Assembly: GCA_003635185.1 (NCBI GenBank)
Contig: PYJA01000015.1
Coordinates: 8,249-72,248, forward strand
Direction of reading: 5' to 3'
From: Candidatus Poribacteria bacterium
GTDB taxonomy: Bacteria > Poribacteria > WGA-4E > WGA-3G
DNA length: 64,000 nucleotides
Shown: piece after piece, positions 1 to 64,000 of the stretch
Position numbering within the stretch: position 1 is the stretch's first letter
How the letters are laid out: every line of letters starts with the position of its first letter
Notes under the pieces: generated by a model
Told to the model about the DNA's origin: nothing
Database searches by the model: none
Seen by the model: only the letters and a program-made list of their open reading frames with translations
Position numbers and translations under genes: made by a program

Positions 1-633
1 CAAACCCGGTTGCCAAACCGCACCCGGATACGTCTTGACCGCTACCGGCCCCATCTCATCTATACAGATAACACGCGTCTGGGGCGGAGGCAAACTATAG
101 GCTGCTATGATGGCCCCCTTTTTTTCTACAAACGCCTCATCTTGTTTCTCTGCCTCACGAAACCAACTCTGTTGACGCTTCCGATGCAAACCCTCCTCTT
201 TCAACCACTCCCAGATCGTAGAATCCGAAAGATGAATACCTGTCCTTTCTTTAAACACAGTTTGCAACCGTTTCAGTGTCCACAACTCAAACGGATAATC
301 AAGACTGCGCGGTTTTCGCAATGCTAAATCTATCAATTGACCCCGCACTTCATCTGAATGGATGCGCGGTTTACCACTTTTCGGTTTATCCGAAAGTCCC
401 GCAATACCATCTTCATTGAAGCACTTGACCCAACACGCACCCGAGTTGCTTGATTTGAAACCTGCCTGTTGTGCTGCTTGTGTCGCTGTGAGCGTCTCGT
501 CATCAAGCATGCTCACAATCATTTTCGCACGCTGCACCATCCGATAGGGTTGTGTGCGTGACCCCGAAAGTGTCCGCAGTTGTTTTGCTTCTGCTTCATT
601 AACCTCACGTAGGTGATGTACTCGTTTACCCAT
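1..633 (-). CDS. IS630-type transposase, N-terminal part (cut by left edge)
   Basis: Reading the minus strand from ATG at 633 gives 211 codons without a stop, so the gene runs off the left edge. The protein starts [20 protein letters not shown]. It has a helix-turn-helix region ([20 protein letters not shown], about residues 52-71), then a second winged-helix-like part ([18 protein letters not shown]). Near the end is CIDEMGP, which fits the first catalytic Asp of the DDE domain of IS630/Tc1-mariner transposases. A ribosome binding site (GGAGAGGAG) lies 8 bases before the ATG. The C-terminal catalytic part and the left inverted repeat are outside the window, so intactness cannot be judged. 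Family assignment is from remembered architecture, not a search. Confidence 0.8.
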
Positions 634-689
634 CTAAATTCTCCTCTCCATTTTTTGACCTAATAGTTTTTGAGCCAATAGATAGAAGA

Positions 690-717
690 ATTATATCATA
701 AAATCTTGACGAGTCAA
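690..717 (-). promoter_or_regulatory. Sigma70-type promoter of the transposase gene
   Basis: On the minus strand TTGACT (712-717) and a perfect TATAAT (690-695) are separated by 16 bases. They lie about 57 bases upstream of the transposase ATG and point toward it. The match to the sigma70 consensus is strong; activity is inferred. Confidence 0.6.
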
Positions 718-760
718 CCACTAAAGTAGTCCAATGACGATAAAATAGCATTTAGTTTCG

Positions 761-3700
761 CTATGGCCCCTCTTCAAGCGTGTGTATTGTGCCGTGCAGA
801 TAACAATCCAACGGAACACCATCTGCAAACTTGCCTTTGATGTCAACATGGAACTGCATGGTAGGTGTCAGAGTCGGTATTTTGAGGAAAACTGTTTTGC
901 CATCTTCGGAGAGTGTTATAGATTGGACGGGGTGCATGTCTCTGCCTTCCGCACCGGAATGTTTCAACTGTGGGGAACCGTAGTCTTTAGACCAACGATA
1001 CTCCCAACTTTGCACGCGCCAGTTTTCTGGGTTTGTCGTAGATTTTGCCTCAAGCGGGGCATAAAAATCTATGATTAAACCATCCTTAACAGCGCGAAAC
1101 GATTTCGGTGTGCGGAGGGGTGCGCCTGTCATCCGTATCCGGTAAAACCCAGTATCTTCCTGTTTGTTGGACGACCAACCGAATAGACCTGCAAGATAGA
1201 GATCACCGCTGATTGGATGGAATCGTCCACGCATCACACCTGTGGGAAACTCCAAACCCATTTCGGTAACAGCACCTTGTACAGTCTCTCTTGTTTGTTG
1301 TTGAAGAACGGCGTATACTTTTCCTGTGCCGTAACTGATAGAGAGGACAGAATCTTCCATTTTTCCCCAGGTATCTGTTGGAATCCAGACTAATGTAGCA
1401 GGAGAACGGTCAACAAAAGGCGCTATCCAGCAGAGAGGCGGTTCGTAAGTAGTTGGAGGGTTATCGGGTGGGTACCATCCCAGCAGATTTCCGTAGAATT
1501 TGCCGGGGGCAGTGATTCGGTTCAGTCGGTTTGCAGGCATCCAGTAGCCTTCCTGGTCAGTGCCGTAGAATATCGGCCCAGGACTAATTCCAAGCCCATT
1601 TGATGCGCGAAATCCATAAGCAATCACGGTGGATTGCTTTCCATCTGGTGATACTTTGATGAGTGTACCGTGGTGTGGATGTTGGGCAGGTAATGCGTGC
1701 CGCCCCGACTTCATATAGTAGAAGTTCCCCGTTGCATCGGTCTGCAGATCCATGCACTGCTCGTGAAAGTGTTCACTGTTGTAAACGTCATTGTTAAAAT
1801 TTTCGTAGAAATCGGTTTCACCGTCTGTGTTGAGATCTACGAGTCGGGTAATCTGGTCGCGTCCGAGAACGTATATTTGCTGGTTGACAATTTTCAGTCC
1901 GAGCGGTTGATTCAATCCGGTGGCGGTCCGTTGCCATACCAGTTTGTCCAAAGTCCCATTGAGTCCGGTGACTGTCCAGACATCTCCGTTCCAGGTGGAA
2001 AGCGCAGCACGATTGCCATCAGGGAAGAAGTCGAACCCACCGAAACGTATCCACGATTCCCACGGATTTTGTGAGGGCCAATCTATTTTGTCAATTGCGA
2101 ACGGTTGGCTGGGGTCACGTCCATCATTTGCTGCTAACCTTGCAAAATCAAAGAGGTTTGGTTCGCTACCTTCCCATTTAAGCACCGTTGCGGTTGTCCC
2201 TGCGGGAAGGTGAAGAGAAACACGTTCTGAGTTGATAACCCACTTCGTTCCATCAATCGGTTCTACCAGGGCTGCAGCAATTAGAGGTGGTTCTTGAAGA
2301 CGTTTGTAGAGAGTTTGCATTTCGTCGGGAGAGAGGGCGCGACTGTATAAATGCATTTCATCAAGTTTTCCTTCTAACCATGGGGATTCTTCAGGGAAAT
2401 TTTCTGCGGTGAATCCGAGTCGCCAAACATCATCTTCCAATTCATCATTTGGCTTGAGAGTGCCTTTGCCGACAATCTCGCCATCCAAAAACAGGGTCAC
2501 TTCTCCACTTTGATACCGCCACGTCAATCCGACATGATGCCAAGCACCATCAACGACTGATTTACCTTTTCCAGTAGCACTGGTAACGACACCGACCCAA
2601 CCGACATCAAATGCCAATTGTCCATTTCTAATAAAAAAGGTTTTACCGTTGGGCACCCACTCTGGATCCTCAAGTGCTTCAGAGATGATTGAACCGTCGT
2701 CTTCAGTGGCAATCCACGCAGCAAAGGTTAGGTCGTTAGTGTCAAAATCAAGGGCGAAGTTTTTGTCAAAACGCGCTTCCACATCACCATCGAATACAAG
2801 ACATTTGTCCCTTCGTCCATCTTCCCAGCGAACCCCATCAAGGGTAATTGTTGATTCTTCAGGTGTTTCACTTGCTGTGTGTGAACCGTTGCCTTCGTCA
2901 AAACGCCAATGTCCGATTAAAGCGGGGTTGTTTTTGTTTCCTTGTGTTATCCCGGTCTGTGCGGTTTTGTCAGAGGGGAGTAGGACAGCGATATGTTGGT
3001 CTGCACTGCCGACATTGCCAGAGGCAGGTGTTAGATTGTCCATTGATAGCAATTTTGGTAAGTATCCATCTCTTTGAAGATGCCAAGTCGCAGTTTCCTC
3101 ATCGATTTTTAATGTTTCCAGTTTGATTCGTCGCTGTATATCGGTGTGTCCAGTCGTGACCAGTTTTTCTGACCAGCGTTGCGGCCCACCCTTAATCAAA
3201 GTCGTCAGATCTGTCACAGGAGGTGAGGTCTTAACAAATTCTCTCCATGTATCTAAGTCGAGTGTATCATGGACTGCTGGAGTAATCAGAATTTTAGTAG
3301 AGACTGCTTCCTTAGATGCCGGGAATCGGACGCGGATCTCGTCCTGTGTAGTCTGCCACTGTGTGCCTTCCGGTGCGTTAACCAATGCAGCGAGTAGGCT
3401 GCCTGGTTGTCCAGGTTCTGTCCCAGGTGGACACAGAGCGACCCCGGTACCGCGTGGAAATTCAGGTAAAGCGGATGCTTCTCCGCCAGTCATTGTTGCG
3501 ATACGGACAAGTGTGCTTGATGTAGAGGGGCCGAGATGGAAAGTTCGAGCAAAGGCAAGTCCCTTTTCTCCGCTTTCAAGTGATGGGGTTTCCAGCACAG
3601 ACCGATTGCCCACCGTATACGACAAAATAACGCGGTTTTCGTGAAGATACAATCCTTTCCAATGTGCCCAATCTCTGGGTAAAGGACCGAAAGGAACATC

Positions 3701-4900
3701 TCGTGTATCCTCAAAGCTGCCATCCTTCGCCCATCCTGGACCTACAGGATTTTGCCACAGCAGTTTTCCTTCTATTGATGGATAACTCTGATGCCAACCG
3801 TTGAATTCAACATCTGCGAAGTCAATCAATCCATCTATCCAACCCGCTGAGTAGCGCAACAGGTCTGTGTCGAACACCACTGCACCACCTGTGAGTTCCG
3901 GCGTAAGCGGGATAATAATGCCTTTGTAGGTTAGGTTATCGGCATTCGCTGCGACGGCTGTGGACAGGAATGGGCCGTAGTCCATATCTCGCCACGGCTG
4001 TCCAGTTTTAGTATGCCAACCGGGAACATATCGTCGCGGTGCTTCACTTTCAAGACACCAATAGACACCGTTGACGATGAGGCGCCGAAAATCGCTTACT
4101 TTGAAATCTTCTGGATGTCCCATTGTGGTTGTGAACACACGTCCGCCACCAGAATGGGTGTGTGTCCAAGCAATGGGATTGACAGTCTCATCACCACCAC
4201 GTTCACCTTCTGGCAGGACGGGTCGTCCTTGCACCAAGATTTGGGCATCTTTTGGTGGATAGTTGGGACGCACATGGTAGGTCCAGGATCGGACGTGGAA
4301 GGTAGGGCTCACTCCCGCAAGGATTGGGTGATCACCGACGATTGTTGCATCGGTGCTTGCCTCGTGTCCGTAGTGGTATATCCACGGTGCGCCGAGTTCG
4401 CGTGCACCGAAATTGTTCCATTTTGTAGCACGCTCGTCTTCCTCTTCGTAGGCAAAGGCGTGTGTCGTTGTGCGGAAGGCGAGGATAGGACCGCCACGGT
4501 CAATGTATTTTTGTAACAACTCAAGTTGGTCATCCGGAAGTTGGCGGAATCGCAGGTACAAAACGAGTAGGTCTGCGGTTTCAAGAGTGTCAAGCCCATT
4601 TATGCTATTCTCTTCACCGCCCTGTAGTACTTCGTCAATGAGAACTGTGGTACGGAAGTCATACTGTTCTTCCAATACCTGAGCTAACGCGGGCATCGTT
4701 ACTTCAGAACGATATTCATTTTCACCTACAACGAAAACAATATGGGGTTGTGCATAACCGATGGATGCAAATATACTAAACGCGAACGAGATACATAGAA
4801 GATAAATTGAGATACGTTTGCCGCATTGGATAGAAAGTTTGTTTGGGTAATCTGGTTTTGACAAATTTTGTTCTCCCGAATGAAAATGTTTGGTTTGCAT
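761..4900 (-). CDS. Large secreted ThuA-domain / LamG / propeller protein
   Basis: Secreted protein of about 1,380 residues. A signal peptide (ISIYLLCISFAFSIFASIGYA, then Q) follows a basic stretch. Next comes a ThuA-like glutamine-amidotransferase-fold domain (HIVFVVGENEYRS to the VNGVYWCLE region), a segment resembling DUF6797 (NLTYKGIIIPL, VVFDTDLLRYSAGW), and a LamG/concanavalin-like lectin domain (GHWRFDEGNGS, AWHHVGLTWRY, LDEMHLYSRAL). A C-terminal propeller resembling PQQ/sorbosone dehydrogenase proteins follows (GNFYYMKSGRH). The likely role is binding or breaking down carbohydrate outside the cytoplasm; the substrate is unknown. The start is uncertain. ATG at 4900 is used here, but TTG at 4864 has a good GGGAG site 8 bases upstream and also keeps the signal peptide. 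The frame stays open to TTG at 4951. Confidence 0.8.
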   Translation of the reverse strand: MQTKHFHSGEQNLSKPDYPNKLSIQCGKRISIYLLCISFAFSIFASIGYAQPHIVFVVGENEYRSEVTMPALAQVLEEQYDFRTTVLIDEVLQGGEENSINGLDTLETADLLVLYLRFRQLPDDQLELLQKYIDRGGPILAFRTTTHAFAYEEEDERATKWNNFGARELGAPWIYHYGHEASTDATIVGDHPILAGVSPTFHVRSWTYHVRPNYPPKDAQILVQGRPVLPEGERGGDETVNPIAWTHTHSGGGRVFTTTMGHPEDFKVSDFRRLIVNGVYWCLESEAPRRYVPGWHTKTGQPWRDMDYGPFLSTAVAANADNLTYKGIIIPLTPELTGGAVVFDTDLLRYSAGWIDGLIDFADVEFNGWHQSYPSIEGKLLWQNPVGPGWAKDGSFEDTRDVPFGPLPRDWAHWKGLYLHENRVILSYTVGNRSVLETPSLESGEKGLAFARTFHLGPSTSSTLVRIATMTGGEASALPEFPRGTGVALCPPGTEPGQPGSLLAALVNAPEGTQWQTTQDEIRVRFPASKEAVSTKILITPAVHDTLDLDTWREFVKTSPPVTDLTTLIKGGPQRWSEKLVTTGHTDIQRRIKLETLKIDEETATWHLQRDGYLPKLLSMDNLTPASGNVGSADQHIAVLLPSDKTAQTGITQGNKNNPALIGHWRFDEGNGSHTASETPEESTITLDGVRWEDGRRDKCLVFDGDVEARFDKNFALDFDTNDLTFAAWIATEDDGSIISEALEDPEWVPNGKTFFIRNGQLAFDVGWVGVVTSATGKGKSVVDGAWHHVGLTWRYQSGEVTLFLDGEIVGKGTLKPNDELEDDVWRLGFTAENFPEESPWLEGKLDEMHLYSRALSPDEMQTLYKRLQEPPLIAAALVEPIDGTKWVINSERVSLHLPAGTTATVLKWEGSEPNLFDFARLAANDGRDPSQPFAIDKIDWPSQNPWESWIRFGGFDFFPDGNRAALSTWNGDVWTVTGLNGTLDKLVWQRTATGLNQPLGLKIVNQQIYVLGRDQITRLVDLNTDGETDFYENFNNDVYNSEHFHEQCMDLQTDATGNFYYMKSGRHALPAQHPHHGTLIKVSPDGKQSTVIAYGFRASNGLGISPGPIFYGTDQEGYWMPANRLNRITAPGKFYGNLLGWYPPDNPPTTYEPPLCWIAPFVDRSPATLVWIPTDTWGKMEDSVLSISYGTGKVYAVLQQQTRETVQGAVTEMGLEFPTGVMRGRFHPISGDLYLAGLFGWSSNKQEDTGFYRIRMTGAPLRTPKSFRAVKDGLIIDFYAPLEAKSTTNPENWRVQSWEYRWSKDYGSPQLKHSGAEGRDMHPVQSITLSEDGKTVFLKIPTLTPTMQFHVDIKGKFADGVPLDCYLHGTIHTLEEGP

Positions 4901-5138
4901 TATGCGGATTGATGCCAAGGATTTTCCATCAAATTGATGATGAAATAGCAATCCTCATAACGCTGCAATCCGATAATTGTTTAGTTATCAGAGTATAATA
5001 GTCTACGGAAAAAATGTCAATAAATAATCAGGACTGTAACGAGTTGTGCTGAATAACCATCTGTGGAACTTTATTTCACAAAAAAATGTCTTGTAATACC
5101 AAATTAACAGGATTTATCTTGTTTTATTAGAGTCAGGC

Positions 5139-5266
5139 AGAATACGCCAAATCAACGGTATGAATCATGACGAATCATGTAGAATACCATACGGGGAATG
5201 CCTAAATGGCATTCATACCGTTGATTTGGCGTATTCTACCACGCGCATTCGTCTTTAGGCATTCCC
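5139..5266. repeat. Overlapping long inverted repeats
   Basis: A perfect 27-base inverted repeat has arms 5139-5165 and 5211-5237, with 45 bases between. A second perfect 13-base inverted repeat (5194-5206 with 5254-5266) starts inside the loop of the first and ends outside it. The two stems interlock like a pseudoknot. A small hairpin (AATGCC at 5197-5202, GGCATT at 5208-5213) lies at the junction. The rest of the gap between genes (4901-5347) shows no coding signal. Confidence 0.75.
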
Positions 5267-5347
5267 TGCCTACTGAGAATTATCGCGTTTATTTGGTGTT
5301 AGATAGCCACACCGGATTAGAAAATTGTTGTAAGGTATTTTGTAAAA

Positions 5348-6349
5348 TTACTGGATTTTCATATCTGCCCAAGTCGTTGTTAGTTTGTTTGTATCAGGAG
5401 CAACATCGTAAACGCCTTCAGTATCCAAAGCAATTCCAGCTACATAATTCAATCCTGTAAGAATATCTGTGACATTAGAACCGTCAAGGTTTGCTCGTTG
5501 GATTTTTCTCTTATGTATTATTTTCCCATTATGCTTTTGTGTATCCCTTTCTATCCAGTATATTTTACGGGAATGTGGATCTAAAGCAATATAGGTAGGA
5601 GCGTTGAGATCCGAAAGAAAGGTTTCAATATTCTTCCCATCAAGTGACGCTGTTCTTATTACCCCCATGATAATTTTAGTCCAATACATTTTTTTGTTAA
5701 CCAAATCAAGTGCAATTTTGTCATGATATATCATACGAGGAGGAAGATTCTCATAATTTGATCCATTCATATCCACACGGGCGATATTATCATTTAATGA
5801 ATCTTGGAAATATATCTTACCGGCTTTCACATCAAGTTGAATGTCTTCTGCATCCACTCTTATATTAAAAACGCCGCCATCCACAGGTAATATTGTAATA
5901 TCTTCAATATTTGAACCGTCAATATCTGATCGCGTCATTCCCCATGGTGCCCACATATTACCCCAATATATTTTTTTGGCACTTGTATCTAATGTGATTG
6001 TGATTGGAGAATGTATCCGTTCAACTTTATCCGCATTTAAAGCTTGTGGATCGTAGATAGTTTCAACTTTCGTTCCATCAAGGTTTGCACGTTTGATGCT
6101 ATGTCTCCAACCAATCCAATAAATCTTATGGTTCTGAATATCCAAAGCGATATCCCTTATCAAATCATCATCTGTTAAGACACTTTCTACATTAGTACCG
6201 TCGAGGTTAGCCCGTCTAATTTTATCAGATTCTGTCCAATATATTTTAGCGCTTCCTTGCCCGTAACTTATATTTTGGACAACAGAAGTCAGCAAGATCA
6301 CAACGAAAATAAACACAATCCATTTTTGCGTCAAAACACGATTTTTCAT
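5348..6349 (-). CDS. Secreted YWTD-type beta-propeller protein
   Basis: 333 residues. A signal peptide (WIVFIFVVILLTSVVQNISY, then GQG) precedes repeated units of the LDL-receptor YWTD type: KIYWTESDKIRRANLDGTNV, KIYWIGWRHSIKRANLDGTK, KIYWGNMW, KIYFQDS, KMYWTKI and KIYWIERD. Each is followed by an ANLDG- or DGSN-like turn and an IALD strand. About six blades are visible, enough to close one propeller. Such domains usually bind proteins or ligands and are not enzymes. An AGGAG site lies 8 bases before the ATG. It is not clearly in an operon, since about 400 bases of repeat DNA separate it from the ThuA gene. Exact function is unknown. Confidence 0.8.
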   Translation of the reverse strand: MKNRVLTQKWIVFIFVVILLTSVVQNISYGQGSAKIYWTESDKIRRANLDGTNVESVLTDDDLIRDIALDIQNHKIYWIGWRHSIKRANLDGTKVETIYDPQALNADKVERIHSPITITLDTSAKKIYWGNMWAPWGMTRSDIDGSNIEDITILPVDGGVFNIRVDAEDIQLDVKAGKIYFQDSLNDNIARVDMNGSNYENLPPRMIYHDKIALDLVNKKMYWTKIIMGVIRTASLDGKNIETFLSDLNAPTYIALDPHSRKIYWIERDTQKHNGKIIHKRKIQRANLDGSNVTDILTGLNYVAGIALDTEGVYDVAPDTNKLTTTWADMKIQ

Positions 6350-6377
6350 GATTTAGACTCCTTCTTTTTTAATTCTG

Positions 6378-6534
6378 TAAAGTTTTTGGCATTGATTATT
6401 GAGTTTTACTTGTTCTCATCCATAGACACTAATTTGTCAAGATGCGGTAGGAGAGAACTCCTGTTCCCGACAGATCGAGATCTGGAGATCGCGCCTACCA
6501 TTCGGATTAGGTATAACAAGTGACAAAAACTTTA
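6378..6534. repeat. MITE-like element with 11-base terminal inverted repeats
   Basis: TAAAGTTTTTG at 6378-6388 is exactly complementary to 6524-6534. The core (6446-6498) is an imperfect palindrome containing GTAGGAG, CTCC-TTCCCGAC and GGAGATCG-GCCTAC blocks. The same blocks recur at 63424-63487 and partly at 8814-8837. No coding capacity is seen; it fills most of the gap after the propeller gene. Confidence 0.6.
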
Positions 6535-6643
6535 TACGCCATGAGTTCGACATGGGGCATGTTTAAATGTTGCAATGAAATAGCGGAGCATAAAGCCTTC
6601 GCCTTACAATTTAAATTTAATCAAATGTCTATGTATTTTTATC

Positions 6644-6866
6644 AGGGCCTCCGCATTTTTTCTTAAAGTTCCACTGATAAGGAGGATTGAGGGAGTTATA
6701 CCATTTCTATCAATTTTTGTCCATTAGCTGTTGTTAGAAATGAAGCGGAATGTGGCACAAACTGGAAGTTTATGGGACAAAAAAGAGACATTATATATCA
6801 GAAATGGTATTAGATCTCTGAAATAGCACCTTTTAACCCCTTATCAAGGAGGAATGCGTAAGTCCT
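6644..6866. repeat. MITE-like element interrupted by a second inverted-repeat element
   Basis: The ends (6644-6657 and 6853-6866) are 14-base inverted repeats with 3 mismatches. They match the ends of the complete element at 58469-58600. Inner blocks CTTAAAGT, CTGATAAGGAGGATT and ACCCCTTATCAAGGAGG also match that copy. The middle (6698-6810) is foreign to it and is bounded by its own perfect 11-base inverted repeat (ATACCATTTCT / AGAAATGGTAT). Part of that insert (6744-6765) recurs inverted at 27356-27377. This suggests one small element inserted into another. Confidence 0.6.
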
Positions 6867-6868
6867 AT

Positions 6869-7606
6869 TTATGAAAGACCATCCCAATACTTCCACATAT
6901 CTTCAGGGGTATCAAACTTAATCTCATCCAGGTCTTTCCTGCGGTACCTACCGATGAGTGCAATTCGGACGTTGCGTCCGCAGTTCGGTCCGGCAGTATG
7001 ACTCATTTGGTGATGCCAAAAACAGACATCTCCACCTTCACCTGTGAATTCATAACTCGGTCCCAAATCAAAGGGAGCAACGCCACCGGGAAGGCTATCC
7101 AGGTCATGATGTCTAAAATATTCCGCCCAGATGCGATGACTTCCAGGCCAAATAGTAAACCCACCCCCCTGTTTTTCAACTGTGTCCAGATAGACGCTTG
7201 CACCGAGTGTAAAAGCACCGATGACCCCCTTTGGGACACCGTTTGAAGGGGTATGGTATCCGTCCAGATGCCCTAAAGGTTCGCGCCATTCTCTGTCCGG
7301 ATCCGGGAAATTGATATGTGGACCTGCACCGCCATCGGGGTGTAGTTTGCCTTCACCTACCATCTCCTCAGCCATTGCGAAGACGTTGTTACCATAGATT
7401 GTTCCCTTGATGACATCTTCGCCACCGATAGGGGCAGTGCGGTATCCCTTGCGAATCCAAGATTCTGGGTCACTTCTATCTTCTTCAAGTGAATCCCAAA
7501 CTTTATCTAAGGCGGCGTCAATTTCTTCCTGATTTAGCGCGCCGCGCACAACCAGATAACCGTTTTCTTTAAAAAATTCTTTATCTGCGTCTGTTAGCAA
7601 AGCCAT
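6869..7606 (-). CDS. Phytanoyl-CoA dioxygenase (PhyH) family protein
   Basis: 245 residues, of usual size for bacterial PhyH-like Fe(II)/2-oxoglutarate oxygenases. The N-terminal FFKENGYLVVRGALNQEEID is typical. The iron triad is visible as H and D in GHLDGYHTP and the distal H in HHQMSHTAGPN. The 2-oxoglutarate-binding Arg fits NVRIALIGRYRR. AAGGA lies before the ATG. The gene sits 20 bases downstream of an enolase-superfamily gene on the same strand, so the two probably form an operon for catabolism or modification of an unknown organic acid. Members of this family act on very different substrates, so none is proposed. Confidence 0.88.
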   Translation of the reverse strand: MALLTDADKEFFKENGYLVVRGALNQEEIDAALDKVWDSLEEDRSDPESWIRKGYRTAPIGGEDVIKGTIYGNNVFAMAEEMVGEGKLHPDGGAGPHINFPDPDREWREPLGHLDGYHTPSNGVPKGVIGAFTLGASVYLDTVEKQGGGFTIWPGSHRIWAEYFRHHDLDSLPGGVAPFDLGPSYEFTGEGGDVCFWHHQMSHTAGPNCGRNVRIALIGRYRRKDLDEIKFDTPEDMWKYWDGLS

Positions 7607-7626
7607 AGTTTTATTCCTTTTTATAT

Positions 7627-8751
7627 TTAAGCGTTGACAACAAATCCGTTCTCTTTAACTGCTTTTTGATACGGTTCTTCATCTATTCTCAACCCAAAGC
7701 CAGGAAGATCAGGGACCTTCACATAGCCATTAGAAATAGAATAGCTGGAGTCGTCTATCCCTGGTGTTGTTGCATGATCCCATTCGACAAATTCAAATTT
7801 TTCAACTTTCGCAGCGAGGTGACCCGTGACAAAATTGCCGTAGTATCCGCCATAGTGATGTGGTGCTGTGCCAACGCCAGCTGCATCCAATTCCGGTCCC
7901 AATTCAAGCCATCTTGAGAAGCCAGGATGAAAAATATCGTATTGCACAATGTCAATAAGTCCATCTTTCGCCCAATTAACTAAATGGGGGGATGCACCAC
8001 CTTCACCATCAGCGATTTTAGTCTGTATCCCTTCTGCATTTAACCATTCTTTCAGTAAACTATAGACGCGTGCGTCCTCGTGGAATGCCTCTTCCATCCA
8101 ATACACGTTTGCGTCTGCTGCGCCACCCAATACCTGTTTCGTGATATTAAGATTGTAGCCGTTGTTTGCGTCAATTAGAATTGTGGCATCCGGTCCCACG
8201 GCATCGCGCACTGCACAGATAACATCAATATCGCGTTGTGTGCCTTTTTCAAGCGGCATGTGCATTGCACCACGCCCAACCTTTATCTTGTAAGCATTGT
8301 GCCCGCGTGCCTTTCCCTCAAGTGCTTCGGACGCGATGAGGGCAGCAGCTTCTGCGTTGTCCTCAAGATGTAAGTCATCAATGTAAAGTGAAGTGTCGTA
8401 GCACGGTGCTTGAAAGTCGCCATCTTCACCAGATAACATCGCATAGACAGGTTTCTGCTCTAACTGCCCAACCAAATCCCATAGTGGATACTCCATGAAC
8501 CGATATTCTTCGGTCGCGCCGTTTTCTGCGTCAAAAGCCTCGCCCAGTTGAAATCCTACGATTGCTTCTGCTTTTTCGCGTGAAATTGACGAAAACCCGA
8601 TGCCACTTGCACCGTCAGAGGTTGTTATGCGTGCAATGGGAGGTCGCACATGTAAGCCGTGTTCACCGAGCCGCGAGTTGCAACCGGCTTTGCGTGGTCG
8701 TTCACCTGTCAAACGCGCCCATTCAATACGTTCTATTTTTACATTTTCCAA
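7627..8751 (-). CDS. Enolase-superfamily (mandelate racemase/muconate lactonizing-like) enzyme
   Basis: 374 residues. The C-terminal barrel shows the usual acid-base and metal residues: YKIKVGRG (Lys on strand 2), ILIDANNGYN (first metal Asp), WMEEAF (second metal Glu), ADGEGG (third ligand), and a His-rich end strand (APHHYGGYYG). The start is TTG at 8751, supported by AAGGAG six bases upstream; no ATG fits better. Family members dehydrate or racemise sugar acids and related compounds. The exact substrate cannot be read from sequence. It is the first gene of a two-gene unit with the PhyH gene. Confidence 0.85.
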   Translation of the reverse strand: MENVKIERIEWARLTGERPRKAGCNSRLGEHGLHVRPPIARITTSDGASGIGFSSISREKAEAIVGFQLGEAFDAENGATEEYRFMEYPLWDLVGQLEQKPVYAMLSGEDGDFQAPCYDTSLYIDDLHLEDNAEAAALIASEALEGKARGHNAYKIKVGRGAMHMPLEKGTQRDIDVICAVRDAVGPDATILIDANNGYNLNITKQVLGGAADANVYWMEEAFHEDARVYSLLKEWLNAEGIQTKIADGEGGASPHLVNWAKDGLIDIVQYDIFHPGFSRWLELGPELDAAGVGTAPHHYGGYYGNFVTGHLAAKVEKFEFVEWDHATTPGIDDSSYSISNGYVKVPDLPGFGLRIDEEPYQKAVKENGFVVNA

Positions 8752-8813
8752 GTTGTTCTCCTTATTTACACTGATTAAACTACTGCTATATCCACCTATA
8801 TTTATGGTTGAAA

Positions 8814-8837
8814 GTCGCGACCAGGAGGTCGCTCCTA
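8814..8837. repeat. Fragment of the dispersed GTAGGAGC-type palindromic core
   Basis: GTCGCGACCAGGAGGTCG followed by CTCCTAC matches the right half of the core seen at 63424-63487. No flanking terminal repeats were recognised here, so this is probably a remnant. Confidence 0.45.
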
Positions 8838-8911
8838 CAGAAGAGGTATTGTCATAAACAACGGTATCTAAGATTTAAACAATTTACCCACAATTGAAAG
8901 TGGAAAAAGCA

Positions 8912-9421
8912 TTACATTTGCGTTTGAAGTAAAGCAATGCTTTTCGGGTCTAATTTATTATAGTTCTCTATTTCATATCGGTTGCCATCAGCATCTTTAA
9001 TGAGGACACGTCCGCTTTCAAGGGTGACAATATCGTATCGGGTCCGGATTCCGAACTCCACATCGCCTTGAGTCGTTTCGACATCCCACGTTGTAACACC
9101 AAATTGCCCATCAAGCGAATTGATTTTAGTAATTTTCGGCATAAAGTATCGTTTTTGCAACTCGTCCATCAAGACATCGCGAGACTGGGGTGTAAGCTTT
9201 CGGACATCCTCCACAATTCCGATTTCACTTCCTTCGCTATCTAATAAGGCTATGTAGCGAACCGTTTCGCTTACTGGAAAACTACGCACAGGTTCAACCT
9301 TCGTATGTGTTGTTCCATCGGGAAGTTGCACAACCAGTTCTGCATAAGCGTTGCGAGCAATGCTGACTTTGCTTGCGTCAAGGAATTCTAATTCGTCCGT
9401 AACCTTTATCGGTTCATTCAT
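8912..9421 (-). CDS. DUF1854 protein, partner of the adjacent ABC exporter
   Basis: 169 residues. The C-terminal two thirds match DUF1854: DVRKLTPQSRDVLMDELQKR, YFMPKI, QFGVTTWDVETTQGDVEFGI, and VLIKDADGNRYEIENYNKLD. A start ATG follows GGAGG. It lies 28 bases downstream of the ABC exporter gene (9450-11963). The same order, ABC exporter then DUF1854, occurs at 58619-61512, so the pairing is not accidental. DUF1854 proteins beside such exporters have been linked to cyanophycin metabolism in other bacteria; nothing here (no cyanophycin synthetase or cyanophycinase) supports that role locally. Molecular function is unknown. Confidence 0.82.
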   Translation of the reverse strand: MNEPIKVTDELEFLDASKVSIARNAYAELVVQLPDGTTHTKVEPVRSFPVSETVRYIALLDSEGSEIGIVEDVRKLTPQSRDVLMDELQKRYFMPKITKINSLDGQFGVTTWDVETTQGDVEFGIRTRYDIVTLESGRVLIKDADGNRYEIENYNKLDPKSIALLQTQM

Positions 9422-9449
9422 TAGTGTGCCTCCTGCAACCTACTACAGA

Positions 9450-11963
9450 CTACCATGCGCGAATTTTGGATAGTTCGGTCTGTTTTTGACACAGATTTGC
9501 ATAAGTGCCATCTTTCGCAATTAATTCCTCATGTGTGCCGATTTCGTCTACTTCACCCTCTTTTAGCACAACGAGTCTATTGGCATACTTTAGAGTTGAC
9601 AATCTATGCGCAATTGCGAACACTGTCCGCCCTTGAACGAGTCGCTCTAACGCTTCTTGGATTTTAGATTCTGTTTCAGTATCTATGGAAGAAGTGGCTT
9701 CATCAAGAATTAGAATGCGGGGATTTTTTAAGATAGCACGTGCAATAGAAATCCTTTGCCGTTCACCGCCAGAAACGCGTGCGCCACGCTCTCCGACCAT
9801 TGTATCATAACCGTCTGGAAATTTGATAATAAAGTCGTGAGCATTCGCGGCTTTGGCTGCAGCGATGATCTCATGCCGAGAGGATCCCGGTTTTGAATAG
9901 CCGATATTTTCAGCGATTGTTCCCGCAAACAGAAACGGATCTTGCAGCACGACCCCAACCTGCTGGCGTAGTGCCTTAATCCGGATATCTTTGCTGTTGT
10001 GTCCATCTATAACGATTGTGCCTCGGTTTGGATCGTAGAAACGGGTAATCAGATTCACAAGTGTGCTTTTTCCTGCGCCACTATGTCCAACTAATCCTAT
10101 CATTTCACCGGGTTGCACGTCAAAACTTATACCATTTAGAGCATTCTTTTCGTTATCGTAAGAGAAATAAACATCCTTAAATTCAATTGCACCTCTGATA
10201 TTCGCGAGTGCCACAGCATCTTGTTTGTCTGCAACGCTTGGTGGCGTATCCAAAATTTCAAATACGCGTTCTGCTGAAGTGCCTGCCCGGATAAATCTTT
10301 CATTCATTTGGCATAGGGTGTACACAGGGCCGAAGAATTGCATGATGTATGACTGAAACATGACGAGAATACCCAGTGTTATATCGCCTTGGAAGAGCTG
10401 CCAACCACCTACTAACCAGATAATGATAGACCCTGAATAGGTAAAAAGTTGCATCATTGGACGGTAGAGTGATCCAAGTTTTGCCGCATTCATTTCTCCA
10501 GAAAATACTTCGTAAGTCATCTCGCTAAACCGGCTTATTTCATACCGTTCTCGTGCAAATGCCTTGACAACACGCACCCCCGGAATCGTACTTGCAAGGA
10601 TTGTGCTAATGTTTGCGTATCGTTTCCATAACACATGGTATACTTTGCTCATCTTTTTCCCAAAAAAGATAGTGAAAAAGATAAGACAAGGGATCGGAAT
10701 TAACGTCCATAATGCAAGTTTCCAACTGAAAAGGAACATGATAATGCACATATTGATGAGCGTTAGAGAATCACCGATGATATCCTGTAACCCATTTGCA
10801 ATGAAATCGCGTAGTCTTGATACATCATGTGTGATCCTGGACATCAGATTACCTGTGTCGCGTTCATGGAAAAAGTCAATAGAGAGCGCGTTCAGATGTT
10901 CGTAAGTTTCGTTTTGGAGTCGGCGCGTGATATTCTGACCTACCCATGCCATCATATACCCACGCACAGACGAAACTGCCATCGTAAAGACTCTAATCCC
11001 TGCCATGAATGCAACAAGCCAAATTAGATGTCCAAAACTACCACCGAGTGGCATGCTGCCGAACCATCCACTCAGAACATTTTTTATGCCTTCCAGATGT
11101 CCCCAACTTGTTTCGGGAAGCTGTTCGGGAACCGGTCCTCCGTTGTCAACAGCAGCAGAGATAACAGTTCCGGCGGGGTCAAGGATATTGTCAACTAACT
11201 CTTTACTTAGAATAGGTGGAAGTACAGCAACAAAACGAATTACCAGCATCAACAGGAACGCAGGGATCATGATATATAAAAATGGGATTGCATATTTGAA
11301 CAAGCGAAAAATGAGTTTACTATTTTGAACACAGTTTACACAAACCCCAGACCAAGTTGGGATAGGTTCGCCGCATTTCTCACATCTGCTTTTATCGCCA
11401 CCTGGCTGCATGCCAGGGTTCCCACCAGGGCCACGCCTACCACGCCTTCTGCCACCTGATCCGGGACCGCCTCTGCCACGCGCACCATCACCTGAATCGG
11501 CATCCTTAAGTGCAGGTAATTTTTCTAATTCTGAAACAGCAAGGTTGAATTTTGGGGTTAACCTTTTAGAATAGCGCGCCAATTCAAAGGCATTTTCTGA
11601 TGTCGTAACCTTGAGTATGTTATTGCCGTACATCTCAAGGATTTCAATGTCTTCAACGGAGGTGAGAGCCACCTCTCGCATGTCGTGTCCAAGGACACCG
11701 CTCTGATTGAAAGCAATCAGTCGTTTATCTGTAGCTAATAACCAATCTTTACCATAAGTGCTGTCAAACCGCAGATCGGTTGAAACAGCAACTTTGATTT
11801 CCTCCCCTTTTTCAAGTAGTTCTTGTGCCTGTTTTTGTAGGAGTTCAGGCACATCTTCCTTCGTCGTTAACTCGTTGTTCCCCTTTTTTCGGCGCGGTCT
11901 ACCATTAAAAGATCCCATCCGGTGAGATTTCCCACGCCTTGAACCTGACATCGGATTGTGCAT
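9450..11963 (-). CDS. ABC exporter (fused permease-ATPase) with N-terminal PH-like domain and zinc ribbon
   Basis: 837 residues. A basic start (GSRRGKSHR, RPRRKKG) precedes a domain resembling bacterial PH-like folds (EIKVAVSTDLRF, WLLATDKRLIAF). A Gly/Arg-rich linker and a zinc ribbon (CEKCGEPI, then CVNC, near residues 193-215) come next. The type IV exporter membrane domain has six segments. The ATPase has Walker A GHSGAGKST (near 626), signature VSGGERQRI, Walker B RILILDEATSS and the switch His in AIAHRLS. It should act as a homodimer in the inner membrane. The N-terminal extension is not part of ordinary exporters and may be a regulatory module. It pairs with the DUF1854 gene downstream and is paralogous to 58619-60940. 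Confidence 0.87.
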   Translation of the reverse strand: MHNPMSGSRRGKSHRMGSFNGRPRRKKGNNELTTKEDVPELLQKQAQELLEKGEEIKVAVSTDLRFDSTYGKDWLLATDKRLIAFNQSGVLGHDMREVALTSVEDIEILEMYGNNILKVTTSENAFELARYSKRLTPKFNLAVSELEKLPALKDADSGDGARGRGGPGSGGRRRGRRGPGGNPGMQPGGDKSRCEKCGEPIPTWSGVCVNCVQNSKLIFRLFKYAIPFLYIMIPAFLLMLVIRFVAVLPPILSKELVDNILDPAGTVISAAVDNGGPVPEQLPETSWGHLEGIKNVLSGWFGSMPLGGSFGHLIWLVAFMAGIRVFTMAVSSVRGYMMAWVGQNITRRLQNETYEHLNALSIDFFHERDTGNLMSRITHDVSRLRDFIANGLQDIIGDSLTLINMCIIMFLFSWKLALWTLIPIPCLIFFTIFFGKKMSKVYHVLWKRYANISTILASTIPGVRVVKAFARERYEISRFSEMTYEVFSGEMNAAKLGSLYRPMMQLFTYSGSIIIWLVGGWQLFQGDITLGILVMFQSYIMQFFGPVYTLCQMNERFIRAGTSAERVFEILDTPPSVADKQDAVALANIRGAIEFKDVYFSYDNEKNALNGISFDVQPGEMIGLVGHSGAGKSTLVNLITRFYDPNRGTIVIDGHNSKDIRIKALRQQVGVVLQDPFLFAGTIAENIGYSKPGSSRHEIIAAAKAANAHDFIIKFPDGYDTMVGERGARVSGGERQRISIARAILKNPRILILDEATSSIDTETESKIQEALERLVQGRTVFAIAHRLSTLKYANRLVVLKEGEVDEIGTHEELIAKDGTYANLCQKQTELSKIRAW

Positions 11964-11984
11964 AAATCAACCCCCACAGAATTA

Positions 11985-12144
11985 ATTTATAGTAGACTTT
12001 AGAATTAATTAGACATTATGTTCGGTTAGGAAACCGAACCTACCGGGGTGTTGTAGCACAAACTTTCAGTTTGTGTCCGCATCTGCACAAACTAAAAGTT
12101 TGTGCTACGGAAGTGTCCCACTAATTATAGGTTTTACTATAAAT
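11985..12144. repeat. MITE-like element with terminal ATTTATAGTA repeats
   Basis: The left end (11985-12012) and right end (12121-12144) are imperfect inverted repeats starting ATTTATAGTA. The core holds a short hairpin (TTCGGTT-AGG-AACCGAA, about 12021-12038) and two facing copies of a CACAAACT-AGTTTGTG hairpin. The rest of the gap to the next gene shows nothing else. Confidence 0.6.
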
Positions 12145-12227
12145 GACTTTTCTTTTTAACGAATTTTAGGGGGAAAGGTTGAATAAAAATATAACGCTGT
12201 GGATGTCCTTTAATCTGGATGTTCCGA

Positions 12228-12989
12228 TTAATAATCGATCACTTCTAAATCTTGCATCCGCTCAAGCGCAAAGACACGATTATCTTGACGCAATTCACAG
12301 AATCCCTCTACACACAACGTCTGACCAGAATCCCGACTGTTCGGTATATTAAATAGCCGATCTGGCACAACTGTGCGCGTCATCCACGTCTTAGCGTTCG
12401 GCTTCTTATAGTCAAACCGAATCTTTTGATTATTCTTAATAGCAGATTGGATCTCCTTAACTTGTGGCGCGAACTCTGATTGAGACGGATTCAGGGTAAA
12501 ACTATCAAAAATATCACCTGGGCCGTGCATACTCTCATGACACGGTTTGCAAATCAATTCGAGATTATCCAACTCGTTCGTTCCGTATTCACACAAAGGA
12601 ATCTCGTGGACCAGATAAACGTCTGCTTCCTCTCCGCAGCTTGAACAGATTGAACCGTTCTGCTGAATGAGGTGGCGTTTGCGCTCATCCCAATCCGGCG
12701 GCCAACTCGGCAAGAAATCATAAATTGAGGTTAAAGTGTTTTTCAGTTTTGTAAGTTCGGAGGATAAACTTCTCACCTCTTCCTGCGATGCGGCCTCTCC
12801 ATTTGCAACTTCAGTCTGTGCAAAGAGAGACAAAATGAGTTGTGAGTTCTGTCTACGCAGAACAGCCTCAATTTCATCTTTCCGCATTTGCAGCTTAATC
12901 AGACAAGAAGAATGGAGATGGTTACCGTTAGATAGATCGATATCATATTCATAGTCGGCATATTGCTTACACACGGTACAGTAAGGCAT
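12228..12989 (-). CDS. HNH nuclease-WYL domain fusion with N-terminal Cys/His zinc motif
   Basis: 253 residues with an unusual order of parts. C4, C7, H26 and C29 may form a small zinc site. A helical coiled stretch (about 33-95) follows. An HNH domain has C115 and C118, H128, N141, C147, C150, H151 and H155 (CSSCGEE, VHEIPL, LICKPCHESMHG). A C-terminal WYL-type domain (about 176-253) has IRFDYKK, TVVPDRLF, LCVEGFCELRQDNRVFALER and LEVIDY. WYL domains sense ligands or nucleic acid in many defence regulators, so this may be a nuclease under WYL control. It is 15 bases after the AAA-nuclease gene and probably cotranscribed with it. GAGG precedes the ATG. Confidence 0.72.
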   Translation of the reverse strand: MPYCTVCKQYADYEYDIDLSNGNHLHSSCLIKLQMRKDEIEAVLRRQNSQLILSLFAQTEVANGEAASQEEVRSLSSELTKLKNTLTSIYDFLPSWPPDWDERKRHLIQQNGSICSSCGEEADVYLVHEIPLCEYGTNELDNLELICKPCHESMHGPGDIFDSFTLNPSQSEFAPQVKEIQSAIKNNQKIRFDYKKPNAKTWMTRTVVPDRLFNIPNSRDSGQTLCVEGFCELRQDNRVFALERMQDLEVIDY

Positions 12990-13004
12990 TTTACAATCCT
13001 CATT

Positions 13005-14624
13005 TTAATTGTCAAAACTTTCTGCTGAGGGACGTTCCTGCATAACAGGAATAACATAACTCCGAATCTTAAAATCTTCTATTTCTTCTGTCTCAGCACG
13101 GGGTTCTGGATTGGTGCGATGGTCAAAGACAACATAGTAACCCTCTATAGCGCTTTCTAATTTGAGATATGATGCAAGTTGCCGTTTACCTTTCTGATAA
13201 CTCACTTCGCCTCTCCACACTTTTGTTTCAACTATGTATTTTTGTTGATTATGCGTGATGAGTAGGTCCATCCTACCGCGTCCGGTTTGCACCTCAATGT
13301 GCATAAATCCACCTACTAATCGGACAAACTGCTCAAGATACGCAAGCAGCAGATGCCGCCCTACAGATTCTTGCGGTGTATCAGGCACTTGGAGTATTTT
13401 AAACCCCACCCGTGCAATGAAATCTCGAAAGTTATCAAGCAGTGCTCCCATTTCTATATGTCCAGTCGTAGAAAGGTAATCGAGAAAACCTTCGCGGGTG
13501 TCTTCAGGTAGATATTCCTGCTCTAATCCGTTCACTGCTGGTTTGAAGGTTTGTAAGATACAATAAAAATAAATTGGGTTCGCAATTTCACACATGCCAT
13601 CTGTGCCACTTTTTATCACGCCATAAGTTGCAAGTTCACTGATAAGATCATCGCGAAGATTAAAAGCCATCCCATCATCAGATGCAGTGATTCTCATCAA
13701 GATACTTGCAAAACGTGGATTTCTGCGGATATTTGTTGTCAAATGGTCAATGTTCGTATTGCGTTCATGAAGCAGCTGGAAGTGTGCCTGTGAGAAGTGA
13801 TCCATCGTAATTGATTCTGTCTTTGGAATGTCAAGCTCATCGGTCAGTATTTGTGCGATTCTATTGACGAGAAAAGGCTGCCCTGCAGTCTGCTTATGGA
13901 TAGATTCAATTACCTCTGGCAAAAAGGATTGTCCGACTTCTTCCGTATACTGCTGTAAGAGTTCATGCACTTGTTCACATGTGAAGTTTGAGAGGTGGAA
14001 TTCATCTTGAATGTTGAAAGGTGATATAGAGCGGTCATAATTGAGTTGGGCAATACTTTTAACACCGACAATTCCAACGCTATGCGGACATTTTGGAGTT
14101 GAATTTGAAACATAGATACGACGAAGTGAGCGGAGAAAACCTACTAATGCTTCTTGCGGGATACCGTCAAATTCGTCTATGATTAGGATAACCCGATGCA
14201 TATCATATTCAGCTTTTAGTAAAGCTTCAAACTTCTCAAAGAATCTGCGCATTGAGACTTGATCGGTAATATTCGTATTTTCTAAAAATTGACGAAGTGT
14301 TTCTGAAAGTGTGTGTCCTTTTTTTTCGAAAACATTTACTATTTCATCACATAAATCTTGATAGAAATAGTTATAAAATGTTGACGAAGTGGATTCTTCA
14401 AATTCCTCAAAATTCAATGGTATAGGTAAGTAGACCGATTCATTATAATTGAAAATGTCAAGGGCGCGTTGAAAGAATGTTGTTTTACCCGTCTGGCGCG
14501 GTGCAAAGATAACGATATAACGCCCATCTTTGATGCGCGCAATAAAATCGTCGAGCTCGGCAGCACGACTAACAACATAATTCTTTTCTGGATGAACAGG
14601 GCCTTGTGTGCCAAAACGTCTCAT
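13005..14624 (-). CDS. AAA-like ATPase with C-terminal PD-(D/E)XK nuclease domain
   Basis: 539 residues. N-terminal P-loop ATPase of the STAND-like AAA type: Walker A FAPRQTGKTT (about 40-49) and Walker B VILIIDEFDGIP (D150, E151). A winged-helix-like part follows (about 260-350). The C-terminal part (about 440-510) fits a PD-(D/E)XK nuclease, with D453 in GRMDLLI and E466/K468 in YIVETKVW, then a Tyr-rich strand (EGYYVVFDHR). AAGGA precedes the ATG. It lies between an HNH gene (126 bases upstream) and the HNH-WYL gene (15 bases downstream), all on the minus strand. Such fusions are frequent in accessory DNA and suggest nucleic-acid restriction; the target is unknown. Confidence 0.8.
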   Translation of the reverse strand: MRRFGTQGPVHPEKNYVVSRAAELDDFIARIKDGRYIVIFAPRQTGKTTFFQRALDIFNYNESVYLPIPLNFEEFEESTSSTFYNYFYQDLCDEIVNVFEKKGHTLSETLRQFLENTNITDQVSMRRFFEKFEALLKAEYDMHRVILIIDEFDGIPQEALVGFLRSLRRIYVSNSTPKCPHSVGIVGVKSIAQLNYDRSISPFNIQDEFHLSNFTCEQVHELLQQYTEEVGQSFLPEVIESIHKQTAGQPFLVNRIAQILTDELDIPKTESITMDHFSQAHFQLLHERNTNIDHLTTNIRRNPRFASILMRITASDDGMAFNLRDDLISELATYGVIKSGTDGMCEIANPIYFYCILQTFKPAVNGLEQEYLPEDTREGFLDYLSTTGHIEMGALLDNFRDFIARVGFKILQVPDTPQESVGRHLLLAYLEQFVRLVGGFMHIEVQTGRGRMDLLITHNQQKYIVETKVWRGEVSYQKGKRQLASYLKLESAIEGYYVVFDHRTNPEPRAETEEIEDFKIRSYVIPVMQERPSAESFDN

Positions 14625-14632
14625 TTGCTTTT

Positions 14633-14662
14633 CCTTATCTATAGTATCTCACACAGATAAGG
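14633..14662. promoter_or_regulatory. Inverted repeat upstream of the AAA-nuclease gene
   Basis: CCTTATCT (14633-14640) and AGATAAGG (14655-14662) form an 8-base perfect inverted repeat, ending 9 bases before the AAA-nuclease ATG at 14624. It could be an operator or a leader hairpin for the last two genes of the cluster. No convincing -35/-10 pair was fixed beside it. Confidence 0.35.
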
Positions 14663-14750
14663 ATACCATAGGAATATAGGATTGTCAGGGGCGTGTACTG
14701 CGTGAGCCTTCTCTATCCAGCGGTAGAAAGTGGTGAATTGTGGATTTTGT

Positions 14751-15560
14751 TCATTGTTTTCTTAATTCTTTCCAAATGTCGCCGTATTTGTCCATAAATT
14801 CTTGATAATTCGGCAAATTCGTATTGTGTCCAGGCTGTTCTGCATGGCAACCAACACAGAGTGCTTTCAAGTCTTCTGGACGGTTATGTGAGGTGCCCCT
14901 CAAATGGTGAGCATGGAGAAATTTACGTTCAGTTTTTAAATTTAAGAATATACCACATTCTTCGCATTTCCATCCTGCCCTTTTGCGACACTGTAGTGAG
15001 ATCAAATTCCAATCAGGTGGATAATTTGAGACAGTACCTGTTGTTGGAGTAGTCTTGGGCCCCAAAAGACCATCTCTTGGAGGAGGCTCATAACTACCAT
15101 CAATGGCATTAAACCAGTCATCTAGTGGAAAAGCGTCGGGAGTATAAACATCTTTCAGGTTTAGTTCCTGCCATAAACAGTTTTTGCAAATATCCAGTCT
15201 GTATGTATCAGGGTTATCGCGCCGAAGGTTATCCGCAAAATTGAGGAGAAACTCTCCATCTGTTCGCCTTGTCACCACGTACCGTTTATACTTCCCAGCA
15301 TCTCGCATATCTTTGAGGGTTTGACAATCTACTACGTGATATTTTGGCAGACGACCTCTCACATCCCGAATATAAAGAACTACCTTTCGTCCCTGATATT
15401 CCAGTGTTCCGTTCGGAGCGACTTTAACATCATCGGGACCGACCGTTATACCTGGTCCTATTATTAATTTTTCTTTTTCCGTGTCAATGAATGGCTGGAA
15501 TGGCACTCCCAATCGTTTGAGCAGATCATCTAAATTCGGAAAATCTTTGGGTAACTTCAA
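14751..15560 (-). CDS. HNH endonuclease coupled to zorB (ZorE-like position)
   Basis: 269 residues. A C-terminal HNH domain has C199/C202 (KCEECG), H218/H219 (HAHHLRG), N226, and C235, C238 and H239 (LCVGCHAEQPGH). The N-terminal part is unknown; it has conserved-looking YHVVDCQTL, RYVVTRRTDGEF and an extra CxxC at 125-128 (ICKNC). The start is TTG at 15560: GGAGG lies 7 bases upstream, an in-frame stop lies just before it, and the TTG overlaps the zorB stop codon, so translation is probably coupled. In type II Zorya defence systems the third gene, zorE, encodes an HNH nuclease, so this is the likely effector. Whether it is homologous to ZorE outside the HNH motif could not be tested. Confidence 0.78.
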   Translation of the reverse strand: MKLPKDFPNLDDLLKRLGVPFQPFIDTEKEKLIIGPGITVGPDDVKVAPNGTLEYQGRKVVLYIRDVRGRLPKYHVVDCQTLKDMRDAGKYKRYVVTRRTDGEFLLNFADNLRRDNPDTYRLDICKNCLWQELNLKDVYTPDAFPLDDWFNAIDGSYEPPPRDGLLGPKTTPTTGTVSNYPPDWNLISLQCRKRAGWKCEECGIFLNLKTERKFLHAHHLRGTSHNRPEDLKALCVGCHAEQPGHNTNLPNYQEFMDKYGDIWKELRKQ

Positions 15561-16336
15561 TTCACTACCTCCGATTTATTAAATCGTTTCATAAGCTCTT
15601 CAATTTCTTTGATAAGTTTCTCGGATTTCGTGACAACCCTAAACTCAACCCGACGAGATTCCGCTCTGTTTTCTTGTCCAGATGAACTTAAAATGAGTTG
15701 GCTTGAAGATAAGCCATTGGCTGTCAAATTTTTCTTAATCCACTCTTTATTCCAAGTTATTTTAGGATGTTTGATTCCAAGCACATATCGCAGCACGTTT
15801 CGTGCCCTATTCTGAGATAATTCCATATTCTTAAAATAAGCTTCATCAAAAGTGACTTCACGATTCCACTCACCAGAAGTGTGACCTTCAATACGGATTT
15901 CGGCAATTCCATCTTTATATTCAGGCTTTGTTAAAATAGCAACATACCGCGGGAAGAAATCGCGTAAGACGCTTTTAAAGGCATTTGGAACGGTTGCATC
16001 CCCTTGGATAAAAGGTTTCTTAAAACGTATAGACAAAGTTTCCATATCCAAATATCCGCGCCACGTAGTCCTAAACTGGGTCTTTTTGGTGATATTTCCT
16101 TCGAATTCTGATTGCAACTCTTTGTACAAAGCTGCCTGTAAATTTTTGTAAGCATCAAGCAGTTCCTCAACTTCGTTTTTATAGACAATAATTTCATTTG
16201 CTTTGAGACGAACATTCAACATGTAACTAATAGAAATAAAGAGAAAAATCACCATCAATCCCGCCATCACATCAGATATTGATACCCAATGCTCTTCTGT
16301 TTCCTGTTCTTTGGTCCCCAATAAATTTTCTAACAC
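15557..16336 (-). CDS. zorB: ZorB-like OmpA-domain stator protein
   Basis: 259 residues. One N-terminal membrane helix carries a conserved Asp (D22) in VSISDVMAGLMVIFLFISI, the pattern of ZorB/MotB proton-path segments. A linker and an OmpA-like peptidoglycan-binding domain follow (about 145-245: AEIRIEGHTSGEW, ELSQNRARNVLRYVL, LILSSSGQENRAESRRVEFR). In Zorya systems ZorB assembles with ZorA as an ion-driven inner-membrane motor anchored to the cell wall. The gene begins with GTG 3 bases after the zorA stop and overlaps the HNH gene. A general Tol/Mot protein is less likely because of the SDVMAGLMVIFLF segment and the nuclease neighbour. Confidence 0.82.
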   Translation of the reverse strand: MLENLLGTKEQETEEHWVSISDVMAGLMVIFLFISISYMLNVRLKANEIIVYKNEVEELLDAYKNLQAALYKELQSEFEGNITKKTQFRTTWRGYLDMETLSIRFKKPFIQGDATVPNAFKSVLRDFFPRYVAILTKPEYKDGIAEIRIEGHTSGEWNREVTFDEAYFKNMELSQNRARNVLRYVLGIKHPKITWNKEWIKKNLTANGLSSSQLILSSSGQENRAESRRVEFRVVTKSEKLIKEIEELMKRFNKSEVVN

Positions 16337-16339
16337 CTG

Positions 16340-17842
16340 TTAAATCCTCTTGCTTTGTGCTTGCTGGCTTGCATTTACAAATTGTGTTAGTGCTGTTAGT
16401 GCTTGGGCGTAATGTCCGGCCAATTCCTGATAATTATCAACAAAACCGTTAGAAAGACTTTCAATGTTACCTGCCAGCGTTTGTAAAGAGTTTGTTAATT
16501 CTGCACGTAGAGATTCATTCAACGTATTAACTTCTTTACGAAGGTCCCCATGTAAGATGTTGACATGATTTTCTATATCTTCCTTGTTCCTTTCCACAAG
16601 GTTTTTTAGTTCCAAAGCAATCTTACTAACAGTATCTTCAAGTTCATCTGCATGCTCGTTTAGTTTCCTACGTTGTGTTTCCATACTTACATGGGAACTG
16701 TCAATTGTTTGTTCAACAGCAGCTGAAAGTCTTGTAGTGAGATTGTTTAAACGGTTTTCAATGAGTGGAAATGCCTCATGTGCTTGATCCCGCAAATTGC
16801 TGAACGCTTCCAATTGATCATTTAAGGTATGTAGAAGTGGTTCCATATCTTCAGCACAAACAACAATGCTGGAACTCTTGTCAGCGATTTCACTTGATGC
16901 TTCGGCTATCTGTTCCATAGATACGCGAGATTGTTCAATGCTTTCAGCTGCAACCCGAAATTCATCAGCAAGTTTATCCATCTGTTGACGGTATTGTTCC
17001 TGCCATGCTACTGTTCTCCCAACAGCCTCGTTTAACTGTTTAAAGTTTTCACCAAACTGCACGGTGAGTTTAGCGTTAAAATCCTCAATAACAGTCTTGA
17101 GTGCTTCAATTAATTCGTCAGTGGCAAGCTTCGCTACGCTTTCAGCAACGTTTTCTGAAAAAGCTTGAAATTCACTTTTCAACTCATCGTGTTTAGTAGT
17201 AATTTCTGTTTTCAAAGACCGCAATTCTGTAAGGAGATTGCCTTCACTATCGGACAAGGATGTCTCAATCGTGCTTAATCGCGACTCAGAAACAACCTTC
17301 AATAAGTTCTGCAGTTGGGTAAAAATAGTACGTTCTGTCTCGCCAGTTAATGCAGTTTTAACATCACGGATTCCACTCAAAACTGTCCCGATGTCATCTT
17401 TATCTTTAATGACTTTGGTCAAATCATCCAATTTTGAAGAGAGGTTGCTTTCTCCAGAGGTTTCAACGGATTCCAACGCTTCTTTTAACCCATCAACGAA
17501 TTTATTGATTGCCTCTTGACTCGGATCCCGAGCCCTAATCATTTGGTAGACGAAAGCGTACCCCTTTAGAATGATAGCCTCTAAGATTCCAACCAATGAG
17601 GTTAAGAAAGCAAGCTTGAGTCCATTTAATAACCCAGGAATGCTGGATTCAAGATTCTCAATCTCAAAAACCTGAAGTCCAATGAAGATACCAATAAATG
17701 TCCCAAAAACCCCGATTATAGTTAAAATTGAAGCCGCAGTGTTAGTATGTGTATACCAACCTTTTTTCCACCACAAAACACCGAATACCAGTAATCCAAT
17801 AACAAACTGAAAGCAAACATATCCAATTGTAAAAGAATCCAT
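16340..17842 (-). CDS. zorA: ZorA-like MotA/ExbB motor protein with long coiled-coil tail
   Basis: 500 residues. Membrane segments are IGYVCFQFVIGLLVFGVLWW, ASILTIIGVFGTFIGIFIGL and LKLAFLTSLVGILEAIIL. The GT-GI-GL and GLKLAFLTSLVG patterns are typical of ZorA/MotA/TolQ channels. After about residue 110 the rest is a long Glu/Lys/Leu/Ser-rich coiled coil, matching the long intracellular tail known for ZorA and absent from ordinary ExbB/TolQ. A start ATG follows AGGAGG. It is the first gene of the cluster zorA-zorB-HNH. In known Zorya systems the tail transmits phage sensing to cytoplasmic effectors. Confidence 0.82.
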   Translation of the reverse strand: MDSFTIGYVCFQFVIGLLVFGVLWWKKGWYTHTNTAASILTIIGVFGTFIGIFIGLQVFEIENLESSIPGLLNGLKLAFLTSLVGILEAIILKGYAFVYQMIRARDPSQEAINKFVDGLKEALESVETSGESNLSSKLDDLTKVIKDKDDIGTVLSGIRDVKTALTGETERTIFTQLQNLLKVVSESRLSTIETSLSDSEGNLLTELRSLKTEITTKHDELKSEFQAFSENVAESVAKLATDELIEALKTVIEDFNAKLTVQFGENFKQLNEAVGRTVAWQEQYRQQMDKLADEFRVAAESIEQSRVSMEQIAEASSEIADKSSSIVVCAEDMEPLLHTLNDQLEAFSNLRDQAHEAFPLIENRLNNLTTRLSAAVEQTIDSSHVSMETQRRKLNEHADELEDTVSKIALELKNLVERNKEDIENHVNILHGDLRKEVNTLNESLRAELTNSLQTLAGNIESLSNGFVDNYQELAGHYAQALTALTQFVNASQQAQSKRI

Positions 17843-17919
17843 AAAACCTCCTTGCGAATTCTATAATGAATAAATATAACAATGCGTACTAAAAAAGTCA
17901 ACGGGAATCTTCAATTTTC

Positions 17920-19374
17920 TCAATCCAACGGAAACAACGGCCGCCGAACATTCTCATACCTAAAATGCAGCGGATTCACCGCAGTCAATCCCGGTGTATC
18001 CACCTCAATAATCTTCCCAGCAATTGGTTCGTAGGCAGCGCGATATGCAATGGCAGCTTTCACAACAATCATCCGCATCGCTTCTGGATTGATGCCGAGA
18101 CTCAGTAGTTGCTGCAGGCTAAAAGGTGTTTGACGGTTGCTTGTCAGTACCACTAACGAGTCTCCTACAGCAACAACAGCTGTTAACCCTTGATTGTGGT
18201 ATTTTTGTCCGCCGTGGCGCGGTTCTGTCTCAATAAAATGTCCATCATGAATTAATCGGACTCTACCTCGAATTGGAACAGGATTCCCGTGTTGATTATC
18301 AGTTTTTCCACCGACCTGTAAAGACACTTGATTGCCAACGCCAATCTGAGTACAGGTCTGCACACATTCAGGATCACATAGCACCACGACAAATTCTGAT
18401 GCTTTTTGTCGTAGCAACTCCGCCAGAATGAAAGTGCTGTCACCGGGTGAACCGCCGCCAATGTTATCCCCCATTTCAACAAGAATTATAGGGTATTTGT
18501 TGCTTGAAATTGCTTGCTGTACAGCGTCTGCTGCGTCAGGTAGATTCAGTGTTAATTGGTCGTGGACATTCCACAACATATCTGATAACCGAGTAGCTTC
18601 TGTTTTTGCAAGTTGTGGGTTATCGTCCGTTACAACAACGAAGGATGGACCTGCCTCATGGACATCTGCGTAAGGATACCCCGCTGCTACATTAGCCACA
18701 AGAACGTTAGAATCGGTTTCAAGTTGCCGAGCTGCGTTTAGAATAGAGGACATTGGTTCCGTACTTGTATTTTGATATAGGATATTGAGTAGCATCGGTG
18801 GTTTGGCAAGTACCTGTGTAGGTGTTGCCTCTTCTCTGAGAATACGCATTATCAATTTTGCTGCCTGTAACCCGCGTTGCCGCTGATCAATGTGTGGGTT
18901 TGTTTTGTAGATTACAAACGCTGTTGAATTATCAACCATCTGCTGAGAGACATTTGCATGATGGTCAAGTGTGACGACAATTGGCAAAGATTCACCGAAG
19001 GTATATCGTAGTCTTTTTAGCACTTCTCCATCACCATCAGGATAACTTTCTGCCACCATCGCGCCGTGCAGGGCAAGCAGGAATCCATCCAGTTTCTGCA
19101 TTGCTTTGAGTTGTTGGACAAGCATATCGGTGAGTTTATCAAAAGCATCATTAGTTACGGGACCAGCAGGTGTGGCAGTCGCCATCACGGTAGGATGTGC
19201 CGTGTAGTTATAGTCTTCTGCACCTTGAATAAACCCGCCCATTTCATGATGTGTCCCTTTCCATACCGAAAACAGATCATCTCCAATAGTGTGAGAAAAC
19301 GCCTCAAAATCGGTAGGGGTTTTACTGAACGTATTAGATTCGTGCATGATCCCACCAATAGCAATCGTAGCCAT
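17920..19374 (-). CDS. M81 (MlrC-like) family metallopeptidase
   Basis: About 484 residues, the usual length of the MlrC/DUF1485 family. The N-terminal ATIAIGGIMHESNTFS is typical, followed by LALHGAMVAES, VVTLDHHANVS, VIYKTNPHIDQ with a metal-site His, and VEMGDNIGGGSPGDSTFIL. MlrC cleaves linearised microcystin; most relatives have unknown substrates, so a broad amidohydrolase or peptidase role is all that can be claimed. Two ATG codons are adjacent (19377, 19374); the second is chosen because AGGAG is then 6 bases away. It is on the minus strand just upstream of the zorA promoter region but is probably unrelated to defence. Confidence 0.85.
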   Translation of the reverse strand: MATIAIGGIMHESNTFSKTPTDFEAFSHTIGDDLFSVWKGTHHEMGGFIQGAEDYNYTAHPTVMATATPAGPVTNDAFDKLTDMLVQQLKAMQKLDGFLLALHGAMVAESYPDGDGEVLKRLRYTFGESLPIVVTLDHHANVSQQMVDNSTAFVIYKTNPHIDQRQRGLQAAKLIMRILREEATPTQVLAKPPMLLNILYQNTSTEPMSSILNAARQLETDSNVLVANVAAGYPYADVHEAGPSFVVVTDDNPQLAKTEATRLSDMLWNVHDQLTLNLPDAADAVQQAISSNKYPIILVEMGDNIGGGSPGDSTFILAELLRQKASEFVVVLCDPECVQTCTQIGVGNQVSLQVGGKTDNQHGNPVPIRGRVRLIHDGHFIETEPRHGGQKYHNQGLTAVVAVGDSLVVLTSNRQTPFSLQQLLSLGINPEAMRMIVVKAAIAYRAAYEPIAGKIIEVDTPGLTAVNPLHFRYENVRRPLFPLD

Positions 19375-19513
19375 CATGTTCTCCTATAAATGTCGTTGTG
19401 TTCTGAAATTATTATGGATATTCTATAATGCCAACTCTGAAGCAATTTAGGGTGTGTCCATATTTTGCAAAAGTTTGGGCTAAGGTGCGTTGTCTGAGAC
19501 GTTTCCCATTTTG

Positions 19514-19673
19514 GTGTCTGAATCGCGGATTATCACAGATTTCACGGATTATTGAGTTTGGGACTCCCAAATTCCTATTCAAAGTTTGCCTAAATCTCTT
19601 GAAAAGGAACTTATCTTGTGAACCTCCCATCCGCGTCTTCCGTGTCTTCCGCGAAAATCCGAGATTCAGACAC
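19514..19673. repeat. Inverted-repeat element in a non-coding gap
   Basis: Arms 19514-19531 and 19656-19673 are 18-base inverted repeats with one mismatch (GTGTCTGAATC-CGGATT type), 124 bases apart. Between them lie GGATTATCACAGATTTCACGGATTA-like stretches and TCCGCG repeats. Long open frames on both strands here mirror each other because of the symmetry and look non-coding. The gap 19378-19824 otherwise holds only the promoter below. Confidence 0.55.
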
Positions 19674-19711
19674 ATGCAAAAAACTTTACACACCCACATT
19701 TTAAAAATATC

Positions 19712-19741
19712 TTGACGAAAAGCGTAAAAATAGTGTATCAT
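19712..19741 (+). promoter_or_regulatory. Sigma70-type promoter for the HD hydrolase gene
   Basis: TTGACG (19712-19717) and TATCAT (19736-19741) are 18 bases apart, 84 bases upstream of the ATG at 19825. A reasonable but not perfect match; activity is inferred. Confidence 0.45.
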
Positions 19742-19824
19742 TTAACACTGTTTTAATCTTGAAATTTCTAATATGTTTTGGAATACTAACATTGATAGGC
19801 GCGAATTGAGTAGCGATAGAACGC

Positions 19825-20436
19825 ATGGCGGAAGATAGCACGCGGAAAAACCGCATTGAAGAAGCGATAGAACTCGCCGCACAGGCACACGATGGGCAAT
19901 TTCGGAAAGGCACTCGGACCCCGTATATATCGCATCCGTATGCTGTTGGTCTGATGTTGATGAATGCCGGGTGTTCGGAAACAGTGGTCATTGCAGGAAT
20001 TCTGCACGATACCGTTGAGGATACCGACCTGACGTTAGAATATATCCGAAAAAATTTTGGCGAATCTGTCGCTGACATTGTTGACGGTTGTTCTGAAAAT
20101 AAATCTTTGCGGTGGCGGGAACGAAAGACTGAATGTATTGAAGCATTAAAAATCGCAACTACAGAGGTTTGTCTCGTAACGTGTGCCGACAAACTTCACA
20201 ATCTACGGACTGTGATTTCAGAATACGATGACATCGGTGATGCGGTATGGGAACGTTTTCACGGTGGGTTAGAGGCGCAGGCGTGGTATTACTGCAGCAT
20301 ATTAGAGAGTCTACGGTTTCAGAGAGAAAACTACATAAACGGGACTTGTGAAGACACTTTACAGAAACAGTTAGAAATTATTTACAATCAGTTGCATCAA
20401 GCTGTCAAGTGTCTTTTTGATAAAGAAACTGAATGA
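19825..20436 (+). CDS. Stand-alone HD hydrolase of the RelA/SpoT-HD (MESH1-like) type
   Basis: 203 residues, only an HD domain. Motifs match the hydrolase half of RelA/SpoT: AAQAHDGQFRKGT, YISHPYAVG, AGILHDTVEDTD (HD pair) and VTCADKLHNLR (last metal ligand). No synthetase or TGS domain follows, so it resembles small alarmone hydrolases that degrade (p)ppGpp or related nucleotides. Substrate is inferred only from the family. No strong ribosome binding site precedes ATG 19825. It has its own promoter candidate and is followed by a MITE-like element, so it appears monocistronic. Confidence 0.85.
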   Translation: MAEDSTRKNRIEEAIELAAQAHDGQFRKGTRTPYISHPYAVGLMLMNAGCSETVVIAGILHDTVEDTDLTLEYIRKNFGESVADIVDGCSENKSLRWRERKTECIEALKIATTEVCLVTCADKLHNLRTVISEYDDIGDAVWERFHGGLEAQAWYYCSILESLRFQRENYINGTCEDTLQKQLEIIYNQLHQAVKCLFDKETE

Positions 20437-20533
20437 AGGTTGTGTGCTTTTTCACAGTAATCACCACATGGGAACTATTGATATACTCTCCCAGCTAAAG
20501 CAAGGAGATTCTTTATATTTTCGCTTATAACAA

Positions 20534-20677
20534 AGAGTTAAAATGAAGATTAAATAAATATTTCAGTAAAAAGCGAGGTTAGGAACCTCGCCAGCAGCAA
20601 GTGCACCTCCCTTGCTGGCGAGGTTTCCTAACCTCGCCAAATTAACCAATTTATTTCTTAATCTTCATAATAACTCT
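20534..20677. repeat. MITE-like element carrying a GGCGAGGTT hairpin core
   Basis: The ends 20534-20553 and 20658-20677 are 20-base inverted repeats with 2 mismatches (AGAGTTA-ATGAAGATTAA). The core (20573-20638) is a long imperfect hairpin of GCGAGGTTAGGAACCTCGCC with AGCAGCAAG/CTTGCT inside. The same 22-base hairpin core is found at 38919-38940 between different ends. It may also act as a terminator for the HD gene. Confidence 0.6.
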
Positions 20678-20732
20678 TGATACACAAAAAGTCTGCACGA
20701 TCAACTTACTCTTTTTGACAAGGAGAACACTT

Positions 20733-21173
20733 ATGATATTCAGAGTCCTACAAGATGTGAAAAAGTTGTTATCTTCTCCAGAACGATGGACACGCGGAAC
20801 ACTTGCACGCAACCGAAAAGGAAAAACGAATTGGCAGAATTCCAATGCCGAAAGTTTTTGTATGACAGGAGCCGTCAACCGTATTATCTATGATTTAGCG
20901 ATCGATAATAAGGCTAAGGTTTGGACAGATACGATGGCAGCCCTTTTCGATGCCATTACAGCAGACGCAAAAGAACCTCTATACATTCAGCGAAAAGGCG
21001 GTCAAGCAATGACACTATACAGAATGATAGCAAGATTCAACGACAAATCTACTTACAATGATATTATTAGAATTCTTGATAAAGCAATTGAGAGTGAGGA
21101 GCAGAAATTTTTCAAAACATTAAGGATGCAAGAAAAAGGAATTGGACCTTTGCCCAAAGACCTACATCCCTAA
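20733..21173 (+). CDS. DUF6197-like protein
   Basis: 146 residues from ATG 20733, which has AAGGAG 7 bases upstream; the frame stays open to TTG 20715, but the ATG is preferred. The protein looks like DUF6197: an N-terminal LQDVKKLLSSPERWTRGTLA, then NAESFCMTGAVNRI, and a helical C-terminus ending MQEKGIGPLPKD. No enzymatic motif is visible and the role is unknown. It ends 18 bases before selD, but the genes need not be functionally linked. Confidence 0.7.
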   Translation: MIFRVLQDVKKLLSSPERWTRGTLARNRKGKTNWQNSNAESFCMTGAVNRIIYDLAIDNKAKVWTDTMAALFDAITADAKEPLYIQRKGGQAMTLYRMIARFNDKSTYNDIIRILDKAIESEEQKFFKTLRMQEKGIGPLPKDLHP

Positions 21174-21191
21174 ATACAAAACCTCAAAATT

Positions 21192-22238
21192 ATGACAAAC
21201 AAAAAAATTCGTCTTACTGCCACCGTCAAATGTGCTGGTTGAGCATCAAAACTGGCTCCGGGTGAGCTTTCACACATTTTAAGTAATTTGCCTAAATCTA
21301 CCGACCCGAACCTGCTTGTTGGCACAGAAACTTCTGATGACGCTGGCATCTACCGTATTTCAGATGACCTTGCCCTTGTGAATACGGTAGACTATTTCAC
21401 CCCTATCGTGGACGATCCTTATACATTCGGTGCAATTGCAGCGACAAATTCGCTGAGCGATGTGTATAGCATGGGTGGCACACCGAAAACTGCGTTGAAT
21501 ATTACCTGCTGGCCCAAAGCGGACCTTGATCTCTCTATTCTTGGTGATATTGTGAAAGGCGGTGCTGAAAAGGCAGCTGAAGCGGGAGCAGCACTTCTCG
21601 GCGGACATACGGTAGATTCACCCGAATTGATGTATGGTCTTGCTGTAACCGGTGTTGTGCATCCAGAGAAGTTTGTCAAAAACTACGGTGCGCGTCCTGG
21701 TGATGTCCTCATTCTAACGAAAAATCTCGGCATTGGCATTCTCACTACTGGATTGAAATTCAATAAAATCAGTGATGAAGTCTTGCCGCAATTGGTTGAA
21801 TCCATGACGCGACTCAACGCGTCTGCGTCTGCGGTTATGTTAAAATATGATGTCACCGCATGCACAGATGTGACAGGTTATGGATTGTTGGGTCATGCAT
21901 CAGAAATGGCGGCAGGAAACAGTGTGCGCCTAAAAATAGATAGCAGTGCGGTTCCTTACTTTGAAGATGCTCCCTCACTCGTTGCTAAGGAAACCTACAC
22001 GCAAGCATATCTTGCAAATACGAAGTTCCTTTCGGATAAGGTTTCGTTCAGCTCGTCAGTTTCAGAGGAAATGCGCCATATTTTGATGGAAGCAGAAACG
22101 TCGGGCGGACTGTTATTTGCGCTGCCTGCAGAAAATGCAGATGCAGCCATAAAAGAACTTCACGCTGGTGATTGCCCTGAAGCTGCTGTAATTGGCGAAG
22201 TCGTAGCAACGGATGCAGCACACATTGAGGTGCATTAG
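21192..22238 (+). CDS. selD: Selenide, water dikinase with in-frame selenocysteine (UGA)
   Basis: SelD makes selenophosphate from selenide and ATP for selenocysteine and selenouridine synthesis. Reading from ATG 21192, the frame crosses one TGA (21240-21242) in KCAG-U-ASKLAPGEL and continues to 22238, giving 348 residues, the normal SelD length. The TGA falls at residue 17 with Lys at 20. E. coli SelD has its catalytic Cys17 and Lys20 at the same positions, so TGA is read as Sec. The ATP domains are clear: TSDDAGIYRISDDLAL, VDYFTPIVDDPYTFGAIAA, NSLSDVYSMGG and LLGGHTVDSPE. An annotation beginning after the TGA (near 21288) would lose the active site. Overlap with pyrE is avoided; pyrE starts 26 bases later. 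Confidence 0.93.
21240..21268 (+). promoter_or_regulatory. UGA recoding site with bacterial SECIS-like hairpin
   Basis: The TGA at 21240-21242 is followed 11 bases later by a stem GGCTC (21254-21258) / GAGCT (21264-21268) with a CGGGT loop containing G residues. Position and size fit bacterial SECIS elements, which lie in the coding region just after UGA and bind SelB. The stem is short (four Watson-Crick pairs and one wobble), so the exact fold is uncertain. Confidence 0.6.
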
Positions 22239-22263
22239 ACTACTTTCCCAATGGAGAGATTAC

Positions 22264-22785
22264 ATGACAAAACCTGAATTAGCAAAGCATATTCGTGCTG
22301 TTTCATACCTTACAGGTGAATTTACACTCCGCTCTGGGAATATCAGTAACTTTTACTGGGATAAATATCGGTTTGAAAGTCGTCCAAACCTTCTTACCGC
22401 AATAGCTAAAGAGATGGTTAAATTGCTACCGACAGAATATGAAGGGTTGGCGGGTTTGGAATTAGGGGGGATTCCGCTCGCTACCGCAATTTCCTTACAA
22501 ACAGGAGTTCCGTGTTTTTATGTCCGCAAAGAGGCGAAAACTTACGGCACATGCAATCTCATAGAAGGTGGTGTCCAAGAAAAAAGCACACTTGTTGTAA
22601 TAGAAGATGTTATCACAACTGCGGGACAGGTTTGTACTTCCATAGAACAGATTCGGGCAGAAGGACACACAGTGGAACATGTTGTGGCAGCTATTGACCG
22701 ACAAGCGGGGGGAGAAGAAAAAATCAATGCGATCGGTTGTTCATTCGCATCAGTTTTTACACTTGCGGAGTTGGAAGCTGTATAA
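22264..22785 (+). CDS. pyrE: Orotate phosphoribosyltransferase
   Basis: 173 residues. PyrE transfers phosphoribosyl from PRPP to orotate in pyrimidine synthesis. The PRPP loop is VVIEDVITTAGQV; substrate parts include GEFTLRSGNISNFYWDKYRF and CFYVRKEAKTYGT. The start is ATG 22264, with GGAGA just upstream; the longer open frame from 22213 overlaps selD and adds no known sequence. It follows selD by 25 bases and may be cotranscribed. Confidence 0.9.
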   Translation: MTKPELAKHIRAVSYLTGEFTLRSGNISNFYWDKYRFESRPNLLTAIAKEMVKLLPTEYEGLAGLELGGIPLATAISLQTGVPCFYVRKEAKTYGTCNLIEGGVQEKSTLVVIEDVITTAGQVCTSIEQIRAEGHTVEHVVAAIDRQAGGEEKINAIGCSFASVFTLAELEAV

Positions 22786-22940
22786 CATCTTGTCGTTTTC
22801 AAACGGAACACTAAACACACTTCACAAGTAATAAAAATCAGACACAATCGGCACAACGTATAAAAAATAATAGTAATTCCGCTACAGTAAAGAAAGCAGG
22901 AACAAACCGTAAGAGATTACGAGAAATGTGAAAAAAAGAG

Positions 22941-23729
22941 ATGAAAATACTGTTTATTGGAGATATTGTTGGAAATCCGGGGAGAAGAGCTGTAACCGAA
23001 TTTTTGAAAAAACTAAACAGAGCTTCTGAAAATTTATATGACTTTATCGTTGCCAATGCCGAAAACGCTGCTGGAGGAAGAGGTTTAACATTTGACATTG
23101 TGGACCAGTTATTAGCAGCAGGCGTTTCTGCGATTACAACGGGAAACCATGTTTGGGATCAGAAAGAAATCCTTGACTTTGTTGATACAACACCGCAATT
23201 GATTCGTCCAGCAAACTATCCTACGCAAGTGCCTGGACGCGGTTTTACCATAGTCCCTTCAGTTGATGGACGTGCCAAACTCGGTGTAATCAACCTCGCG
23301 GGGCAGGTATTCATGAACAGATACACCAATCCATTTCATGCCTTGGATGAAATACTAACTGAAGTGAAAGTAGAAACACCGTATGTGATTCTGGATTTTC
23401 ATGCTGAAGCAACCTCAGAAAAGATGGCAATGGGATGGCATGCAGATAGTAAAATAAGTGCAGTGATTGGAACACATACACACGTTCAAACAGCAGATGA
23501 GCGAATTCTGCCACAAGGCACAGCGTATATTACGGATGTCGGCATGACAGGTCCTCATGATTCGGTTATTGGGAGCAGGATAGATAAGGTCGTTGAAAGT
23601 TATTTGACAATGATGCCTACGCGCTTTGGTGTGGCGAAAGACAATGTCAAGCTAAATGCAGTTGAAATTGAATTGGATGATGAAACAGGATTAGCACTCA
23701 GTATTGAAAGAATTCAATACCAGGTTTGA
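22941..23729 (+). CDS. YmdB/TIGR00282-type metallophosphoesterase
   Basis: 262 residues, typical length. Metal-binding motifs are LFIGDIVGNPGRRAV (first Asp), VANAENAAGGRG, ITTGNHVWDQKEI (Asn-His) and VIGTHTHVQTADERIL. The C-terminal YITDVGMTGPHDSVIG is a family signature. In Bacillus the family member YmdB is a 2',3'-cyclic nucleotide phosphodiesterase; role here is by homology. It precedes xseA by 41 bases and may share a transcript. Confidence 0.9.
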   Translation: MKILFIGDIVGNPGRRAVTEFLKKLNRASENLYDFIVANAENAAGGRGLTFDIVDQLLAAGVSAITTGNHVWDQKEILDFVDTTPQLIRPANYPTQVPGRGFTIVPSVDGRAKLGVINLAGQVFMNRYTNPFHALDEILTEVKVETPYVILDFHAEATSEKMAMGWHADSKISAVIGTHTHVQTADERILPQGTAYITDVGMTGPHDSVIGSRIDKVVESYLTMMPTRFGVAKDNVKLNAVEIELDDETGLALSIERIQYQV

Positions 23730-23770
23730 AATCTTTTAAGCATAAAGCACTCGTTTTGAGGATACCCTGA

Positions 23771-24991
23771 ATGCAGTTAGAACTTCCGATGCCTCGGACA
23801 ATTTTCAGTGTGACGCAAATCACTAAAACCCTGTCCCGCATAATTGAACAGCAACCACTACTTCAAAATGTGTGGATAAAGGGACAAGTTTCAAATCTGA
23901 GTCGGCCTGCGTCTGGACATATCTATTTCACGCTTAAAGATGAGAACAGTAACATCAGAAGCGTTGCGTTTCGGAGTAGTGCATCTCGGTTACAGTTTGT
24001 GCCGCGTGACGGAGACGAAGTTCTGGTCCAAGGACGAATCAACATCTATGCTGCAAGCAGTGAATATCAGATAATTGTTAATGCGGTAGAACCCCTTGGA
24101 ATTGGTGCACTGCAGCGAGCTTTTGAGGAACTCAAACAGAAGCTTGCAGATGAAGGGTTATTTGATGCTGCTCACAAAAAACCGTTACCTATGTTTCCAA
24201 AGAAAATCGGGGTGATCACCTCCGAAACAGGTGCTGCACTCCAAGATATTCAACAGCAGCTTCAAAAAAGGTATCCTTTAGCGGAACTCCTGCTTTATCC
24301 GACTCTTGTGCAAGGGGAATATGCTGCGGCACAGATCGCCCATGCCGTAGGTACAATGAACAACAGAACGGATATAGACGTTTTGATTGTAGGACGCGGC
24401 GGCGGTTCGCTGGAAGACCTATGGGTATTTAATGAAGAAATTGTCGCACGTGCAATCTTCGACTCCAAAATCCCAGTTGTCTCTGCTGTCGGTCATGAAA
24501 CAGATTTTACCATATCTGATATGGTCGCAGACCACCGATCTCCTACACCGTCTGCCGCTGTAGAACATATTGTCCCTGACCAGCAGGAGCTTTTAGCACA
24601 ATTACAAGGATTTAGAGAACGTCTTAACAGACTCATTTTGCGTAGACTTGAAACACAACATGACGAACTTGATGCGTTGGAATCAGGTCTTTCGCCATCT
24701 AAGCAAAAAGATACTATCTATCAGTTGTCTCAATCTATTGACGGTCTTGAAGCAGCGTATAAAAAAGCAATAAATGATAGATTGAAGGTAGAAAGCAATC
24801 AATTACAGTCCTTGGCTGCTCGATTAAATGGACTTAGCCCGTTAGCGACCCTAAAACGAGGGTATAGCATTTGTAGGATATCCTCTGGAGATGTTGTAAC
24901 GTCAAGTGATCAGATAAATGTTGGAGAACGGCTTGATGTAAAACTCTCAGAAGGTAATCTCGTTTGCACGGTTGACGAATGTTTAGATTAA
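23771..24991 (+). CDS. xseA: Exodeoxyribonuclease VII large subunit
   Basis: 406 residues. The N-terminal OB-fold part (FSVTQITKTLSRIIEQQP, VWIKGQVSNLSRPASGHIYF) and catalytic part (KIGVITSETGAALQDI, LIVGRGGGSLEDLWVFNEE, VSAVGHETDFTISDMVADHR, SPTPSAA) are all present. A helical C-terminal part ends with LKRGYSICR. ExoVII degrades single-stranded DNA in a complex with XseB, whose gene follows 42 bases later. GAGGATA precedes ATG 23771. Confidence 0.93.
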   Translation: MQLELPMPRTIFSVTQITKTLSRIIEQQPLLQNVWIKGQVSNLSRPASGHIYFTLKDENSNIRSVAFRSSASRLQFVPRDGDEVLVQGRINIYAASSEYQIIVNAVEPLGIGALQRAFEELKQKLADEGLFDAAHKKPLPMFPKKIGVITSETGAALQDIQQQLQKRYPLAELLLYPTLVQGEYAAAQIAHAVGTMNNRTDIDVLIVGRGGGSLEDLWVFNEEIVARAIFDSKIPVVSAVGHETDFTISDMVADHRSPTPSAAVEHIVPDQQELLAQLQGFRERLNRLILRRLETQHDELDALESGLSPSKQKDTIYQLSQSIDGLEAAYKKAINDRLKVESNQLQSLAARLNGLSPLATLKRGYSICRISSGDVVTSSDQINVGERLDVKLSEGNLVCTVDECLD

Positions 24992-25033
24992 AACACAGCG
25001 AATTATATAATATTATCAGGTAAGGAGAAACTG

Positions 25034-25264
25034 TTGACATTTGAAGAAAAACTTGAAAGACTAAAAGAAATTGTTGAAACGTTAGAGGCTCCAGACACTT
25101 TGGAATTAGATGCTTCCCTGACACTTTTTGAGGAAGGGGTGAGTTTAGTCCGTTCATGTAGGGAGCTCCTTGACGCGGCAGAGGTGAGAGTGCAAAATGT
25201 GTCCCAAGAAGAGAACGGGGACATCGGTGCAGAATCTATAGTCGAAGATGAAAACGGAGTATAG
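25034..25264 (+). CDS. xseB: Exodeoxyribonuclease VII small subunit
   Basis: 76 residues. FEEKLERLKEIVETLEAPDT and SLTLFEEGVSLVRSCRELLD match the XseB helical core. The start is TTG 25034 with TAAGGAG upstream. Its tail is acidic. It follows xseA directly and stops 1 base before the dxs ATG, an order common in bacteria. Confidence 0.88.
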   Translation: MTFEEKLERLKEIVETLEAPDTLELDASLTLFEEGVSLVRSCRELLDAAEVRVQNVSQEENGDIGAESIVEDENGV

Positions 25265-25265
25265 G

Positions 25266-27125
25266 ATGGTTTTGGAAAAAATCAACAACCCCTCGGATCT
25301 AAAGAACCTAAATGTAAGTGAGCTTAAAACACTTGCTGAAGAGATGCGCGCACATTTATTGTCTGTACTGTCCGAACATCCAGGACATTTTGCTCCCAAC
25401 TTTGGCACTGTAGAACTTGCAATAGCGGTGCATACTGTTTTTGACACGCCACGTGATAAAGTAATTTGGGATATCGGGCATCAGGCATATCCACATAAAC
25501 TTCTTACAGGACGTTTAGACACTTTTGAGACTTTACGGCAAACTGATGGCATCAGTGGGTTTCTGAGTCGTGACGAAAGTAAATACGATGTGTTTGGCGC
25601 TGGACATTCAAGTACTTCAATTTCAGCTGCATTAGGGATAGCCGCTGCCCGCGATGTGAATAACGATGACTTCAAGGTTATTGCTATTATCGGTGATGGC
25701 GGATTGACTGGTGGGATGGCACTTGAAGGTCTCAACGCAGCAGGGGACTTTAAAAAAGATATGTTGGTTATCCTAAATGATAATCAGATGTCAATTTCAC
25801 CTACTATCGGTGCAATCTCAAAACACTTTCACAAATTGATTAGTTCGCGCGGCTATAATCGTCTTCGCTCAGGTGCTAAAGAATTGATAAACTTTTTTCC
25901 ATCAGATGCAAAAGCATTGGCACAGAAGATTGAAGCATCGCTAAAACCTGGCACGTTGTTTGAGGAATTTGGATTCAGATATTTTGGCCCCCTTGATGGA
26001 AACGATTTAGAATCGTTAATTCCTATTCTCACAGGAATTCGGGAGTTGACCGGTCCGATTTTGGTGCATGTTGTAACCAAAAAAGGTAAGGGGTACCCAC
26101 CTGCCGAAGAAGACCCAGTAGGATTTTATAGTGTCAGTGGTCAGTTCGATCTGAAAACAGGTAAATCACTTCGCCCCGCATCCGCTACACCTAAGTACAC
26201 AGATGTTTTTAGCCGCACCTTAATTGAAATGGCAAAAAAGGATTCTCGGATTATTGGTGTGACGGCAGCCATGCCAGGAGGAACTGGTTTAGACAAATTT
26301 TCTGAAGCGTATCCAGAACGGTGCTTTGATGTGGGTTTAGCAGAGCAGTGCGCTGTTACCTTTGCAGCTGGACTTGCTACTGAAGGATTGAAGCCAGTTG
26401 TGGCTATCTACTCAACCTTTTTACAACGCGGTTATGATCAGGTCCTCCACGATGTGTGTATTCAAAATTTACCTGTAGTTTTCGCACTTGACCGTGCAGG
26501 CCTTGTCGGCGCGGACGGACCAACACACCATGGTGTTTTTGATATTGCTTACTTACGTTCAATTCCAAATATCGTGTCAATGGCACCCAAAGATGAAAAT
26601 GAATTGCAGCACATGCTAAAAACTGCGCTCACTTATGAGATGGGGCCTATCGCGTTGCGTTACCCACGCGGAACAGGGACCGGCGTAAAGTTAGAAACGG
26701 AGGCTAAACCGCTGCCCATCGGAAAGGCTGAAATTTGCCATGAAGGTGAAGATTTACTGATTGTCGCACTCGGAAACCGTGTGTATCCCGCACTTGAGGC
26801 GGCACAGACCTTAAGTAAAACCGGAATCGAAACAACAGTGGTGAACGCACGCTTTATTAAACCTTTAGATACTACATTGATTGTAGATTTAGCAAAACAG
26901 ATTGGCAAAATAATTACAGTGGAAGACGGTGTATTGATGGGTGGCTTTGGCAGTGCCGTACTTGAAGCACTCGCAGCAGAAGCCATTACAGATGTCCGTG
27001 TGACTTCACTCGGTGTGCCAGATCGGTTTATTGAACATGGAGACGTGAAAACATTGTACGATAGATACGGTTATGATACAGAAGCCATCATCCGCGCTGG
27101 AGTTGCCTTAGCTGTTGGGGTGTAG
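25266..27125 (+). CDS. dxs: 1-deoxy-D-xylulose-5-phosphate synthase
   Basis: 619 residues, usual length. It condenses pyruvate and glyceraldehyde 3-phosphate, the first step of the MEP isoprenoid pathway. The thiamine-diphosphate parts are visible: DIGHQAYPHKLLTGR, GAGHSSTSISAALG, GDGGLTGGMALEGLN, LNDNQMSISPTIGA, then DVGLAEQCAVTFAAGLA, FDRAGLVG-like ALDRAGLVGADGPTHHGVFD, and ALRYPRG. ATG 25266 is favoured, with GGAG 7 bases upstream; ATG 25248 would overlap xseB and adds six residues. Confidence 0.93.
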   Translation: MVLEKINNPSDLKNLNVSELKTLAEEMRAHLLSVLSEHPGHFAPNFGTVELAIAVHTVFDTPRDKVIWDIGHQAYPHKLLTGRLDTFETLRQTDGISGFLSRDESKYDVFGAGHSSTSISAALGIAAARDVNNDDFKVIAIIGDGGLTGGMALEGLNAAGDFKKDMLVILNDNQMSISPTIGAISKHFHKLISSRGYNRLRSGAKELINFFPSDAKALAQKIEASLKPGTLFEEFGFRYFGPLDGNDLESLIPILTGIRELTGPILVHVVTKKGKGYPPAEEDPVGFYSVSGQFDLKTGKSLRPASATPKYTDVFSRTLIEMAKKDSRIIGVTAAMPGGTGLDKFSEAYPERCFDVGLAEQCAVTFAAGLATEGLKPVVAIYSTFLQRGYDQVLHDVCIQNLPVVFALDRAGLVGADGPTHHGVFDIAYLRSIPNIVSMAPKDENELQHMLKTALTYEMGPIALRYPRGTGTGVKLETEAKPLPIGKAEICHEGEDLLIVALGNRVYPALEAAQTLSKTGIETTVVNARFIKPLDTTLIVDLAKQIGKIITVEDGVLMGGFGSAVLEALAAEAITDVRVTSLGVPDRFIEHGDVKTLYDRYGYDTEAIIRAGVALAVGV

Positions 27126-27190
27126 AGTCAACTTAGAATCATCAAAATACGTTACGAATAGTAGAGATAACTCAAGTTGCTACCTCGTAG

Positions 27191-27385
27191 CACAAACTGT
27201 TAGTTTGTGCCGATGAGTTTATACCGTAGGTCGGGTAGAGCGTAGCGAAACCCGACCTACAATATTGCTAAAAGAATTAACATTTGTGATAAAACACACC
27301 AGAAAAACCGAAAACTAAATAACCCTGAGTTTGTGCCACTTTTGTAGCATAAACTGCCAGTTTGTGCCACATTCCGCTGCATAGT
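27191..27385. repeat. Cluster of dispersed palindromic repeats between dxs and tlyA
   Basis: Three units are seen. A hairpin CACAAACT-GTT-AGTTTGTG lies at 27191-27209. An 11-base perfect stem GTAGGTCGGGT / ACCCGACCTAC (27226-27236, 27250-27260) recurs with inverted loop at 51136-51169. A 30-base block at 27298-27327 recurs with one mismatch at 51209-51238. The tail 27356-27377 matches 6744-6765 inverted. No gene is visible. Confidence 0.6.
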
Positions 27386-27414
27386 GTTAGATCATATATC
27401 AGAACAATAAAAAG

Positions 27415-28260
27415 ATGGAAAGGTTAGATATTGTCCTTGTTCAACGTGGTTTTGCTGAAAGTCGTCATCAAGCGAAACGTTTGATTTTAGCCGGCGCAGT
27501 CAGAATAAACAACAATTCAAATCTTAAACCGGGACAACGCATACCACCTGACGCTGAAATTGAGGTTGAACACCCACCCAAATATGTCAGTCGTGGTGGT
27601 TTGAAACTTGAAAAGGCACTACATGTTTTTGACATAACCGTTCAAAACAGCGTAGCGATTGACGTTGGGGCTTCCACTGGTGGGTTTACCGACTGCTTAC
27701 TCCAGCACGGTGCAGATTTTGTCTATGCGGTAGATGTAGGATATGGGCAACTTGCATGGAAACTTCAAAAGAACCCGCGTGTTTACGTACTTGACAAAAC
27801 CAATATCCGCTACATTGACCAACACCTATTTTCGCATCCGCTTGACATAGCAGTGGTTGATGTTTCTTTTATCTCCTTACGAAAAGTCTTGCCTACAATA
27901 GAAAATCTGGGAGTATCGGACATAATCGCGCTTGTTAAGCCGCAGTTTGAAGCAGGACGCGTCCACGTTAAAAAGGGTGGTATTGTTGACGACCCAGATG
28001 TACATAAAGAAACATTAATTAATTTGATCGGTTTTGTGCAGGAAGATTTACCAGCAATACCAGCGGGGATAACCTTTTCACCAATTCACCGAGATATAGG
28101 TAATATTGAATACCTCCTCTGGCTTCGGAAACCCACTGCAGCAACGCAATTAGAAGCTGGATTAGACGCTCTACCTATAGTAAATATGGATTTTGTCAAT
28201 GATGTAGTTGATACTGCCCATCATGCTTTTTATGCAGACGCGGCAGAAAATTTGGAATAG
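27415..28260 (+). CDS. tlyA: TlyA-type S4/FtsJ rRNA methyltransferase
   Basis: 281 residues. The N-terminal S4 RNA-binding domain (ERLDIVLVQRGFAESRHQAK, AGAVRINN) and Rossmann methyltransferase domain (AIDVGASTGGFTDCLLQ, VYAVDVGYGQLAWKL, VVDVSFISLRKVLP, ALVKPQFEAGR) are complete. TlyA methylates 16S/23S rRNA 2'-O positions in actinobacteria; older names call it haemolysin. The C-terminal tail after about 245 is longer than in M. tuberculosis. It ends 4 bases before tamB. Confidence 0.88.
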   Translation: MERLDIVLVQRGFAESRHQAKRLILAGAVRINNNSNLKPGQRIPPDAEIEVEHPPKYVSRGGLKLEKALHVFDITVQNSVAIDVGASTGGFTDCLLQHGADFVYAVDVGYGQLAWKLQKNPRVYVLDKTNIRYIDQHLFSHPLDIAVVDVSFISLRKVLPTIENLGVSDIIALVKPQFEAGRVHVKKGGIVDDPDVHKETLINLIGFVQEDLPAIPAGITFSPIHRDIGNIEYLLWLRKPTAATQLEAGLDALPIVNMDFVNDVVDTAHHAFYADAAENLE

Positions 28261-28264
28261 AACA

Positions 28265-31200
28265 ATGACACGACGAAAGAAAATATTAATTTCAATACCA
28301 CTAATTATCCTTATCGTTGGAATCGGTGGATTTTTCTATATCAGTTCCGATTCTTTCCTAAATAATTTCATCAAACCCCGTTTTGAAAAAGCTTTTCAAA
28401 AACAGGTCAATGAAAAATACACTGTTACATTCGGTGAATTGAGCGGGAATATCTTTACTGGTGTTGAAGTCAGAGATTTCAGGATAGAAGACGACAAAAA
28501 ATTGTCTATACTCTCTACAGATGAGATAGTCCTAAAATATAACTTTTTTGCGCTGCTACAACGCAAATTCCTTGTTACTGCCTTAGAAATCAACGCGCCA
28601 GAGTTAAACCTGCGGCGCAATTCGGAGGGACAAGTAAATCTTACACAGATGCTGCGAAAAACTGCACCTGAACCTGAATCTACTAATAATTCCTTTGCGT
28701 TTGCTATTTCCAAAGCTGTTATCAATGAGGGTAAGATTCTCTTTACAGATACACAGCAGAACATTGAATTAGAGCTTCCTAATATCAAACTCGGATTAAA
28801 GGGACCTCTTGATAATTGGAATCATAGGATAGAAGGCTCTATTGGTGATGGGAGTTTTATCCTAAATGGAACCAGGTTACCAACAGGCCGTTTGGAGAAT
28901 ATAGATTTTTCACTTTCAGCGAAAAGTGGTGAATTATCGGAAACCCTCAAATTGCAACTGGGTAACTCATTTTTAGAAGTAATGGAATTCGAAAGAAATT
29001 GGGATAGCGGGGAATGGAATACGCTTGTAGAGATAACGATTGATGCGACAGATGTGCAAAAGTTGCTTGGTAACGATACGCAACTTGCAGGATTAGGCAA
29101 AGTGGTGTTGAATTTAACGGGAACAGATTCGACTTTAAATGGAACACTCGCAGGAACATCTGAGGCACTTTCCATCAAACAAATTCAGAGCACAACAGAT
29201 TCATCTGAATCTAATATTAGACAAATAGACATTAAAGAATTAGCCTTCAATACGACCATAAATTTAGAGGAAGTTCCGAAAGTAACTTTGGACAAATTCA
29301 GTGCACAGCTTGCAGGTGGCACACTCACGGGAAAAGGCAACGCGGCGTTTGATAACATCGCTGAAGGTAATCTGTTAGCGCGATTACAGCATTTTGTCAA
29401 CCAACCTATCACCTACGACAGTAGTTGGCAAATTTCAAATGTTCAGCTCCGTTCACTATTATCAATGTTCGTTGAATTGCCAGCAGAGACACCTCAAATC
29501 GAATCTGGAATATTTACTGGCTCAGTGCAGATAAAAGGTAATACAACAGGTAATTTTTACCTTGATAGCAATGTCCAACTTTCAGAAACGAATTTACTTG
29601 TAGGAGATGGACTAAAACTTACCTCTCTAAAAGATTCCTCTCTAAATTTGGAAATATCCTCAACCCCTGAGAACGGTTCAAATATCACTGCAGACGGTAC
29701 CATAGACAGCACAACCGTTGCCATTAGTGGTTCCTATGAAAGCCTTAATGTCCAACTTGAGAGTGTTGACTTTGGCAAACTGTTTAAAATTTTTAACACA
29801 ATTCCTTTCAAAGGTATCGGACGCATTACTGCAGAAATAAAAAAAGATGGCACAGCCAATGGATATGCAGAGGTGCCTGAGGCATTTTATTGTCACAATG
29901 ATGATGACCCAATTCCAGTGGGGCGTTTAACCGGAAATTTTCGGTATATAGATCGGGTTGTGTATTTTGAAAACACACATCTGACAAAGCGAGGTGGTAC
30001 AAGTGTTTCCATTGCGGGCAATATTGGTATAGATGGCAAGTTACCAGCAAATTTTCGCATAGTCCCTGATCCGCTTGTGCTGGATGCTGACTATAACAAA
30101 CTCTTTTTTACAATAGCCTACCCCATTGAAGGCAATATGAAGGGTGAATTAAAATTATACGGTCAGCTCATCGACCACCTTGATGGTGAAGGAAATTTTT
30201 TCATCGATTCTGCCAAGGCATGGAACATCAACTTAGACCCTACCACACTACCATTAAAGATAGATGACTACGCACTAACTATCCCCAATTTTGTAATCAC
30301 GGCACGCGGTCAACAAGTTATTTTAAATGCCAATGTAGAAAGCAATGGAGACTTTGATTTTAGCCTAAAAAATAGTCCGGATAAACCGGTGCAATTGGTA
30401 GAACTCGCGCGTGCGGCAGACATTACCGATCTTCCACTTGATGGTAAAATGGATGTCGAGATTAAATCATATCAAAAAAAGCCTCACGCCCTTGTGTTTA
30501 CAACAAAATTTATCTTTTCAAACCTCACATTTGAAGACAATCCGCTTGGTGATGCCCATCTGGATGGTATTCTCATAGAAGAAAAAAATCATTTCAAATT
30601 TACCGGAAAAGCACTTACTGGCACGACTGATATTGAAGGTACAATCAGTAATAGCGAGCCCAATCCATACAAGTTCACCCTTAAAAGTGAAAAAACAGCA
30701 GTCACTCCCATTCTGCGCATTTTTAATCCTGCTCTTGATGCTATTATTGGGACGATTGATAGCACTGTTAAAGTAGAAGGCACAATTGCGGAATTGTTCT
30801 CTACTGAACCGGTGGAACCTTCTAAAAAACGAGTATATCCTTATGATGTTGACATAATTATTGACAAAACGCAACTTGAGTACAATTCGTTGCGCTTTAC
30901 AAATCCTAAACCGATGCACCTAAGGTTAGAAGATGATATATTCACGATTTTTGACGGCTCACTATCTGTTCACGGAGATGAATCTCCATTTATTCAGCTT
31001 ACCGGCACCCTTGATACAAGAACTGAAGAGTTAGACCTCTCCTCCAAGCATAATCAAATGTTAATGCTGGAATCTCTCGGTGCGGCGTTAGGGTTTCCCA
31101 TTTCTGGTACTGCTCAATATGATTTAAGAACAAAAGGAACCTTAGGTAATCCTATTGTCGATCTCAAATGGACAGTCCCAATGTTAATTGTGGAAACCGA

Positions 31201-34200
31201 AATAGGAAATATCAGTATAGGTAATGCAAACGGTGAAATAAAATTTCAAGATAATACGCTACATATCAAACCTTTTCAAATACTGGTCCTGAATAATCCG
31301 TTGCAAATAGGCGGAAATATAGATATTGATCAAAATGTATTTAACAATTCCAAACTAAACATTGGAATCAGTGGCGACAATTTTGATTTAACAAAGTTCT
31401 CAGACTTAGTTCGGAACAGTTTGCCTGTTGAAGCTGCGAAACACTTAACATTAGACGAATCTACTGTAATTCAAGGAAACATCGGAATTTCACTCAATGT
31501 CTTAGGTAGTATAACAGCCCCTGTTGTTGATCTAAATCTACACACAATAGAAAACCACCCTATTCACTTCGGTGTATTTGCAAAACCAATCACATTGGAG
31601 AAACTGCATGCACTTACGACTATCACAAAAAAGTCAGTAGAGGTGCGAGATTTAATTGCCAATGGACAGATCGGGAAAGGCAGTTTTGAGATAAATGGAG
31701 AAACGTCATTTTCAACTCGCAACGGAGAGGAAATGATGTTTGACATGGGAACATCTTTTCAGAAACTGGAGATTGGTGATTTTGTCACACTTTACCAGCA
31801 AAAACCCTCTTTCGTAAACGGTCTAATTAGCGGGGCGGCAAAAATAGCTGGAACAGGTTTTACTCCCGATCTTATAGCAGCAACATGTAATATAGATGAA
31901 CTCAATTTACATGCACACAACTATCAACTTTCTAATACTTCACCGATCGATTTCAAATTAAATAACAGTGGTATCATTTCCCGTTTTCCTTTACGGATCA
32001 CCTCCTCTGTAATAGATACCAAAGTTGATGTTAACTTAGATGGTCCACTTGCTACGCCAAACATATCCGCAAAATGGGATGGAACGTTTAAACATACGTC
32101 AAAGATGAATACAGATTTACCGTTGCAATGGCAAGGCAACGTTGAATATGCAAACAAACAAATTAAATTGAGGACTGAACTTACTAATAATGGCGATAAG
32201 CTCACCCTCAGCGGCACGATCCCGTTCGATCTGACTTTGGCAGAAATTGATTTTTCAGAACGATTTCTTGATGTTCCAATTGAAAATGTGCGACTTACTG
32301 GAAAAGAACTACCACTGACTTTTTTCCCGGGCGTAGATGCTGTTTTTTCTGCTACGGAAAGCGTTGTGGATATTGATCTAAAACTTCAAGGTACTACCCG
32401 AACCCCATATCTGGAAGGGAATGTGTTTTTTCAAGCACCACACCTACGGCTCAACAATTTCAACCAACCTTTTGAGAATGTGACAGTGCAACTTGCTGCG
32501 CGCAAAGACGCTATTGAGTTTGCAAAGTTCCAATTTAATATAGAAGATGAAGATGGGGTGTGTAATCTCGAACAAAGTGAGTTGCAACTTGATGGATTAA
32601 CACCAAAGTTATTCTTAGTAAAAGGTCTGTCATTAAAACAATATCCTCTCGATTTAACCCTACGTCAGGCAATTCGGCTGGATACCTTTGAGGATGTGAA
32701 TGGGCAGGTTACAGCTACGCTTACGGAATTGGAAATACCGTTTGAAAGTTTTTTTGAAAACGGAAAGCAAATTCCAATTCCGAAAATACGCGAAGTAATT
32801 ACATTTGATAGGCTTAGTCAGAAAGCAAAAGCAAAATTCTCTATTGACGACATCTCTTTTAGTTTTATGGCATTGGATCAAAAATACAAATTTGAAAACC
32901 CAGAACGAATTCCAATTTCTCTGAATGCAGGCGAATTCAAAGTTGAAACATTAAAACTTGAAAATACTATCCCGATCCCTTCTGCAGCACCACAAGAACC
33001 CCTTATTTTCACTTGTTATGGTAGATGGAACATGCACGGTGGTATATTTCTCAATCTGAAACTACACAATTTCAATATCTCAGTTACAGATCAACTTTTA
33101 CCAGAAGATTTTCGTGACGCATATAAACTGAATGGAATTTTATCAACTGAAATCAACATCACGGGCGTTTACGAAGCACCTAAGGTAACGGTGAAGTTTG
33201 ATGGGGATAGACTCACAATCAATCAAGCAAATATTGACAAATTCTCTGCCGAACTTCATTATAGCCACGTTGACCGGCACTGGAAAATACAAGACAATAC
33301 TGAGATTCTTAGATTAGGGAATAATCGACTCCTCTGTTCTGGGAGGGTGCCTTATATACTTTCCTTCTCAAAATTCCAAGCGGAACCTTTACCAGAACCT
33401 ATGGAAGTAACGTTCACCACAGAATTAGAAGATCTTGAGATTTTACCACATGTTGACCCGTTTATTCAATCCGCTAACGGAGAAGGAACAATCAGCGCAA
33501 CTATTTATGGCACCCCGAAAGCACCACAACTTAGAGGGTCGGGCGAATTTAATCAAGTTTCCTTGAAATTAGTAGACTCGCCTGTTTCCTTTGAACGACT
33601 TAACGCTTCATTTGATTTATCGGAAACGGGGTTGAAAATTGAACATCTGGAAGCGGAGTTAAATGATGGGAACTTTTCCGCTTATGGTGAAATAACCTCC
33701 AACTGGTTAAAGTTAGATCAAATTAACCTTAGCGCTCGCTTGGAAAATTGCAACTTCGTCCAGCCGGGGATATATCAGATCAACGTAAGTGCTGACAATA
33801 TGCATCTACATGGCAATATCACAAAACCGATACTGGACGGCGACATAACAATCAACTCTGGTCAATACCAACAGAATTGGGATTGGGAAGACGTGCTGGA
33901 CTCTTTCACCGCTCGTACTGTCAGTGAGACAGATATATTTTCAGATGCTCCAATTTTGCGCGATCTGACGTTAAACTTAGGGATTGATATACCAAACAGT
34001 TTTCATCTACTTTCATCAACTGGCGGAGCTACTGACATTGAAATCAAGTGTAGTGGTCAACTCACAGGTCGAATTCAAGAACCTATTTTCACTGGTACAC
34101 TTTCTATCCCTAAAGGACGAATTAGCATTCTGACACAGATTTTTGAAATTGATGAAGGTTCAACTATCACTAACCTTGATAAAAATGCCTTCAATCCAGA

Positions 34201-34597
34201 GTTAGATATTTCCCTCAAAACACCGAATCCGATCCGCGGTGTATTACTAAGTGACGGAAGCACGGCAGATGTTATGGTTACCGCAAGTGTTACTGGAGTG
34301 CTCGAAAACGCGGATATTGATAAAGCGAAACTCAGTTTCGGGGCAGAACCACTTAATTCTTCCACAACTGAAGTCTTCACAGATGCAGACGTTCTCGCGC
34401 TGCTTTCACCGGATAATTTTCTTTCACTGTCGTTCGGCGGGTTCACCTTTACAGTTTCTTCTGGTTTCGATCCTGACGAACGTCACATTATCGCAGAATA
34501 TCCGTTTTCCCTCTTCGGCAGAAAAATACCAATTAAAATTGAACGTGAAAAAGACGAATTTGGTGTAGGTGTTCAATTGTTGGAGGGACGTTTCTAA
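28265..34597 (+). CDS. tamB: TamB-like AsmA-family giant envelope protein
   Basis: 2,110 residues. One N-terminal membrane anchor (ILISIPLIILIVGIGGFFYI) is followed by a very long series of beta-rich repeats (GKLPANF, NGTLAG and similar) that fit the hydrophobic groove of TamB/AsmA proteins. The last 400 residues match the TamB C-terminal domain (GTLSIPKGRISILTQIFEID, ITNLDKNAFNPELDI, VMVTASVTGVLENA, ADVLALLSP). Such proteins span the periplasm and are linked to phospholipid transport and outer-membrane protein assembly. ATG 28265 is chosen because it starts just before the anchor. It is about 1.7 times longer than E. coli TamB. The next gene, an Omp85 barrel, starts 2 bases later, as in tamA/tamB pairs. 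Confidence 0.87.
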   Translation: MTRRKKILISIPLIILIVGIGGFFYISSDSFLNNFIKPRFEKAFQKQVNEKYTVTFGELSGNIFTGVEVRDFRIEDDKKLSILSTDEIVLKYNFFALLQRKFLVTALEINAPELNLRRNSEGQVNLTQMLRKTAPEPESTNNSFAFAISKAVINEGKILFTDTQQNIELELPNIKLGLKGPLDNWNHRIEGSIGDGSFILNGTRLPTGRLENIDFSLSAKSGELSETLKLQLGNSFLEVMEFERNWDSGEWNTLVEITIDATDVQKLLGNDTQLAGLGKVVLNLTGTDSTLNGTLAGTSEALSIKQIQSTTDSSESNIRQIDIKELAFNTTINLEEVPKVTLDKFSAQLAGGTLTGKGNAAFDNIAEGNLLARLQHFVNQPITYDSSWQISNVQLRSLLSMFVELPAETPQIESGIFTGSVQIKGNTTGNFYLDSNVQLSETNLLVGDGLKLTSLKDSSLNLEISSTPENGSNITADGTIDSTTVAISGSYESLNVQLESVDFGKLFKIFNTIPFKGIGRITAEIKKDGTANGYAEVPEAFYCHNDDDPIPVGRLTGNFRYIDRVVYFENTHLTKRGGTSVSIAGNIGIDGKLPANFRIVPDPLVLDADYNKLFFTIAYPIEGNMKGELKLYGQLIDHLDGEGNFFIDSAKAWNINLDPTTLPLKIDDYALTIPNFVITARGQQVILNANVESNGDFDFSLKNSPDKPVQLVELARAADITDLPLDGKMDVEIKSYQKKPHALVFTTKFIFSNLTFEDNPLGDAHLDGILIEEKNHFKFTGKALTGTTDIEGTISNSEPNPYKFTLKSEKTAVTPILRIFNPALDAIIGTIDSTVKVEGTIAELFSTEPVEPSKKRVYPYDVDIIIDKTQLEYNSLRFTNPKPMHLRLEDDIFTIFDGSLSVHGDESPFIQLTGTLDTRTEELDLSSKHNQMLMLESLGAALGFPISGTAQYDLRTKGTLGNPIVDLKWTVPMLIVETEIGNISIGNANGEIKFQDNTLHIKPFQILVLNNPLQIGGNIDIDQNVFNNSKLNIGISGDNFDLTKFSDLVRNSLPVEAAKHLTLDESTVIQGNIGISLNVLGSITAPVVDLNLHTIENHPIHFGVFAKPITLEKLHALTTITKKSVEVRDLIANGQIGKGSFEINGETSFSTRNGEEMMFDMGTSFQKLEIGDFVTLYQQKPSFVNGLISGAAKIAGTGFTPDLIAATCNIDELNLHAHNYQLSNTSPIDFKLNNSGIISRFPLRITSSVIDTKVDVNLDGPLATPNISAKWDGTFKHTSKMNTDLPLQWQGNVEYANKQIKLRTELTNNGDKLTLSGTIPFDLTLAEIDFSERFLDVPIENVRLTGKELPLTFFPGVDAVFSATESVVDIDLKLQGTTRTPYLEGNVFFQAPHLRLNNFNQPFENVTVQLAARKDAIEFAKFQFNIEDEDGVCNLEQSELQLDGLTPKLFLVKGLSLKQYPLDLTLRQAIRLDTFEDVNGQVTATLTELEIPFESFFENGKQIPIPKIREVITFDRLSQKAKAKFSIDDISFSFMALDQKYKFENPERIPISLNAGEFKVETLKLENTIPIPSAAPQEPLIFTCYGRWNMHGGIFLNLKLHNFNISVTDQLLPEDFRDAYKLNGILSTEINITGVYEAPKVTVKFDGDRLTINQANIDKFSAELHYSHVDRHWKIQDNTEILRLGNNRLLCSGRVPYILSFSKFQAEPLPEPMEVTFTTELEDLEILPHVDPFIQSANGEGTISATIYGTPKAPQLRGSGEFNQVSLKLVDSPVSFERLNASFDLSETGLKIEHLEAELNDGNFSAYGEITSNWLKLDQINLSARLENCNFVQPGIYQINVSADNMHLHGNITKPILDGDITINSGQYQQNWDWEDVLDSFTARTVSETDIFSDAPILRDLTLNLGIDIPNSFHLLSSTGGATDIEIKCSGQLTGRIQEPIFTGTLSIPKGRISILTQIFEIDEGSTITNLDKNAFNPELDISLKTPNPIRGVLLSDGSTADVMVTASVTGVLENADIDKAKLSFGAEPLNSSTTEVFTDADVLALLSPDNFLSLSFGGFTFTVSSGFDPDERHIIAEYPFSLFGRKIPIKIEREKDEFGVGVQLLEGRF

Positions 34598-34599
34598 AA

Positions 34600-37500
34600 A
34601 TGTATAAATTGGGTTTTAACCATACACCAAAATCTTTTTCTATCATTTCAGTTAAAGGACGCATCTTATGTGGACTTATACTAATTCTTTTCTGTTTTTT
34701 TTCCACTAAGTCCCTCTTCGGACAAGTTACAGATACCTCACAACTCCAAAATACGCCCCATAAAACCTTTCGAGAAAAAATAGTTTTTAAAATTGAGTAT
34801 TTTATTGATGGACAGCCTGTGACAAACAGCGAAACTATCAGTACGCTGCAAAAAATGACACATATATCGGTTGGTTCACAGTTTTCTCGTTATGCTATTC
34901 AACAAAGCGTAATCTCACTTTATTCCTTAAAAAAGTTTTCCGAGGTTGATGTTTACACTTTAGAAACAGTGAATGGGATTGTACTCAAATTTGATTTAAC
35001 AAACATGATGCGCATCCAAAAAATTAAGGATACCGGTGTCCTCACTGGTGAACTTAGAAACGCCATCCGAGATGTGATCAAATTAAAGCCTGGGGAAATA
35101 TATAGTCCAGAAATTGCAAAAAACGATGCTGATTCTATTAAAGCAGTATGCGCTGATAACGGTTATTTTAACGCAGATGTGGAAGTTAAGGTAATTACTA
35201 CAGACGAAAGCTTAATATACCAAATCGACTTGAGAGATCCGACACTCGTTTCTGAAGTTCAAATTCAGGGCAATACGGCGATATTCTCAGAGCGAATCAA
35301 GGAAATTTGTCAAACTCGTGTCGGAAAAGTCTATCGCAAATCTACTGTAGATGAAGATATTGCAGCAATTCAAGACCTTTATAGAAAAAAATACTATTAT
35401 CCGAGTACTGAAATTGAGTTTTCCTTTAAGCATGAAACCGGCATATTGACACTTGATATTAACGAAGGTGTCCAACTATTGCTTGATTTCGTGGATGAGA
35501 ATGGGAAACCAATTTTTCAAGACTCTCTTATTCGCAATTTTTGGGCAAAATTGCGCAATATCAGACAAGAGTCAGAAAGAGATCAACTGATAAACAAAAT
35601 AACAGATTTAATAAATGATGACTCTCGATGGGTACAGACCGTAGAAACACACTTTAAAGCAAGGGGTTACGACGGGACAAAGGTTGATATAGAAAAATTA
35701 ACCAATTCTCCGCTACATGTAAAATTTACTATTAAGTTGGGGATCCGTTACGTTGTGAGGAAAGTCGGATTCACCGGCAATAAGGCGTTTTCACAAAAGG
35801 AACTGCTTCGTGAGATGGAGACCAAACCTACCAATTTTTTCTCTCAACATATTAAAAAACGCTTTTTCTCAGAGCAAACACTTGAAAGAGATAAGAAACG
35901 TTTGAAAATTTTGTATGAAAAATCTGGTTATCCCAAAGTAACAGTAAAACAGGATCTTCTGAAACAGGACGCTAATAATCGGAATGTTGGAGAAATCTCA
36001 ATAAACCTTACATTTGTTGAACCCTACAGAGAAGTGATTTACCGTTGTCATTTTAGTGGAAACAGTGTCCTTGATGCCGTTACTCTCTATGAGGCTTTAC
36101 CAAGCAAACCCCCAGGACCAAATGCGCGGCTTGTAAAAAAGAAATATGAAAATGCAATACTTAAAGCGTATCAAGATCGCGGTTACATTGATGCGACTGT
36201 TGAAACACAATATCTGGATAAAACGGACAAACCAGTATTTCTGGTAGAAGGTAATTTTTCAAAACTCTTGGATGCTTTTGCGATCCCAAAGAAAATAGAG
36301 GATGTTTTTGCAGAACACAATCTTTCACTAACTGGAATAGATATTGCTACCAAGATAGGTGATGAGTGGAGTATCCAAGATGCGTATGGTAACGCACGTT
36401 ATACGTTCAAACAGGAAAAGGAACAACTCGCTGTATTTGAACATGGTGTCCTCCAGTTTGAAATAGATGAGGGGAGTCGAGTAATGTTTGGCAATTTTAA
36501 TTTTGTTGGTGACACTGGAGTTAAACCATATATATTAAATCGCGAGGTTGTACACCTTCCGGGTACTCTCTTTACATTGGACAGGTTGAATCAATCTATC
36601 CAAAACATGTACAACACAGGCATTTTTGAAACTGGAATTCGATGGAACCGTAAAGCACAAACATCCCTCGGAGATCAACCCAGTGATTTTGATGAAAACG
36701 ACACACAAATTCTTTTGTTGCCTGAAACAAGAGTTGATGATGTTGTAATTCGCCTTCAAAAGCGCAAGCCTCGTGAATACAGTGCCGACATAGACTATAG
36801 TTCTACAGATGATCTTCGTGGAACAATTGCATTTAGTCATCGCAATCTCTTCAAGCGAAATATTAGGTTTCATTTACGGGGCAGATTGTCCCTTCTCCGC
36901 TGGAGAACTGGCAATTATCTCTATGATACCATCTTAACGGAACCCTGGCTTATAGGTAGAACAAGTGGCAGTCTACAATTCATGGCAAGGAAATTGGAAG
37001 AAGATGACTATGTTCGGGCACTCCAGGGAAGTTTTAGTCTCAGTAGAAAGTTATCCAGAGCACACCGCCTTAATCTACAATACAGTTTTCGAGATTTAAA
37101 AGATACCTTTGTAGATGAAACTGCTGTAGCGTCCCTTATTCCAAACTCATCAACAACAGTCAGTAGTCTAAGTTTCTTATGGAGACAAGATAGTCAGTTT
37201 CCTGCTCTCAATCCAACATCTGGTATGTTTAACGAGGTTACAATAGAATATGCTGGAGGTTTTTTAGGTGGAAAAAGTAGTTTTATCAAAGTGACCGGAG
37301 ATACTCGCTATAACAAAAGACTACATACGCGCGGACTTGTGTTAGCAACAGCACTCAGGCTTGGCTTCACCACGGGTCTACAAGATAACAGCGGATCGGA
37401 ATTAATTTCTTTTGAACGATTCTGGGCAGGAGGTAGCACCACAGTCCGGGGATATGAGGAGAGGGGACTGGGACCTCATGACCTGACCGGCAAACACCGT

Positions 37501-37761
37501 GGCAACATTCAGTTTATTTTTAATACGGAGTTACGTTTTCCTATTTTTAACCCAATTCGAGGAGTTTTCTTTTTCGACACAGGAAACGTTTGGGGTACTG
37601 TGGCAGACATTGAGTACGAGTGGTTACCTTCCGCTTTGGGGGTCGGTCTTCGATTAAACTTGGGACCTCTCGAACTTGGAGTTGATTATGCCGCACCTCT
37701 CATCTCAATTCCAGATGTGCCGACAAACTCATTCTATTTTCGTATTGGAAACACATTTTAG
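34600..37761 (+). CDS. Omp85-family outer-membrane protein (BamA/TamA-like)
   Basis: 1,053 residues. A signal peptide (ILCGLILILFCFFSTKSLFG) precedes several POTRA-like units (VSEVQIQGNTAIFSERIKEI, VRKVGFTGNKAFSQKELLRE, YRCHFSGNSVLDAVTLYEAL, MFGNFNFVGDTGVKPYILNR). A C-terminal 16-strand-type barrel shows the Omp85 signature (TTVRGYEERGLGP) and ends with an aromatic residue (YFRIGNTF). It inserts beta-barrels or moves substrates across the outer membrane. It starts 2 bases after tamB and is probably its partner. It could also be the genome's BamA; length and extra POTRA-like repeats do not settle this. Confidence 0.87.
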   Translation: MYKLGFNHTPKSFSIISVKGRILCGLILILFCFFSTKSLFGQVTDTSQLQNTPHKTFREKIVFKIEYFIDGQPVTNSETISTLQKMTHISVGSQFSRYAIQQSVISLYSLKKFSEVDVYTLETVNGIVLKFDLTNMMRIQKIKDTGVLTGELRNAIRDVIKLKPGEIYSPEIAKNDADSIKAVCADNGYFNADVEVKVITTDESLIYQIDLRDPTLVSEVQIQGNTAIFSERIKEICQTRVGKVYRKSTVDEDIAAIQDLYRKKYYYPSTEIEFSFKHETGILTLDINEGVQLLLDFVDENGKPIFQDSLIRNFWAKLRNIRQESERDQLINKITDLINDDSRWVQTVETHFKARGYDGTKVDIEKLTNSPLHVKFTIKLGIRYVVRKVGFTGNKAFSQKELLREMETKPTNFFSQHIKKRFFSEQTLERDKKRLKILYEKSGYPKVTVKQDLLKQDANNRNVGEISINLTFVEPYREVIYRCHFSGNSVLDAVTLYEALPSKPPGPNARLVKKKYENAILKAYQDRGYIDATVETQYLDKTDKPVFLVEGNFSKLLDAFAIPKKIEDVFAEHNLSLTGIDIATKIGDEWSIQDAYGNARYTFKQEKEQLAVFEHGVLQFEIDEGSRVMFGNFNFVGDTGVKPYILNREVVHLPGTLFTLDRLNQSIQNMYNTGIFETGIRWNRKAQTSLGDQPSDFDENDTQILLLPETRVDDVVIRLQKRKPREYSADIDYSSTDDLRGTIAFSHRNLFKRNIRFHLRGRLSLLRWRTGNYLYDTILTEPWLIGRTSGSLQFMARKLEEDDYVRALQGSFSLSRKLSRAHRLNLQYSFRDLKDTFVDETAVASLIPNSSTTVSSLSFLWRQDSQFPALNPTSGMFNEVTIEYAGGFLGGKSSFIKVTGDTRYNKRLHTRGLVLATALRLGFTTGLQDNSGSELISFERFWAGGSTTVRGYEERGLGPHDLTGKHRGNIQFIFNTELRFPIFNPIRGVFFFDTGNVWGTVADIEYEWLPSALGVGLRLNLGPLELGVDYAAPLISIPDVPTNSFYFRIGNTF

Positions 37762-37771
37762 ACAAGTCAGT

Positions 37772-38716
37772 TTACTCTGACGGGTCATAAGGTTTTCCGA
37801 GTGCAAGTGGTGCCTCTGCTTTTCCGACAAAACCTGCCAACACCGCTAAACAAAGCACAAAAGGTAACATCAAAAACCACTGATATTGTACATCCCACCC
37901 AAATGCTTGGAATCGATTTTCCAGTGCAAACCCAAGACCAAAGAGTAGGGCAGCCCCACATGCTTTCACTGGATGCCACTTCCCGAAAATCACGATAGCC
38001 AACGCAATGAATCCGCGACCTGCTGTCATTCCGGGTGTGAAAATGGGTACATCCGCAAGTGATAGGTAGCCGCCTCCGATGCCTGCCATAGCCCCAGCAA
38101 ACAACAAACACATCGTCCGCAATAGTGAGACGTTTGACCCAACAGTAGAGATCGCTTTTGGATGCTCACCACAAGCGCGGACTCTTAGACCGAGTTGTGT
38201 CCGGTAAAGGAAAAAGTAGACGCAGGGGACGAGTAAAAAAGCTATGAAAACGATTATATTATGTGTAAAAAGTGCGTCTCCAAACAATGGAATCTGTGAC
38301 AGAAATGGCATATCGAATTGTTTGAAGATTGGAACGCTCTGCGGGCTACCTGTCTTCCCAAATAAACGTACATATACGACCTCGGTAAATCCTAATGCCA
38401 ATAGTGTTATTGCTGTGCCGATAACAACTTGATCTCCACGTAGTCTTATCGCAAAATACGCAAATAGGGCAGCAGTTAATAATCCACTCAATCCTGCTAC
38501 GAAGAGTCCTACCCACGGGGCAAGAAACGGTAGTCCTGCGGTATAAAAAGAACCTACCATTCCAAAAAGCGCGCCCATGAGCATCATGCCTTCAATACCG
38601 ATGTTAATCACACCAGCGCGTTGTGCCACCACTTCTCCTAATGCAGCAAGTAATAGGGGAGTTGCTCCACGGATCGTAGCTGCAAGAATATCTTCAAGTA
38701 TTGCTATAATATCCAT
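37772..38716 (-). CDS. BMP/nucleoside-type ABC transporter permease (second subunit)
   Basis: 314 residues. Polytopic; GVINIGIEGMMLMGALFGMV is the typical substrate-path motif of YufQ/NupQ and ribose/guanosine-type permeases, and GMTAGRGFIALAIVIFGKWHP is the coupling region. The start is ATG 38716, with AGGTG upstream; GTG 38749 is an alternative. It probably forms a heterodimer with the permease at 39102-40304 and uses the ATPase at 40297-41886. A substrate-binding lipoprotein was not seen nearby. Repeat-filled DNA (38717-39101) separates it from the other permease gene. Confidence 0.85.
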   Translation of the reverse strand: MDIIAILEDILAATIRGATPLLLAALGEVVAQRAGVINIGIEGMMLMGALFGMVGSFYTAGLPFLAPWVGLFVAGLSGLLTAALFAYFAIRLRGDQVVIGTAITLLALGFTEVVYVRLFGKTGSPQSVPIFKQFDMPFLSQIPLFGDALFTHNIIVFIAFLLVPCVYFFLYRTQLGLRVRACGEHPKAISTVGSNVSLLRTMCLLFAGAMAGIGGGYLSLADVPIFTPGMTAGRGFIALAIVIFGKWHPVKACGAALLFGLGFALENRFQAFGWDVQYQWFLMLPFVLCLAVLAGFVGKAEAPLALGKPYDPSE

Positions 38717-38886
38717 TTTTTTCACACCTATAATAACCCAAGTTGCCACCTATTTGCGAATACTCTTGTAGGAGGGGTTTCTAACCCTGATTTATAACAG
38801 AAAACATAAGAATCAGCGGAAATGCCTTGTTTTTTCGTAAAAAGCAGTGTCCACCATCTCGAAATCTTGTCCGTAGCAACTTAGGT

Positions 38887-39002
38887 TATATAGTGAAACC
38901 CACAATTACCTTTACATTGGCGAGGTTAGGAAACCTCGCCAGCGTTATGGTGTGGGGATTGTTGTTCATTGAAATGTCCACATATTTTCGGATTTTACTA
39001 TA
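38887..39002. repeat. MITE-like element with ATAGTG...ACTATA ends and GGCGAGGTT core
   Basis: The ends (TATATAGTGAAACCCACAAT and CATATTTTCGGATTTTACTA) match those of the element at 63388-63523, but the core is the hairpin GGCGAGGTTAGGAAACCTCG-CC (38919-38940). Another fragment follows at 39003-39098, sharing AGTGTCC and TAATTATAGGTTTT with 12112-12140. The rest of 38717-38886 holds nothing recognised. Confidence 0.55.
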
Positions 39003-39101
39003 ATAAATTAATCTTCATTTAGTTTGTGTTCCGTCCTTGTGCAAACTGACAGTCTGCGGGACAGCAGTGTCCAAGTAATTATAGGTTTTCCATATATCAT
39101 A

Positions 39102-40304
39102 CTACAACGTCCGTTTACGAAAGAATTTTACAGCACTTGCTCCAATGACGAAAAGGAGGATTATTGCTTGCATCATCAACGTGACTTGTCTGGAAATGCC
39201 AACCTCCGCCTCCATAGCAAACGAACCTTTAGCAAGTGCCCCAAATAACAGTGCTGTGGCAACCGTCATCAGTGGGTGCAACTTCGCTAATAAGGCAACA
39301 GCAATTGCTGTGTACCCGTAATCTGGTGAAAAATTTTCAGTAAGCCGATGAGGGACGAGTGCCATGATTTCAATTGCACCGCCGAGACCGGCAAGTGCCC
39401 CGCTTATGAAAAAAACGCGAAGCGTGTTATGTGAGATCGAAATTCCTGCCGCTTCTGCTGCTGCGGCTCCCTCTCCTACGGCACGGAGTTGATACCCAAA
39501 CGTTGTACGAAACAGAACATAGGTCAAGACAATAGCTAATATCACGGCAAGACCGGTGCCGAGATGAATTCGATGTGATTCAAAAAGGCGTGGTAGGAAC
39601 ACCCATTCAGCTATCGGATCGCTCTGTGGTCCTGTTTTTGATGTCTCCTGTAGTGGTCCACCGTCTATCATTAAACTCACAAAGTGAATCGCAATGTAAT
39701 TCAACATAATTGTGCTAATCACTTCGTTCACGCCCCGTGTTACCTTAAGAATAGCGGGAATAATTCCCCATATACCACCCGCTAAGATAGCGAAACTGAG
39801 ACAGAGCGGTACTGCTATCCAGGAGGTATTTGGAAAGAGTATGGCTATCTTCGTGCCAAACCATGTTGCCGCTAAAACACCCATCAGAAACTGCCCTTCA
39901 GCCCCGATATTCCACATCCCACACCGAAACGCTATGGCAACGGAAAGTCCTGTCATAAGAAAAGGCGTGCTTCTCACTAATGTTTCACTTACCGCGCTTA
40001 CAGAACCGAATGTTATGCCAATAGCTGCAGCATAAGCCTCTATCGGATTATAGCCAAACAAAAATATGATAATGCCATTTGTTATGAAGGCACTGGTTAA
40101 AATCAAGACTGGTGCCAATATCCATAGAAAAAAAGACAGGATTTTTTTCAAGATTCTAACACATACGGGTTTTACCTTTTGATACAAGGCAGCTACTAAA
40201 ATCAAAATCGGTGTTAGAATCCAAACAAAAAAAGACAGGATTTTTTTTAATATGCTGATACATACGGATTTTGCCTTTTGATACAAGGCAGTAAATTTAT
40301 TCAT
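39102..40304 (-). CDS. BMP/nucleoside-type ABC transporter permease (first subunit)
   Basis: 400 residues. Polytopic permease of the YufP/NupP type: RCGMWNIGAEGQFLMGVLAA, VSTIMLNYIAIHFV and SGALAGLGGAIEIMAL are family features. The first 66 or so residues are unusual: a 33-residue unit (YQKAKSVCISILKKILSFF plus a membrane helix) is followed by a second slightly diverged copy, adding an extra hydrophobic helix. Its start overlaps the end of the ATPase gene by 8 bases, so the two are cotranscribed. Substrate probably nucleosides or a related solute, from family only. Confidence 0.85.
   Translation of the reverse strand: MNKFTALYQKAKSVCISILKKILSFFVWILTPILILVAALYQKVKPVCVRILKKILSFFLWILAPVLILTSAFITNGIIIFLFGYNPIEAYAAAIGITFGSVSAVSETLVRSTPFLMTGLSVAIAFRCGMWNIGAEGQFLMGVLAATWFGTKIAILFPNTSWIAVPLCLSFAILAGGIWGIIPAILKVTRGVNEVISTIMLNYIAIHFVSLMIDGGPLQETSKTGPQSDPIAEWVFLPRLFESHRIHLGTGLAVILAIVLTYVLFRTTFGYQLRAVGEGAAAAEAAGISISHNTLRVFFISGALAGLGGAIEIMALVPHRLTENFSPDYGYTAIAVALLAKLHPLMTVATALLFGALAKGSFAMEAEVGISRQVTLMMQAIILLFVIGASAVKFFRKRTL
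40099..40296 (-). repeat. In-frame 99-base tandem duplication within the permease gene
   Basis: Two adjacent 99-base units (about 40099-40197 and 40198-40296) encode related 33-residue segments, each with a basic stretch and a hydrophobic helix (ILKKILSFF-WIL). They have diverged at several bases, so the copy is not a recent assembly artefact. Confidence 0.8.
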
Positions 40305-41886
40305 CCGTTTCTCCTGTCATCAATAGTCCTAATGCTTCAATGTTATCACGGTGTGCAGTGGCTTCAATTAGCCTTCCTCTTGACATCACATAGAGTCTAT
40401 CACTCATTTGCAAAACTTCGTCTAACTCCGTTGAAATCAGTAAAACAGATTTTTTTCGGTCTCGTTGTGCAAATAAATTTTGATGTACGTATTGTGCAGC
40501 ATTGACATCTAATCCACGGGTAGGGTTAACTGCAATAAGCAGCTCAGGTTGTGGTGATATTTCTCTGGCGAGAACAATTTTTTGTTGATTTCCACCCGAC
40601 AAAGCAGACGCAGGAATGTTGGCGGAAGATGGTCGAATATCATAAGTGTTAATAAGCTGCGTCGAGGCTCTATTTTTTGCTTTCTGACTTATTACTCCGC
40701 GTTTCGCTAAATGTTCAAAGTGTGTGATGTTCAACATCAGATTATCCGCTATAGAAAACGAAGTAATTATGCCCATTGTACGTCTATCTTCTGGAATGTA
40801 ACCGACACCACATTTGCGAATGTTCTTTGTTCCAGACGGTTGTCTGCCTAAAATCTCTACCGCTCCTGAAGTAATAGGACGTAATCCCATAATTGCTTCT
40901 GCCAATTCACGTTGACCGTTACCATCCACTCCGGCAATGCCAACAATTTCACCGCGATATGCTTGTATAGAGACATCCAAAACTGCGTTTTCATTGCGGC
41001 TTCCCGGAACTGTCAGTCCTGAAACATTGAGCACTAAATCTGTTGTCGCTTTATTTTCTTTCCGTTCTACTTCCGAGAGTTCTTCACCAAGCATTTCCCT
41101 TGCAAGTCCAGGAGCAGAAAGTTCACCTGTCTTTCCGTGATATACCTTCTTGCCATGCCTCAAGACTGTTATCCTATCACTGATTTCCAAAACCTCCTTC
41201 ATTTTGTGGCTAATAAAGATGATTGAGCGGTTATCAGCTTGTAATGCACGCAGAATTTTAAAAAAACCGGTTACTTCTTGCGGACTGAGAACTGCTGTCG
41301 GTTCATCAAGTATGAGAATACGCGCGTCCACTGCAAGGGCTTTTAGAATTTCAACTCGTTGTTTCAATCCTACTGAAAGCGTGCGTACAAGCACACTCGG
41401 ATCAACAGCCAGACCGAACCTGTTTGACAGTGCTTCAGTGAGTCGGATCGCGTCACTTTTTTTATAGCGAAACGTGCTGAGTTTTGAGGGGATTCCATTT
41501 TCTTCGGGCGGGGATTCCGTCCCAGATTCAATTGAATCTGTATTTCCATCTTTTGAGCTGAATTGCGCAACAGTGAGTGCGATGTTTTCAGCAACAGTGA
41601 GATTCTCAATTAGCATAAAATGCTGATGCACCATGCCGATGCCGCTTGCAATTGCGTCGCGTGGAGATTTGAATACTTTTGATTTACCAAAGATACGAAT
41701 GTTTCCACCTGATGGTTGGTGAAGTCCATAGATGAGATTCATGAGAGTGGACTTTCCAGCACCGTTCTCCCCTAAAATCGCGTGTATTTCTCCGGCTTGT
41801 AGTTCAAAATCTACATTGTCAACAGCGATAAGGTCACCGAATGCCTTCGTAAGTTTCTGAAGTTCAAGGATGTTTTCTGTTTCCAT
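40297..41886 (-). CDS. Double-domain ABC transporter ATPase (nucleoside/sugar type)
   Basis: 529 residues with two ABC cassettes, as in YufO/RbsA-like proteins. First cassette: Walker A ILGENGAGKSTLM, signature LSVGLKQRVEIL, Walker B ILILDEPTAVLSP. Second: degenerate P-loop AGVDGNGQREL, signature LSGGNQQKIVLAREI, and VNPTRGLD. A region rich in E, S and P (GNTDSIESGTESPPEENG) is inserted in the first cassette. It powers the two permeases downstream. It starts directly after the DUF6807 gene ends (ATG 41886). Confidence 0.87.
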   Translation of the reverse strand: METENILELQKLTKAFGDLIAVDNVDFELQAGEIHAILGENGAGKSTLMNLIYGLHQPSGGNIRIFGKSKVFKSPRDAIASGIGMVHQHFMLIENLTVAENIALTVAQFSSKDGNTDSIESGTESPPEENGIPSKLSTFRYKKSDAIRLTEALSNRFGLAVDPSVLVRTLSVGLKQRVEILKALAVDARILILDEPTAVLSPQEVTGFFKILRALQADNRSIIFISHKMKEVLEISDRITVLRHGKKVYHGKTGELSAPGLAREMLGEELSEVERKENKATTDLVLNVSGLTVPGSRNENAVLDVSIQAYRGEIVGIAGVDGNGQRELAEAIMGLRPITSGAVEILGRQPSGTKNIRKCGVGYIPEDRRTMGIITSFSIADNLMLNITHFEHLAKRGVISQKAKNRASTQLINTYDIRPSSANIPASALSGGNQQKIVLAREISPQPELLIAVNPTRGLDVNAAQYVHQNLFAQRDRKKSVLLISTELDEVLQMSDRLYVMSRGRLIEATAHRDNIEALGLLMTGETDE

Positions 41887-42738
41887 CTACACCATACACC
41901 ATTTCTCAGCTCTGGCAGTTGTTAGTTCTCCATCGTAAGCAACGAACCGAAGGGCAATCTTCCACGTCTCATTTTGGGGAGTTGAAATAGTACCTGTTTG
42001 CGTAGGATTATAGAGTGCCATGCCGTAATCCCGAATGAACCACGGGCCGCGGATTTCTTCCTCAAGTATCATCATAAAGACACCAAAATGACCGTGCCCA
42101 GGCAATTGATTTTGGTATGCTACAAAATCTGATGTGTTTTCGTCTATGACTTCGACTTTTCCTCTGCGGTTGTTGTCACCAATGACAACACCTCCCATAA
42201 CCGGTAAAAGTCTCGGTTCAACACGCATGCCGATACTTCCATACTTGGTTTGCGGGTATTCAACGTCACCATAGTTCGCAATCTTTTCACTTGTCATTTC
42301 GCATACCGTGCCATCGGCAATGGAGTATAGATTGACAGTCCGAACTTCATCAATTAAAGGCTCTTCGTTAGCATCGCGCCAGATAACCTTCTGAACGAAT
42401 TGAACACCATCTGCATGTGGTGCTATATCAATTTCTTTCTCCGTTTCCATACGTCCCAAATTCTCAAAGAGTCTGTCTGTAAAGGAACGGCGTGGCGGTG
42501 ATCCCCAAAACCATGCTTCCCGGTCTTCAACCTTCACAGGTGCTTGTCCTACAAAGATGCCGTTATGAAACGGATGGTCAAAAGCGAATTCCTGAATTAC
42601 AGTGTGTCCAGCAGGCGTATAGAATGGAAAGACAAAGGGACGGTAAAAATTTGCTCCGACACCTCCTAAACAACGACTCGTATCGATATCAACAACTAAA
42701 TGTGTTCTGGCATTAACTATTACTTCAAACTTACTCAT
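41887..42738 (-). CDS. DUF6807 (PmoA-like) family protein
   Basis: 283 residues. HPFHNGIFVGQ, WFWGSPPRR, EMTSEKIANYGDVEYPQTK, YGSIGMRVEPRLLPVMGG and DYGMALYNPTQTG are features of the DUF6807 family, annotated PmoA in many planctomycete-type genomes without evidence of methane oxidation. The fold probably resembles galactose mutarotase, suggesting a carbohydrate role. It abuts the ABC ATPase gene, so it could process what the transporter imports. Function unproven. Confidence 0.72.
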   Translation of the reverse strand: MSKFEVIVNARTHLVVDIDTSRCLGGVGANFYRPFVFPFYTPAGHTVIQEFAFDHPFHNGIFVGQAPVKVEDREAWFWGSPPRRSFTDRLFENLGRMETEKEIDIAPHADGVQFVQKVIWRDANEEPLIDEVRTVNLYSIADGTVCEMTSEKIANYGDVEYPQTKYGSIGMRVEPRLLPVMGGVVIGDNNRRGKVEVIDENTSDFVAYQNQLPGHGHFGVFMMILEEEIRGPWFIRDYGMALYNPTQTGTISTPQNETWKIALRFVAYDGELTTARAEKWCMV

Positions 42739-42784
42739 TATTCACCAAATTTTGATCAATATGTCAATTTGAAATGCTGATCGG

Positions 42785-42838
42785 CGCGCTTTGCAAAGCG
42801 CGTCTACCTGTGAATGTAAGAGGCGCAATGAATTGCGC
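42785..42838. repeat. Two palindromes between the DUF6807 and S9 peptidase genes
   Basis: An 18-base perfect palindrome (CGCGCTTTGCAAAGCGCG, 42785-42802) is followed by GCGCAAT-GA-ATTGCGC (42823-42838). Both are GC-rich and could form hairpins that end the S9 peptidase transcript; they look like part of the dispersed palindrome set. Confidence 0.5.
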
Positions 42839-42889
42839 GACTACAAACGCTGCAAATGCTAAGAAATGTTCATTTAATCTTATAATTCA

Positions 42890-45058
42890 CTATAGATGTT
42901 TTTGAAACCAATCCAAAATTCGTTTCTGGTAATCAGTCCGGTGTTCAGGTCGCCATTCAGTGGCAGGGTGTCCTTCACCTCTGTACCATACAAAAGTTGC
43001 TTTCTTCTTAAGTCTACGTAATCCAGAGAAAAGTTCTCCAGATTGTGCGTAGTCATCACCTCCAAAACCTTCACCGCAATAAATGAGTACAGGGGTTTCA
43101 ATCTTATCCAAATGAAATATAGGTGAGTTGTCAATATATTTCTGTCGTTGTTCCCAGAGCGAACCGCCCATACGTCCCTGTCCCTCTTCTGCCCAACCAA
43201 TGCCACTACTATGTCCCTGTTTCGAAAGTCTCCCATAAACGCTGGTCAGATTGTAGATACCACCACCGCAAACTGCGGCTTTGAAACGGGTGATTTGTGT
43301 TATGAGTCCAACTGTGCAATATCCACCGTAACTGAATCCCATTATTCCTAACCTATTTTCATCGGCGATACCCATTTCAACTACCTCGTCTATTGCTGGT
43401 AGGACAAATCCTGGCATATCTACTAATGAATTGGTAGATTCAGGTGGCATGTCAACACCGAGAACTGCAAAACCTTGGGCAGCAAGGAGTTGAAAGTTAA
43501 TTTCTTCAACAGCCAACCCGAAAGTGTAAACCTTTCTTGATAAGTCCTGACCGGGATAGACCTTCGTAATCAAAGGATAACGTCTTCCTTCCTCATAGTC
43601 GGCAGGCAGAATCAAAACACCTCGTAAATGCTTGTCTTCTGCTGTTTTTGATTCAATTAAACGCACCTCACCATAGCGTAAGTCACGCAGATGCGGATTA
43701 AGATCAGTAACTTGCTGTTGTTTTCCAGTAACTGTATCATACATCCATACTTCCTCAGGGTAAGTTGCATTTTGTGCTCTATAGAAAAGCTTCGTTCCGT
43801 TCCCTGAAGGTGTGGATAGGTAAATTTTTTGCTCAAACAGACAGGTAGTACTTGCTGCAGCTGTATTTATCAAATAAAAACCATCTTTCTTTGTTTCGGG
43901 ATCATGGGTTCGGATGCATATAGATTGTTCTTCATTTGATTGCCAGATAACATGTGTATCTCTCTCAGCAACGAGACCGATGATGTGTCGGTCCAATCCT
44001 TCTGTAAGTTTTCGTGTATTGCTTCCGTCTGGTGCAATCTCCCACACATGTCCATCAAAACCGCAGAAAACCGAGGTGCCTGATGCGTTCCATAACGGAC
44101 GTGTGAAAAAGTGGGGGCTCTCTGCAAAGTTCGTAGTGAGGTTTTTTTGTTCATCACCCTGTGTTGATGTCAAAAACAGACCATCCGGGTGGGTATATAT
44201 TAGTTGTTTGCCATTTGGTGCCCAACTCACGAATCGCGATCCAAATCTGATATTTGTTGCCAAGCACCTCATTGATGATCCATCTAAAGGCACTAATAAT
44301 AACTCAAAGAAAACATCTTGAGAAGTTAAACTTTCCGATCCTATTATGTTGAGCACTGCAACTGCAGTATCATCAGGAGAGAGATACATTTCTGCTACAT
44401 ATAATCCACGTGTGAGAAATGATACGTCACCAGTGTCAACATTAAAAACACCTAAGTCTCCCTGAACCCATGCGAACCGACTTAGTTCTTCATCTGAACC
44501 CAGCTGCTCACCTGTATCAGTATGCCAGACATTGACGACTTGTCCCTCAGAATCAGGAGAAATAATTGTGGAAAAATCTATATCTTCTGGACGTAGTTTT
44601 GTGATGATATATTTCCCATCTGATGTCCACTGCGGCACTTCATAACCTTCTATTGGACTCATCGGCTTTTCACTAATTCGCCGCTGTTTATCTTCTTTTT
44701 TATCCCAAACCCACAGTTGCGGAGCACCCATTCGATCGGAACAAAATGCGACATAACGTCTATCTGGAGACCATCTTGGTGCCCAGTCTACCCCTACATC
44801 AGAACCGAGTTGATGGGATTCCTTTGTTTTGATATTGGTGACCCAAACCTCATCACAATGATGATAAGCTGGTGCTCCGGTAGGTAAAAGTTTTGAGTAT
44901 TCTGTCGTTTCTTGTTCGGATGATGACTTTCGACTGGGATCCTTCACGACATAGGCAAGAGATTCTCCATCTGGGGAAAGCTGGAATCGCGAAACTGATG
45001 CAAATGAAAGAGATTTCATTTTAAGTACATCTGAAATGGTTAATGTTTTGTGAGCCAT
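42890..45058 (-). CDS. S9 family prolyl-oligopeptidase-like peptidase
   Basis: 722 residues. The N-terminal part is a beta-propeller of TolB/PD40-like repeats (APRWSPDRRYVAFCSDRMG, WAPNGKQLIYTHPDG). The C-terminal alpha/beta-hydrolase domain has Ser in GIMGFSYGGYCTV, Asp likely in IYCGEGFGGDDY, and His in WYRGEGHPATEW. No signal peptide is seen, so it is probably cytoplasmic and acts on peptides. AAGGA precedes ATG 45058. It is separated from the transporter group by repeat DNA. Confidence 0.9.
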   Translation of the reverse strand: MAHKTLTISDVLKMKSLSFASVSRFQLSPDGESLAYVVKDPSRKSSSEQETTEYSKLLPTGAPAYHHCDEVWVTNIKTKESHQLGSDVGVDWAPRWSPDRRYVAFCSDRMGAPQLWVWDKKEDKQRRISEKPMSPIEGYEVPQWTSDGKYIITKLRPEDIDFSTIISPDSEGQVVNVWHTDTGEQLGSDEELSRFAWVQGDLGVFNVDTGDVSFLTRGLYVAEMYLSPDDTAVAVLNIIGSESLTSQDVFFELLLVPLDGSSMRCLATNIRFGSRFVSWAPNGKQLIYTHPDGLFLTSTQGDEQKNLTTNFAESPHFFTRPLWNASGTSVFCGFDGHVWEIAPDGSNTRKLTEGLDRHIIGLVAERDTHVIWQSNEEQSICIRTHDPETKKDGFYLINTAAASTTCLFEQKIYLSTPSGNGTKLFYRAQNATYPEEVWMYDTVTGKQQQVTDLNPHLRDLRYGEVRLIESKTAEDKHLRGVLILPADYEEGRRYPLITKVYPGQDLSRKVYTFGLAVEEINFQLLAAQGFAVLGVDMPPESTNSLVDMPGFVLPAIDEVVEMGIADENRLGIMGFSYGGYCTVGLITQITRFKAAVCGGGIYNLTSVYGRLSKQGHSSGIGWAEEGQGRMGGSLWEQRQKYIDNSPIFHLDKIETPVLIYCGEGFGGDDYAQSGELFSGLRRLKKKATFVWYRGEGHPATEWRPEHRTDYQKRILDWFQKHL

Positions 45059-45303
45059 CTTTTATCCTTATTTTGTTTTCAATTGCAGGACGCAAGCAGT
45101 TTAATTTGCCTATCTACCGCACAATTATTGCTTGATAAAGTATATGTTATCAATCCAGAGATGTCAACATCAATTTGAGGCAAATTCAGAGTCGTTCAAT
45201 TGTTGGGTTTTTCTCAATATTTTAGATACGGTCGCTCGGACAGGAAGAACCCTTTGAAAAAGTTAGAATTTATAGGAAAATTGAATGGCTCTGATCAGTC
45301 TAT

Positions 45304-45339
45304 CACATAGTTGTTTTCAACAACTATGTGTGGTATACT
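45304..45339 (+). promoter_or_regulatory. Promoter overlapped by a 12-base-arm palindrome
   Basis: CACATAGTTGTT (45304-45315), a 3-base centre and AACAACTATGTG (45319-45330) form a perfect inverted repeat. TTGTTT (45311-45316) and TATACT (45334-45339), 17 bases apart, form a promoter pointing to the acyltransferase at 45392. The palindrome covers the -35 and most of the spacer, as expected of an operator. The repressor is unknown. The rest of 45059-45303 shows nothing recognised. Confidence 0.5.
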
Positions 45340-45391
45340 CTAAACATTTGGAATGAAAATTTGTTCACTGAATTCTGGCTGAGGCGACACG

Positions 45392-46297
45392 ATGCCACGA
45401 AACAAATGGAAGGATAATATTGTATATAGAATCGTTTTAGTTTTTAGTTGGGTTTGCCGTATTCTTCCAAGAAATTGGGCGATGGGCCTCGGTAGTGCTA
45501 TTGGCAAATGCCTCTATCGGATTCTGAAAAAACGGAGACAGATTGCCCTCAACAACTTGCAGATAGCCTTTGGAAATAACTTTGTGGAAACGCGCCGACA
45601 AGAAATATGTAAAGCAAGCTTCATTAACCTTGGGAAAACTGTAATAGAATTCATGCGTTTTCCGAAATTGAACACCGAGAATATCTGGCGTGAAGTTACA
45701 GTATATGGCAAAGAACACCTCAATTCCGCTTTGGAAAAAGGAAAAGGGGCGATTGTGTTTTTACCACATTTTGGAAATTGGGAGCTCCTTTCACTTGTTT
45801 ACGGTATGCTTATTCCAAATAGGGCAAAAGCAATTGCTTTTCCGTTGAAAAACGTACGGTTGAACGATTTAATTTGGCGATACCGACAACTTTTAAGTTT
45901 AGAATTAATTCCACGAAAAAACGCAGTTCGCGCGACCCTACGTGCCTTAAAAAACAACGATGCTATCGGGTTCTTTGCGGATCAAAACGCTGGCGATCAA
46001 GGTATATTTATAGATTTCTTCGGCAAACCTGCTTCCGCGGCAAAAGGCCCCGTATCTCTTGCGCTCAAAACCGGCGCGCCGCTCCTTTTTTCTTTGGATA
46101 TTCGACAACCAAATGACCAGCATCACATCCATATTTCGCCACCAATCCATTTGGAATCCTCCGGCAATTTTGAGCATGATGTAGAATTGTATACAGCACA
46201 TCTTATGAAACATTTGGAAAAATACATACAGGAATATCCTGACCAATGGCTTTGGCTACACAACCGATGGAAAACACAACCAAATCCGAATTCATAG
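45392..46297 (+). CDS. LpxL/HtrB-like lipid A acyltransferase
   Basis: 301 residues. The catalytic H-x4-E motif is in VFLPHFGNWELLSL; KNVRLNDLIWRYRQ, IPRKNAVRATLRAL, IGFFADQNAGDQGIFIDFFG and PVSLALKTGAPLLF are typical of LpxL/LpxM. The C-terminus WLWLHNRWKTQP is also a family mark. It transfers acyl chains to lipid A or a similar lipid at the inner membrane. GAGG lies 7 bases before ATG 45392. The gene supports a lipid A-type outer membrane. Confidence 0.88.
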   Translation: MPRNKWKDNIVYRIVLVFSWVCRILPRNWAMGLGSAIGKCLYRILKKRRQIALNNLQIAFGNNFVETRRQEICKASFINLGKTVIEFMRFPKLNTENIWREVTVYGKEHLNSALEKGKGAIVFLPHFGNWELLSLVYGMLIPNRAKAIAFPLKNVRLNDLIWRYRQLLSLELIPRKNAVRATLRALKNNDAIGFFADQNAGDQGIFIDFFGKPASAAKGPVSLALKTGAPLLFSLDIRQPNDQHHIHISPPIHLESSGNFEHDVELYTAHLMKHLEKYIQEYPDQWLWLHNRWKTQPNPNS

Positions 46298-46353
46298 GAA
46301 AATTGATAGTTTTGAGCTGTAGTCACTTTTTTTAAAATTGCATTGCACTTATC

Positions 46354-46383
46354 TTGAAATTGTGGTAAACTATAAGATATAAA
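46354..46383 (+). promoter_or_regulatory. Possible promoter of the S41 protease gene
   Basis: TTGAAA (46354-46359) and TATAAA (46378-46383) are 18 bases apart, 47 bases before the ATG at 46431. Moderate consensus match only. Confidence 0.4.
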
Positions 46384-46430
46384 ATACAATACAGAACTAT
46401 GAACCAAATTAACCGCAGTGGAGTATTCTC

Positions 46431-47963
46431 ATGAAAAGATTTACTTTATCCTTCATCGTTTTAGTTGTCGCGATCGGGATTCCGTTGTTATTCATACACT
46501 CCAATGAAAAAAACGCAACAAGTGATAAACAAATCACGAAGGATGCACTTAAAGCTTTAGAAAATGTGATTCAAACCGCCGAACAGAATTACTACGAACC
46601 GGTAGACAAACATGCAATGTTGCAAGGGGCAATTAAAGGCGCACTCGCCGCAATAGGAGATCCTTATACCTACCTTTTATCCGAGCGTGATCATCAGCGT
46701 TCTGTTGAGAATCTATACAATGCAGAATTCGGTGGACTCGGTGTGAGTATTTACCCTGATCATCGCGGATTTATTAAGATTTCTAAACCGATGCCAGGCA
46801 CCCCCGCAGAATCTGCTCAATTAAAAGCTGGCGACTATATCACCAAAGTCAACGGAAAACGAATTTATTTAGGTGAAAGAACAGGTATGACACTCGACGA
46901 TGTCGTCGATCTACTGAGAGGTGCCGTGGATACAGATGTAACGTTAACTGTGCAGCGAAAATTTCTTGAGCCGTTCGATATAAAATTAACACGCGCGAAA
47001 ATTTCAATCCCAAGTGTTACGTCAACCCTGCTTGAAGACAAAATCGGTTACATTCGGATCACCAAATTTATCGGTACAGACCGAGCTGGCGGAACAGAAG
47101 AAGAATTCAATAAGGCACTCGCAGCACATCAACGAGCCGGGATGCAGGCATTAATTTTAGATCTACGCAGCAATCAAGGCGGCCTTCTGGATGCCGCGTA
47201 TCATATTGCTGACGCTTTTATCAGTGAAGGCGTTATCGTTTCTACACGGGGTAGAAAAAGTGAATTTGATGAGGAATATCCTGCTAATTCTGACATTCTG
47301 TGTGATCCTGAAATACCGGTTGTTGTGCTCGTTGATGAGTATAGCGCAAGTGCTTCCGAGATCGTTGCAGGTGCAATAAAAGATACCGGGCGCGGCATCT
47401 TGGTCGGAGAGAAAACTTACGGTAAGGGCGTTGTCCAAAAACGTTACCCTCTGACAGGGATCGGTGCAATGTCACTCACTATTTCCTCATACTACACGCC
47501 TAATGGAACATCAATTGACAAATCTGGTATTACCCCACAAGTCCATATTGCTGAGGTTGTACCTAATAGAATTGAACAGATAATGCAGCGGTTTGTGGCA
47601 GAAAGAAATACCGTTGAAGATTTTGTCACCAATTGGATTGGAGCAGAAATCAAACGGACTGGAGAAATCCCTAAACATTTTAGATTATTGGAAGCAGAAC
47701 TCCCACAGTTTAGGCAAAAACTTGCAGACGATGGATTTAGAGTGAGTCTACGTTGGTTAACACTGCGTGCAGAACAGCTATTTAACCTTAACGTTGGTAT
47801 TGAACGGATTGTGAATTTAAGATATGACACACAACTACAAGAAGCAATTCGCATCATTAAAGCAGAAGAAGTTGGAAGCATTATCCAGTTGTACCTCACT
47901 CTTAATCAGACACTGAAGCTTATGGGACAAGAATTGCAAACGCTGCTAAACACATCAAATTAG
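46431..47963 (+). CDS. S41 C-terminal processing protease (CtpA-like)
   Basis: 510 residues. N-terminal hydrophobic anchor or signal (LSFIVLVVAIGIPLLFI), then YEPVDKHAMLQGAIKGALAA, a PDZ domain (GGLGVSIYPDHRGFIKISKP, KAGDYITKVNG) and the S41 catalytic domain. The Ser-Lys pair is visible as SASASEIVAGAI and GEKTYGKGVVQ, and LDLRSNQGGLLDAA precedes them. The extra C-terminal 130 residues are helical. It cleaves C-termini of exported proteins. GGAG lies upstream of ATG. Confidence 0.9.
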   Translation: MKRFTLSFIVLVVAIGIPLLFIHSNEKNATSDKQITKDALKALENVIQTAEQNYYEPVDKHAMLQGAIKGALAAIGDPYTYLLSERDHQRSVENLYNAEFGGLGVSIYPDHRGFIKISKPMPGTPAESAQLKAGDYITKVNGKRIYLGERTGMTLDDVVDLLRGAVDTDVTLTVQRKFLEPFDIKLTRAKISIPSVTSTLLEDKIGYIRITKFIGTDRAGGTEEEFNKALAAHQRAGMQALILDLRSNQGGLLDAAYHIADAFISEGVIVSTRGRKSEFDEEYPANSDILCDPEIPVVVLVDEYSASASEIVAGAIKDTGRGILVGEKTYGKGVVQKRYPLTGIGAMSLTISSYYTPNGTSIDKSGITPQVHIAEVVPNRIEQIMQRFVAERNTVEDFVTNWIGAEIKRTGEIPKHFRLLEAELPQFRQKLADDGFRVSLRWLTLRAEQLFNLNVGIERIVNLRYDTQLQEAIRIIKAEEVGSIIQLYLTLNQTLKLMGQELQTLLNTSN

Positions 47964-48015
47964 TTCAGTAGTACTTGATACATTCCACTGAATTTCATCC
48001 TATGTAGATAAATTA

Positions 48016-49947
48016 ATGAATCAGCAATCCTCGAACACCACCGAGGTTATCACCAAAAAAGCGATAATTGTTGGTTTAATCCTCGTCATCGTCAATGCGT
48101 ACTGGGTCGGAATCGCCAGCGAACTCTGGTACGCAGTCTATACACTTGTCTCTCCTTTTTCCAACGCAGTCTTTACGTTGGTAGTGTTACTTGCACTCAA
48201 CGTTCTCCTCCGCAAAATCTCTACACGTATCGCTTTCACGCCTGCCGAACTTTTATTAATCTATATCATGGTGACAATGGTCTCCACCATCTCTGGACAT
48301 GCCATGATGGCAATCCTAATGGGGACTTTGGCACATCCGTTCTGGTTTGCAACTGCGGAAAATGAATGGGCACAACTCTTTTTGCACCATATCCCTGAAT
48401 GGCTTACGGCACATGAACCCGAATGGTTAACTGGCTATTATGAAGGTGAATCAAGCTTCTATTTGTCGGAACATCTACGTATATGGCTAAAACCGGTCCT
48501 TATTTGGTCAAGTTTTATCTTTCTCCTCTACGGATCGTTGCTCTGTTTGGGACTATTGCTTCGAAAACAGTGGATGGAACGCGAAAAATTAAGCTTTCCA
48601 TTAACACAGTTACCGTTGCAGATGACAACGAATCGCAGTTTTTTCAGTTCACGTTCACTTTGGATAGGATTTGGGATTGCCGCACTGCTCCGCGTTATTG
48701 CTGGTTTGCATGATCTGTTTCCCGTGATTCCTGCTTTTCCCTCCAGCTATCGGCTTGATAGACATATAACAGAAAGACCCTGGAATGCTGTCGGTTATGT
48801 CTCCATGTCCTTCAACCTTGCTATTGTTGGACTGACCTATTTCATGCCGCTTGATCTTGCGTTCTCAACATGGTTTTTCTTCTGGCTTACACGCGCAGAA
48901 CGGGTGATCGCAAGTGCTGTTGGGATAACAAATATCAGTACACTTCACCTTAACGACCGCGCGTCGGGGGCTTGGGTTGGTATTGCTGTGCTAACTTTAT
49001 GGATGGGACGTAGACACCTTATCCGGTTTTTCAAGCATGTTGTCGGGCTTGAACGAGGCGATGATAGCAACGAGCCACTATCCTATCGGACGACAGCAAT
49101 TCTCACTATTCTCAGCGTGGGTGCGGTGTTTGCCTTCTGTTATATCGCAGGAATGTCGTTATGGGTGATTGCCATCTTTTACATGCTATTTGTAGCGTTT
49201 GCTTTAGCAATCGGACGTGTTCGCGCTGAATTAGGACCGCCCTACCATGAGGTAATCGGAATTAATCCGCGCCAAATGATGGTGAACATATTTGGAACCC
49301 GTAGCTTAGGGGCAGCAAACCTCACTGTCCTGACATTCCTCTATGCTTTTAACCGTTGTAACCGTTCACATCCGATGCCAAACCAGATTGAATCACTGCG
49401 TATCGGCGATCAGGCACGGATTCCGGGTAAAACCCTGCTTTTAAGCATGGCACTCGCTATTGGAGTTGGCGCAGTGGCTACGTTTTGGACATATTTGCAG
49501 GTCGCTTATAACTACGGTGTGCTGGCAAGATGTCAAGGACATGTCGGGCACTTCGGATGGGAGAGTTTCAATCCGCTGCAAAGTTGGTTACAACATCCGA
49601 AGGAAGCAAATTGGGGTTCGATGGTATTTATGGGGGCAGGTTTCGGGTTTGTTTTCCTTCTCAATTTTTTGCGAACGCGCCTACTGTGGTGGACATTACA
49701 CCCATCCGGATATGTCCTTTCTGGTGCTTCCTGGGGAGGCTTGATATACTTTTGGTTTCCTGTTATGGTAAGTTGGTTTATAAAGTTTATGATTCTACGG
49801 TTCTCAGGGTGGCAAACCTATCGCAGAGCAATACCGTTTTTCCTCGGATTGGTTTTAGGAGATTTTGTCCCGCGAAGTATTTTGAGTCTAATCAGTTTTC
49901 TGATGAATCTTTATATGCCATCTTCAGGGGCGGGGCATTCGCTTTAG
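48016..49947 (+). CDS. DUF6785/DUF6784-type polytopic membrane protein
   Basis: 643 residues with a dozen or more hydrophobic segments (AIIVGLILVIVNAYWVGIAS, LLLIYIMVTMVSTISGHAM, VWIAIFYMLFVAFALAIGR-like). The pattern RVRAELGPPYHEVIG with MPNQIESLRI matches DUF6785/DUF6784 proteins, distantly like OPT transporters, that are common in planctomycetes and Poribacteria-like genomes. Transport substrate is unknown. It is followed by an ABC ATPase gene 32 bases later. Confidence 0.75.
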   Translation: MNQQSSNTTEVITKKAIIVGLILVIVNAYWVGIASELWYAVYTLVSPFSNAVFTLVVLLALNVLLRKISTRIAFTPAELLLIYIMVTMVSTISGHAMMAILMGTLAHPFWFATAENEWAQLFLHHIPEWLTAHEPEWLTGYYEGESSFYLSEHLRIWLKPVLIWSSFIFLLYGSLLCLGLLLRKQWMEREKLSFPLTQLPLQMTTNRSFFSSRSLWIGFGIAALLRVIAGLHDLFPVIPAFPSSYRLDRHITERPWNAVGYVSMSFNLAIVGLTYFMPLDLAFSTWFFFWLTRAERVIASAVGITNISTLHLNDRASGAWVGIAVLTLWMGRRHLIRFFKHVVGLERGDDSNEPLSYRTTAILTILSVGAVFAFCYIAGMSLWVIAIFYMLFVAFALAIGRVRAELGPPYHEVIGINPRQMMVNIFGTRSLGAANLTVLTFLYAFNRCNRSHPMPNQIESLRIGDQARIPGKTLLLSMALAIGVGAVATFWTYLQVAYNYGVLARCQGHVGHFGWESFNPLQSWLQHPKEANWGSMVFMGAGFGFVFLLNFLRTRLLWWTLHPSGYVLSGASWGGLIYFWFPVMVSWFIKFMILRFSGWQTYRRAIPFFLGLVLGDFVPRSILSLISFLMNLYMPSSGAGHSL

Positions 49948-49979
49948 CATCAGAAGTACGATATAATGGAAATTATATT

Positions 49980-51023
49980 ATGACACCACTACTTACCGTC
50001 AATTCAGTAACAAAACAGTTTGCCGCGACACCTATTGTACAGGATGTCAGTTTTGAAGTGTATCCAGGGGAAATATTTGCACTTTTAGGCGCAAGCGGCT
50101 GTGGTAAAACGACGACGTTACGCTTGATTGCGGGGTTTGAAAGAGCGGATACAGGCGTAATTGCTATGAGGGACCGCGTTCTGACGGACGAAGAAATACA
50201 CATTCCGCCTGAATCGCGTGAAATTGGGTTTGTTTTTCAAGATTATGCCCTCTTTCCTGACAAGAATGTGCTGGAAAACGCTGCATTTGGATTTAGTCGG
50301 AAGATGCCGAAAAAGGAAAGACATGCGAATGCTTTGGGGACGCTTGAGCGAGTCGGCATTGCGCACCTACACGCACGGATGCCGCATCATCTCTCTGGCG
50401 GTGAACAGCAACGGGTTGCTTTAGCGCGCTCACTTGCGACACAACCGAAGCTGCTGCTGTTAGACGAACCTTTTTCAAGTCTTGATACGGGGCTACGTCA
50501 AGCAACTCGCGAAGAGGTGCGCGGGTTACTAAAAGCGGACGGCATTAGTGTGGTATTGGTAACCCACGATCAGGAAGAAGCATTAAGTTTTGCTGAACGT
50601 GTTGCTGTGATGAATAGCGGGACAATAGAACAGATTGGCACACCTGAAGATGTATACCGACATCCAAAAACTGTCCATGTTGCGAATTTTTTGGGAAAAA
50701 CCAATGTCATTGAAACAGACATCAGAAACGGTATTGCTGAAACACCTTTCGGCGCATTGGCTGTAGATGCTCCTAACGCAACCGATGTGCTGCTCTCAAT
50801 TCGTCCAGAACATATCACTATAGAGAAACATGTCACTGATGCCAGTGATAAAAACATCGGACGCATCACTGCTCGTGAATTCAAAGGGCATGATTTCACC
50901 TATCGCGTTGAGGTAGATGGTAAATCTTACTTTGTTCAAACTGACTATCAGCGGCATTTCCAAGTCGGTGAAGCGGTTATATTGAGACCAACTGAAGCGG
51001 TTGTGATTGAAAAAGCAGGCTAA
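49980..51023 (+). CDS. Lone ABC transporter ATPase of the Fbp/Pot type
   Basis: 347 residues from ATG 49980; a longer open frame reaching back to 49530 overlaps the DUF6785 gene and is not coding there. Walker [15 protein letters not shown]-loop VFQDYALFP, signature [16 protein letters not shown], Walker [13 protein letters not shown] and switch His in LVTHDQEEA are intact. A C-terminal TOBE-like domain ([13 protein letters not shown]) marks iron, polyamine or molybdate-type importers. No permease or binding protein lies beside it, so the partner subunits must be elsewhere. Confidence 0.85.
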
Positions 51024-51135
51024 TTTGTGTATTAACAAACTGAAGGTTACCACTTTTCTGCTTTTTGTCTCTAAAAATTTTTAAGCTGTCCAAACTATTG
51101 CTTTGTCAAGACTTGTCAGAATCGCAGTTAATATC

Positions 51136-51169
51136 GTAGGTCGGGTTTCGCAAGCTCTACCCGACCTAC
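51136..51169. repeat. Hairpin repeat GTAGGTCGGGT / ACCCGACCTAC
   Basis: An 11-base perfect stem (51136-51146, 51159-51169) with a TTCGCAAGCTCT loop. The same stem occurs at 27226-27260 with an inverted, slightly longer loop. It lies downstream of the lone ATPase gene and may end its transcript. Confidence 0.6.
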
Positions 51170-51208
51170 AGGTAGTTTGGACAAAAATGTGAAAAATGTG
51201 AAAAATGG

Positions 51209-51238
51209 ACCAGAAAAATCGAAAACTAAATAACCCTG
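51209..51238. repeat. 30-base dispersed repeat, second copy
   Basis: Matches 27298-27327 with one mismatch (ACCAGAAAAA and AAATAACCCTG ends). In both places it follows the GTAGGTCGGGT hairpin in the same orientation, so the two probably belong to one composite element. Confidence 0.55.
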
Positions 51239-51282
51239 CATAATTTTAACTGATTGGGGATAATAACGGTAATCTTTTTAAA

Positions 51283-51311
51283 TTGACAAACGTTTTAAAT
51301 CGTGTTAAAAT
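51283..51311 (+). promoter_or_regulatory. Strong sigma70-type promoter of the cas operon
   Basis: TTGACA (51283-51288) and TAAAAT (51306-51311) are 17 bases apart, 33 bases before the cas8 ATG. The spacer contains a small AAACGTTT palindrome. Confidence 0.65.
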
Positions 51312-51344
51312 AAGTTATACATATTGTTGAAGGAGGTGTTTGGT

Positions 51345-53060
51345 ATGCAGGAACAATTAAAATTGGAATTGACAGGTAATCCGTGGACAGATTTTGGGAT
51401 TGTTAGTTTTTGTGCGGAATTGCGAATGATTGCCCCAGATTTCTTAGTTGAGAGACCTTTCCTGACAGAAAATGAGGCAACTATCACGATTGATACTTCA
51501 GACATTGAAACGGTGAAGACTTGGTTTAATGACAGACTGAAAAGTCGGTGGAATCAGATATATTGGTTGAGCAAGGACGCAAGAATTTACAATAAGTCAT
51601 TAATGCATGACTTATCTCTAAAAACTGATACGGAAGGATTTGTTGTTACCGATGAAAAAATTCCGATTATGGAGAACCAAAAAAAGCGGATTAAGGAATT
51701 ATCGCCGCAAACCCAAGTCAAAAATGAAATACGAGTTGCATCACACCGATTGAATTTCATCGGTACTTTGGGAGAAGGAAAAACGAGAGATGTTCAAAAG
51801 ATAAAAAGCGAAAAGGAAAACATTGTTCAAGACTTCGTTGAAAATTGGATTTTTCCTGAAGGTAAAAAAATATGCGAAATTTCTGGACGTGAGAGTAAGA
51901 AACTCGAAGAGGCACATCAAGTGATTAACCCTTTTTTGAATAAGCATCAAAACGTTAAAGTGCGCGGTTTTGGTGGAACAAACACTTATTCCAAAGTTAG
52001 CCCGATTCTCAGATTTGTTAACCTTTGTTCTACATTAGAGCCGTGTATTCCATTTGTTTACAAACATCCAACAACATTATTGATTTTACCAGAAATTGCT
52101 AACTTATCACTTTTGGCAAAAGTATATGAGCTATTGCAGATAAATCTCAAGGATGTTAGTGATAAAAATGAACTTTCCACAGCAACAAACCTTCGTGGGA
52201 TTCTGCGGGCATCAGATGCATTTTCACTTGCAATTACGTTATTTCATAACATTTTCTACAAATTCACGACAGAAGAGGAATGGGATTTAGCCCCGTGGGA
52301 GGAACCTGATGAAGTTCGACATCAAGTAACTCGGTGGGTGATTATTCCGTTCGCGAGAGAACAAAATATCCGTTTCGGAAATTTCAATACCATAGAGGTG
52401 GACCATAGACTTTACGATTTTATTAGACCGATTCAGTACAAAGAAAACGATGATATCCGGCTTGTGCTGGATATCTTGAGTCGTATTAGTTTCAGTGCTG
52501 GTGGGGAAAACGCTGTTCGTTACTTAAGCCAGGCAATTGCAACCAGTGATCCTCGACTGATGAAGACTGCGATTTTTAGACTCTGGAAACATGCTGATGC
52601 AGTCACTTTTAGTCCGCAAAAAGATCGACCACATCCAGTAAAATTATTACCACATTTCATTAGATACTTCTTGGAGGTAAATGCTGTGTTAAATAAAGAA
52701 ACACGTGAGGATCTGCGTGCATTAGGAAGCACAATTGGATCCGTTTTTTCAAGCGACGTAACGCTAATTAGTAAACTTTACAACGTTTCAAGCGAAAATG
52801 CCTTTCGTGAATTTCTGAAGCAAGTTTCATATAGACTCTACAAAGTTGGACGTGTAGGTGAAACGCTATCGGATGGGAAACGTCAAATTGAAGTACAAGG
52901 GGAACCAAAAACAGTGACTCCTGTAAGTGTTGAGCGAATCACGCGCATCTCGGATAAGCTGTCTGAAGATTCCAACATTTGGAAACCGATGGCGGAAACT
53001 CTCTCAACATTTGCAAGTCTCAACGCATTTAACGCTAACTTTTTTAAATCTACAAATTGA
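51345..53060 (+). CDS. cas8: Cas8 (Cst1/Cas8a1-b-like) large subunit of a type I-B-like effector
   Basis: 571 residues from ATG 51345, with AAGGAGG about 8 bases upstream; TTG 51324 would add seven residues. The N-terminal LELTGNPWTDFGIVSFCAEL is the typical opening of Cst1/Cas8 proteins. The family usually carries paired CxxC motifs; here the matching places read ICEISGRES (C177) and LCSTLEPC (C228, C234), so the zinc site looks degenerate. Cas8 recognises the PAM and recruits Cas3. Assignment is mainly from operon order and the N-terminal motif; the rest is too diverged to subtype safely. Confidence 0.78.
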   Translation: MQEQLKLELTGNPWTDFGIVSFCAELRMIAPDFLVERPFLTENEATITIDTSDIETVKTWFNDRLKSRWNQIYWLSKDARIYNKSLMHDLSLKTDTEGFVVTDEKIPIMENQKKRIKELSPQTQVKNEIRVASHRLNFIGTLGEGKTRDVQKIKSEKENIVQDFVENWIFPEGKKICEISGRESKKLEEAHQVINPFLNKHQNVKVRGFGGTNTYSKVSPILRFVNLCSTLEPCIPFVYKHPTTLLILPEIANLSLLAKVYELLQINLKDVSDKNELSTATNLRGILRASDAFSLAITLFHNIFYKFTTEEEWDLAPWEEPDEVRHQVTRWVIIPFAREQNIRFGNFNTIEVDHRLYDFIRPIQYKENDDIRLVLDILSRISFSAGGENAVRYLSQAIATSDPRLMKTAIFRLWKHADAVTFSPQKDRPHPVKLLPHFIRYFLEVNAVLNKETREDLRALGSTIGSVFSSDVTLISKLYNVSSENAFREFLKQVSYRLYKVGRVGETLSDGKRQIEVQGEPKTVTPVSVERITRISDKLSEDSNIWKPMAETLSTFASLNAFNANFFKSTN

Positions 53061-53072
53061 GGAGGTCAGATA

Positions 53073-54059
53073 ATGACGCATATCAAAGGAATAACTATAG
53101 TATGGTTGAGCAAAACCGATCTGAGCAATCTCAACGCAGGTGAGGGCGGTGGCGGTAATGTTACCGAACTAAAGACTTATGACAACAGTAAACCGTATGC
53201 TTCCGGTCAATCAGTCCGACATGCGCTCCGCGAGGCAATTGAACGTAACAATCCTGGAGTGTTCCGTTGTACGCCAGAATCACCTTGCGGTGATATTGAA
53301 AATTGCTGGCTTTGCGATCTATTCGGTTACTTGAACCCAAAACTTGATGAAGGTTTTGATCGCAGGTGGTCACCTATTAAAGCAACACCTGCTTTGGGGC
53401 AGATAGCAAGTGACATTGTTACCGACTTGCTGATTCGGATGAGTGAAAAACCTAAACCGAAAACAAGAAGGGCACAAACAGAAGATGAACAAGAAAATTC
53501 TGACAACGAAGAACAGAGAAAGAGAGATCAACGTATAGCTTACGTCCAAATGATGTCTAACGTTTACCGAGTGGGGCTATCGCTTGACTTTGCAAACATC
53601 GGTTTTGCAAAGAAAGCTAAGTACGATGGAACTGGCAATAAAGCTGAATTCAAAGGATGGGAGGAGATAGCAAACATCGAACTGGATGAACGTAAAAAAC
53701 GCGCTGTTGCAGTATTAGAAGCAATTGGCGGCATCACAGATTTTGCAAAACAGGCACGAAATGCCGCATCGCTCTCACCAGATATTTTTATCGCCTCAAT
53801 CCATTCTCGGTACTCCCACAGAACGCTCCGCGCTTTGGAGTGTAATGATAATGGTAAAGTCAGTACCGATACATTAAAGTTTATTTTAAAAGATTTGCAA
53901 GATGATGGGGCAAAGTTGTTTTTTGGCTTCACGCCAAGCGTGGTGGAAAATGATAACGAACTTCTTGAAACCGTTAAGGAATTCGAACTTGAACCCATGA
54001 ATCCAATTCAGGCATTGAGAAATCTGGTGAAAACTGTTCAGAACGTATCACAAGAGTGA
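53073..54059 (+). CDS. cas7: Cas7 (DevR/Cst2-like) backbone subunit
   Basis: 328 residues. SNLNAGEGGGGNVTELKTYD and SGQSVRHALREAIE are Cas7/DevR features, as is SPDIFIASIHSRYSHRTLRA. C66, C72, C78 and C81 (ESPCGDIENCWLCDLFGY region) form a likely zinc knuckle. An acidic/basic low-complexity insert (KPKPKTRRAQTEDEQENSDN) spans about 127-150. Cas7 copies line the crRNA. GGAGG precedes the ATG, 12 bases after cas8. Confidence 0.85.
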   Translation: MTHIKGITIVWLSKTDLSNLNAGEGGGGNVTELKTYDNSKPYASGQSVRHALREAIERNNPGVFRCTPESPCGDIENCWLCDLFGYLNPKLDEGFDRRWSPIKATPALGQIASDIVTDLLIRMSEKPKPKTRRAQTEDEQENSDNEEQRKRDQRIAYVQMMSNVYRVGLSLDFANIGFAKKAKYDGTGNKAEFKGWEEIANIELDERKKRAVAVLEAIGGITDFAKQARNAASLSPDIFIASIHSRYSHRTLRALECNDNGKVSTDTLKFILKDLQDDGAKLFFGFTPSVVENDNELLETVKEFELEPMNPIQALRNLVKTVQNVSQE

Positions 54060-54066
54060 AAACCCG

Positions 54067-54092
54067 TTAGGGCGAGAATTGACTCGCCCTAA
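54067..54092 (+). terminator. Perfect stem-loop between cas7 and cas5
   Basis: TTAGGGCGAG (54067-54076), loop AATTGA, CTCGCCCTAA (54083-54092): a 10-base perfect stem. It starts 7 bases after the cas7 stop and ends 19 bases before the cas5 ATG. No T-run follows, so a partial terminator or a processing/stability hairpin is more likely than a full terminator. Confidence 0.45.
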
Positions 54093-54110
54093 TTCCGATT
54101 GGAGGTAATC

Positions 54111-54812
54111 ATGGAGAAGATTCTCACATGCGGCCTGGTTTGCCCATTCTGGACTTCATTCCGAAATCCGAGTACGGTGAACGTCCACGTAACCTATCCA
54201 TTTCCACCGCCAACCACGCTCTATGGCATGTTGAATGCTGCACGCGGCATGCCACAAGACTGGCAGGATGACCAAGACGAATGGCAAATTTCACTTGTCA
54301 TTGAATCAAGTGGAAAGTTGATTCAAACCTTCAGCAAAATTATGAAAATCTATGAAGAAAAGCGAAAAAAAGCCGAGGCTGCGAAAGATAAGTATGGTAA
54401 AGGGGTCTTCCAAAAGACAACTGTCATGCGCCAGAAAATGATTGGCGTTGAATACACGGCTTATTTCAAGGCACCGGAAGAGCGACTTATTGAAGGATAC
54501 CAAGCGTTATTATCTCCACACTGGCCCCTCTACCTGGGGGAATCTGATGACCTCGTTGACGTGATTTCACCGCGCATTATTGAAGTTGAACCGATGCCTG
54601 TAAAACGGATCCATTCAATAATTCCAGAATTAGAACAAGGCTGTCGATTGGTAAAAGTACCAAACCGATTTGTAAAACAAGGTAAAAGTTGGCACGTTCA
54701 ACAGCAACTCTATTCCATTCCACCAGAGAAGGATGGGATTCAATTAAGCAAACCGAAATTAGCATATACAATCGAAGAGAGGAATATCGTTTTCAATGGA
54801 AATTCTTGGTAA
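54111..54812 (+). CDS. cas5: Cas5 subunit
   Basis: 233 residues from ATG 54111, preceded by GGAGG. The N-terminal CPFWTSFRNPSTVNVHVTYP and FPPPTTLYGMLNAARGMP match Cas5 RAMP proteins (FR-P and YP-PP-T--GML). The mid-protein insert KRKKAEAAKDKYGKG is basic. Cas5 holds the crRNA 5' handle. It overlaps cas3 by 17 bases. In some type I systems (I-C) Cas5 also cleaves crRNA; since no cas6 is seen here, that possibility deserves mention, but the neighbours are I-B-like. Confidence 0.85.
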   Translation: MEKILTCGLVCPFWTSFRNPSTVNVHVTYPFPPPTTLYGMLNAARGMPQDWQDDQDEWQISLVIESSGKLIQTFSKIMKIYEEKRKKAEAAKDKYGKGVFQKTTVMRQKMIGVEYTAYFKAPEERLIEGYQALLSPHWPLYLGESDDLVDVISPRIIEVEPMPVKRIHSIIPELEQGCRLVKVPNRFVKQGKSWHVQQQLYSIPPEKDGIQLSKPKLAYTIEERNIVFNGNSW

Positions 54813-57180
54813 ACCAAATCAAACATTACTCGGACATACCCACGACTGCTTGACTGTTTGTAACGAACTGCTTATCCGACGAGAACCATTTTTCCGCAAT
54901 TTTTGTGAGAGATACAGCTGGAATTGGGAAGAAGTTCGGCATTGCATACGTTTTGCTGTCTGGTTTCACGACATCGGTAAAGCATCAAATCAGTGGCAAG
55001 ACTATATAAAGGGAAAAGGGAAATCAATTACACATGCACTCCCGTCATTTGCAATCGGTGCAATGAGTCTGAACGTACGTGGATTTGAGAAAAGTCCAAA
55101 ACTTGCTGCACTCTTTGCGGTTTTAGCGCATCATACGCAGATGCTCCATAACGGTTCTTTTCTTGAAGAGAGATATCGGCGCAGCGTAGATATACCTTTA
55201 CCATATCTTAATCAACATTTCGCTTGTTTTCGTGAAATTGAACCTGACTTCAAAATAGCCCAATGGCAGAAGCAGCAACTTCAGTTCAATCGGTTCTGTA
55301 AGTTTCTTGGGGATTTCAAGACCGACGTGCGAAGGGAACCTGACTTACAATTCAAAGCACTCTATACCCTCATTCTCAACATACTAACAGCATCCGATAA
55401 CTACGCAAGTAAAAATGAACCTAAAGGTGGTTCCCCTGATAACCCCCACGGTAGAAACCTCTCACGCCGTCAACTCTTATTGATAAACGATGAATTTCCA
55501 CTCTATGACAATGCCCCGTTAAAGACGTTATCATTTTTACCAGAAGGTGAACAACCCAATGAGATGCAACGCAAAATTGTAGCATCCGGTTCAGACAGAT
55601 TAATTCTAAATGCAGGATGCGGTGAAGGGAAAACTGCCGCGGCACTACTTTTTGCACAGAAATTGTTAAAGGAGAATCAAATTGAGCGAATCATTCTCAC
55701 ACTGCCAACGAAATTCACAGCAAACAACCTATATCACGATCTTATTAGTCCAGAAAAGTACGATATACCAAAAGAATTAGTTGGTATTGTCCACGGTGAT
55801 TCAGAACAATTCCTGACGCAACTTTCAGATGATGAAGAGACACAAGGAGAATCGGAAAAGACAAATGCAAATGTCCTTGCACAAGAATTCGAAAATAATT
55901 TCTATGCCAAACCTGTTACGATCTCAACTGTAGATCATTTGTTGATGAGTCTATATCACGGTTACAAGTACGCCGATCGAGCATTTTTCAATATTGCATC
56001 TTCACTTGTAGTTTTTGATGAAGTCCACTACTATCAAGGAAAAACGATTGAGGCAATCGCAACGGCAATGCGTCACCTAACAAAACTGAAAATCCCACAT
56101 CTTGTGATGACCGCGACAATTCCAAAGGTCGTCCGCGAACGATTCAACGATCCTGAAAAATATTGTTTTCAACAAGCACAGGCATTAATCAAAGACACAT
56201 CAGAACCGAAAACCCCTTTTGAAATTGTCAAACTGAATCAAACGCCACTGGATGAAGAAAACACGATTTCATCAGAACTTTTGGATTTAGTTAAACAGAA
56301 TCAGGGCAAAAGACAGATAATCTTTGTAAATCAAGTCAACCGTGCGAAAAATGTTTATCTCGAACTGGAAAGACAAGACATCTCTGAAAATCTAATCTGT
56401 TATCATTCCGGTTTCATTGGCAAACATCGAGTTAAAAAGGAAAAAATGATACGTTCACTATTTAAGGGTTCAGATAGCTGCGTGCTGGTATCAACCCAAG
56501 TGAGTGAGCTTAGTTTAGACATCAGCGCAGATGTTATGTATTCTGAAATTGCACCGATAGACTCTATTGTACAACGGGGCGGTAGACTGAATAGAAAAGG
56601 TATTTCGCCAATTGACAAACAAATAGGACATAATTATAGGCTTTATCTCATGCCTGCTTACAAAGATGAAAAAGCATGTTTGCCTTACGAAGCTGACATC
56701 TTACGAAAATCATGGAAAACAATTGGAGATCGGTACACGTTTGCTGAAGCATGCAAGTGGGTTGATGCTGTTTATCAAGAATGTGAACCACTTATGCACA
56801 CCGAACTATCAAAAGCAATTCACAATGATCTAATTTTTGGCAAAAAGCCACAAGATAACTATGCAGGAGAAAAGGCAGAAGAGGGGAGAGTCATTATTCG
56901 AGAACAAAAATATCGGACTTACGATGTAGTACCGATAGAGTTTGAGGATGAAGTAAAAAATGATTACAAAGAATTTAAAAACTATAATCTAAGTATTCCC
57001 GCATGGGCATATTGGAAATCGGAAAATCAATTTCACTGTAGAAAGGCAAAACTTGAAATATGTAACCAGAAGACAAAAGAGGTTAAGACGTATCAAATAC
57101 CTTTCACAGTAATCCAAGCGGACTACTGCTTTGATATAGGACTTCCAATAGGTTTGGAAAAACCTCCAAATATTTGTTGA
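54796..57180 (+). CDS. cas3: Cas3 nuclease-helicase (HD + SF2)
   Basis: 794 residues, usual size. The HD nuclease is complete: H14 or H16 region (LLGHTHD), WFHDIGKAS (H58, D59, K62), THALPS, LAHHTQM and TASDNYAS. Helicase motifs: Walker A NAGCGEGKTAA (near 273), DEVHYYQGK (near 407), MTATIPK, and motif VI QRGGRLNRKG (near 593), with STQVSELSLDIS before it. It unwinds and degrades DNA marked by the Cas8-Cas7-Cas5 complex. All catalytic motifs are intact, so interference could be active. It is the last gene of the cas operon; no cas6, cas4, cas1, cas2 or repeat array follows. Confidence 0.9.
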   Translation: MEILGKPNQTLLGHTHDCLTVCNELLIRREPFFRNFCERYSWNWEEVRHCIRFAVWFHDIGKASNQWQDYIKGKGKSITHALPSFAIGAMSLNVRGFEKSPKLAALFAVLAHHTQMLHNGSFLEERYRRSVDIPLPYLNQHFACFREIEPDFKIAQWQKQQLQFNRFCKFLGDFKTDVRREPDLQFKALYTLILNILTASDNYASKNEPKGGSPDNPHGRNLSRRQLLLINDEFPLYDNAPLKTLSFLPEGEQPNEMQRKIVASGSDRLILNAGCGEGKTAAALLFAQKLLKENQIERIILTLPTKFTANNLYHDLISPEKYDIPKELVGIVHGDSEQFLTQLSDDEETQGESEKTNANVLAQEFENNFYAKPVTISTVDHLLMSLYHGYKYADRAFFNIASSLVVFDEVHYYQGKTIEAIATAMRHLTKLKIPHLVMTATIPKVVRERFNDPEKYCFQQAQALIKDTSEPKTPFEIVKLNQTPLDEENTISSELLDLVKQNQGKRQIIFVNQVNRAKNVYLELERQDISENLICYHSGFIGKHRVKKEKMIRSLFKGSDSCVLVSTQVSELSLDISADVMYSEIAPIDSIVQRGGRLNRKGISPIDKQIGHNYRLYLMPAYKDEKACLPYEADILRKSWKTIGDRYTFAEACKWVDAVYQECEPLMHTELSKAIHNDLIFGKKPQDNYAGEKAEEGRVIIREQKYRTYDVVPIEFEDEVKNDYKEFKNYNLSIPAWAYWKSENQFHCRKAKLEICNQKTKEVKTYQIPFTVIQADYCFDIGLPIGLEKPPNIC

Positions 57181-57272
57181 CGTTACACCTTATACTAAAA
57201 AATATTTCACAGCGAAAAAACACCCATGAACCCATACAGACAGTGAGCTAACAACCAATTTCAAAATATACC

Positions 57273-57296
57273 AAATCATACCGTACGGTACGATTT
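57273..57296. promoter_or_regulatory. 24-base near-perfect palindrome (operator-like)
   Basis: AAATCATACCGTACGG-TACGATTT is a 24-base palindrome with one mismatched pair, 41 bases before the galactonate dehydratase-like ATG. It is in an otherwise AT-rich gap and looks like a dimeric regulator site, for example of GntR type; the regulator is not in the window. Confidence 0.45.
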
Positions 57297-57337
57297 TAAC
57301 GTTGAAAGCATACTGATGCCACAGCAGGAGACACCCA

Positions 57338-58456
57338 ATGAAAGTAGTTGAAGTAAAAACCTATATGATAGACGTGCCGCCACCGCATTGGGGGGGTAGG
57401 CATTGGATTTTTGTCAAATTGGTAACTGACGAGGGGATTGAAGGCGTAGGCGAATGTACCTATCACACTCGCCTAAACCATGTCGTCATCGAATTGATCA
57501 AAGATTGGGGAGAACGTTATCTCATTGGAACTGATCCGTTTCGGATTGAAAAAATCTGGTCTACGCTTTACGAAGGGCCTTGTGTGCGGCACCCTGGCCC
57601 GCTTGCTACGCCAGCGATGAGTGCAATTGAGATGGCGTGTTGGGACATTGTCGGTAAGGCAGTAAACCAACCGATTTACAACCTTTTGGGAGGGATGTTC
57701 CACGAAAAATTGAGGGCGTATTCCTATCTGTTACATTGGCGGCACGGTGATTCGCCAGAAAAAACCGGTGAACTCGCGCTTTCTTATGTTGAAAAGGGGT
57801 TTACTGCTGTCAAATTTGATCCTGTCCACCCACATACGGCAGACAGATTAGAAACACTCAACTATGCCGAAAGTGTTATCCGCGGGATTCGTGATGCAGT
57901 GGGTGATAGATGCGATATTCTTATCGGCACACACGGACAATTTAATACGAATAGTGCCATTCGCTTTGCTAAACGTGTTGAACCCTACGACCCACTTTGG
58001 TTTGAAGAACCTATACCACCTGAGAACATTAAAGAGATGGCGCGCGTTGCACAATCCACCAGCATCCCGATTGCTACTGGTGAACGGTTGCTAACCAAAT
58101 ATGAATTCGCTGACTTATTAGAGCATCAAGCAGCGTCTATCTTGCAGATGGATTTGACAATAACAGGCGGCATCCTTGAAGCGAAGAAGATTGCGTCTAT
58201 GGGTGAAGCACACTACGCCCAAATCGCACCGCACTTATACGGTGGCCCCGTCGGCGGCGCAGCGAATATACAATTAGATGTTTGTAGTCCAAATTTTTTG
58301 ATACAGGAAGGGATTCACATGTGGGACGGTTTTCACGCTGAAATTCTCAAGGAGCCGATACAGTGGGAAAATGGCTACATTATTCCACCGACTGGACCTG
58401 GACTCGGCATTGAACTGAACGAAGAGGTCCTGGAAAAGCACTCAATTGAACTTTGA
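57338..58456 (+). CDS. Galactonate dehydratase-like enolase-superfamily enzyme
   Basis: 372 residues. The N-terminal cap (EGVGECTYHT) and barrel motifs match the DgoD/mandelate racemase group: AIEMACWDIVGKAVNQPIYN, FTAVKFDPVHPH (Lys and Asp positions), ILIGTHGQFN, FEEPIPPENI (Glu), ATGERLL (Glu), and a His on the last strand (QIAPHLYGGP). It probably dehydrates a sugar acid. AGGAG precedes ATG 57338. It follows the cas operon but has its own operator-like site and is unrelated in function. Confidence 0.87.
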   Translation: MKVVEVKTYMIDVPPPHWGGRHWIFVKLVTDEGIEGVGECTYHTRLNHVVIELIKDWGERYLIGTDPFRIEKIWSTLYEGPCVRHPGPLATPAMSAIEMACWDIVGKAVNQPIYNLLGGMFHEKLRAYSYLLHWRHGDSPEKTGELALSYVEKGFTAVKFDPVHPHTADRLETLNYAESVIRGIRDAVGDRCDILIGTHGQFNTNSAIRFAKRVEPYDPLWFEEPIPPENIKEMARVAQSTSIPIATGERLLTKYEFADLLEHQAASILQMDLTITGGILEAKKIASMGEAHYAQIAPHLYGGPVGGAANIQLDVCSPNFLIQEGIHMWDGFHAEILKEPIQWENGYIIPPTGPGLGIELNEEVLEKHSIEL

Positions 58457-58468
58457 AACCTATAAATC

Positions 58469-58600
58469 AGGACTTACGCATTCCCCCCTTGATAAGGGGG
58501 GCAGGGGGGTTAAATAGTCCGGTATTTCACTGTTTTTGGTCTTTTTAACCCCCTAAATCCCCTTATCAAGGGGGACTTTAAGAGAAAATGCGTCCGTCCT
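58469..58600. repeat. Complete MITE-like element with AGGACTTACGCATT ends
   Basis: The ends 58469-58482 and 58587-58600 are 14-base inverted repeats with 2 mismatches. Inner arms CCCCCTTGATAAGGGG and CCCCTTATCAAGGGGG, plus GGGGGTTAAA and TTTAACCCCC, give a long imperfect hairpin over 132 bases. A related, interrupted copy is at 6644-6866. It lies just before the ABC exporter gene. Confidence 0.65.
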
Positions 58601-58618
58601 GTTACTTTAAAGGAAGAT

Positions 58619-60940
58619 ATGTCAACCGCAGATACGCCAACGGGTACGCTTGACGAGCTGCCCGAATCAATTGAAGCAACATTAAAAACGCTGGATATCC
58701 AATTTGAAGAGGTACGCTTTGCTGTCCGAAGCGACGTAAGCTCAACAGGGAGTTACGGTGAAGAATGGTTTGTACTAACAGATGCTGCGATATTTACCGT
58801 AGCAGGTGAAGGTGAGGTGCTTCACTATATACCTTATAAAAGTGTCTTAGGTATTCGTGCTGAAACCGTAGTAGATGCTGGTCTCCTTGTGCTGGAAACA
58901 CAGGAAGGGACGGTAGACCTCATCCGTTATTCAAACGGTTGTGCGGCGAAGTTCGGGTTTGTCGCCCGTTTTATCGGAGACGAAATAGAATTCCGAGAAG
59001 GCAACCGGGATGAACCACCGATTTGGGACTATAAGGTTGAGGAACATACTTGTAAAACCTGTGAATTACCACTGGCAGATGAGTTCTCTCCTTGTCCCGC
59101 ATGCACTAAAAAACATAGGGTAATGTTACGTATTTTGTCGTATATGCGCCCTTACAAGGGTAAAGCATTACTCTTTATGGTATTTGTCATTGTTGGCACA
59201 CTGATTTCTTTGGCTCCGCCTTATTTTTCCCGTATCCTAATTGACGACATACTACTGCTGGACGATGCTGCCGGTCCTACACCCGATGGAGAAACAACAT
59301 GGTTAGGCAATATATTCCGATCAATCCAACCAGCAGCAACAGCATTATCCATCGCGGTAGGGACACTCTTAGCAACGCATCTAATCAGCGCAATTATTAA
59401 TATTTTGCACTCACGATTGAGTGCGTGGTTGACGCTTCACATTGCAGCAAATATACGCGAACACGTTTACGAGCATTTGCATGATCTCTCTATCAGATTT
59501 TTTGACAAACGAACGACAGGAACTGTTATCTCACACATTACCGAGGATAGTGAACGGTTACAGGACTTTATGTTGGAAGGACTGTCGTTCCTTGGTAGGG
59601 AATTGTTTTTGATCTTCGGGATTGGTGTCGTGCTTTTTTTGATGCATTGGCAATTGGCATGTTTCGTCTTAATTCCAATTCCAATTATCATTTTGGGGGG
59701 AGGTTGGTTTTGGCGGAAGGTCCGAAGTCTCTGGCATCGTGCATGGCGACGCCGCTCAAAACTTTTTGATGTTGTCAACGATTCTGTATCCGGTATCCGA
59801 GTTGTTCGTGCATTCGGTCAACAAAGAGGAGAAGTTAACAGATTCGGCAGTGCAAACATTGATGCGCGAGACTTTGAAACCAAAGCCGAGATGGTCTGGG
59901 CTACCTATTACCCGCCGCTGATGTTTGCTGTTAATTTGGGGTCTCTGATTGTTTGGTATGCAGGGGGACTTGATGTTCTCGGTGGGTCATTGACGCTCGG
60001 CGAATTGATTTCTTTTAACGCCTACCTCGGAATGTTCTATGGGCCGTTGCGATATATCAGTCCACTCATCAATTGGGCATCTCGTTCCATGACAGCAGCG
60101 GAACGGCTTTTTGAGGTGATAGACTCACAACCAGAACAGTTTGACGATGGCAATCTTAAAGCAATACCAAATATTGTCGGAGAAGTCAAGTTTCACAACA
60201 TGACTTTCGGCTACGATGCACATAAACCTGTGCTTCGGGACATAAATCTTCATGTGAAACCGGGTGAAATGATCGGACTTGTTGGGCATTCAGGTGCAGG
60301 AAAGTCTACCCTTATCAATTTAATTTGTCGCTTTTATACACCGGATGCTGGACAGTTAGAGATTGATGGTGAAGACATCAAACAGATTAACCTCAAGGAT
60401 TTGCGTAGACAGATTGGAGTCGTGCTACAGGAGCCATATCTATTCAGCGGCACTATTGCAGAAAACATTTCTTATGCGAATCCTGATGCCTCAATGGAGC
60501 AAATCATCACTGCATCAAAGGCAGCCAATGCACACGAATTTATCATCAAATTTCCCGATGGATATGACACTGAAGTCGGTGAACGAGGTGGAAGTCTATC
60601 TGGTGGTGAACGACAGCGCATCTCGATCGCACGGGCGATCTTACATAACCCACGCATTCTGATTCTTGATGAAGCCACCTCTTCTGTAGATGTGGAAACC
60701 GAAAAAAAGATTCAGCAGGCGATTGACAGGTTGGTGCAAGACCGAACCACTTTTGCAATTGCACACCGTCTTTCAACACTACGGAATGCAGATAGGCTAT
60801 TTGTAATAGAAAAAGGTAAAGGTGTTGAATGCGGTTCTCACGAAGAACTTATGGAGAAAAAGGGTATCTACTACAAACTTGTAGAGACACAAAGGGAAGC
60901 TGCTAATGTTCGCGCTGAAGCACAAATCGTGGAGAGATAG
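58619..60940 (+). CDS. ABC exporter with N-terminal PH-like domain and zinc ribbon (second copy)
   Basis: 773 residues. Same plan as 9450-11963: a PH-like domain (EEWFVLTDAAIFTVAGEG), zinc ribbon CKTCELPLADEFSPCPAC (near 144), six-helix exporter domain, and an ATPase with Walker A GHSGAGKST (near 556), signature LSGGERQRI, Walker B RILILDEATSSVD and AIAHRLS. It should form a homodimer in the inner membrane. AAAGGAAG precedes ATG 58619. It is followed after 2 bases by a DUF1854 gene and then a DUF4159 gene, so all three are one operon. Confidence 0.87.
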   Translation: MSTADTPTGTLDELPESIEATLKTLDIQFEEVRFAVRSDVSSTGSYGEEWFVLTDAAIFTVAGEGEVLHYIPYKSVLGIRAETVVDAGLLVLETQEGTVDLIRYSNGCAAKFGFVARFIGDEIEFREGNRDEPPIWDYKVEEHTCKTCELPLADEFSPCPACTKKHRVMLRILSYMRPYKGKALLFMVFVIVGTLISLAPPYFSRILIDDILLLDDAAGPTPDGETTWLGNIFRSIQPAATALSIAVGTLLATHLISAIINILHSRLSAWLTLHIAANIREHVYEHLHDLSIRFFDKRTTGTVISHITEDSERLQDFMLEGLSFLGRELFLIFGIGVVLFLMHWQLACFVLIPIPIIILGGGWFWRKVRSLWHRAWRRRSKLFDVVNDSVSGIRVVRAFGQQRGEVNRFGSANIDARDFETKAEMVWATYYPPLMFAVNLGSLIVWYAGGLDVLGGSLTLGELISFNAYLGMFYGPLRYISPLINWASRSMTAAERLFEVIDSQPEQFDDGNLKAIPNIVGEVKFHNMTFGYDAHKPVLRDINLHVKPGEMIGLVGHSGAGKSTLINLICRFYTPDAGQLEIDGEDIKQINLKDLRRQIGVVLQEPYLFSGTIAENISYANPDASMEQIITASKAANAHEFIIKFPDGYDTEVGERGGSLSGGERQRISIARAILHNPRILILDEATSSVDVETEKKIQQAIDRLVQDRTTFAIAHRLSTLRNADRLFVIEKGKGVECGSHEELMEKKGIYYKLVETQREAANVRAEAQIVER

Positions 60941-60942
60941 AC

Positions 60943-61512
60943 ATGCAGAATGAGAATCCTGGAGTACAAAATACATCTGTGAAGGATAAATCTGAGAGTA
61001 CTGAGTCCCAGGAACAAGAAGAATTTGCACAACGTTTTCTGAATGCATCTGAGATGACGTTTACACGTTCTCAAGTAGGTACCGCACGGCTTGAAATTCA
61101 TAATGAGGTTTGCCATCTGCGTGTAATAGTCCGCAGACTTATGCCGCTTAGTCATCCTGAACAGTATATTTCACTCGCGGCGGATGAAGACACTGAAATC
61201 GGAATCCTTGTGAACCCATCGGAACTTGCCCCTGAAAACCTCAAAATACTAAATGAGGAATTAGATAAACGATATTTCACGCCTATTATCCAAAAGATAT
61301 ATCGTGTGAAGGAACAATTTGGTATCCATGAGTGGGAGGTCCAAACGGAGCGCGGGCGTGTGACGTTTTTGGTGCGTGGATTGAATCAGAATATAAAGCA
61401 GGTTCCACCTGCACGGCTTTTTGTGACAGATGTGCGGGGGAATCGCTACGACATACCAGATTATCGGGAGTTAGATGCACAGAGTTTTCATCAAATTCAG
61501 CGGCATCTGTAA
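60943..61512 (+). CDS. DUF1854 protein (second copy)
   Basis: 189 residues. It matches the DUF1854 protein at 8912-9421 in order of motifs: PSELAPENLKILNEELDKRY, FTPIIQKIYRVKEQFGIHEW, RVTFLVRG, and FVTDVRGNRYDIPDYRELDA. It starts with an acidic tail (STESQEQEEFA). The gene lies 2 bases after the ABC exporter stop, so they are translationally linked. A stable complex between the two is an inference from conserved pairing. Function unknown. Confidence 0.82.
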   Translation: MQNENPGVQNTSVKDKSESTESQEQEEFAQRFLNASEMTFTRSQVGTARLEIHNEVCHLRVIVRRLMPLSHPEQYISLAADEDTEIGILVNPSELAPENLKILNEELDKRYFTPIIQKIYRVKEQFGIHEWEVQTERGRVTFLVRGLNQNIKQVPPARLFVTDVRGNRYDIPDYRELDAQSFHQIQRHL

Positions 61513-61518
61513 ACAACA

Positions 61519-62853
61519 ATGAAATATAAACGTCTTCAGGCAGTTATTACCTCAGTAGTAATTCATCTCATCATCGCTGCGATTATTGGGATGCTTCTAT
61601 CAGAACACCATTGGACATTGAATGACGATGCAATCAATGTGAGATTTATCAAAAACACACCGATAAGGGATACAGTGCCTCGAACACATAGAACGGTAGT
61701 ACTCCCTACAACTCGGCAAACAGCAAATCCATTGCGAGTTGATATTCCCCCAATCAATCAAATTCCAAAGACCGATACCTCAATTCAAAATCCAATGACT
61801 ACGCAGATGTCCGACACGGATGTGTTAAAACCAGATGATGTGCCTGCTCCAAACCTCCGAGTAGAAACACAACAACGGGCGGTTAATACTGTGCGGGGAA
61901 CTCCTATAGACGTGCCAACTGTACCATCAACAGCAGTGAAAATAAAACCGCGTTCTAATGCCGTTGTTAGTCCAAAGTCAAACACACCTACAACAGATGG
62001 ATTCGCTGAATTTCTTGATGGCACTTTACCAGATAGGAACTTACAGGGAGATCTTAACGTCACACTGGAAAATCCTGCCTTGTTACCGCAAGGGCAATTA
62101 GGAGCGATTCTTGAAGGCACGGGAGATAATTTACGCGGGCATATTCGGATTATCCGTCTCAAACACGCACTCTCGGATTGGTGGCAAGACCCCACGGCAC
62201 TGCCCGCCCTCATGAAATGGATGGATAAACACACCACAATCCGCGCAGATATGAATTTTGAAGGTGGTTCACTTCCATTAACAGATCCAAAAATTTTAGA
62301 CGCGCCACTCATTGTGATGACAGGACATGACAGAGATATTACCGCTGGACGCGGGCTTGCAAAAGATGGGCCCTTACAAAGTCGTTTTACGCCAGCAGAG
62401 CGCGCCGCACTACGCAAATATATCGTAGATGAAGGCGGGACGCTCTTTTTTGATGATTGTGGTTTTCACGGTCTTTTTGCCCATGTTGTCGCTGAAGAGT
62501 TGCAACAGATTTTTCCCGACTATCCGCTTGAAATCCTCCCGCATGAACATGAGATTTACACGATTCATTATCATCTCTCAAAACCGCCGACAGGTGGTGC
62601 CGTGTTCTGGGGAAACGAAAATAACGCAAAGCCAACCCGATTCCGTTTTCAGAAAGGGATTATTATTGATAATCGTTTAGCAGTCGTTTTCAATAGGAAG
62701 GACTATATGTGCGCGATGGAGACTGCAGAGATTGAAAGCCGCACGATGCTACGACTTCGGCGTTCTCCTGATGTTTATCGGTTTATGACAAATTTGCTGA
62801 TTTATGCGTTGAAGTATGGTGGGAATACGGATAGATCGGGGTATAAGGAATAG
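61519..62853 (+). CDS. DUF4159 protein with TonB-like N-terminus
   Basis: 444 residues. One N-terminal membrane helix (AVITSVVIHLIIAAIIGMLL) resembles TonB/energy-transducing anchors, then a Pro/Thr-rich, Asp-rich spacer (about 50-180) that may cross the periplasm. The C-terminal DUF4159 domain (about 205-440) has HIRIIRLKHALSDWW, LIVMTGHDRDI, RKYIVDEGGTLFFDDCG and VVAEELQQIFPDYPLEIL. DUF4159 resembles glutamine-amidotransferase folds, but its activity is unknown. It is the third gene of the ABC/DUF1854 operon (6 bases after). Confidence 0.82.
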   Translation: MKYKRLQAVITSVVIHLIIAAIIGMLLSEHHWTLNDDAINVRFIKNTPIRDTVPRTHRTVVLPTTRQTANPLRVDIPPINQIPKTDTSIQNPMTTQMSDTDVLKPDDVPAPNLRVETQQRAVNTVRGTPIDVPTVPSTAVKIKPRSNAVVSPKSNTPTTDGFAEFLDGTLPDRNLQGDLNVTLENPALLPQGQLGAILEGTGDNLRGHIRIIRLKHALSDWWQDPTALPALMKWMDKHTTIRADMNFEGGSLPLTDPKILDAPLIVMTGHDRDITAGRGLAKDGPLQSRFTPAERAALRKYIVDEGGTLFFDDCGFHGLFAHVVAEELQQIFPDYPLEILPHEHEIYTIHYHLSKPPTGGAVFWGNENNAKPTRFRFQKGIIIDNRLAVVFNRKDYMCAMETAEIESRTMLRLRRSPDVYRFMTNLLIYALKYGGNTDRSGYKE

Positions 62854-62903
62854 GTAACCTTTATACAATTTAGAGTAGTTTAAACTGTGAATAATAGTAA
62901 ACT

Positions 62904-63371
62904 TTACCAATACTCTGAAAATAAAAGAACAGCAGGCAGGAAGAGGATAAAGATAATTTCTATAGTGTAGAAAATCACAAGAGTAGTAGAAAAAATAGCA
63001 GAACCCCAATTACTAAACGACTTATTATTGTGAATACCGACATTCATATTAAAATCGGTATCCTCTTGTTGTCTTACTGCATCGTAGTGGTATCGGAATA
63101 GTCGTTCTAACCAGAGGAAGAATCCATCCAGAATCCAAAACCCTAATATGAAAAAAACAAGTACCGCAGCTACCGCGCAGACAAAAGGTTTTTCCTTAGG
63201 AACATAGGTATCTTTTTGAAAGCTTGACAAAACCATAGAAACAAATAAAACCTGTGATGTGATGACGAGTAACAGGCTCGCGCCTTTTACGAAAAGACTG
63301 TTGATTGCCATACGTTTAATTACAGCTTGGATCATTTCTAAATGCTTTACAACTTTTTCTGTTCCATTCAT
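62904..63371 (-). CDS. RipA-like small inner-membrane protein
   Basis: 155 residues. The N-terminal KHLEMIQAVIKRMAINSLFV and the ILDGFFLWLERLFRYHYDAV motif after two hydrophobic segments match the RipA family of small octameric membrane proteins. A final hydrophobic pair (TTLVIFYTIEIIFILFLPAV) follows. Function is poorly known in the family. GGAATAGAGAA precedes ATG 63371. It is in opposite orientation to the DUF4159 operon and flanked on the right by a MITE-like element. Confidence 0.7.
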   Translation of the reverse strand: MNGTEKVVKHLEMIQAVIKRMAINSLFVKGASLLLVITSQVLFVSMVLSSFQKDTYVPKEKPFVCAVAAVLVFFILGFWILDGFFLWLERLFRYHYDAVRQQEDTDFNMNVGIHNNKSFSNWGSAIFSTTLVIFYTIEIIFILFLPAVLLFSEYW

Positions 63372-63387
63372 GGTTCTCTATTCCATT

Positions 63388-63523
63388 TATAGTAGATTTT
63401 ACAATTAACTTTACATTTTGATTGGTAGGGGGGAACTCCGATTCCCGACCACCAGTGGTTTAGTCGCGATTCGGAGATCGCTCCTACAAAGTATATGTAA
63501 ACATATTTTCATAATTTACTATA
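63388..63523. repeat. MITE-like element with TATAGTAGA...ACTATA ends and GTAGG-core
   Basis: Left TATAGTAGATTTTACAAT and right CATATTTTCATAATTTACTA ends match those of 38887-39002, but here the core (63424-63487) is GTAGGGGGGAACTCC ... GGAGATCGCTCCTAC, as in 6446-6498. It is a good example of a shared end with a swapped core. Confidence 0.6.
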
Positions 63524-63526
63524 TGC

Positions 63527-64000
63527 CTACGGAGGAGTTAGCATTGCGGCAATGTCTTTTGGTAGTTTGACATTATGTTTCTGTTCAAAAACTTCAACGT
63601 TTTCGTAGTCTTTACCAAAGTTATCAATGATATTTTCTTGGAGTTCTATGGCATTTGTCAGATCTATTTTGGCTTTTTCCCAATTCTGCAAGTGTACAAA
63701 CGCCATCCCGCGATTGTAATACGTCTCAGTTAATTCAGGTTTACGTTTTATGGCCTCGTCATAGTCTTTGATAGCAAGTTCATACTCACCTTTCTCGGAA
63801 AAAGCATTCCCTCTATTATTATAGGGGCGGTAAAGGTCTGGCCTCAACTCAATTGCCTTACTATAGTCTTTAATAGCAAAATCAAATTCCTTTTTTTCGT
63901 AGAAAACTAAACCTCGATTGTAATATGCATAAGCAAAGCTTGAATCAAGTTTTATAGCTGTGTTGTAGTCTTGCATAGCCCGATCTATCTCACCTTTGAG
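63527..64000 (-). CDS. TPR repeat protein, C-terminal part (cut by right edge)
   Basis: The frame is open from 64000 and ends with TAG at 63527, so about 157 residues of the C-terminus are visible. At least four TPR-like units can be seen: DYNTAIKLDSSFAYAYYNRG, DYSKAIELRPDLYRPYNNRG, DYDEAIKRKPELTETYYNRG, and DLTNAIELQENI. The tail ends KLPKDIAAMLTPP. TPRs mediate protein contacts; no partner is visible. The true start is beyond the window, and an apparent ATG at 63976 is inside the repeat series. Confidence 0.85.
   Translation of the reverse strand, partial: LKGEIDRAMQDYNTAIKLDSSFAYAYYNRGLVFYEKKEFDFAIKDYSKAIELRPDLYRPYNNRGNAFSEKGEYELAIKDYDEAIKRKPELTETYYNRGMAFVHLQNWEKAKIDLTNAIELQENIIDNFGKDYENVEVFEQKHNVKLPKDIAAMLTPP

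What the first reader, a model, noticed from the sequence alone, without database searches (positions are those of the whole stretch)
12228..17842. Extended Zorya-like locus with three extra nuclease modules
Sequence shows a ZorA-like channel with a long coiled-coil tail, a ZorB-like protein (Asp in the membrane helix, OmpA domain) and an HNH gene coupled to zorB, the order of type II Zorya (zorA-zorB-zorE). Immediately after, on the same strand, lie an AAA ATPase-PD-(D/E)XK protein and an HNH-WYL protein. Known Zorya types I to III use ZorC/ZorD, ZorE or ZorF/ZorG; adding an AAA-nuclease and a WYL nuclease to a type II core is not a combination I know. It may be a Zorya variant with extra effectors, or two adjacent defence systems.
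Basis: partly seen in the sequence, partly recalled or inferred. Interest (0 to 1): 0.85.

Follow-up and report, generated by a model that had tools for sequence, protein, structure and literature searches.

The report
Ordinary Zorya beside unrelated resident genes
In a sponge-symbiont bacterium (Candidatus Poribacteria), a standard three-gene anti-phage system (type II Zorya) sits directly upstream of two older resident genes that relatives carry at the same site without it, so this is two neighbours and not a new five-gene defence machine.

Summary
Five same-strand genes are present: zorA, zorB, zorE, an AAA_35-PD-(D/E)XK gene and an HNH-WYL gene. The first three form a canonical type II Zorya operon (PADLOC E 6e-70, 9e-80, 4e-50). 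The "extended Zorya" reading fails.

(1) Three congeners carry mlrC-AAA35-HNH/WYL with no Zorya, at this same chromosomal site in at least two of them.
(2) AAA35 keeps its own promoter-like site, conserved in Zorya-less relatives.
(3) AAA35 is a multicopy family: 8 full copies here, 1-17 in every member of its GTDB family.
(4) HNH-WYL occurs in 27 of 59 family genomes, type II Zorya in 10 and both in 5 (Fisher p = 1).
(5) No other Zorya II examined has the pair directly downstream.
(6) The HNH motif is not conserved within the HNH-WYL family, so "nuclease" is doubtful there.

The mlrC flank looks like a small defence hotspot: type II Zorya in 6 of 10 Zorya-bearing family genomes, a type IIG R-M gene in many others. 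AAA35+HNH/WYL recurs as a tight pair (15 of 23 relatives) and may be a Poribacteria-specific module of its own. Overall: new member of a known kind, low interest.

The parts
16340..17842 (-). zorA (type II), 500 aa: membrane helices plus long coiled-coil tail
   Evidence: PADLOC ZorA2 E 5.6e-70; NCBIfam ZorA2 2e-45; PDB 8vvi chain F, type II ZorA, E 3.8e-35
15557..16336 (-). zorB (type II), 259 aa: membrane helix with Asp22 (SISDVMAGLM), OmpA-like domain
   Evidence: PADLOC ZorB2 9.3e-80; OmpA PF00691 5e-8; PDB 8vvi chain A 4.3e-34; Asp conserved in the alignment
14751..15560 (-). zorE, 269 aa, HNH nickase, overlaps the zorB stop by 4 bp; lacks the long C-terminal extension of E. coli ZorE
   Evidence: PADLOC ZorE2 4.3e-50; H75, Y180, H219, N226, H239, H245 align with E. 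coli ZorE H90, Y189, H226, N234, H247, H253; K231 is S224 here
17873..17901 (-). promoter-like site before zorA (TTGACT-17-TATATT, TG before -10)
   Evidence: consensus match only
14660..14688 (-). separate promoter-like site of the AAA35-HNH/WYL pair (CTGACA-17-TATCCT); equivalent TTGACA...TATCCT/TATGCT/TATTCT in Zorya-less congeners
13005..14624 (-). AAA_35 ATPase with C-terminal PD-(D/E)XK nuclease; resident multicopy family, not part of Zorya
   Evidence: AAA_35 2.4e-19; 8 full copies in the genome; Walker A/B and E444, D453, E466, K468 invariant in 25 copies; syntenic without Zorya in L075, L076, L077
12228..12989 (-). HNH-like zinc domain plus WYL domain, 253 aa; Poribacteria-restricted family, usually behind AAA35
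   Evidence: WYL 2.2e-11; 27 of 59 family genomes; all 23 genome-collection loci are Poribacteria; adjacency
17920..19377 (-). mlrC (M81 metallopeptidase family), conserved left flank of the integration site
   Evidence: PF07364 3e-96; same neighbour in relatives
8912..11963 (-). DUF1854 gene and ABC transporter, conserved right flank of the site within the genus
   Evidence: L074, L075, L077, L122, L123

Best explanation
The interval holds two independent units. Unit 1 is a canonical type II Zorya operon. By the published mechanism, ZorA5B2 sits in the inner membrane bound to peptidoglycan, senses phage attack at the envelope and, using ion flow and the ZorA tail, recruits the ZorE nickase to cut DNA. 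Here that mechanism is inferred from homology and kept residues. Unit 2 is an older resident pair with its own promoter-like site: an AAA_35-PD-(D/E)XK ATPase-nuclease from a family expanded across these genomes, and an HNH-like/WYL protein that is more likely a nucleic-acid-sensing regulator or partner than a second nuclease (inferred). Zorya occupies the space between mlrC and the pair in this genome. That site is a recurrent landing or retention site for type II Zorya and other defence genes in the family.
For: Zorya identity. Essential-residue conservation: against PMC13192584. Mechanism: PMC11890865. Zorya-less mlrC-AAA35-HNH/WYL loci: L075, L076, L077, with the site edges resolved to a few tens of bases. 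mlrC-AAA35 without Zorya or HNH/WYL: G030 and G036. Separate conserved promoter-like site. AAA35 multicopy. No co-occurrence: HNH/WYL 27, Zorya II 10, both 5 of 59, Fisher p = 1. Zorya II without the pair directly downstream: L097-L099, L101-L105, E. coli and Psychrobacter plasmids; the 7.5-kb Psychrobacter plasmid carries only ZorA-, ZorB- and ZorE-like genes beside replication and mobilisation genes and one hypothetical gene.
Against: All five genes share one strand with short gaps, and no strong terminator was found between zorE and AAA35, so read-through transcription is possible. The AAA35 promoter is a consensus match and is untested. In two other genomes (G067, G082) the pair and Zorya share one island, 6-10 kb apart. 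In this genome type II Zorya and HNH/WYL are each single-copy and adjacent.
Confidence: 0.93

Rival explanations
1. One extended Zorya variant: the AAA-nuclease and the HNH/WYL protein are extra effectors or regulators of this ZorAB core, working as a five-gene system.
For: Same strand and compact spacing. Co-residence in one island in G067 and G082.
Against: Zorya-less mlrC-AAA35-HNH/WYL loci. Association odds ratio 1.2, p = 1. Multicopy AAA35. Separate promoter-like site conserved without Zorya. No other Zorya II examined has this pair directly downstream.
Confidence: 0.03
2. Two adjacent defence systems: type II Zorya plus a distinct small defence module (AAA_35-PD-(D/E)XK nuclease + HNH/WYL sensor) that stays in the same hotspot.
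For: The pair is tightly linked in 15 of 23 relatives. Catalytic ATPase and nuclease residues are invariant. The WYL half resembles BrxR, CapW, PafBC and DriD in fold (weak). In at least 10 relatives a type IIG R-M gene lies divergently upstream.
Against: AAA35 alone is far more widespread than the pair. PADLOC has no strong full-length hit for either gene. The HNH residues are not kept. The HNH/WYL model is poor (mean pLDDT 56). This is a sub-case of the best explanation, not excluded by it.
Confidence: 0.3
3. The pair is not defence: AAA35 copies are a selfish or housekeeping expanded ATPase family that happens to lie here, and HNH/WYL is a local regulator.
For: 1-17 copies per genome at many loci with diverse neighbours. 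Related AAA-like genes on cyanobacterial and other plasmids are annotated only as ATP-binding protein or similar.
Against: Conserved pairing with HNH/WYL at this site and strict conservation of nuclease residues suggest a selected function of the pair.
Confidence: 0.5
4. The ZorAB-like pair is housekeeping MotAB/TolQR rather than Zorya.
For: MotA_ExbB PF01618 and OmpA matches.
Against: ZorA2/ZorB2 profiles and the solved type II ZorAB beat every MotAB/TolQR model by large margins, with zorE coupled.
Confidence: 0.01

Closest known systems
Type II Zorya (ZorA-ZorB-ZorE; E. coli type and Sulfuricurvum kujiense ZorAB, PDB 8vvi)
   Same: Gene order, zorB-zorE overlap, ZorA motor and long tail, ZorB Asp and OmpA domain, ZorE N-terminal and HNH domains with essential residues
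   Different: ZorE is shorter than the E. coli protein (269 against 367 aa) and lacks the C-terminal region seen in Druantia-linked ZorE; E. coli K231 is Ser here
AAA_35 (PF14516) / archaeal-type ATPase with PD-(D/E)XK tail families
   Same: P-loop ATPase fused to a C-terminal restriction-like nuclease, multicopy, stand-alone
   Different: Here one copy is tightly paired with HNH/WYL; function unknown
WYL regulators of defence loci (BrxR, CapW) and of DNA damage (PafBC, DriD)
   Same: C-terminal WYL fold
   Different: N-terminal HNH-like zinc domain instead of the winged helix of BrxR/CapW/PafBC-type regulators; pairs with an ATPase-nuclease

Membership tests
Type II Zorya | ZorA: MotA/ExbB motor domain with long cytoplasmic tail | tested here: met
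   ZorA2 profile E 5.6e-70 over residues 8-496; 8vvi_F matches motor and tail
Type II Zorya | ZorB: single membrane helix with ion-path Asp, plus OmpA-like peptidoglycan-binding domain | tested here: met
   ZorB2 9.3e-80; Asp22 in SISDVMAGLM aligned across relatives; OmpA
Type II Zorya | ZorE HNH nickase encoded directly after zorB | tested here: met
   ZorE2 4.3e-50; overlaps zorB by 4 bp; essential residues kept except K231
Type II Zorya | Anti-phage activity | not testable with these tools
   needs cloning and phage challenge
Extended Zorya (five-gene system) | Co-occurrence of AAA35 and HNH/WYL with zorABE across genomes | tested here: not met
   5 of 59 genomes have both HNH/WYL and Zorya II, p = 1; direct adjacency seen only in the window genome
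Extended Zorya (five-gene system) | Single transcription unit | tested here: inconclusive
   AAA35 has its own conserved promoter-like site, but read-through is not excluded
Type I Zorya | ZorC and ZorD downstream of zorAB | tested here: not met
   absent here; a separate complete type I set lies at G000:C69
HNH nuclease (last gene) | Conserved His-Asn-His residues | tested here: not met
   H128 invariant, but N142 and H151 vary across 24 family members; the window copy itself keeps them
WYL-domain protein (last gene) | C-terminal WYL domain | tested here: met
   PF13280 2.2e-11; fold resembles PafBC, BrxR, DriD (low-confidence model)

The most novel reading that the evidence does not exclude
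The AAA_35-PD-(D/E)XK + HNH/WYL pair is an undescribed, Poribacteria-specific two-gene defence module, with an ATPase-nuclease effector controlled by a WYL nucleic-acid sensor, kept in a hotspot where type II Zorya and type IIG R-M also settle.
Probability: 0.25. Interest if true: 0.45.

Novelty: new member of a known kind. Interest (0 to 1): 0.2.

Why it matters
It prevents a false claim of a new Zorya type: adjacency on one strand produced an apparent five-gene system that Zorya-less relatives take apart. It also records a complete type II Zorya in sponge-symbiont Poribacteria, a likely defence hotspot beside mlrC, and a conserved uncharacterised AAA35-HNH/WYL pair that could be tested.

Tried and rejected
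MotAB/TolQR housekeeping reading: rejected by profile scores. Zorya type I or III: rejected, no ZorC/D/F/G nearby. Kinship of the window HNH/WYL with the WYL gene 1.2 kb after zorE on the E. coli plasmid: rejected, no significant match (best E 2.6). Mobile-element edges of the Zorya insert: no convincing flanking direct repeats. Vertical against repeated acquisition of Zorya at mlrC: a ZorB tree was unresolved. Literature search for the AAA_35 family, for HNH-WYL and for Poribacteria Zorya gave nothing specific. Structures: AAA35 mean pLDDT 77, hits are generic AAA+ ATPases; HNH/WYL mean pLDDT 56, only the WYL half is informative. Laying the whole genome in the script box was not available.

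Full report
Observation. The five ORFs are present on the - strand as described. Pfam, PADLOC and NCBIfam place the first three as ZorA2, ZorB2 and ZorE2. The solved type II ZorAB complex (PDB 8vvi) is the best sequence match for both membrane proteins. ZorB carries the membrane-helix Asp. ZorE keeps the residues equivalent to E. coli H90, Y189, H226, N234, H247 and H253, positions reported as needed for Zorya II function or synergy in PMC13192584. K231 is Ser. It lacks the C-terminal region that the same preprint links to Druantia III synergy. The Zorya part is therefore ordinary type II.

Source. Whole-genome and GTDB searches put the window in Candidatus Poribacteria: the last gene, 96% identical in the nearest relative, matches only Poribacteria records. 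The window is G000:C15:8249-72248 in a draft genome (82% complete) of 141 contigs.

Are the last two genes part of Zorya? In three congeners (G035, G041, G044; loci L075, L076, L077) the order is mlrC-AAA35-HNH/WYL with no Zorya. Both outer flanks also match the window in G035 and G044. In G030 and G036 it is mlrC-AAA35-ABC with neither Zorya nor HNH/WYL. The DNA after the mlrC stop codon and the DNA in front of AAA35 both match the Zorya-less loci, so in this genome Zorya is an insert of about 3.2 kb. The AAA35 promoter-like element (TTGACA-17-TATCCT type) is shared with Zorya-less relatives, so the pair had its own promoter without Zorya.

Copy number and co-occurrence. AAA35 has 8 full copies in this genome (the other seven 63-66% identical to the window copy) and 1-17 strong matches in every one of the 59 genomes of its GTDB family. 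HNH/WYL is found in 27 of those 59, type II Zorya in 10 (one of them, G075, cut by a contig end) and both in 5, which is what independence predicts (Fisher p = 1). None of the other type II Zorya loci read here has the pair directly downstream: L097-L099, L101-L105, and E. coli and Psychrobacter plasmids. In G067 and G082 the pair and Zorya share one island, 6-10 kb apart, with a type IIG R-M gene between.

The hotspot. Type II Zorya lies beside or within about 10 kb of mlrC in G000, G033, G028, G029, G082 and G075, and probably in G067, where contig ends fall between. That is 6 or 7 of 10 Zorya-bearing family genomes, far above chance for a 4-7 Mb genome. Other relatives hold a type IIG R-M gene, SNase-like or Uma2-like genes there. 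A ZorB tree does not decide between repeated landing and ancestral presence.

What the pair may be. AAA35 ends within about 20 bp of, or overlaps, HNH/WYL in 15 of 23 fetched relatives. AAA35 keeps Walker A and B and E444, D453, E466, K468 without exception in 25 copies. In HNH/WYL the zinc Cys residues and H128 are invariant, but N142 and H151 are not, while the WYL core is the most conserved part. The WYL half resembles PafBC, BrxR, CapW and DriD (on a low-confidence model). I infer a nuclease-ATPase with a WYL-type sensor or regulator. Whether it defends against phage is open.

Mechanism. Shown in the literature for type II Zorya (PMC11890865): ZorA5B2 complex, peptidoglycan binding, ion flow, the ZorA tail, ZorE recruitment to the membrane on infection, and nicking of DNA. 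Inferred here by homology: that this operon does the same. Not shown: any activity of the last two genes, and any link between the two units.

Verdict. A new member of a known system next to a resident uncharacterised pair. The claim of an extended Zorya is not supported; the fallback of two adjacent units is.

Noticed in passing
L112 (G000:C69) 5768-13553: The same genome carries a complete type I Zorya (ZorA1, ZorB, ZorC1, ZorD1; PADLOC) on another contig, so one genome has both Zorya types.
   Followed up: partly
L105 (G009:C24) 6616-12696: A distant relative has zorA (split in two ORFs)-zorB-zorE-zorB'-zorA': two ZorAB pairs around one zorE. It may be a frameshift plus a duplication, or a real double-motor arrangement.
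   Followed up: no
L084 8781-11861 and equivalents in at least 9 other HNH/WYL loci: A roughly 1030-aa type IIG restriction-methyltransferase lies divergently upstream of the AAA35-HNH/WYL pair in many genomes of genus g4.
   Followed up: partly
L101 8399-9091 and 12501-13190: In G028 the Zorya operon at the mlrC site is flanked on both sides by staphylococcal-nuclease-like genes.
   Followed up: no
window 14590-14665: An inverted repeat CCTTATCT-N14-AGATAAGG overlaps the AAA35 -10 region and start, partly kept in congeners; it could be an operator.
   Followed up: no
ZorA 16340-17842 compared with relatives: The start of the ZorA tail (residues 111-260) is less conserved (28-53% against the nine family relatives) than ZorB (59-83%) in the same operons, with length differences of about 100-230 aa in most.
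   Followed up: partly

Follow-up and report, generated by a model that had tools for sequence, protein, structure and literature searches.

A minus-strand gene in the window (the whole stretch of 64,000 nt that was analysed) joins an HNH-type zinc fold to a genuine WYL domain in one conserved polypeptide, here called the HNH-WYL protein. Its best explanation, to which we give about an even chance of being correct, is a non-catalytic, WYL-based nucleic-acid-binding protein that acts as an accessory or regulator of the ATPase-nuclease encoded beside it. This accessory role is favoured over a sensor-controlled nuclease because relatives of the protein have lost key cutting residues of the HNH domain. 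The features of the region are given in Table 1.

Table 1. Features of the HNH-WYL gene and its surroundings, in window coordinates.
Feature	Position	Strand	Evidence
HNH-WYL gene; 253-aa protein with zinc knuckle, degenerate HNH and WYL	12228..12989	-	ORF and translation; 26 further full-length copies; dN/dS 0.13-0.18
N-terminal C2HC zinc knuckle, residues 4-29 (C4, C7, H26, C29)	12903..12980	-	Invariant in 27/27
HNH-type treble clef, residues ~96-160, catalytic set incomplete	12510..12704	-	Pfam HNH E 5e-4; matches to HNHs of solved structure; residue counts
V127-H128; V occupies the metal-ligand place in the [D/H]-H pair	12606..12611	-	Pairwise alignments to active HNHs; column counts
WYL domain, residues 177-250	12240..12461	-	Pfam E 2e-11; Foldseek to PafBC/BrxR/DriD/CapW; column counts
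AAA ATPase (AAA_35) fused to PD-(D/E)XK nuclease, 15 nt upstream of the HNH-WYL gene	13005..14624	-	Pfam AAA_35 E 2e-19, PDDEXK_9 E 5e-4
ZorE of type II Zorya, not ancestral to the pair	14751..15560	-	PADLOC ZorE2 E 4e-50; missing at the locus in sister genomes
ZorB2	15557..16336	-	PADLOC ZorB2 E 9e-80
ZorA2	16340..17842	-	PADLOC ZorA2 E 6e-70
M81 metallopeptidase gene, which forms a conserved edge of the hot spot	17920..19377	-	Pfam

An earlier note on this DNA had described a 253-residue protein at 12228-12989 with an N-terminal Cys/His motif, an HNH motif and a WYL-like C-terminus, and the reading frame was borne out, running from 12989 to 12228 in 253 codons on the minus strand; on the plus strand the same stretch is interrupted by many stop codons. 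The Cys/His motif is a knuckle of the pattern CxxC...HxxC, and its four residues are the same in all 27 copies now known. Comparison with proteins of solved structure matched the middle of the sequence to the HNH domains of a maturase, IscB and McrA, and the C-terminus to the WYL domains of thermophilic Pif1 helicases. The Pfam WYL profile scored 44 bits over residues 177-250 (E 2.2e-11; curated cut-off 21.8), and the HNH profile 20.6 bits over residues 115-155, slightly under its cut-off of 21.4 (E 5e-4). The structure model, built from the 27 sequences, has its confident region mostly in the WYL domain and is of low confidence in the N-terminal half; it is poor over residues 1-67, where the knuckle is defined by residue conservation only.

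A search for other fusions of this kind recovered 26 further copies, so that full-length HNH-WYL genes are present in 27 of the 85 genomes of the phylum, the window genome included. All belong to the window's own family, in two genera, and their hosts are named Candidatus Poribacteria in the genome collection; the lineages known from this group live as symbionts of sponges. The orthologues are 61-96% identical to the window copy over the full length. A scan of the genome collection found the architecture only in Poribacteria, with patterns drawn from the WYL half that would miss distant fusions, and the plasmid, phage and viral collections held no full-length relative, their matches being HNH-only or WYL-only. 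The dN/dS ratio is approximately 0.13-0.18 for the gene as a whole and 0.07-0.12 for the WYL region, and the HNH region is also under purifying selection; since these values are low, the gene is kept by purifying selection. A pseudogene is ruled out by the low dN/dS and the full-length ORFs in 27 genomes, and a chance architecture by the same ratios and the identity of the full-length orthologues.

Active HNH domains have an Asn, a [D/H]-H pair that provides a metal ligand and the general base, and in most cases one more His (D839/H840/N863 in Cas9; H102/H103/H127/H131 in colicin E9). Alignment to HNH domains of solved structure puts H128 in the second place of the pair and V127 in the first, a position that is V in 11 copies, L in 11 and I in five, as against H or D in active HNHs. 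At the pair site, VHHI or LDHI is seen in other HNH proteins of the phylum, and HH or DH in solved HNHs. N142 is retained in 22 of the 27 copies and lost in five, position 151 is H in seven and Y in 20, and position 155, the last His, is H in three, Y in 22 and F in two. Reading the pair one position later puts D/E in place of the general-base His, and under either alignment the complete set [D/H]H...N...H occurs in 0/27 copies. The zinc cysteines C115, C118, C147 and C150 (a CxxC...CxxC frame) and H128 are invariant in every copy. To judge from these columns, the zinc frame has been kept and the catalytic site has not, as expected of a fold that has been put to use in binding. The HNH motif of the earlier note thus stands as a zinc treble clef but is incomplete as a catalytic motif, residue 127 being V. 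Among four orthologues, only L010 passes the Pfam HNH cut-off (25.5 bits), with L008, L012 and L028 at 14-17 bits.

The same note had proposed a nuclease under WYL control, in which a ligand bound by the WYL domain switches cutting on. The homology of the domain to HNH nucleases by Pfam and by solved structures, the invariance of H128 and the purifying selection on the HNH region are all in keeping with this idea, and Makarova et al. 2014 (PMC4012209) had already named WYL-HNH endonuclease fusions. The window copy itself has N142, H151 and H155 besides H128, and because these remain it may have weak residual cleavage activity. Nevertheless, the loss of catalytic HNH residues across the homologues makes such a nuclease improbable: the residue before H128 is V, L or I in all 27 copies, the last His is gone from 24, the other C-terminal His from 20 and the Asn from five, and shifting the alignment by one position costs the general base instead.

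The WYL-like C-terminus was confirmed. Residues 168-251 are modelled as an Sm-like beta-barrel (block pLDDT 63-91), and a fold search with Foldseek returned WYL proteins at ranks 1-29 (PafBC, BrxR, DriD and CapW), not another fold; the WYL profile is above its curated cut-off in 4/4 scanned orthologues. R205, R211, R234, R238, R244 and C231 are invariant in 27/27 copies and match the published groove of four basic residues and a cysteine (PMC4012209). The closest WYL sequences among chains of solved structure are those of the thermophilic Pif1 helicases (8bns and 8bnv, E 3e-7), with which the domain has the motif GFC..R.D.RVF and the basic residues in common, although in Pif1 the C-terminal WYL domain is carried on a helicase (PMC9964779) and here on an HNH fold. 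The WYL domains of Pif1, DriD and PafBC bind ssDNA (PMC9964779, PMC11804915), and by analogy that of the HNH-WYL protein may bind ssDNA or a nucleotide. PafBC, DriD, BrxR and CapW share the WYL fold but are helix-turn-helix regulators, and the Pfam scan gave no helix-turn-helix profile match in the HNH-WYL protein. That the nearest folds are those of transcription regulators leaves room for a regulator of the adjacent defence genes, comparable to BrxR, CapW or PafBC, in which the zinc modules, which could bind DNA, read a promoter and the WYL domain senses a signal. Such a role is unlikely, given the missing helix-turn-helix, the location of the gene as the last of its pair, downstream of the would-be target, and flanking genes that differ between genomes.

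The other member of the pair is the AAA-PD-(D/E)XK gene, and 39-40 of 40 copies keep its Walker and D-ExK residues. It, or its remnant, adjoins the HNH-WYL gene at 22 of the 27 loci and is immediately upstream in all of these except G046; where the partner is intact and upstream, the two genes are on the same strand with a spacing of 1-17 nt. G046 instead has its nearest intact partner about 100 nt downstream; the tandem order at this locus (L039) is HNH-WYL, AAA-PD-(D/E)XK, a 44 aa HNH-WYL remnant and a second AAA-PD-(D/E)XK. Five loci have no partner, some others retain only the remnant, and G045, the nearest relative, has its partner gene broken into two ORFs. The partner is also found at the same site without an HNH-WYL gene in G030, G036 and other genomes. 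The family is multi-copy, with 11 matches in the window genome, of which only the one in Table 1 adjoins an HNH-WYL gene, and up to 18 in others. Many Poribacteria genomes carry 10-18 copies of this AAA_35-PD-(D/E)XK family, with paralogues about 65-70% identical.

In a tree of the family, the linked copies form two supported clades, one per genus, and a single joint clade was not rejected (p-AU 0.50). This result, together with the M81 gene that both genera carry upstream in the same orientation, is most simply read as one ancestral pairing. Separate pairings with two partner lineages were also weighed, but in view of the same test a single event is the simpler account. A single origin of the pairing at one hot spot would also suit a stand-alone nucleic-acid maintenance or repair protein that has nothing in common with the ATPase-nuclease except location, as would the five loci without a partner and the many copies of the partner family. 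However, the short spacing has been preserved while the proteins of the pair diverged to 61-67% identity between the genera, and the HNH-WYL remnant in G046 sits between two partner copies; we therefore see little likelihood in a stand-alone protein, and regard the AAA-PD-(D/E)XK protein as the probable functional partner.

In the window, a complete-looking type II Zorya system (ZorA2-ZorB2-ZorE) sits between the M81 gene and the AAA-PD-(D/E)XK gene. The three genes lie together at 14751-17842 with strong PADLOC matches, and NCBIfam matches the same Zorya families at scores under its equivalog cut-offs; ZorE is a nickase effector (PMC11890865). The M81 gene is found upstream of the pair on the same strand in several relatives, and in G035, G041 and G044 it directly abuts the AAA-PD-(D/E)XK gene, with Zorya absent. 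Because of this arrangement, the Zorya genes are best seen as a recent insertion in a hot spot, outside the AAA-PD-(D/E)XK/HNH-WYL unit. The HNH-WYL gene was also considered as a Zorya component, and this was ruled out by the sister genomes that keep the pair without Zorya at the locus.

Different genes flank the HNH-WYL gene in different genomes. At the same site in the other genus are genes for a type IIG restriction enzyme and for DarT or a fused DarT-DarG. One such fusion, of DarT to a DarG-like macrodomain, is found downstream of the HNH-WYL gene at L054:3192-4469 (with the locus oriented so that HNH-WYL is on the plus strand), and similar genes occur in L041, L047 and L050; in L047, L050 and L054, HNH-WYL and the fusion are separated by a shorter related ORF (209-223 aa). 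Zorya II-like genes also occur outside the window's genus, at L042:15921-18949, where they precede the pair by about 4.5 kb on its upstream side; the ZorB match is in two pieces and the ZorA match weak. Since Zorya, type IIG restriction and DarT-DarG genes share this site, the pair sits among known anti-phage genes, which agrees with the earlier remark that WYL proteins are tied to defence loci.

The accessory role draws on these data: the WYL groove and zinc residues are invariant while the HNH residues are incomplete in every copy, and the gene is linked on the same strand to an AAA-PD-(D/E)XK gene with conserved catalytic residues and defence neighbours. Counting against it are the multi-copy nature of the partner, its absence from five loci, reduction to a remnant at some and splitting in G045, its persistence at the site without an HNH-WYL gene, the four residues (H128, N142, H151 and H155) retained by the window copy, and the low confidence of the model over the N-terminal half. 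In an accessory of this kind, the ligand of the WYL domain would be ssDNA or a nucleotide that infection or damage gives rise to, the zinc knuckle and the dead HNH would serve to bind DNA or to hold the protein together, and the complex would recruit or gate the neighbouring ATPase-nuclease. More tentatively, and well short of an even chance, the AAA-PD-(D/E)XK and pseudo-HNH-WYL genes could make up an undescribed two-gene defence system, with the dead HNH and WYL acting as an ssDNA sensor that gates a separate, ATPase-driven nuclease.

With WYL-HNH fusions on record since 2014, this architecture is of a known kind, and what makes it a variant is its zinc knuckle, incomplete catalytic site and nuclease partner. 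The likeness to the earlier fusions lies in a WYL domain joined to an HNH-type domain, whereas the N-terminal C2HC knuckle and the incomplete catalytic set are differences from those fusions as they were described. The treble clef P-DW..R....C..C...H..P...N..C..C(H) is common to the HNH domains of ZorE, IscB, McrA-type enzymes and group II intron maturases, but here the metal-ligand residue is absent in all copies and the C-terminal His is lost in most. Annotating such proteins from motifs alone as WYL-controlled nucleases would then be wrong. If the accessory role is correct, an HNH nuclease fold has been reused as a non-cutting module beside a WYL sensor, and attention is drawn to a family of ATPase-nucleases in Poribacteria for which a WYL partner is optional.

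What the first reader, a model, noticed from the sequence alone, without database searches (positions are those of the whole stretch)
63388..63523. Modular repeat family: shared ends, swapped cores
Elements at 38887-39002 and 63388-63523 share both ends but have different cores. Those cores appear inside other ends at 20534-20677 and 6378-6534. The cores therefore move or recombine separately from the ends.
Basis: partly seen in the sequence, partly recalled or inferred. Interest (0 to 1): 0.52.

Follow-up and report, generated by a model that had tools for sequence, protein, structure and literature searches.

The report
Transposon that lands in hairpin loops
A sponge-symbiont-type bacterium carries small mobile elements stacked inside one another like Russian dolls, because one transposon family inserts into the exact tip of almost any DNA hairpin whatever its sequence.

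Summary
38889-39002 and 63388-63523 are two subfamilies of one MITE (called E1 here). Their ends match those of IS630-family insertion sequences in the same genome, a Candidatus Poribacteria-type draft. Their cores are REP-like palindromes. Core A also lies in a second MITE, E2 (window 20543-20668), and a core-B relative lies in a third (6375-6536). In 859 kb sampled, core A is found with E1 ends, E2 ends and mixed ends, so cores are not tied to one end type.

The real finding is E2. Of 143 distinct E2 sites, false pairs included, 85 lie exactly at the apex of a perfect hairpin: a stem of at least 5 bp and a 3-nt loop. In 77 of the 85 the middle loop base is duplicated. There are 21 different stems. 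Shuffled partners give a mean of 12 and a maximum of 24; E1, the control, gives 0 of 49. Homologous empty sites support this, one at window 27190-27210. I found the autonomous element: a 1240-bp IS630-family IS with E2's ends. Seven of eight copies with both ends resolved sit in hairpin apexes. Known IS630/Tc1-mariner elements insert at TA with a 2-bp duplication. E2 therefore looks like an IS630 branch that recognises hairpin structure, a new variant. Structure recognition is inferred, not tested biochemically.

The parts
20543..20668 (.). E2 MITE (126 bp), ends ATGAAGATTAA..TTAATCTTCAT, with inverted core-A copies inside
   Evidence: same ends as the autonomous IS
20533..20542 (.). left half of the hairpin broken by E2: stem AAGAGTTA, loop base, apex base a
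   Evidence: 8-bp stem at the exact register, apex base duplicated
20669..20678 (.). right half of the same hairpin: apex base a, loop base, stem TAACTCTT
27190..27210 (.). unbroken REP-like hairpin GCACAAACT-GTT-AGTTTGTGC; the orthologue in relative G004 holds a 264-bp E2-ended element at the middle T of the loop
38889..39002 (.). E1-A MITE (114 bp), IS630-type ends; absent at this place in relatives G001 and G017, different insert in G004
38919..38940 (.). core A palindrome
63388..63523 (.). E1-B MITE (136 bp), IS630-type ends; site empty in G004, G001 and G017
63425..63487 (.). core B: GTAG-hairpin..hairpin-CTAC, form of a REP dimer
   Evidence: form compared with the REP table of PMC2817692
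6375..6536 (.). third MITE-like element (E6-type ends TGTAAAGTTTTTG) with a core-B relative at 6447-6498
11988..12141 (.). E1 element carrying two GTAG hairpins (12057-12075, 12085-12105) as core
10..620 (-). IS630-family transposase remnant at the window edge; not shown to mobilise E1 or E2
   Evidence: G000:C15:8354-8866, 23% identity to the E2 transposase

Best explanation
The four elements are non-autonomous transposons (MITEs) of at least two IS630-type families plus a third end type, filled with REP-like palindromes. E1 (38889-39002, 63388-63523) is an ordinary IS630-type MITE with several internal cores. E2 (20543-20668) is the MITE of a different IS630-family element, 1240 bp, whose transposase inserts at the dyad axis of hairpin-forming palindromes: on the central base of a 3-nt loop, duplicating that one base, largely regardless of the stem sequence. 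Each insertion turns a short palindrome into a longer nested one. Shared ends with swapped cores result from (1) several MITE subfamilies per end type, (2) apex insertion of one element into another element's palindrome, and (3) recombination between repeated cores, which gives mixed-end elements. Shown: register, duplication, homologous empty sites, autonomous element. Inferred: that the transposase reads the extruded hairpin or cruciform rather than sequence, joining the two strands on either side of the central base pair; and that recombination made the mixed ends.
For: Statistics: of 143 distinct E2 flank pairs (85 own plus 88 from relatives, same-host duplicates removed, false pairs kept), 85 have a perfect stem of at least 5 bp around an exact 3-nt loop, 77 of 85 with the apex base duplicated, 21 distinct stems; shuffled partners mean 11.9, max 24 of 1000 runs; cross-family re-pairing 0 of 85. 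Stricter filter: own 38 of 54, relatives 49 of 70; E1 control 0 of 49; background 1183 of 856,328 positions. Empty versus filled: window 27190 CACAAACTGTTAGTTTGTG versus G004 CACAAACTGT[E2]TTAGTTTGTG; GGCGCGCTTTG[E2]GCAAGCGCGCC in L071 versus GGCGCGCTTTGTAAGCGCGCC in L314; CCGTCCCTC[E2]CTGGGAC in L192 versus CCGTCCCTCTGGGAC in L002; a fourth, less clean, L226 versus L321 (the last two are non-orthologous copies). Autonomous element: L250/L335, 1240 bp, E2 ends, one ORF with DDE_3 (1.4e-20) and NCBIfam IS630 (1.9e-52); relatives in 21 of 57 genomes; 8 copies with both ends resolved, 7 in a perfect hairpin of at least 6 bp, 4 with the exact duplication. A decayed copy with an E2 end is in the window's own genome. 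E1 ends: IS630 ORF in L120 flanked by TATAGTAAAG.. ends.
Against: 58 of 143 pairs show no such hairpin. Of the 48 (of 173 before de-duplication) with no 5-bp stem at any nearby register, 28 have at least one flank that is half of a known host, as expected after rearrangement, but 20 have neither, some of them false pairs in coding DNA. Most hosts close the loop with T-A (71 of 85), so there is some sequence preference. 8 of the 85 lack the exact duplication, and 4 of the 8 resolved autonomous copies do too; one of these (L356) has only a weak stem. REP families are repeated, so sites are not fully independent by host. No transposition assay exists, and the AlphaFold model of the transposase was poor (pLDDT 53) and was not used.
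Confidence: 0.82

Rival explanations
1. Sequence-specific REP targeting: the E2 transposase recognises the sequence of a few REP families, as IS1397 or ISPpu9 do, and not hairpin structure.
For: The commonest hosts are a few GTAG REP-like families (stems AAACT 25, AATCT 14, AACCG 11 of 85) and 71 of 85 have a T-A loop-closing pair.
Against: 21 distinct stems, including AT-rich and GC-rich ones and single terminator-like hairpins in relatives (L284, L301, L290); left and right arms from different families never pair with each other (0 of 85), so no shared sequence explains the pairing.
Confidence: 0.12
2. No targeted insertion: nested palindromes grow by replication template switching or by adding outer arms around an inner palindrome.
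For: Long palindromes are prone to such events (general knowledge), and every layer here is a palindrome.
Against: Empty and filled homologous sites with a 1-bp duplication; identical ends on a 1240-bp transposase-coding element in the same kind of site; E1, also a palindromic MITE, shows 0 of 49.
Confidence: 0.03
3. Random insertion filtered by selection: only insertions in harmless hairpins or terminators survive.
For: Many hosts are REP-like or terminator-like hairpins.
Against: Selection would not place the element on the single central base; register and duplication are exact, while E1 shows no such bias.
Confidence: 0.05
4. For the cores only: the swap of cores between ends is due to homologous recombination between REP copies alone, not to nested insertion or subfamily formation.
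For: Mixed-end elements E2..core A..E1 (L094, L101 twice, L102) and E2 elements whose two flanks are halves of different hosts.
Against: Mixed ends are 4-5 of 47; E1-A and E1-B are uniform multi-copy composites at many sites, and E2 apex insertions are direct.
Confidence: 0.25

Closest known systems
IS630 / Tc1-mariner family (ISY100, Mos1; E1 here)
   Same: The E2 transposase scores as IS630 family (NF033545, 1.9e-52) with DDE_3; single ORF, 28-bp terminal inverted repeats; makes MITEs.
   Different: Known members insert at TA with a 2-bp TA duplication (PMC2170065, passages read; 34 of 39 products there). E2 inserts at a hairpin apex with a 1-bp duplication of any base. It has about 25 extra residues between the second D and the E compared with an Alteromonas IS630 transposase (60 versus 35 residues, hand count).
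IS elements that target REP sequences (IS1397, ISKpn1, IS621, ISPpu9/10, ISPsy8, ISRm22)
   Same: Insertion inside REP palindromes; ISRm22 at the palindromy axis (PMC1525189, passages read).
   Different: Families named there are IS3, IS110, IS4, IS256 and IS5, not IS630; each uses one genome's REP type; duplications reported in the passages read are 2, 3 or 6 bp. E2 uses many unrelated hairpins with a 1-bp duplication.
GTAG/CGTC REP dimers inside longer palindromes (Anabaena variabilis GTAG-15 and others, PMC3733652)
   Different: There, in two of the species, the outer palindrome was not found without the REP, and the passages read name no mobiliser for it; here the outer shells are tied to IS630 elements and the host hairpin is found empty.
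Small dispersed repeats of Nostoc (Elhai and colleagues 2008, recalled; paper not held)
   Same: Very small palindromic repeats nested in themselves and in minitransposons.
   Different: Recalled only: no autonomous transposase and no apex rule known to me.

Membership tests
IS630 family (E2 autonomous element) | IS630-type DDE transposase | tested here: met
   NF033545 178.6 bits against a cut-off of 100; PF13358 74 against 28.6
IS630 family (E2 autonomous element) | terminal inverted repeats around one ORF | tested here: met
   28-bp repeats, 1240 bp, ORF 384-395 aa
IS630 family (E2 autonomous element) | TA target with 2-bp duplication | tested here: not met
   1-bp duplication of any base at a hairpin apex: 77 of 85; hence filed as a new variant by transposase descent, not as a typical member
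IS630-derived MITE (E1) | ends match an IS630 element of the same genome | tested here: met
   L120 ORF flanked by TATAGTAAAG.. repeats; 22-25 of 32 positions match the left IS end
IS630-derived MITE (E1) | TA target duplication | tested here: inconclusive
   Elements are bounded by TA, but at both empty sites examined the relatives read CA or TG at that position
REP / REP dimer (cores) | GTAG tag plus short hairpin, often in head-to-head dimers | tested here: met
   Core B and the CACAAACT core have GTAG..CTAC form; core A only in some copies; compared with PMC2817692 table
REP / REP dimer (cores) | associated tyrosine transposase (RAYT) | tested here: not met
   Only fragments of one or two Y1_Tnp genes in the own genome (82% complete), one in what reads as an IS605-like remnant; so called REP-like
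REP-targeting IS | insertion within REP palindromes | tested here: met
   Most hosts are GTAG-tagged hairpins, but others are not

The most novel reading that the evidence does not exclude
A branch of the IS630/Tc1-mariner superfamily has replaced TA recognition by recognition of DNA secondary structure: its transposase integrates at the two-fold axis of any extruded hairpin or cruciform with a 1-bp stagger, perhaps because the hairpin loop offers ready-made the bent, base-flipped target that Mos1 must create at TA. The transposase would be a genome-wide reader of which palindromes extrude in living cells.
Probability: 0.6. Interest if true: 0.85.

Novelty: new variant of a known kind. Interest (0 to 1): 0.7.

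Why it matters
A transposase that finds hairpin apexes of many sequences would be a natural probe for hairpin and cruciform extrusion in vivo and a test case for how DDE transposases choose bent, unpaired targets. Mos1 structures show severe bending and flipped target bases (PMC5481204, passages read), and that paper gives staggers of 2-9 bp for DDE/D recombinases; a 1-bp stagger would lie outside that range. It also gives a concrete mechanism for nested palindromes and for REP dimers found inside other palindromes, an association for which the passages I read name no mechanism (PMC3733652). I found no report of an IS630 element targeting hairpin loops in the searches (listings only, apart from the passages named); the library lacks most subscription papers.

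Tried and rejected
Rfam scan of the window: nothing at gathering scores. RAYT as driver of the REP-like cores: only fragments found. Search for an autonomous E2 in the loci held (mostly own genome): none intact; found later in a relative. PDB sequence search for the transposase: no match. Viral contigs: no relative. Plasmids: nothing at 1e-20; at 1e-6 only matches at 26-28% identity in the 40 rows listed, nearly all annotated IS630 family where annotated. The Alteromonas and Anoxybacillus copies fetched gave no clear insertion site. AlphaFold model rejected for low confidence. Palindromes growing from outside, and random insertion plus selection, were rejected as above. Searches (pattern too loose, output cut; syntax error) were repeated. 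The E2-end pattern was loose (714 hits), so single E2 hits there may be chance. The strict filter dropped 27 of 85 own and 8 of 88 relative pairs, several of them real E2 copies (including the window's own); one search keeps all.

Full report
Setting. The window is G000:C15:8249-72248 of a 4.57-Mb draft genome in 141 contigs. Every record listed with its E2 ends in a public genome collection is Candidatus Poribacteria, so I take it as that group; the genome itself is unnamed.

The elements at 38889-39002 and 63388-63523 share ends (23 of 30 and 20 of 23 positions) and differ in core. Core A also lies at 20573-20638 inside other ends, and a relative of core B at 6447-6498 inside a third kind of end. 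Core A has 259 places in the genome, core B's half 125, controls 0. Core A is found in 23 of 39 genomes searched, the own one included.

What the ends are. E1 ends (TATAGTRAAAYC..) match the ends of IS630-family elements of the same genome: L120 carries an IS630-type ORF flanked by such repeats, and a truncated IS630 with such an end lies in L090, itself interrupted by an E1-type end (the protein start was recognised by eye). E1 elements come in several multi-copy subfamilies with different cores. The 63388 element is absent at the same place in three relatives, and an E1 in L103 is absent in one; the TA duplication could not be confirmed there, because the relatives read CA or TG.

What the cores are. 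Core B, the CACAAACT core and others have the form GTAG-hairpin or GTAG-hairpin..hairpin-CTAC, the form of REP elements and REP dimers (compare the table in PMC2817692). A proper REP-associated transposase was not found, so I call them REP-like. A printed precedent exists for REP dimers inside longer palindromes (PMC3733652).

The apex rule. E2 elements (ends ATGAAGWTTAA.., 188 arm matches in the genome) are mostly 99-130 bp long and usually hold core A. Reading their flanks showed them inside unrelated palindromes, each cut at its exact centre: CACAAACTG-t[E2]t-TAGTTTGTG, GGTGCGGTTT-c[E2]c-TAACCGCACC, GGCGCGCTTT-g[E2]g-CAAGCGCGCC, CCCCCTTA-t[E2]t-CAAGGGGG, CGTCCCT-a[E2]a-CGGGAC. The rule is: host hairpin with a 3-nt loop, insertion at the middle base, that base duplicated. 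In 85 own pairs the positions that should pair do so at 0.61-0.78, only at the exact register, and the apex base is duplicated in 58 of 85 against a mean of 22.9 in shuffles. In 88 pairs from relatives pairing is 0.75-0.92 and duplication 72 of 88 against 25.2. Pooled and de-duplicated: 85 of 143 sites, 77 of 85 with duplication, 21 stems. E1 as control: 0 of 49; random positions: 0.14%.

Empty sites. The hairpin at window 27190-27210 is intact here, while in relative G004 the same locus holds a 264-bp E2-ended element exactly on the middle T, duplicated. L071 (own genome, filled) and L314 (relative, empty) show the same for another host; L192 versus L002/L072 and L226 versus L321 are comparisons between non-orthologous copies.

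The autonomous element. A 1240-bp element with E2 ends in L250 sits in a CACAAACT hairpin and encodes an IS630-family transposase. Relatives of the protein occur in 21 of 57 genomes of the family, including decayed fragments in the own genome next to an E2 end. Of 8 full copies with both ends resolved, 7 lie in perfect hairpins of at least 6 bp (L335, L336, L337, L338, L341, L342, L343) and one in a weak one (L356). Exact duplication is seen in L335, L336, L337 and L342. In L343 the stem comes one base closer than the rule says (stems of these eight were read by eye from the printed flanks). Two further full-length copies, L339 and L340, have only one end resolved.

How it probably works. Because stems vary and the two arms of different hosts never pair with each other, what hosts share is pairing itself, which is visible to a protein only when the palindrome is extruded. 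I infer that the transposase binds the hairpin or cruciform and joins its ends on the two strands either side of the central base pair, giving a 1-bp duplication. In Mos1 the target is bent by about 147 degrees and bases are flipped out (PMC5481204, passages read); a hairpin loop may provide such a state ready-made. The E2 transposase carries about 25 extra residues between its second D and the E relative to an Alteromonas IS630 transposase (which residues are catalytic is recalled from the family), a candidate for the new specificity. These last steps are inference.

Why cores look swapped. Three processes are seen: E1 and E2 subfamilies with different cores; nesting (E2 inside REP-like hairpins, E1 inside an E2 end in L077, another palindrome G inside core A); and mixed-end elements E2..A..E1 (4-5 of 47), with E2 copies whose two flanks are halves of different hosts, which I read as recombination between repeats.

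Limits. The sample is 859 kb plus selected loci chosen by E2, core A or core B hits, so genome-wide frequencies are estimates. Some E2 pairs are false and were kept in the pooled count. Loop-closing T-A is common (71 of 85), so sequence is not irrelevant. Nothing was tested at the bench.

Noticed in passing
L165:287-579 (own genome C60): An element with CGTGAGTTTGATAA ends and a CCCCCTTATCAAGGGG-type core lies in an E2 arm, flanked by what looks like a 9-bp duplication TTTAAATAA: another MITE shell around another shared palindrome.
   Followed up: partly
L167, L173, L137 and others: A palindromic element GAAATCAACGGTATGAATGCC..GGCATTCCCCG sits in the loop of core A, replacing about one base, and also inside copies of itself.
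   Followed up: partly
L048 and L194: A further end type ACGACTTGTGCCAGTTAA.. encloses core B and is itself inserted in E1 elements.
   Followed up: partly
L103:9107 and window 63388: At both E1 empty sites compared, relatives carry TG or CA where a TA target is expected.
   Followed up: no
window 27291-27327 and 51202-51238: A frequent motif GAAAAACCGAAAACTAAATAACCCTG (a 14-mer of it counted 29 times in 859 kb), not palindromic, often beside these elements.
   Followed up: no
window 40087-40284: Two head-to-tail 99-bp copies (79% identical) within the reading frame at 39102-40304.
   Followed up: no
L232 (own genome C34): Decayed IS200/IS605-like gene pair with a frame-broken Y1 transposase and TnpB-like remains, with another palindromic element in between (TnpB named by eye).
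   Followed up: partly
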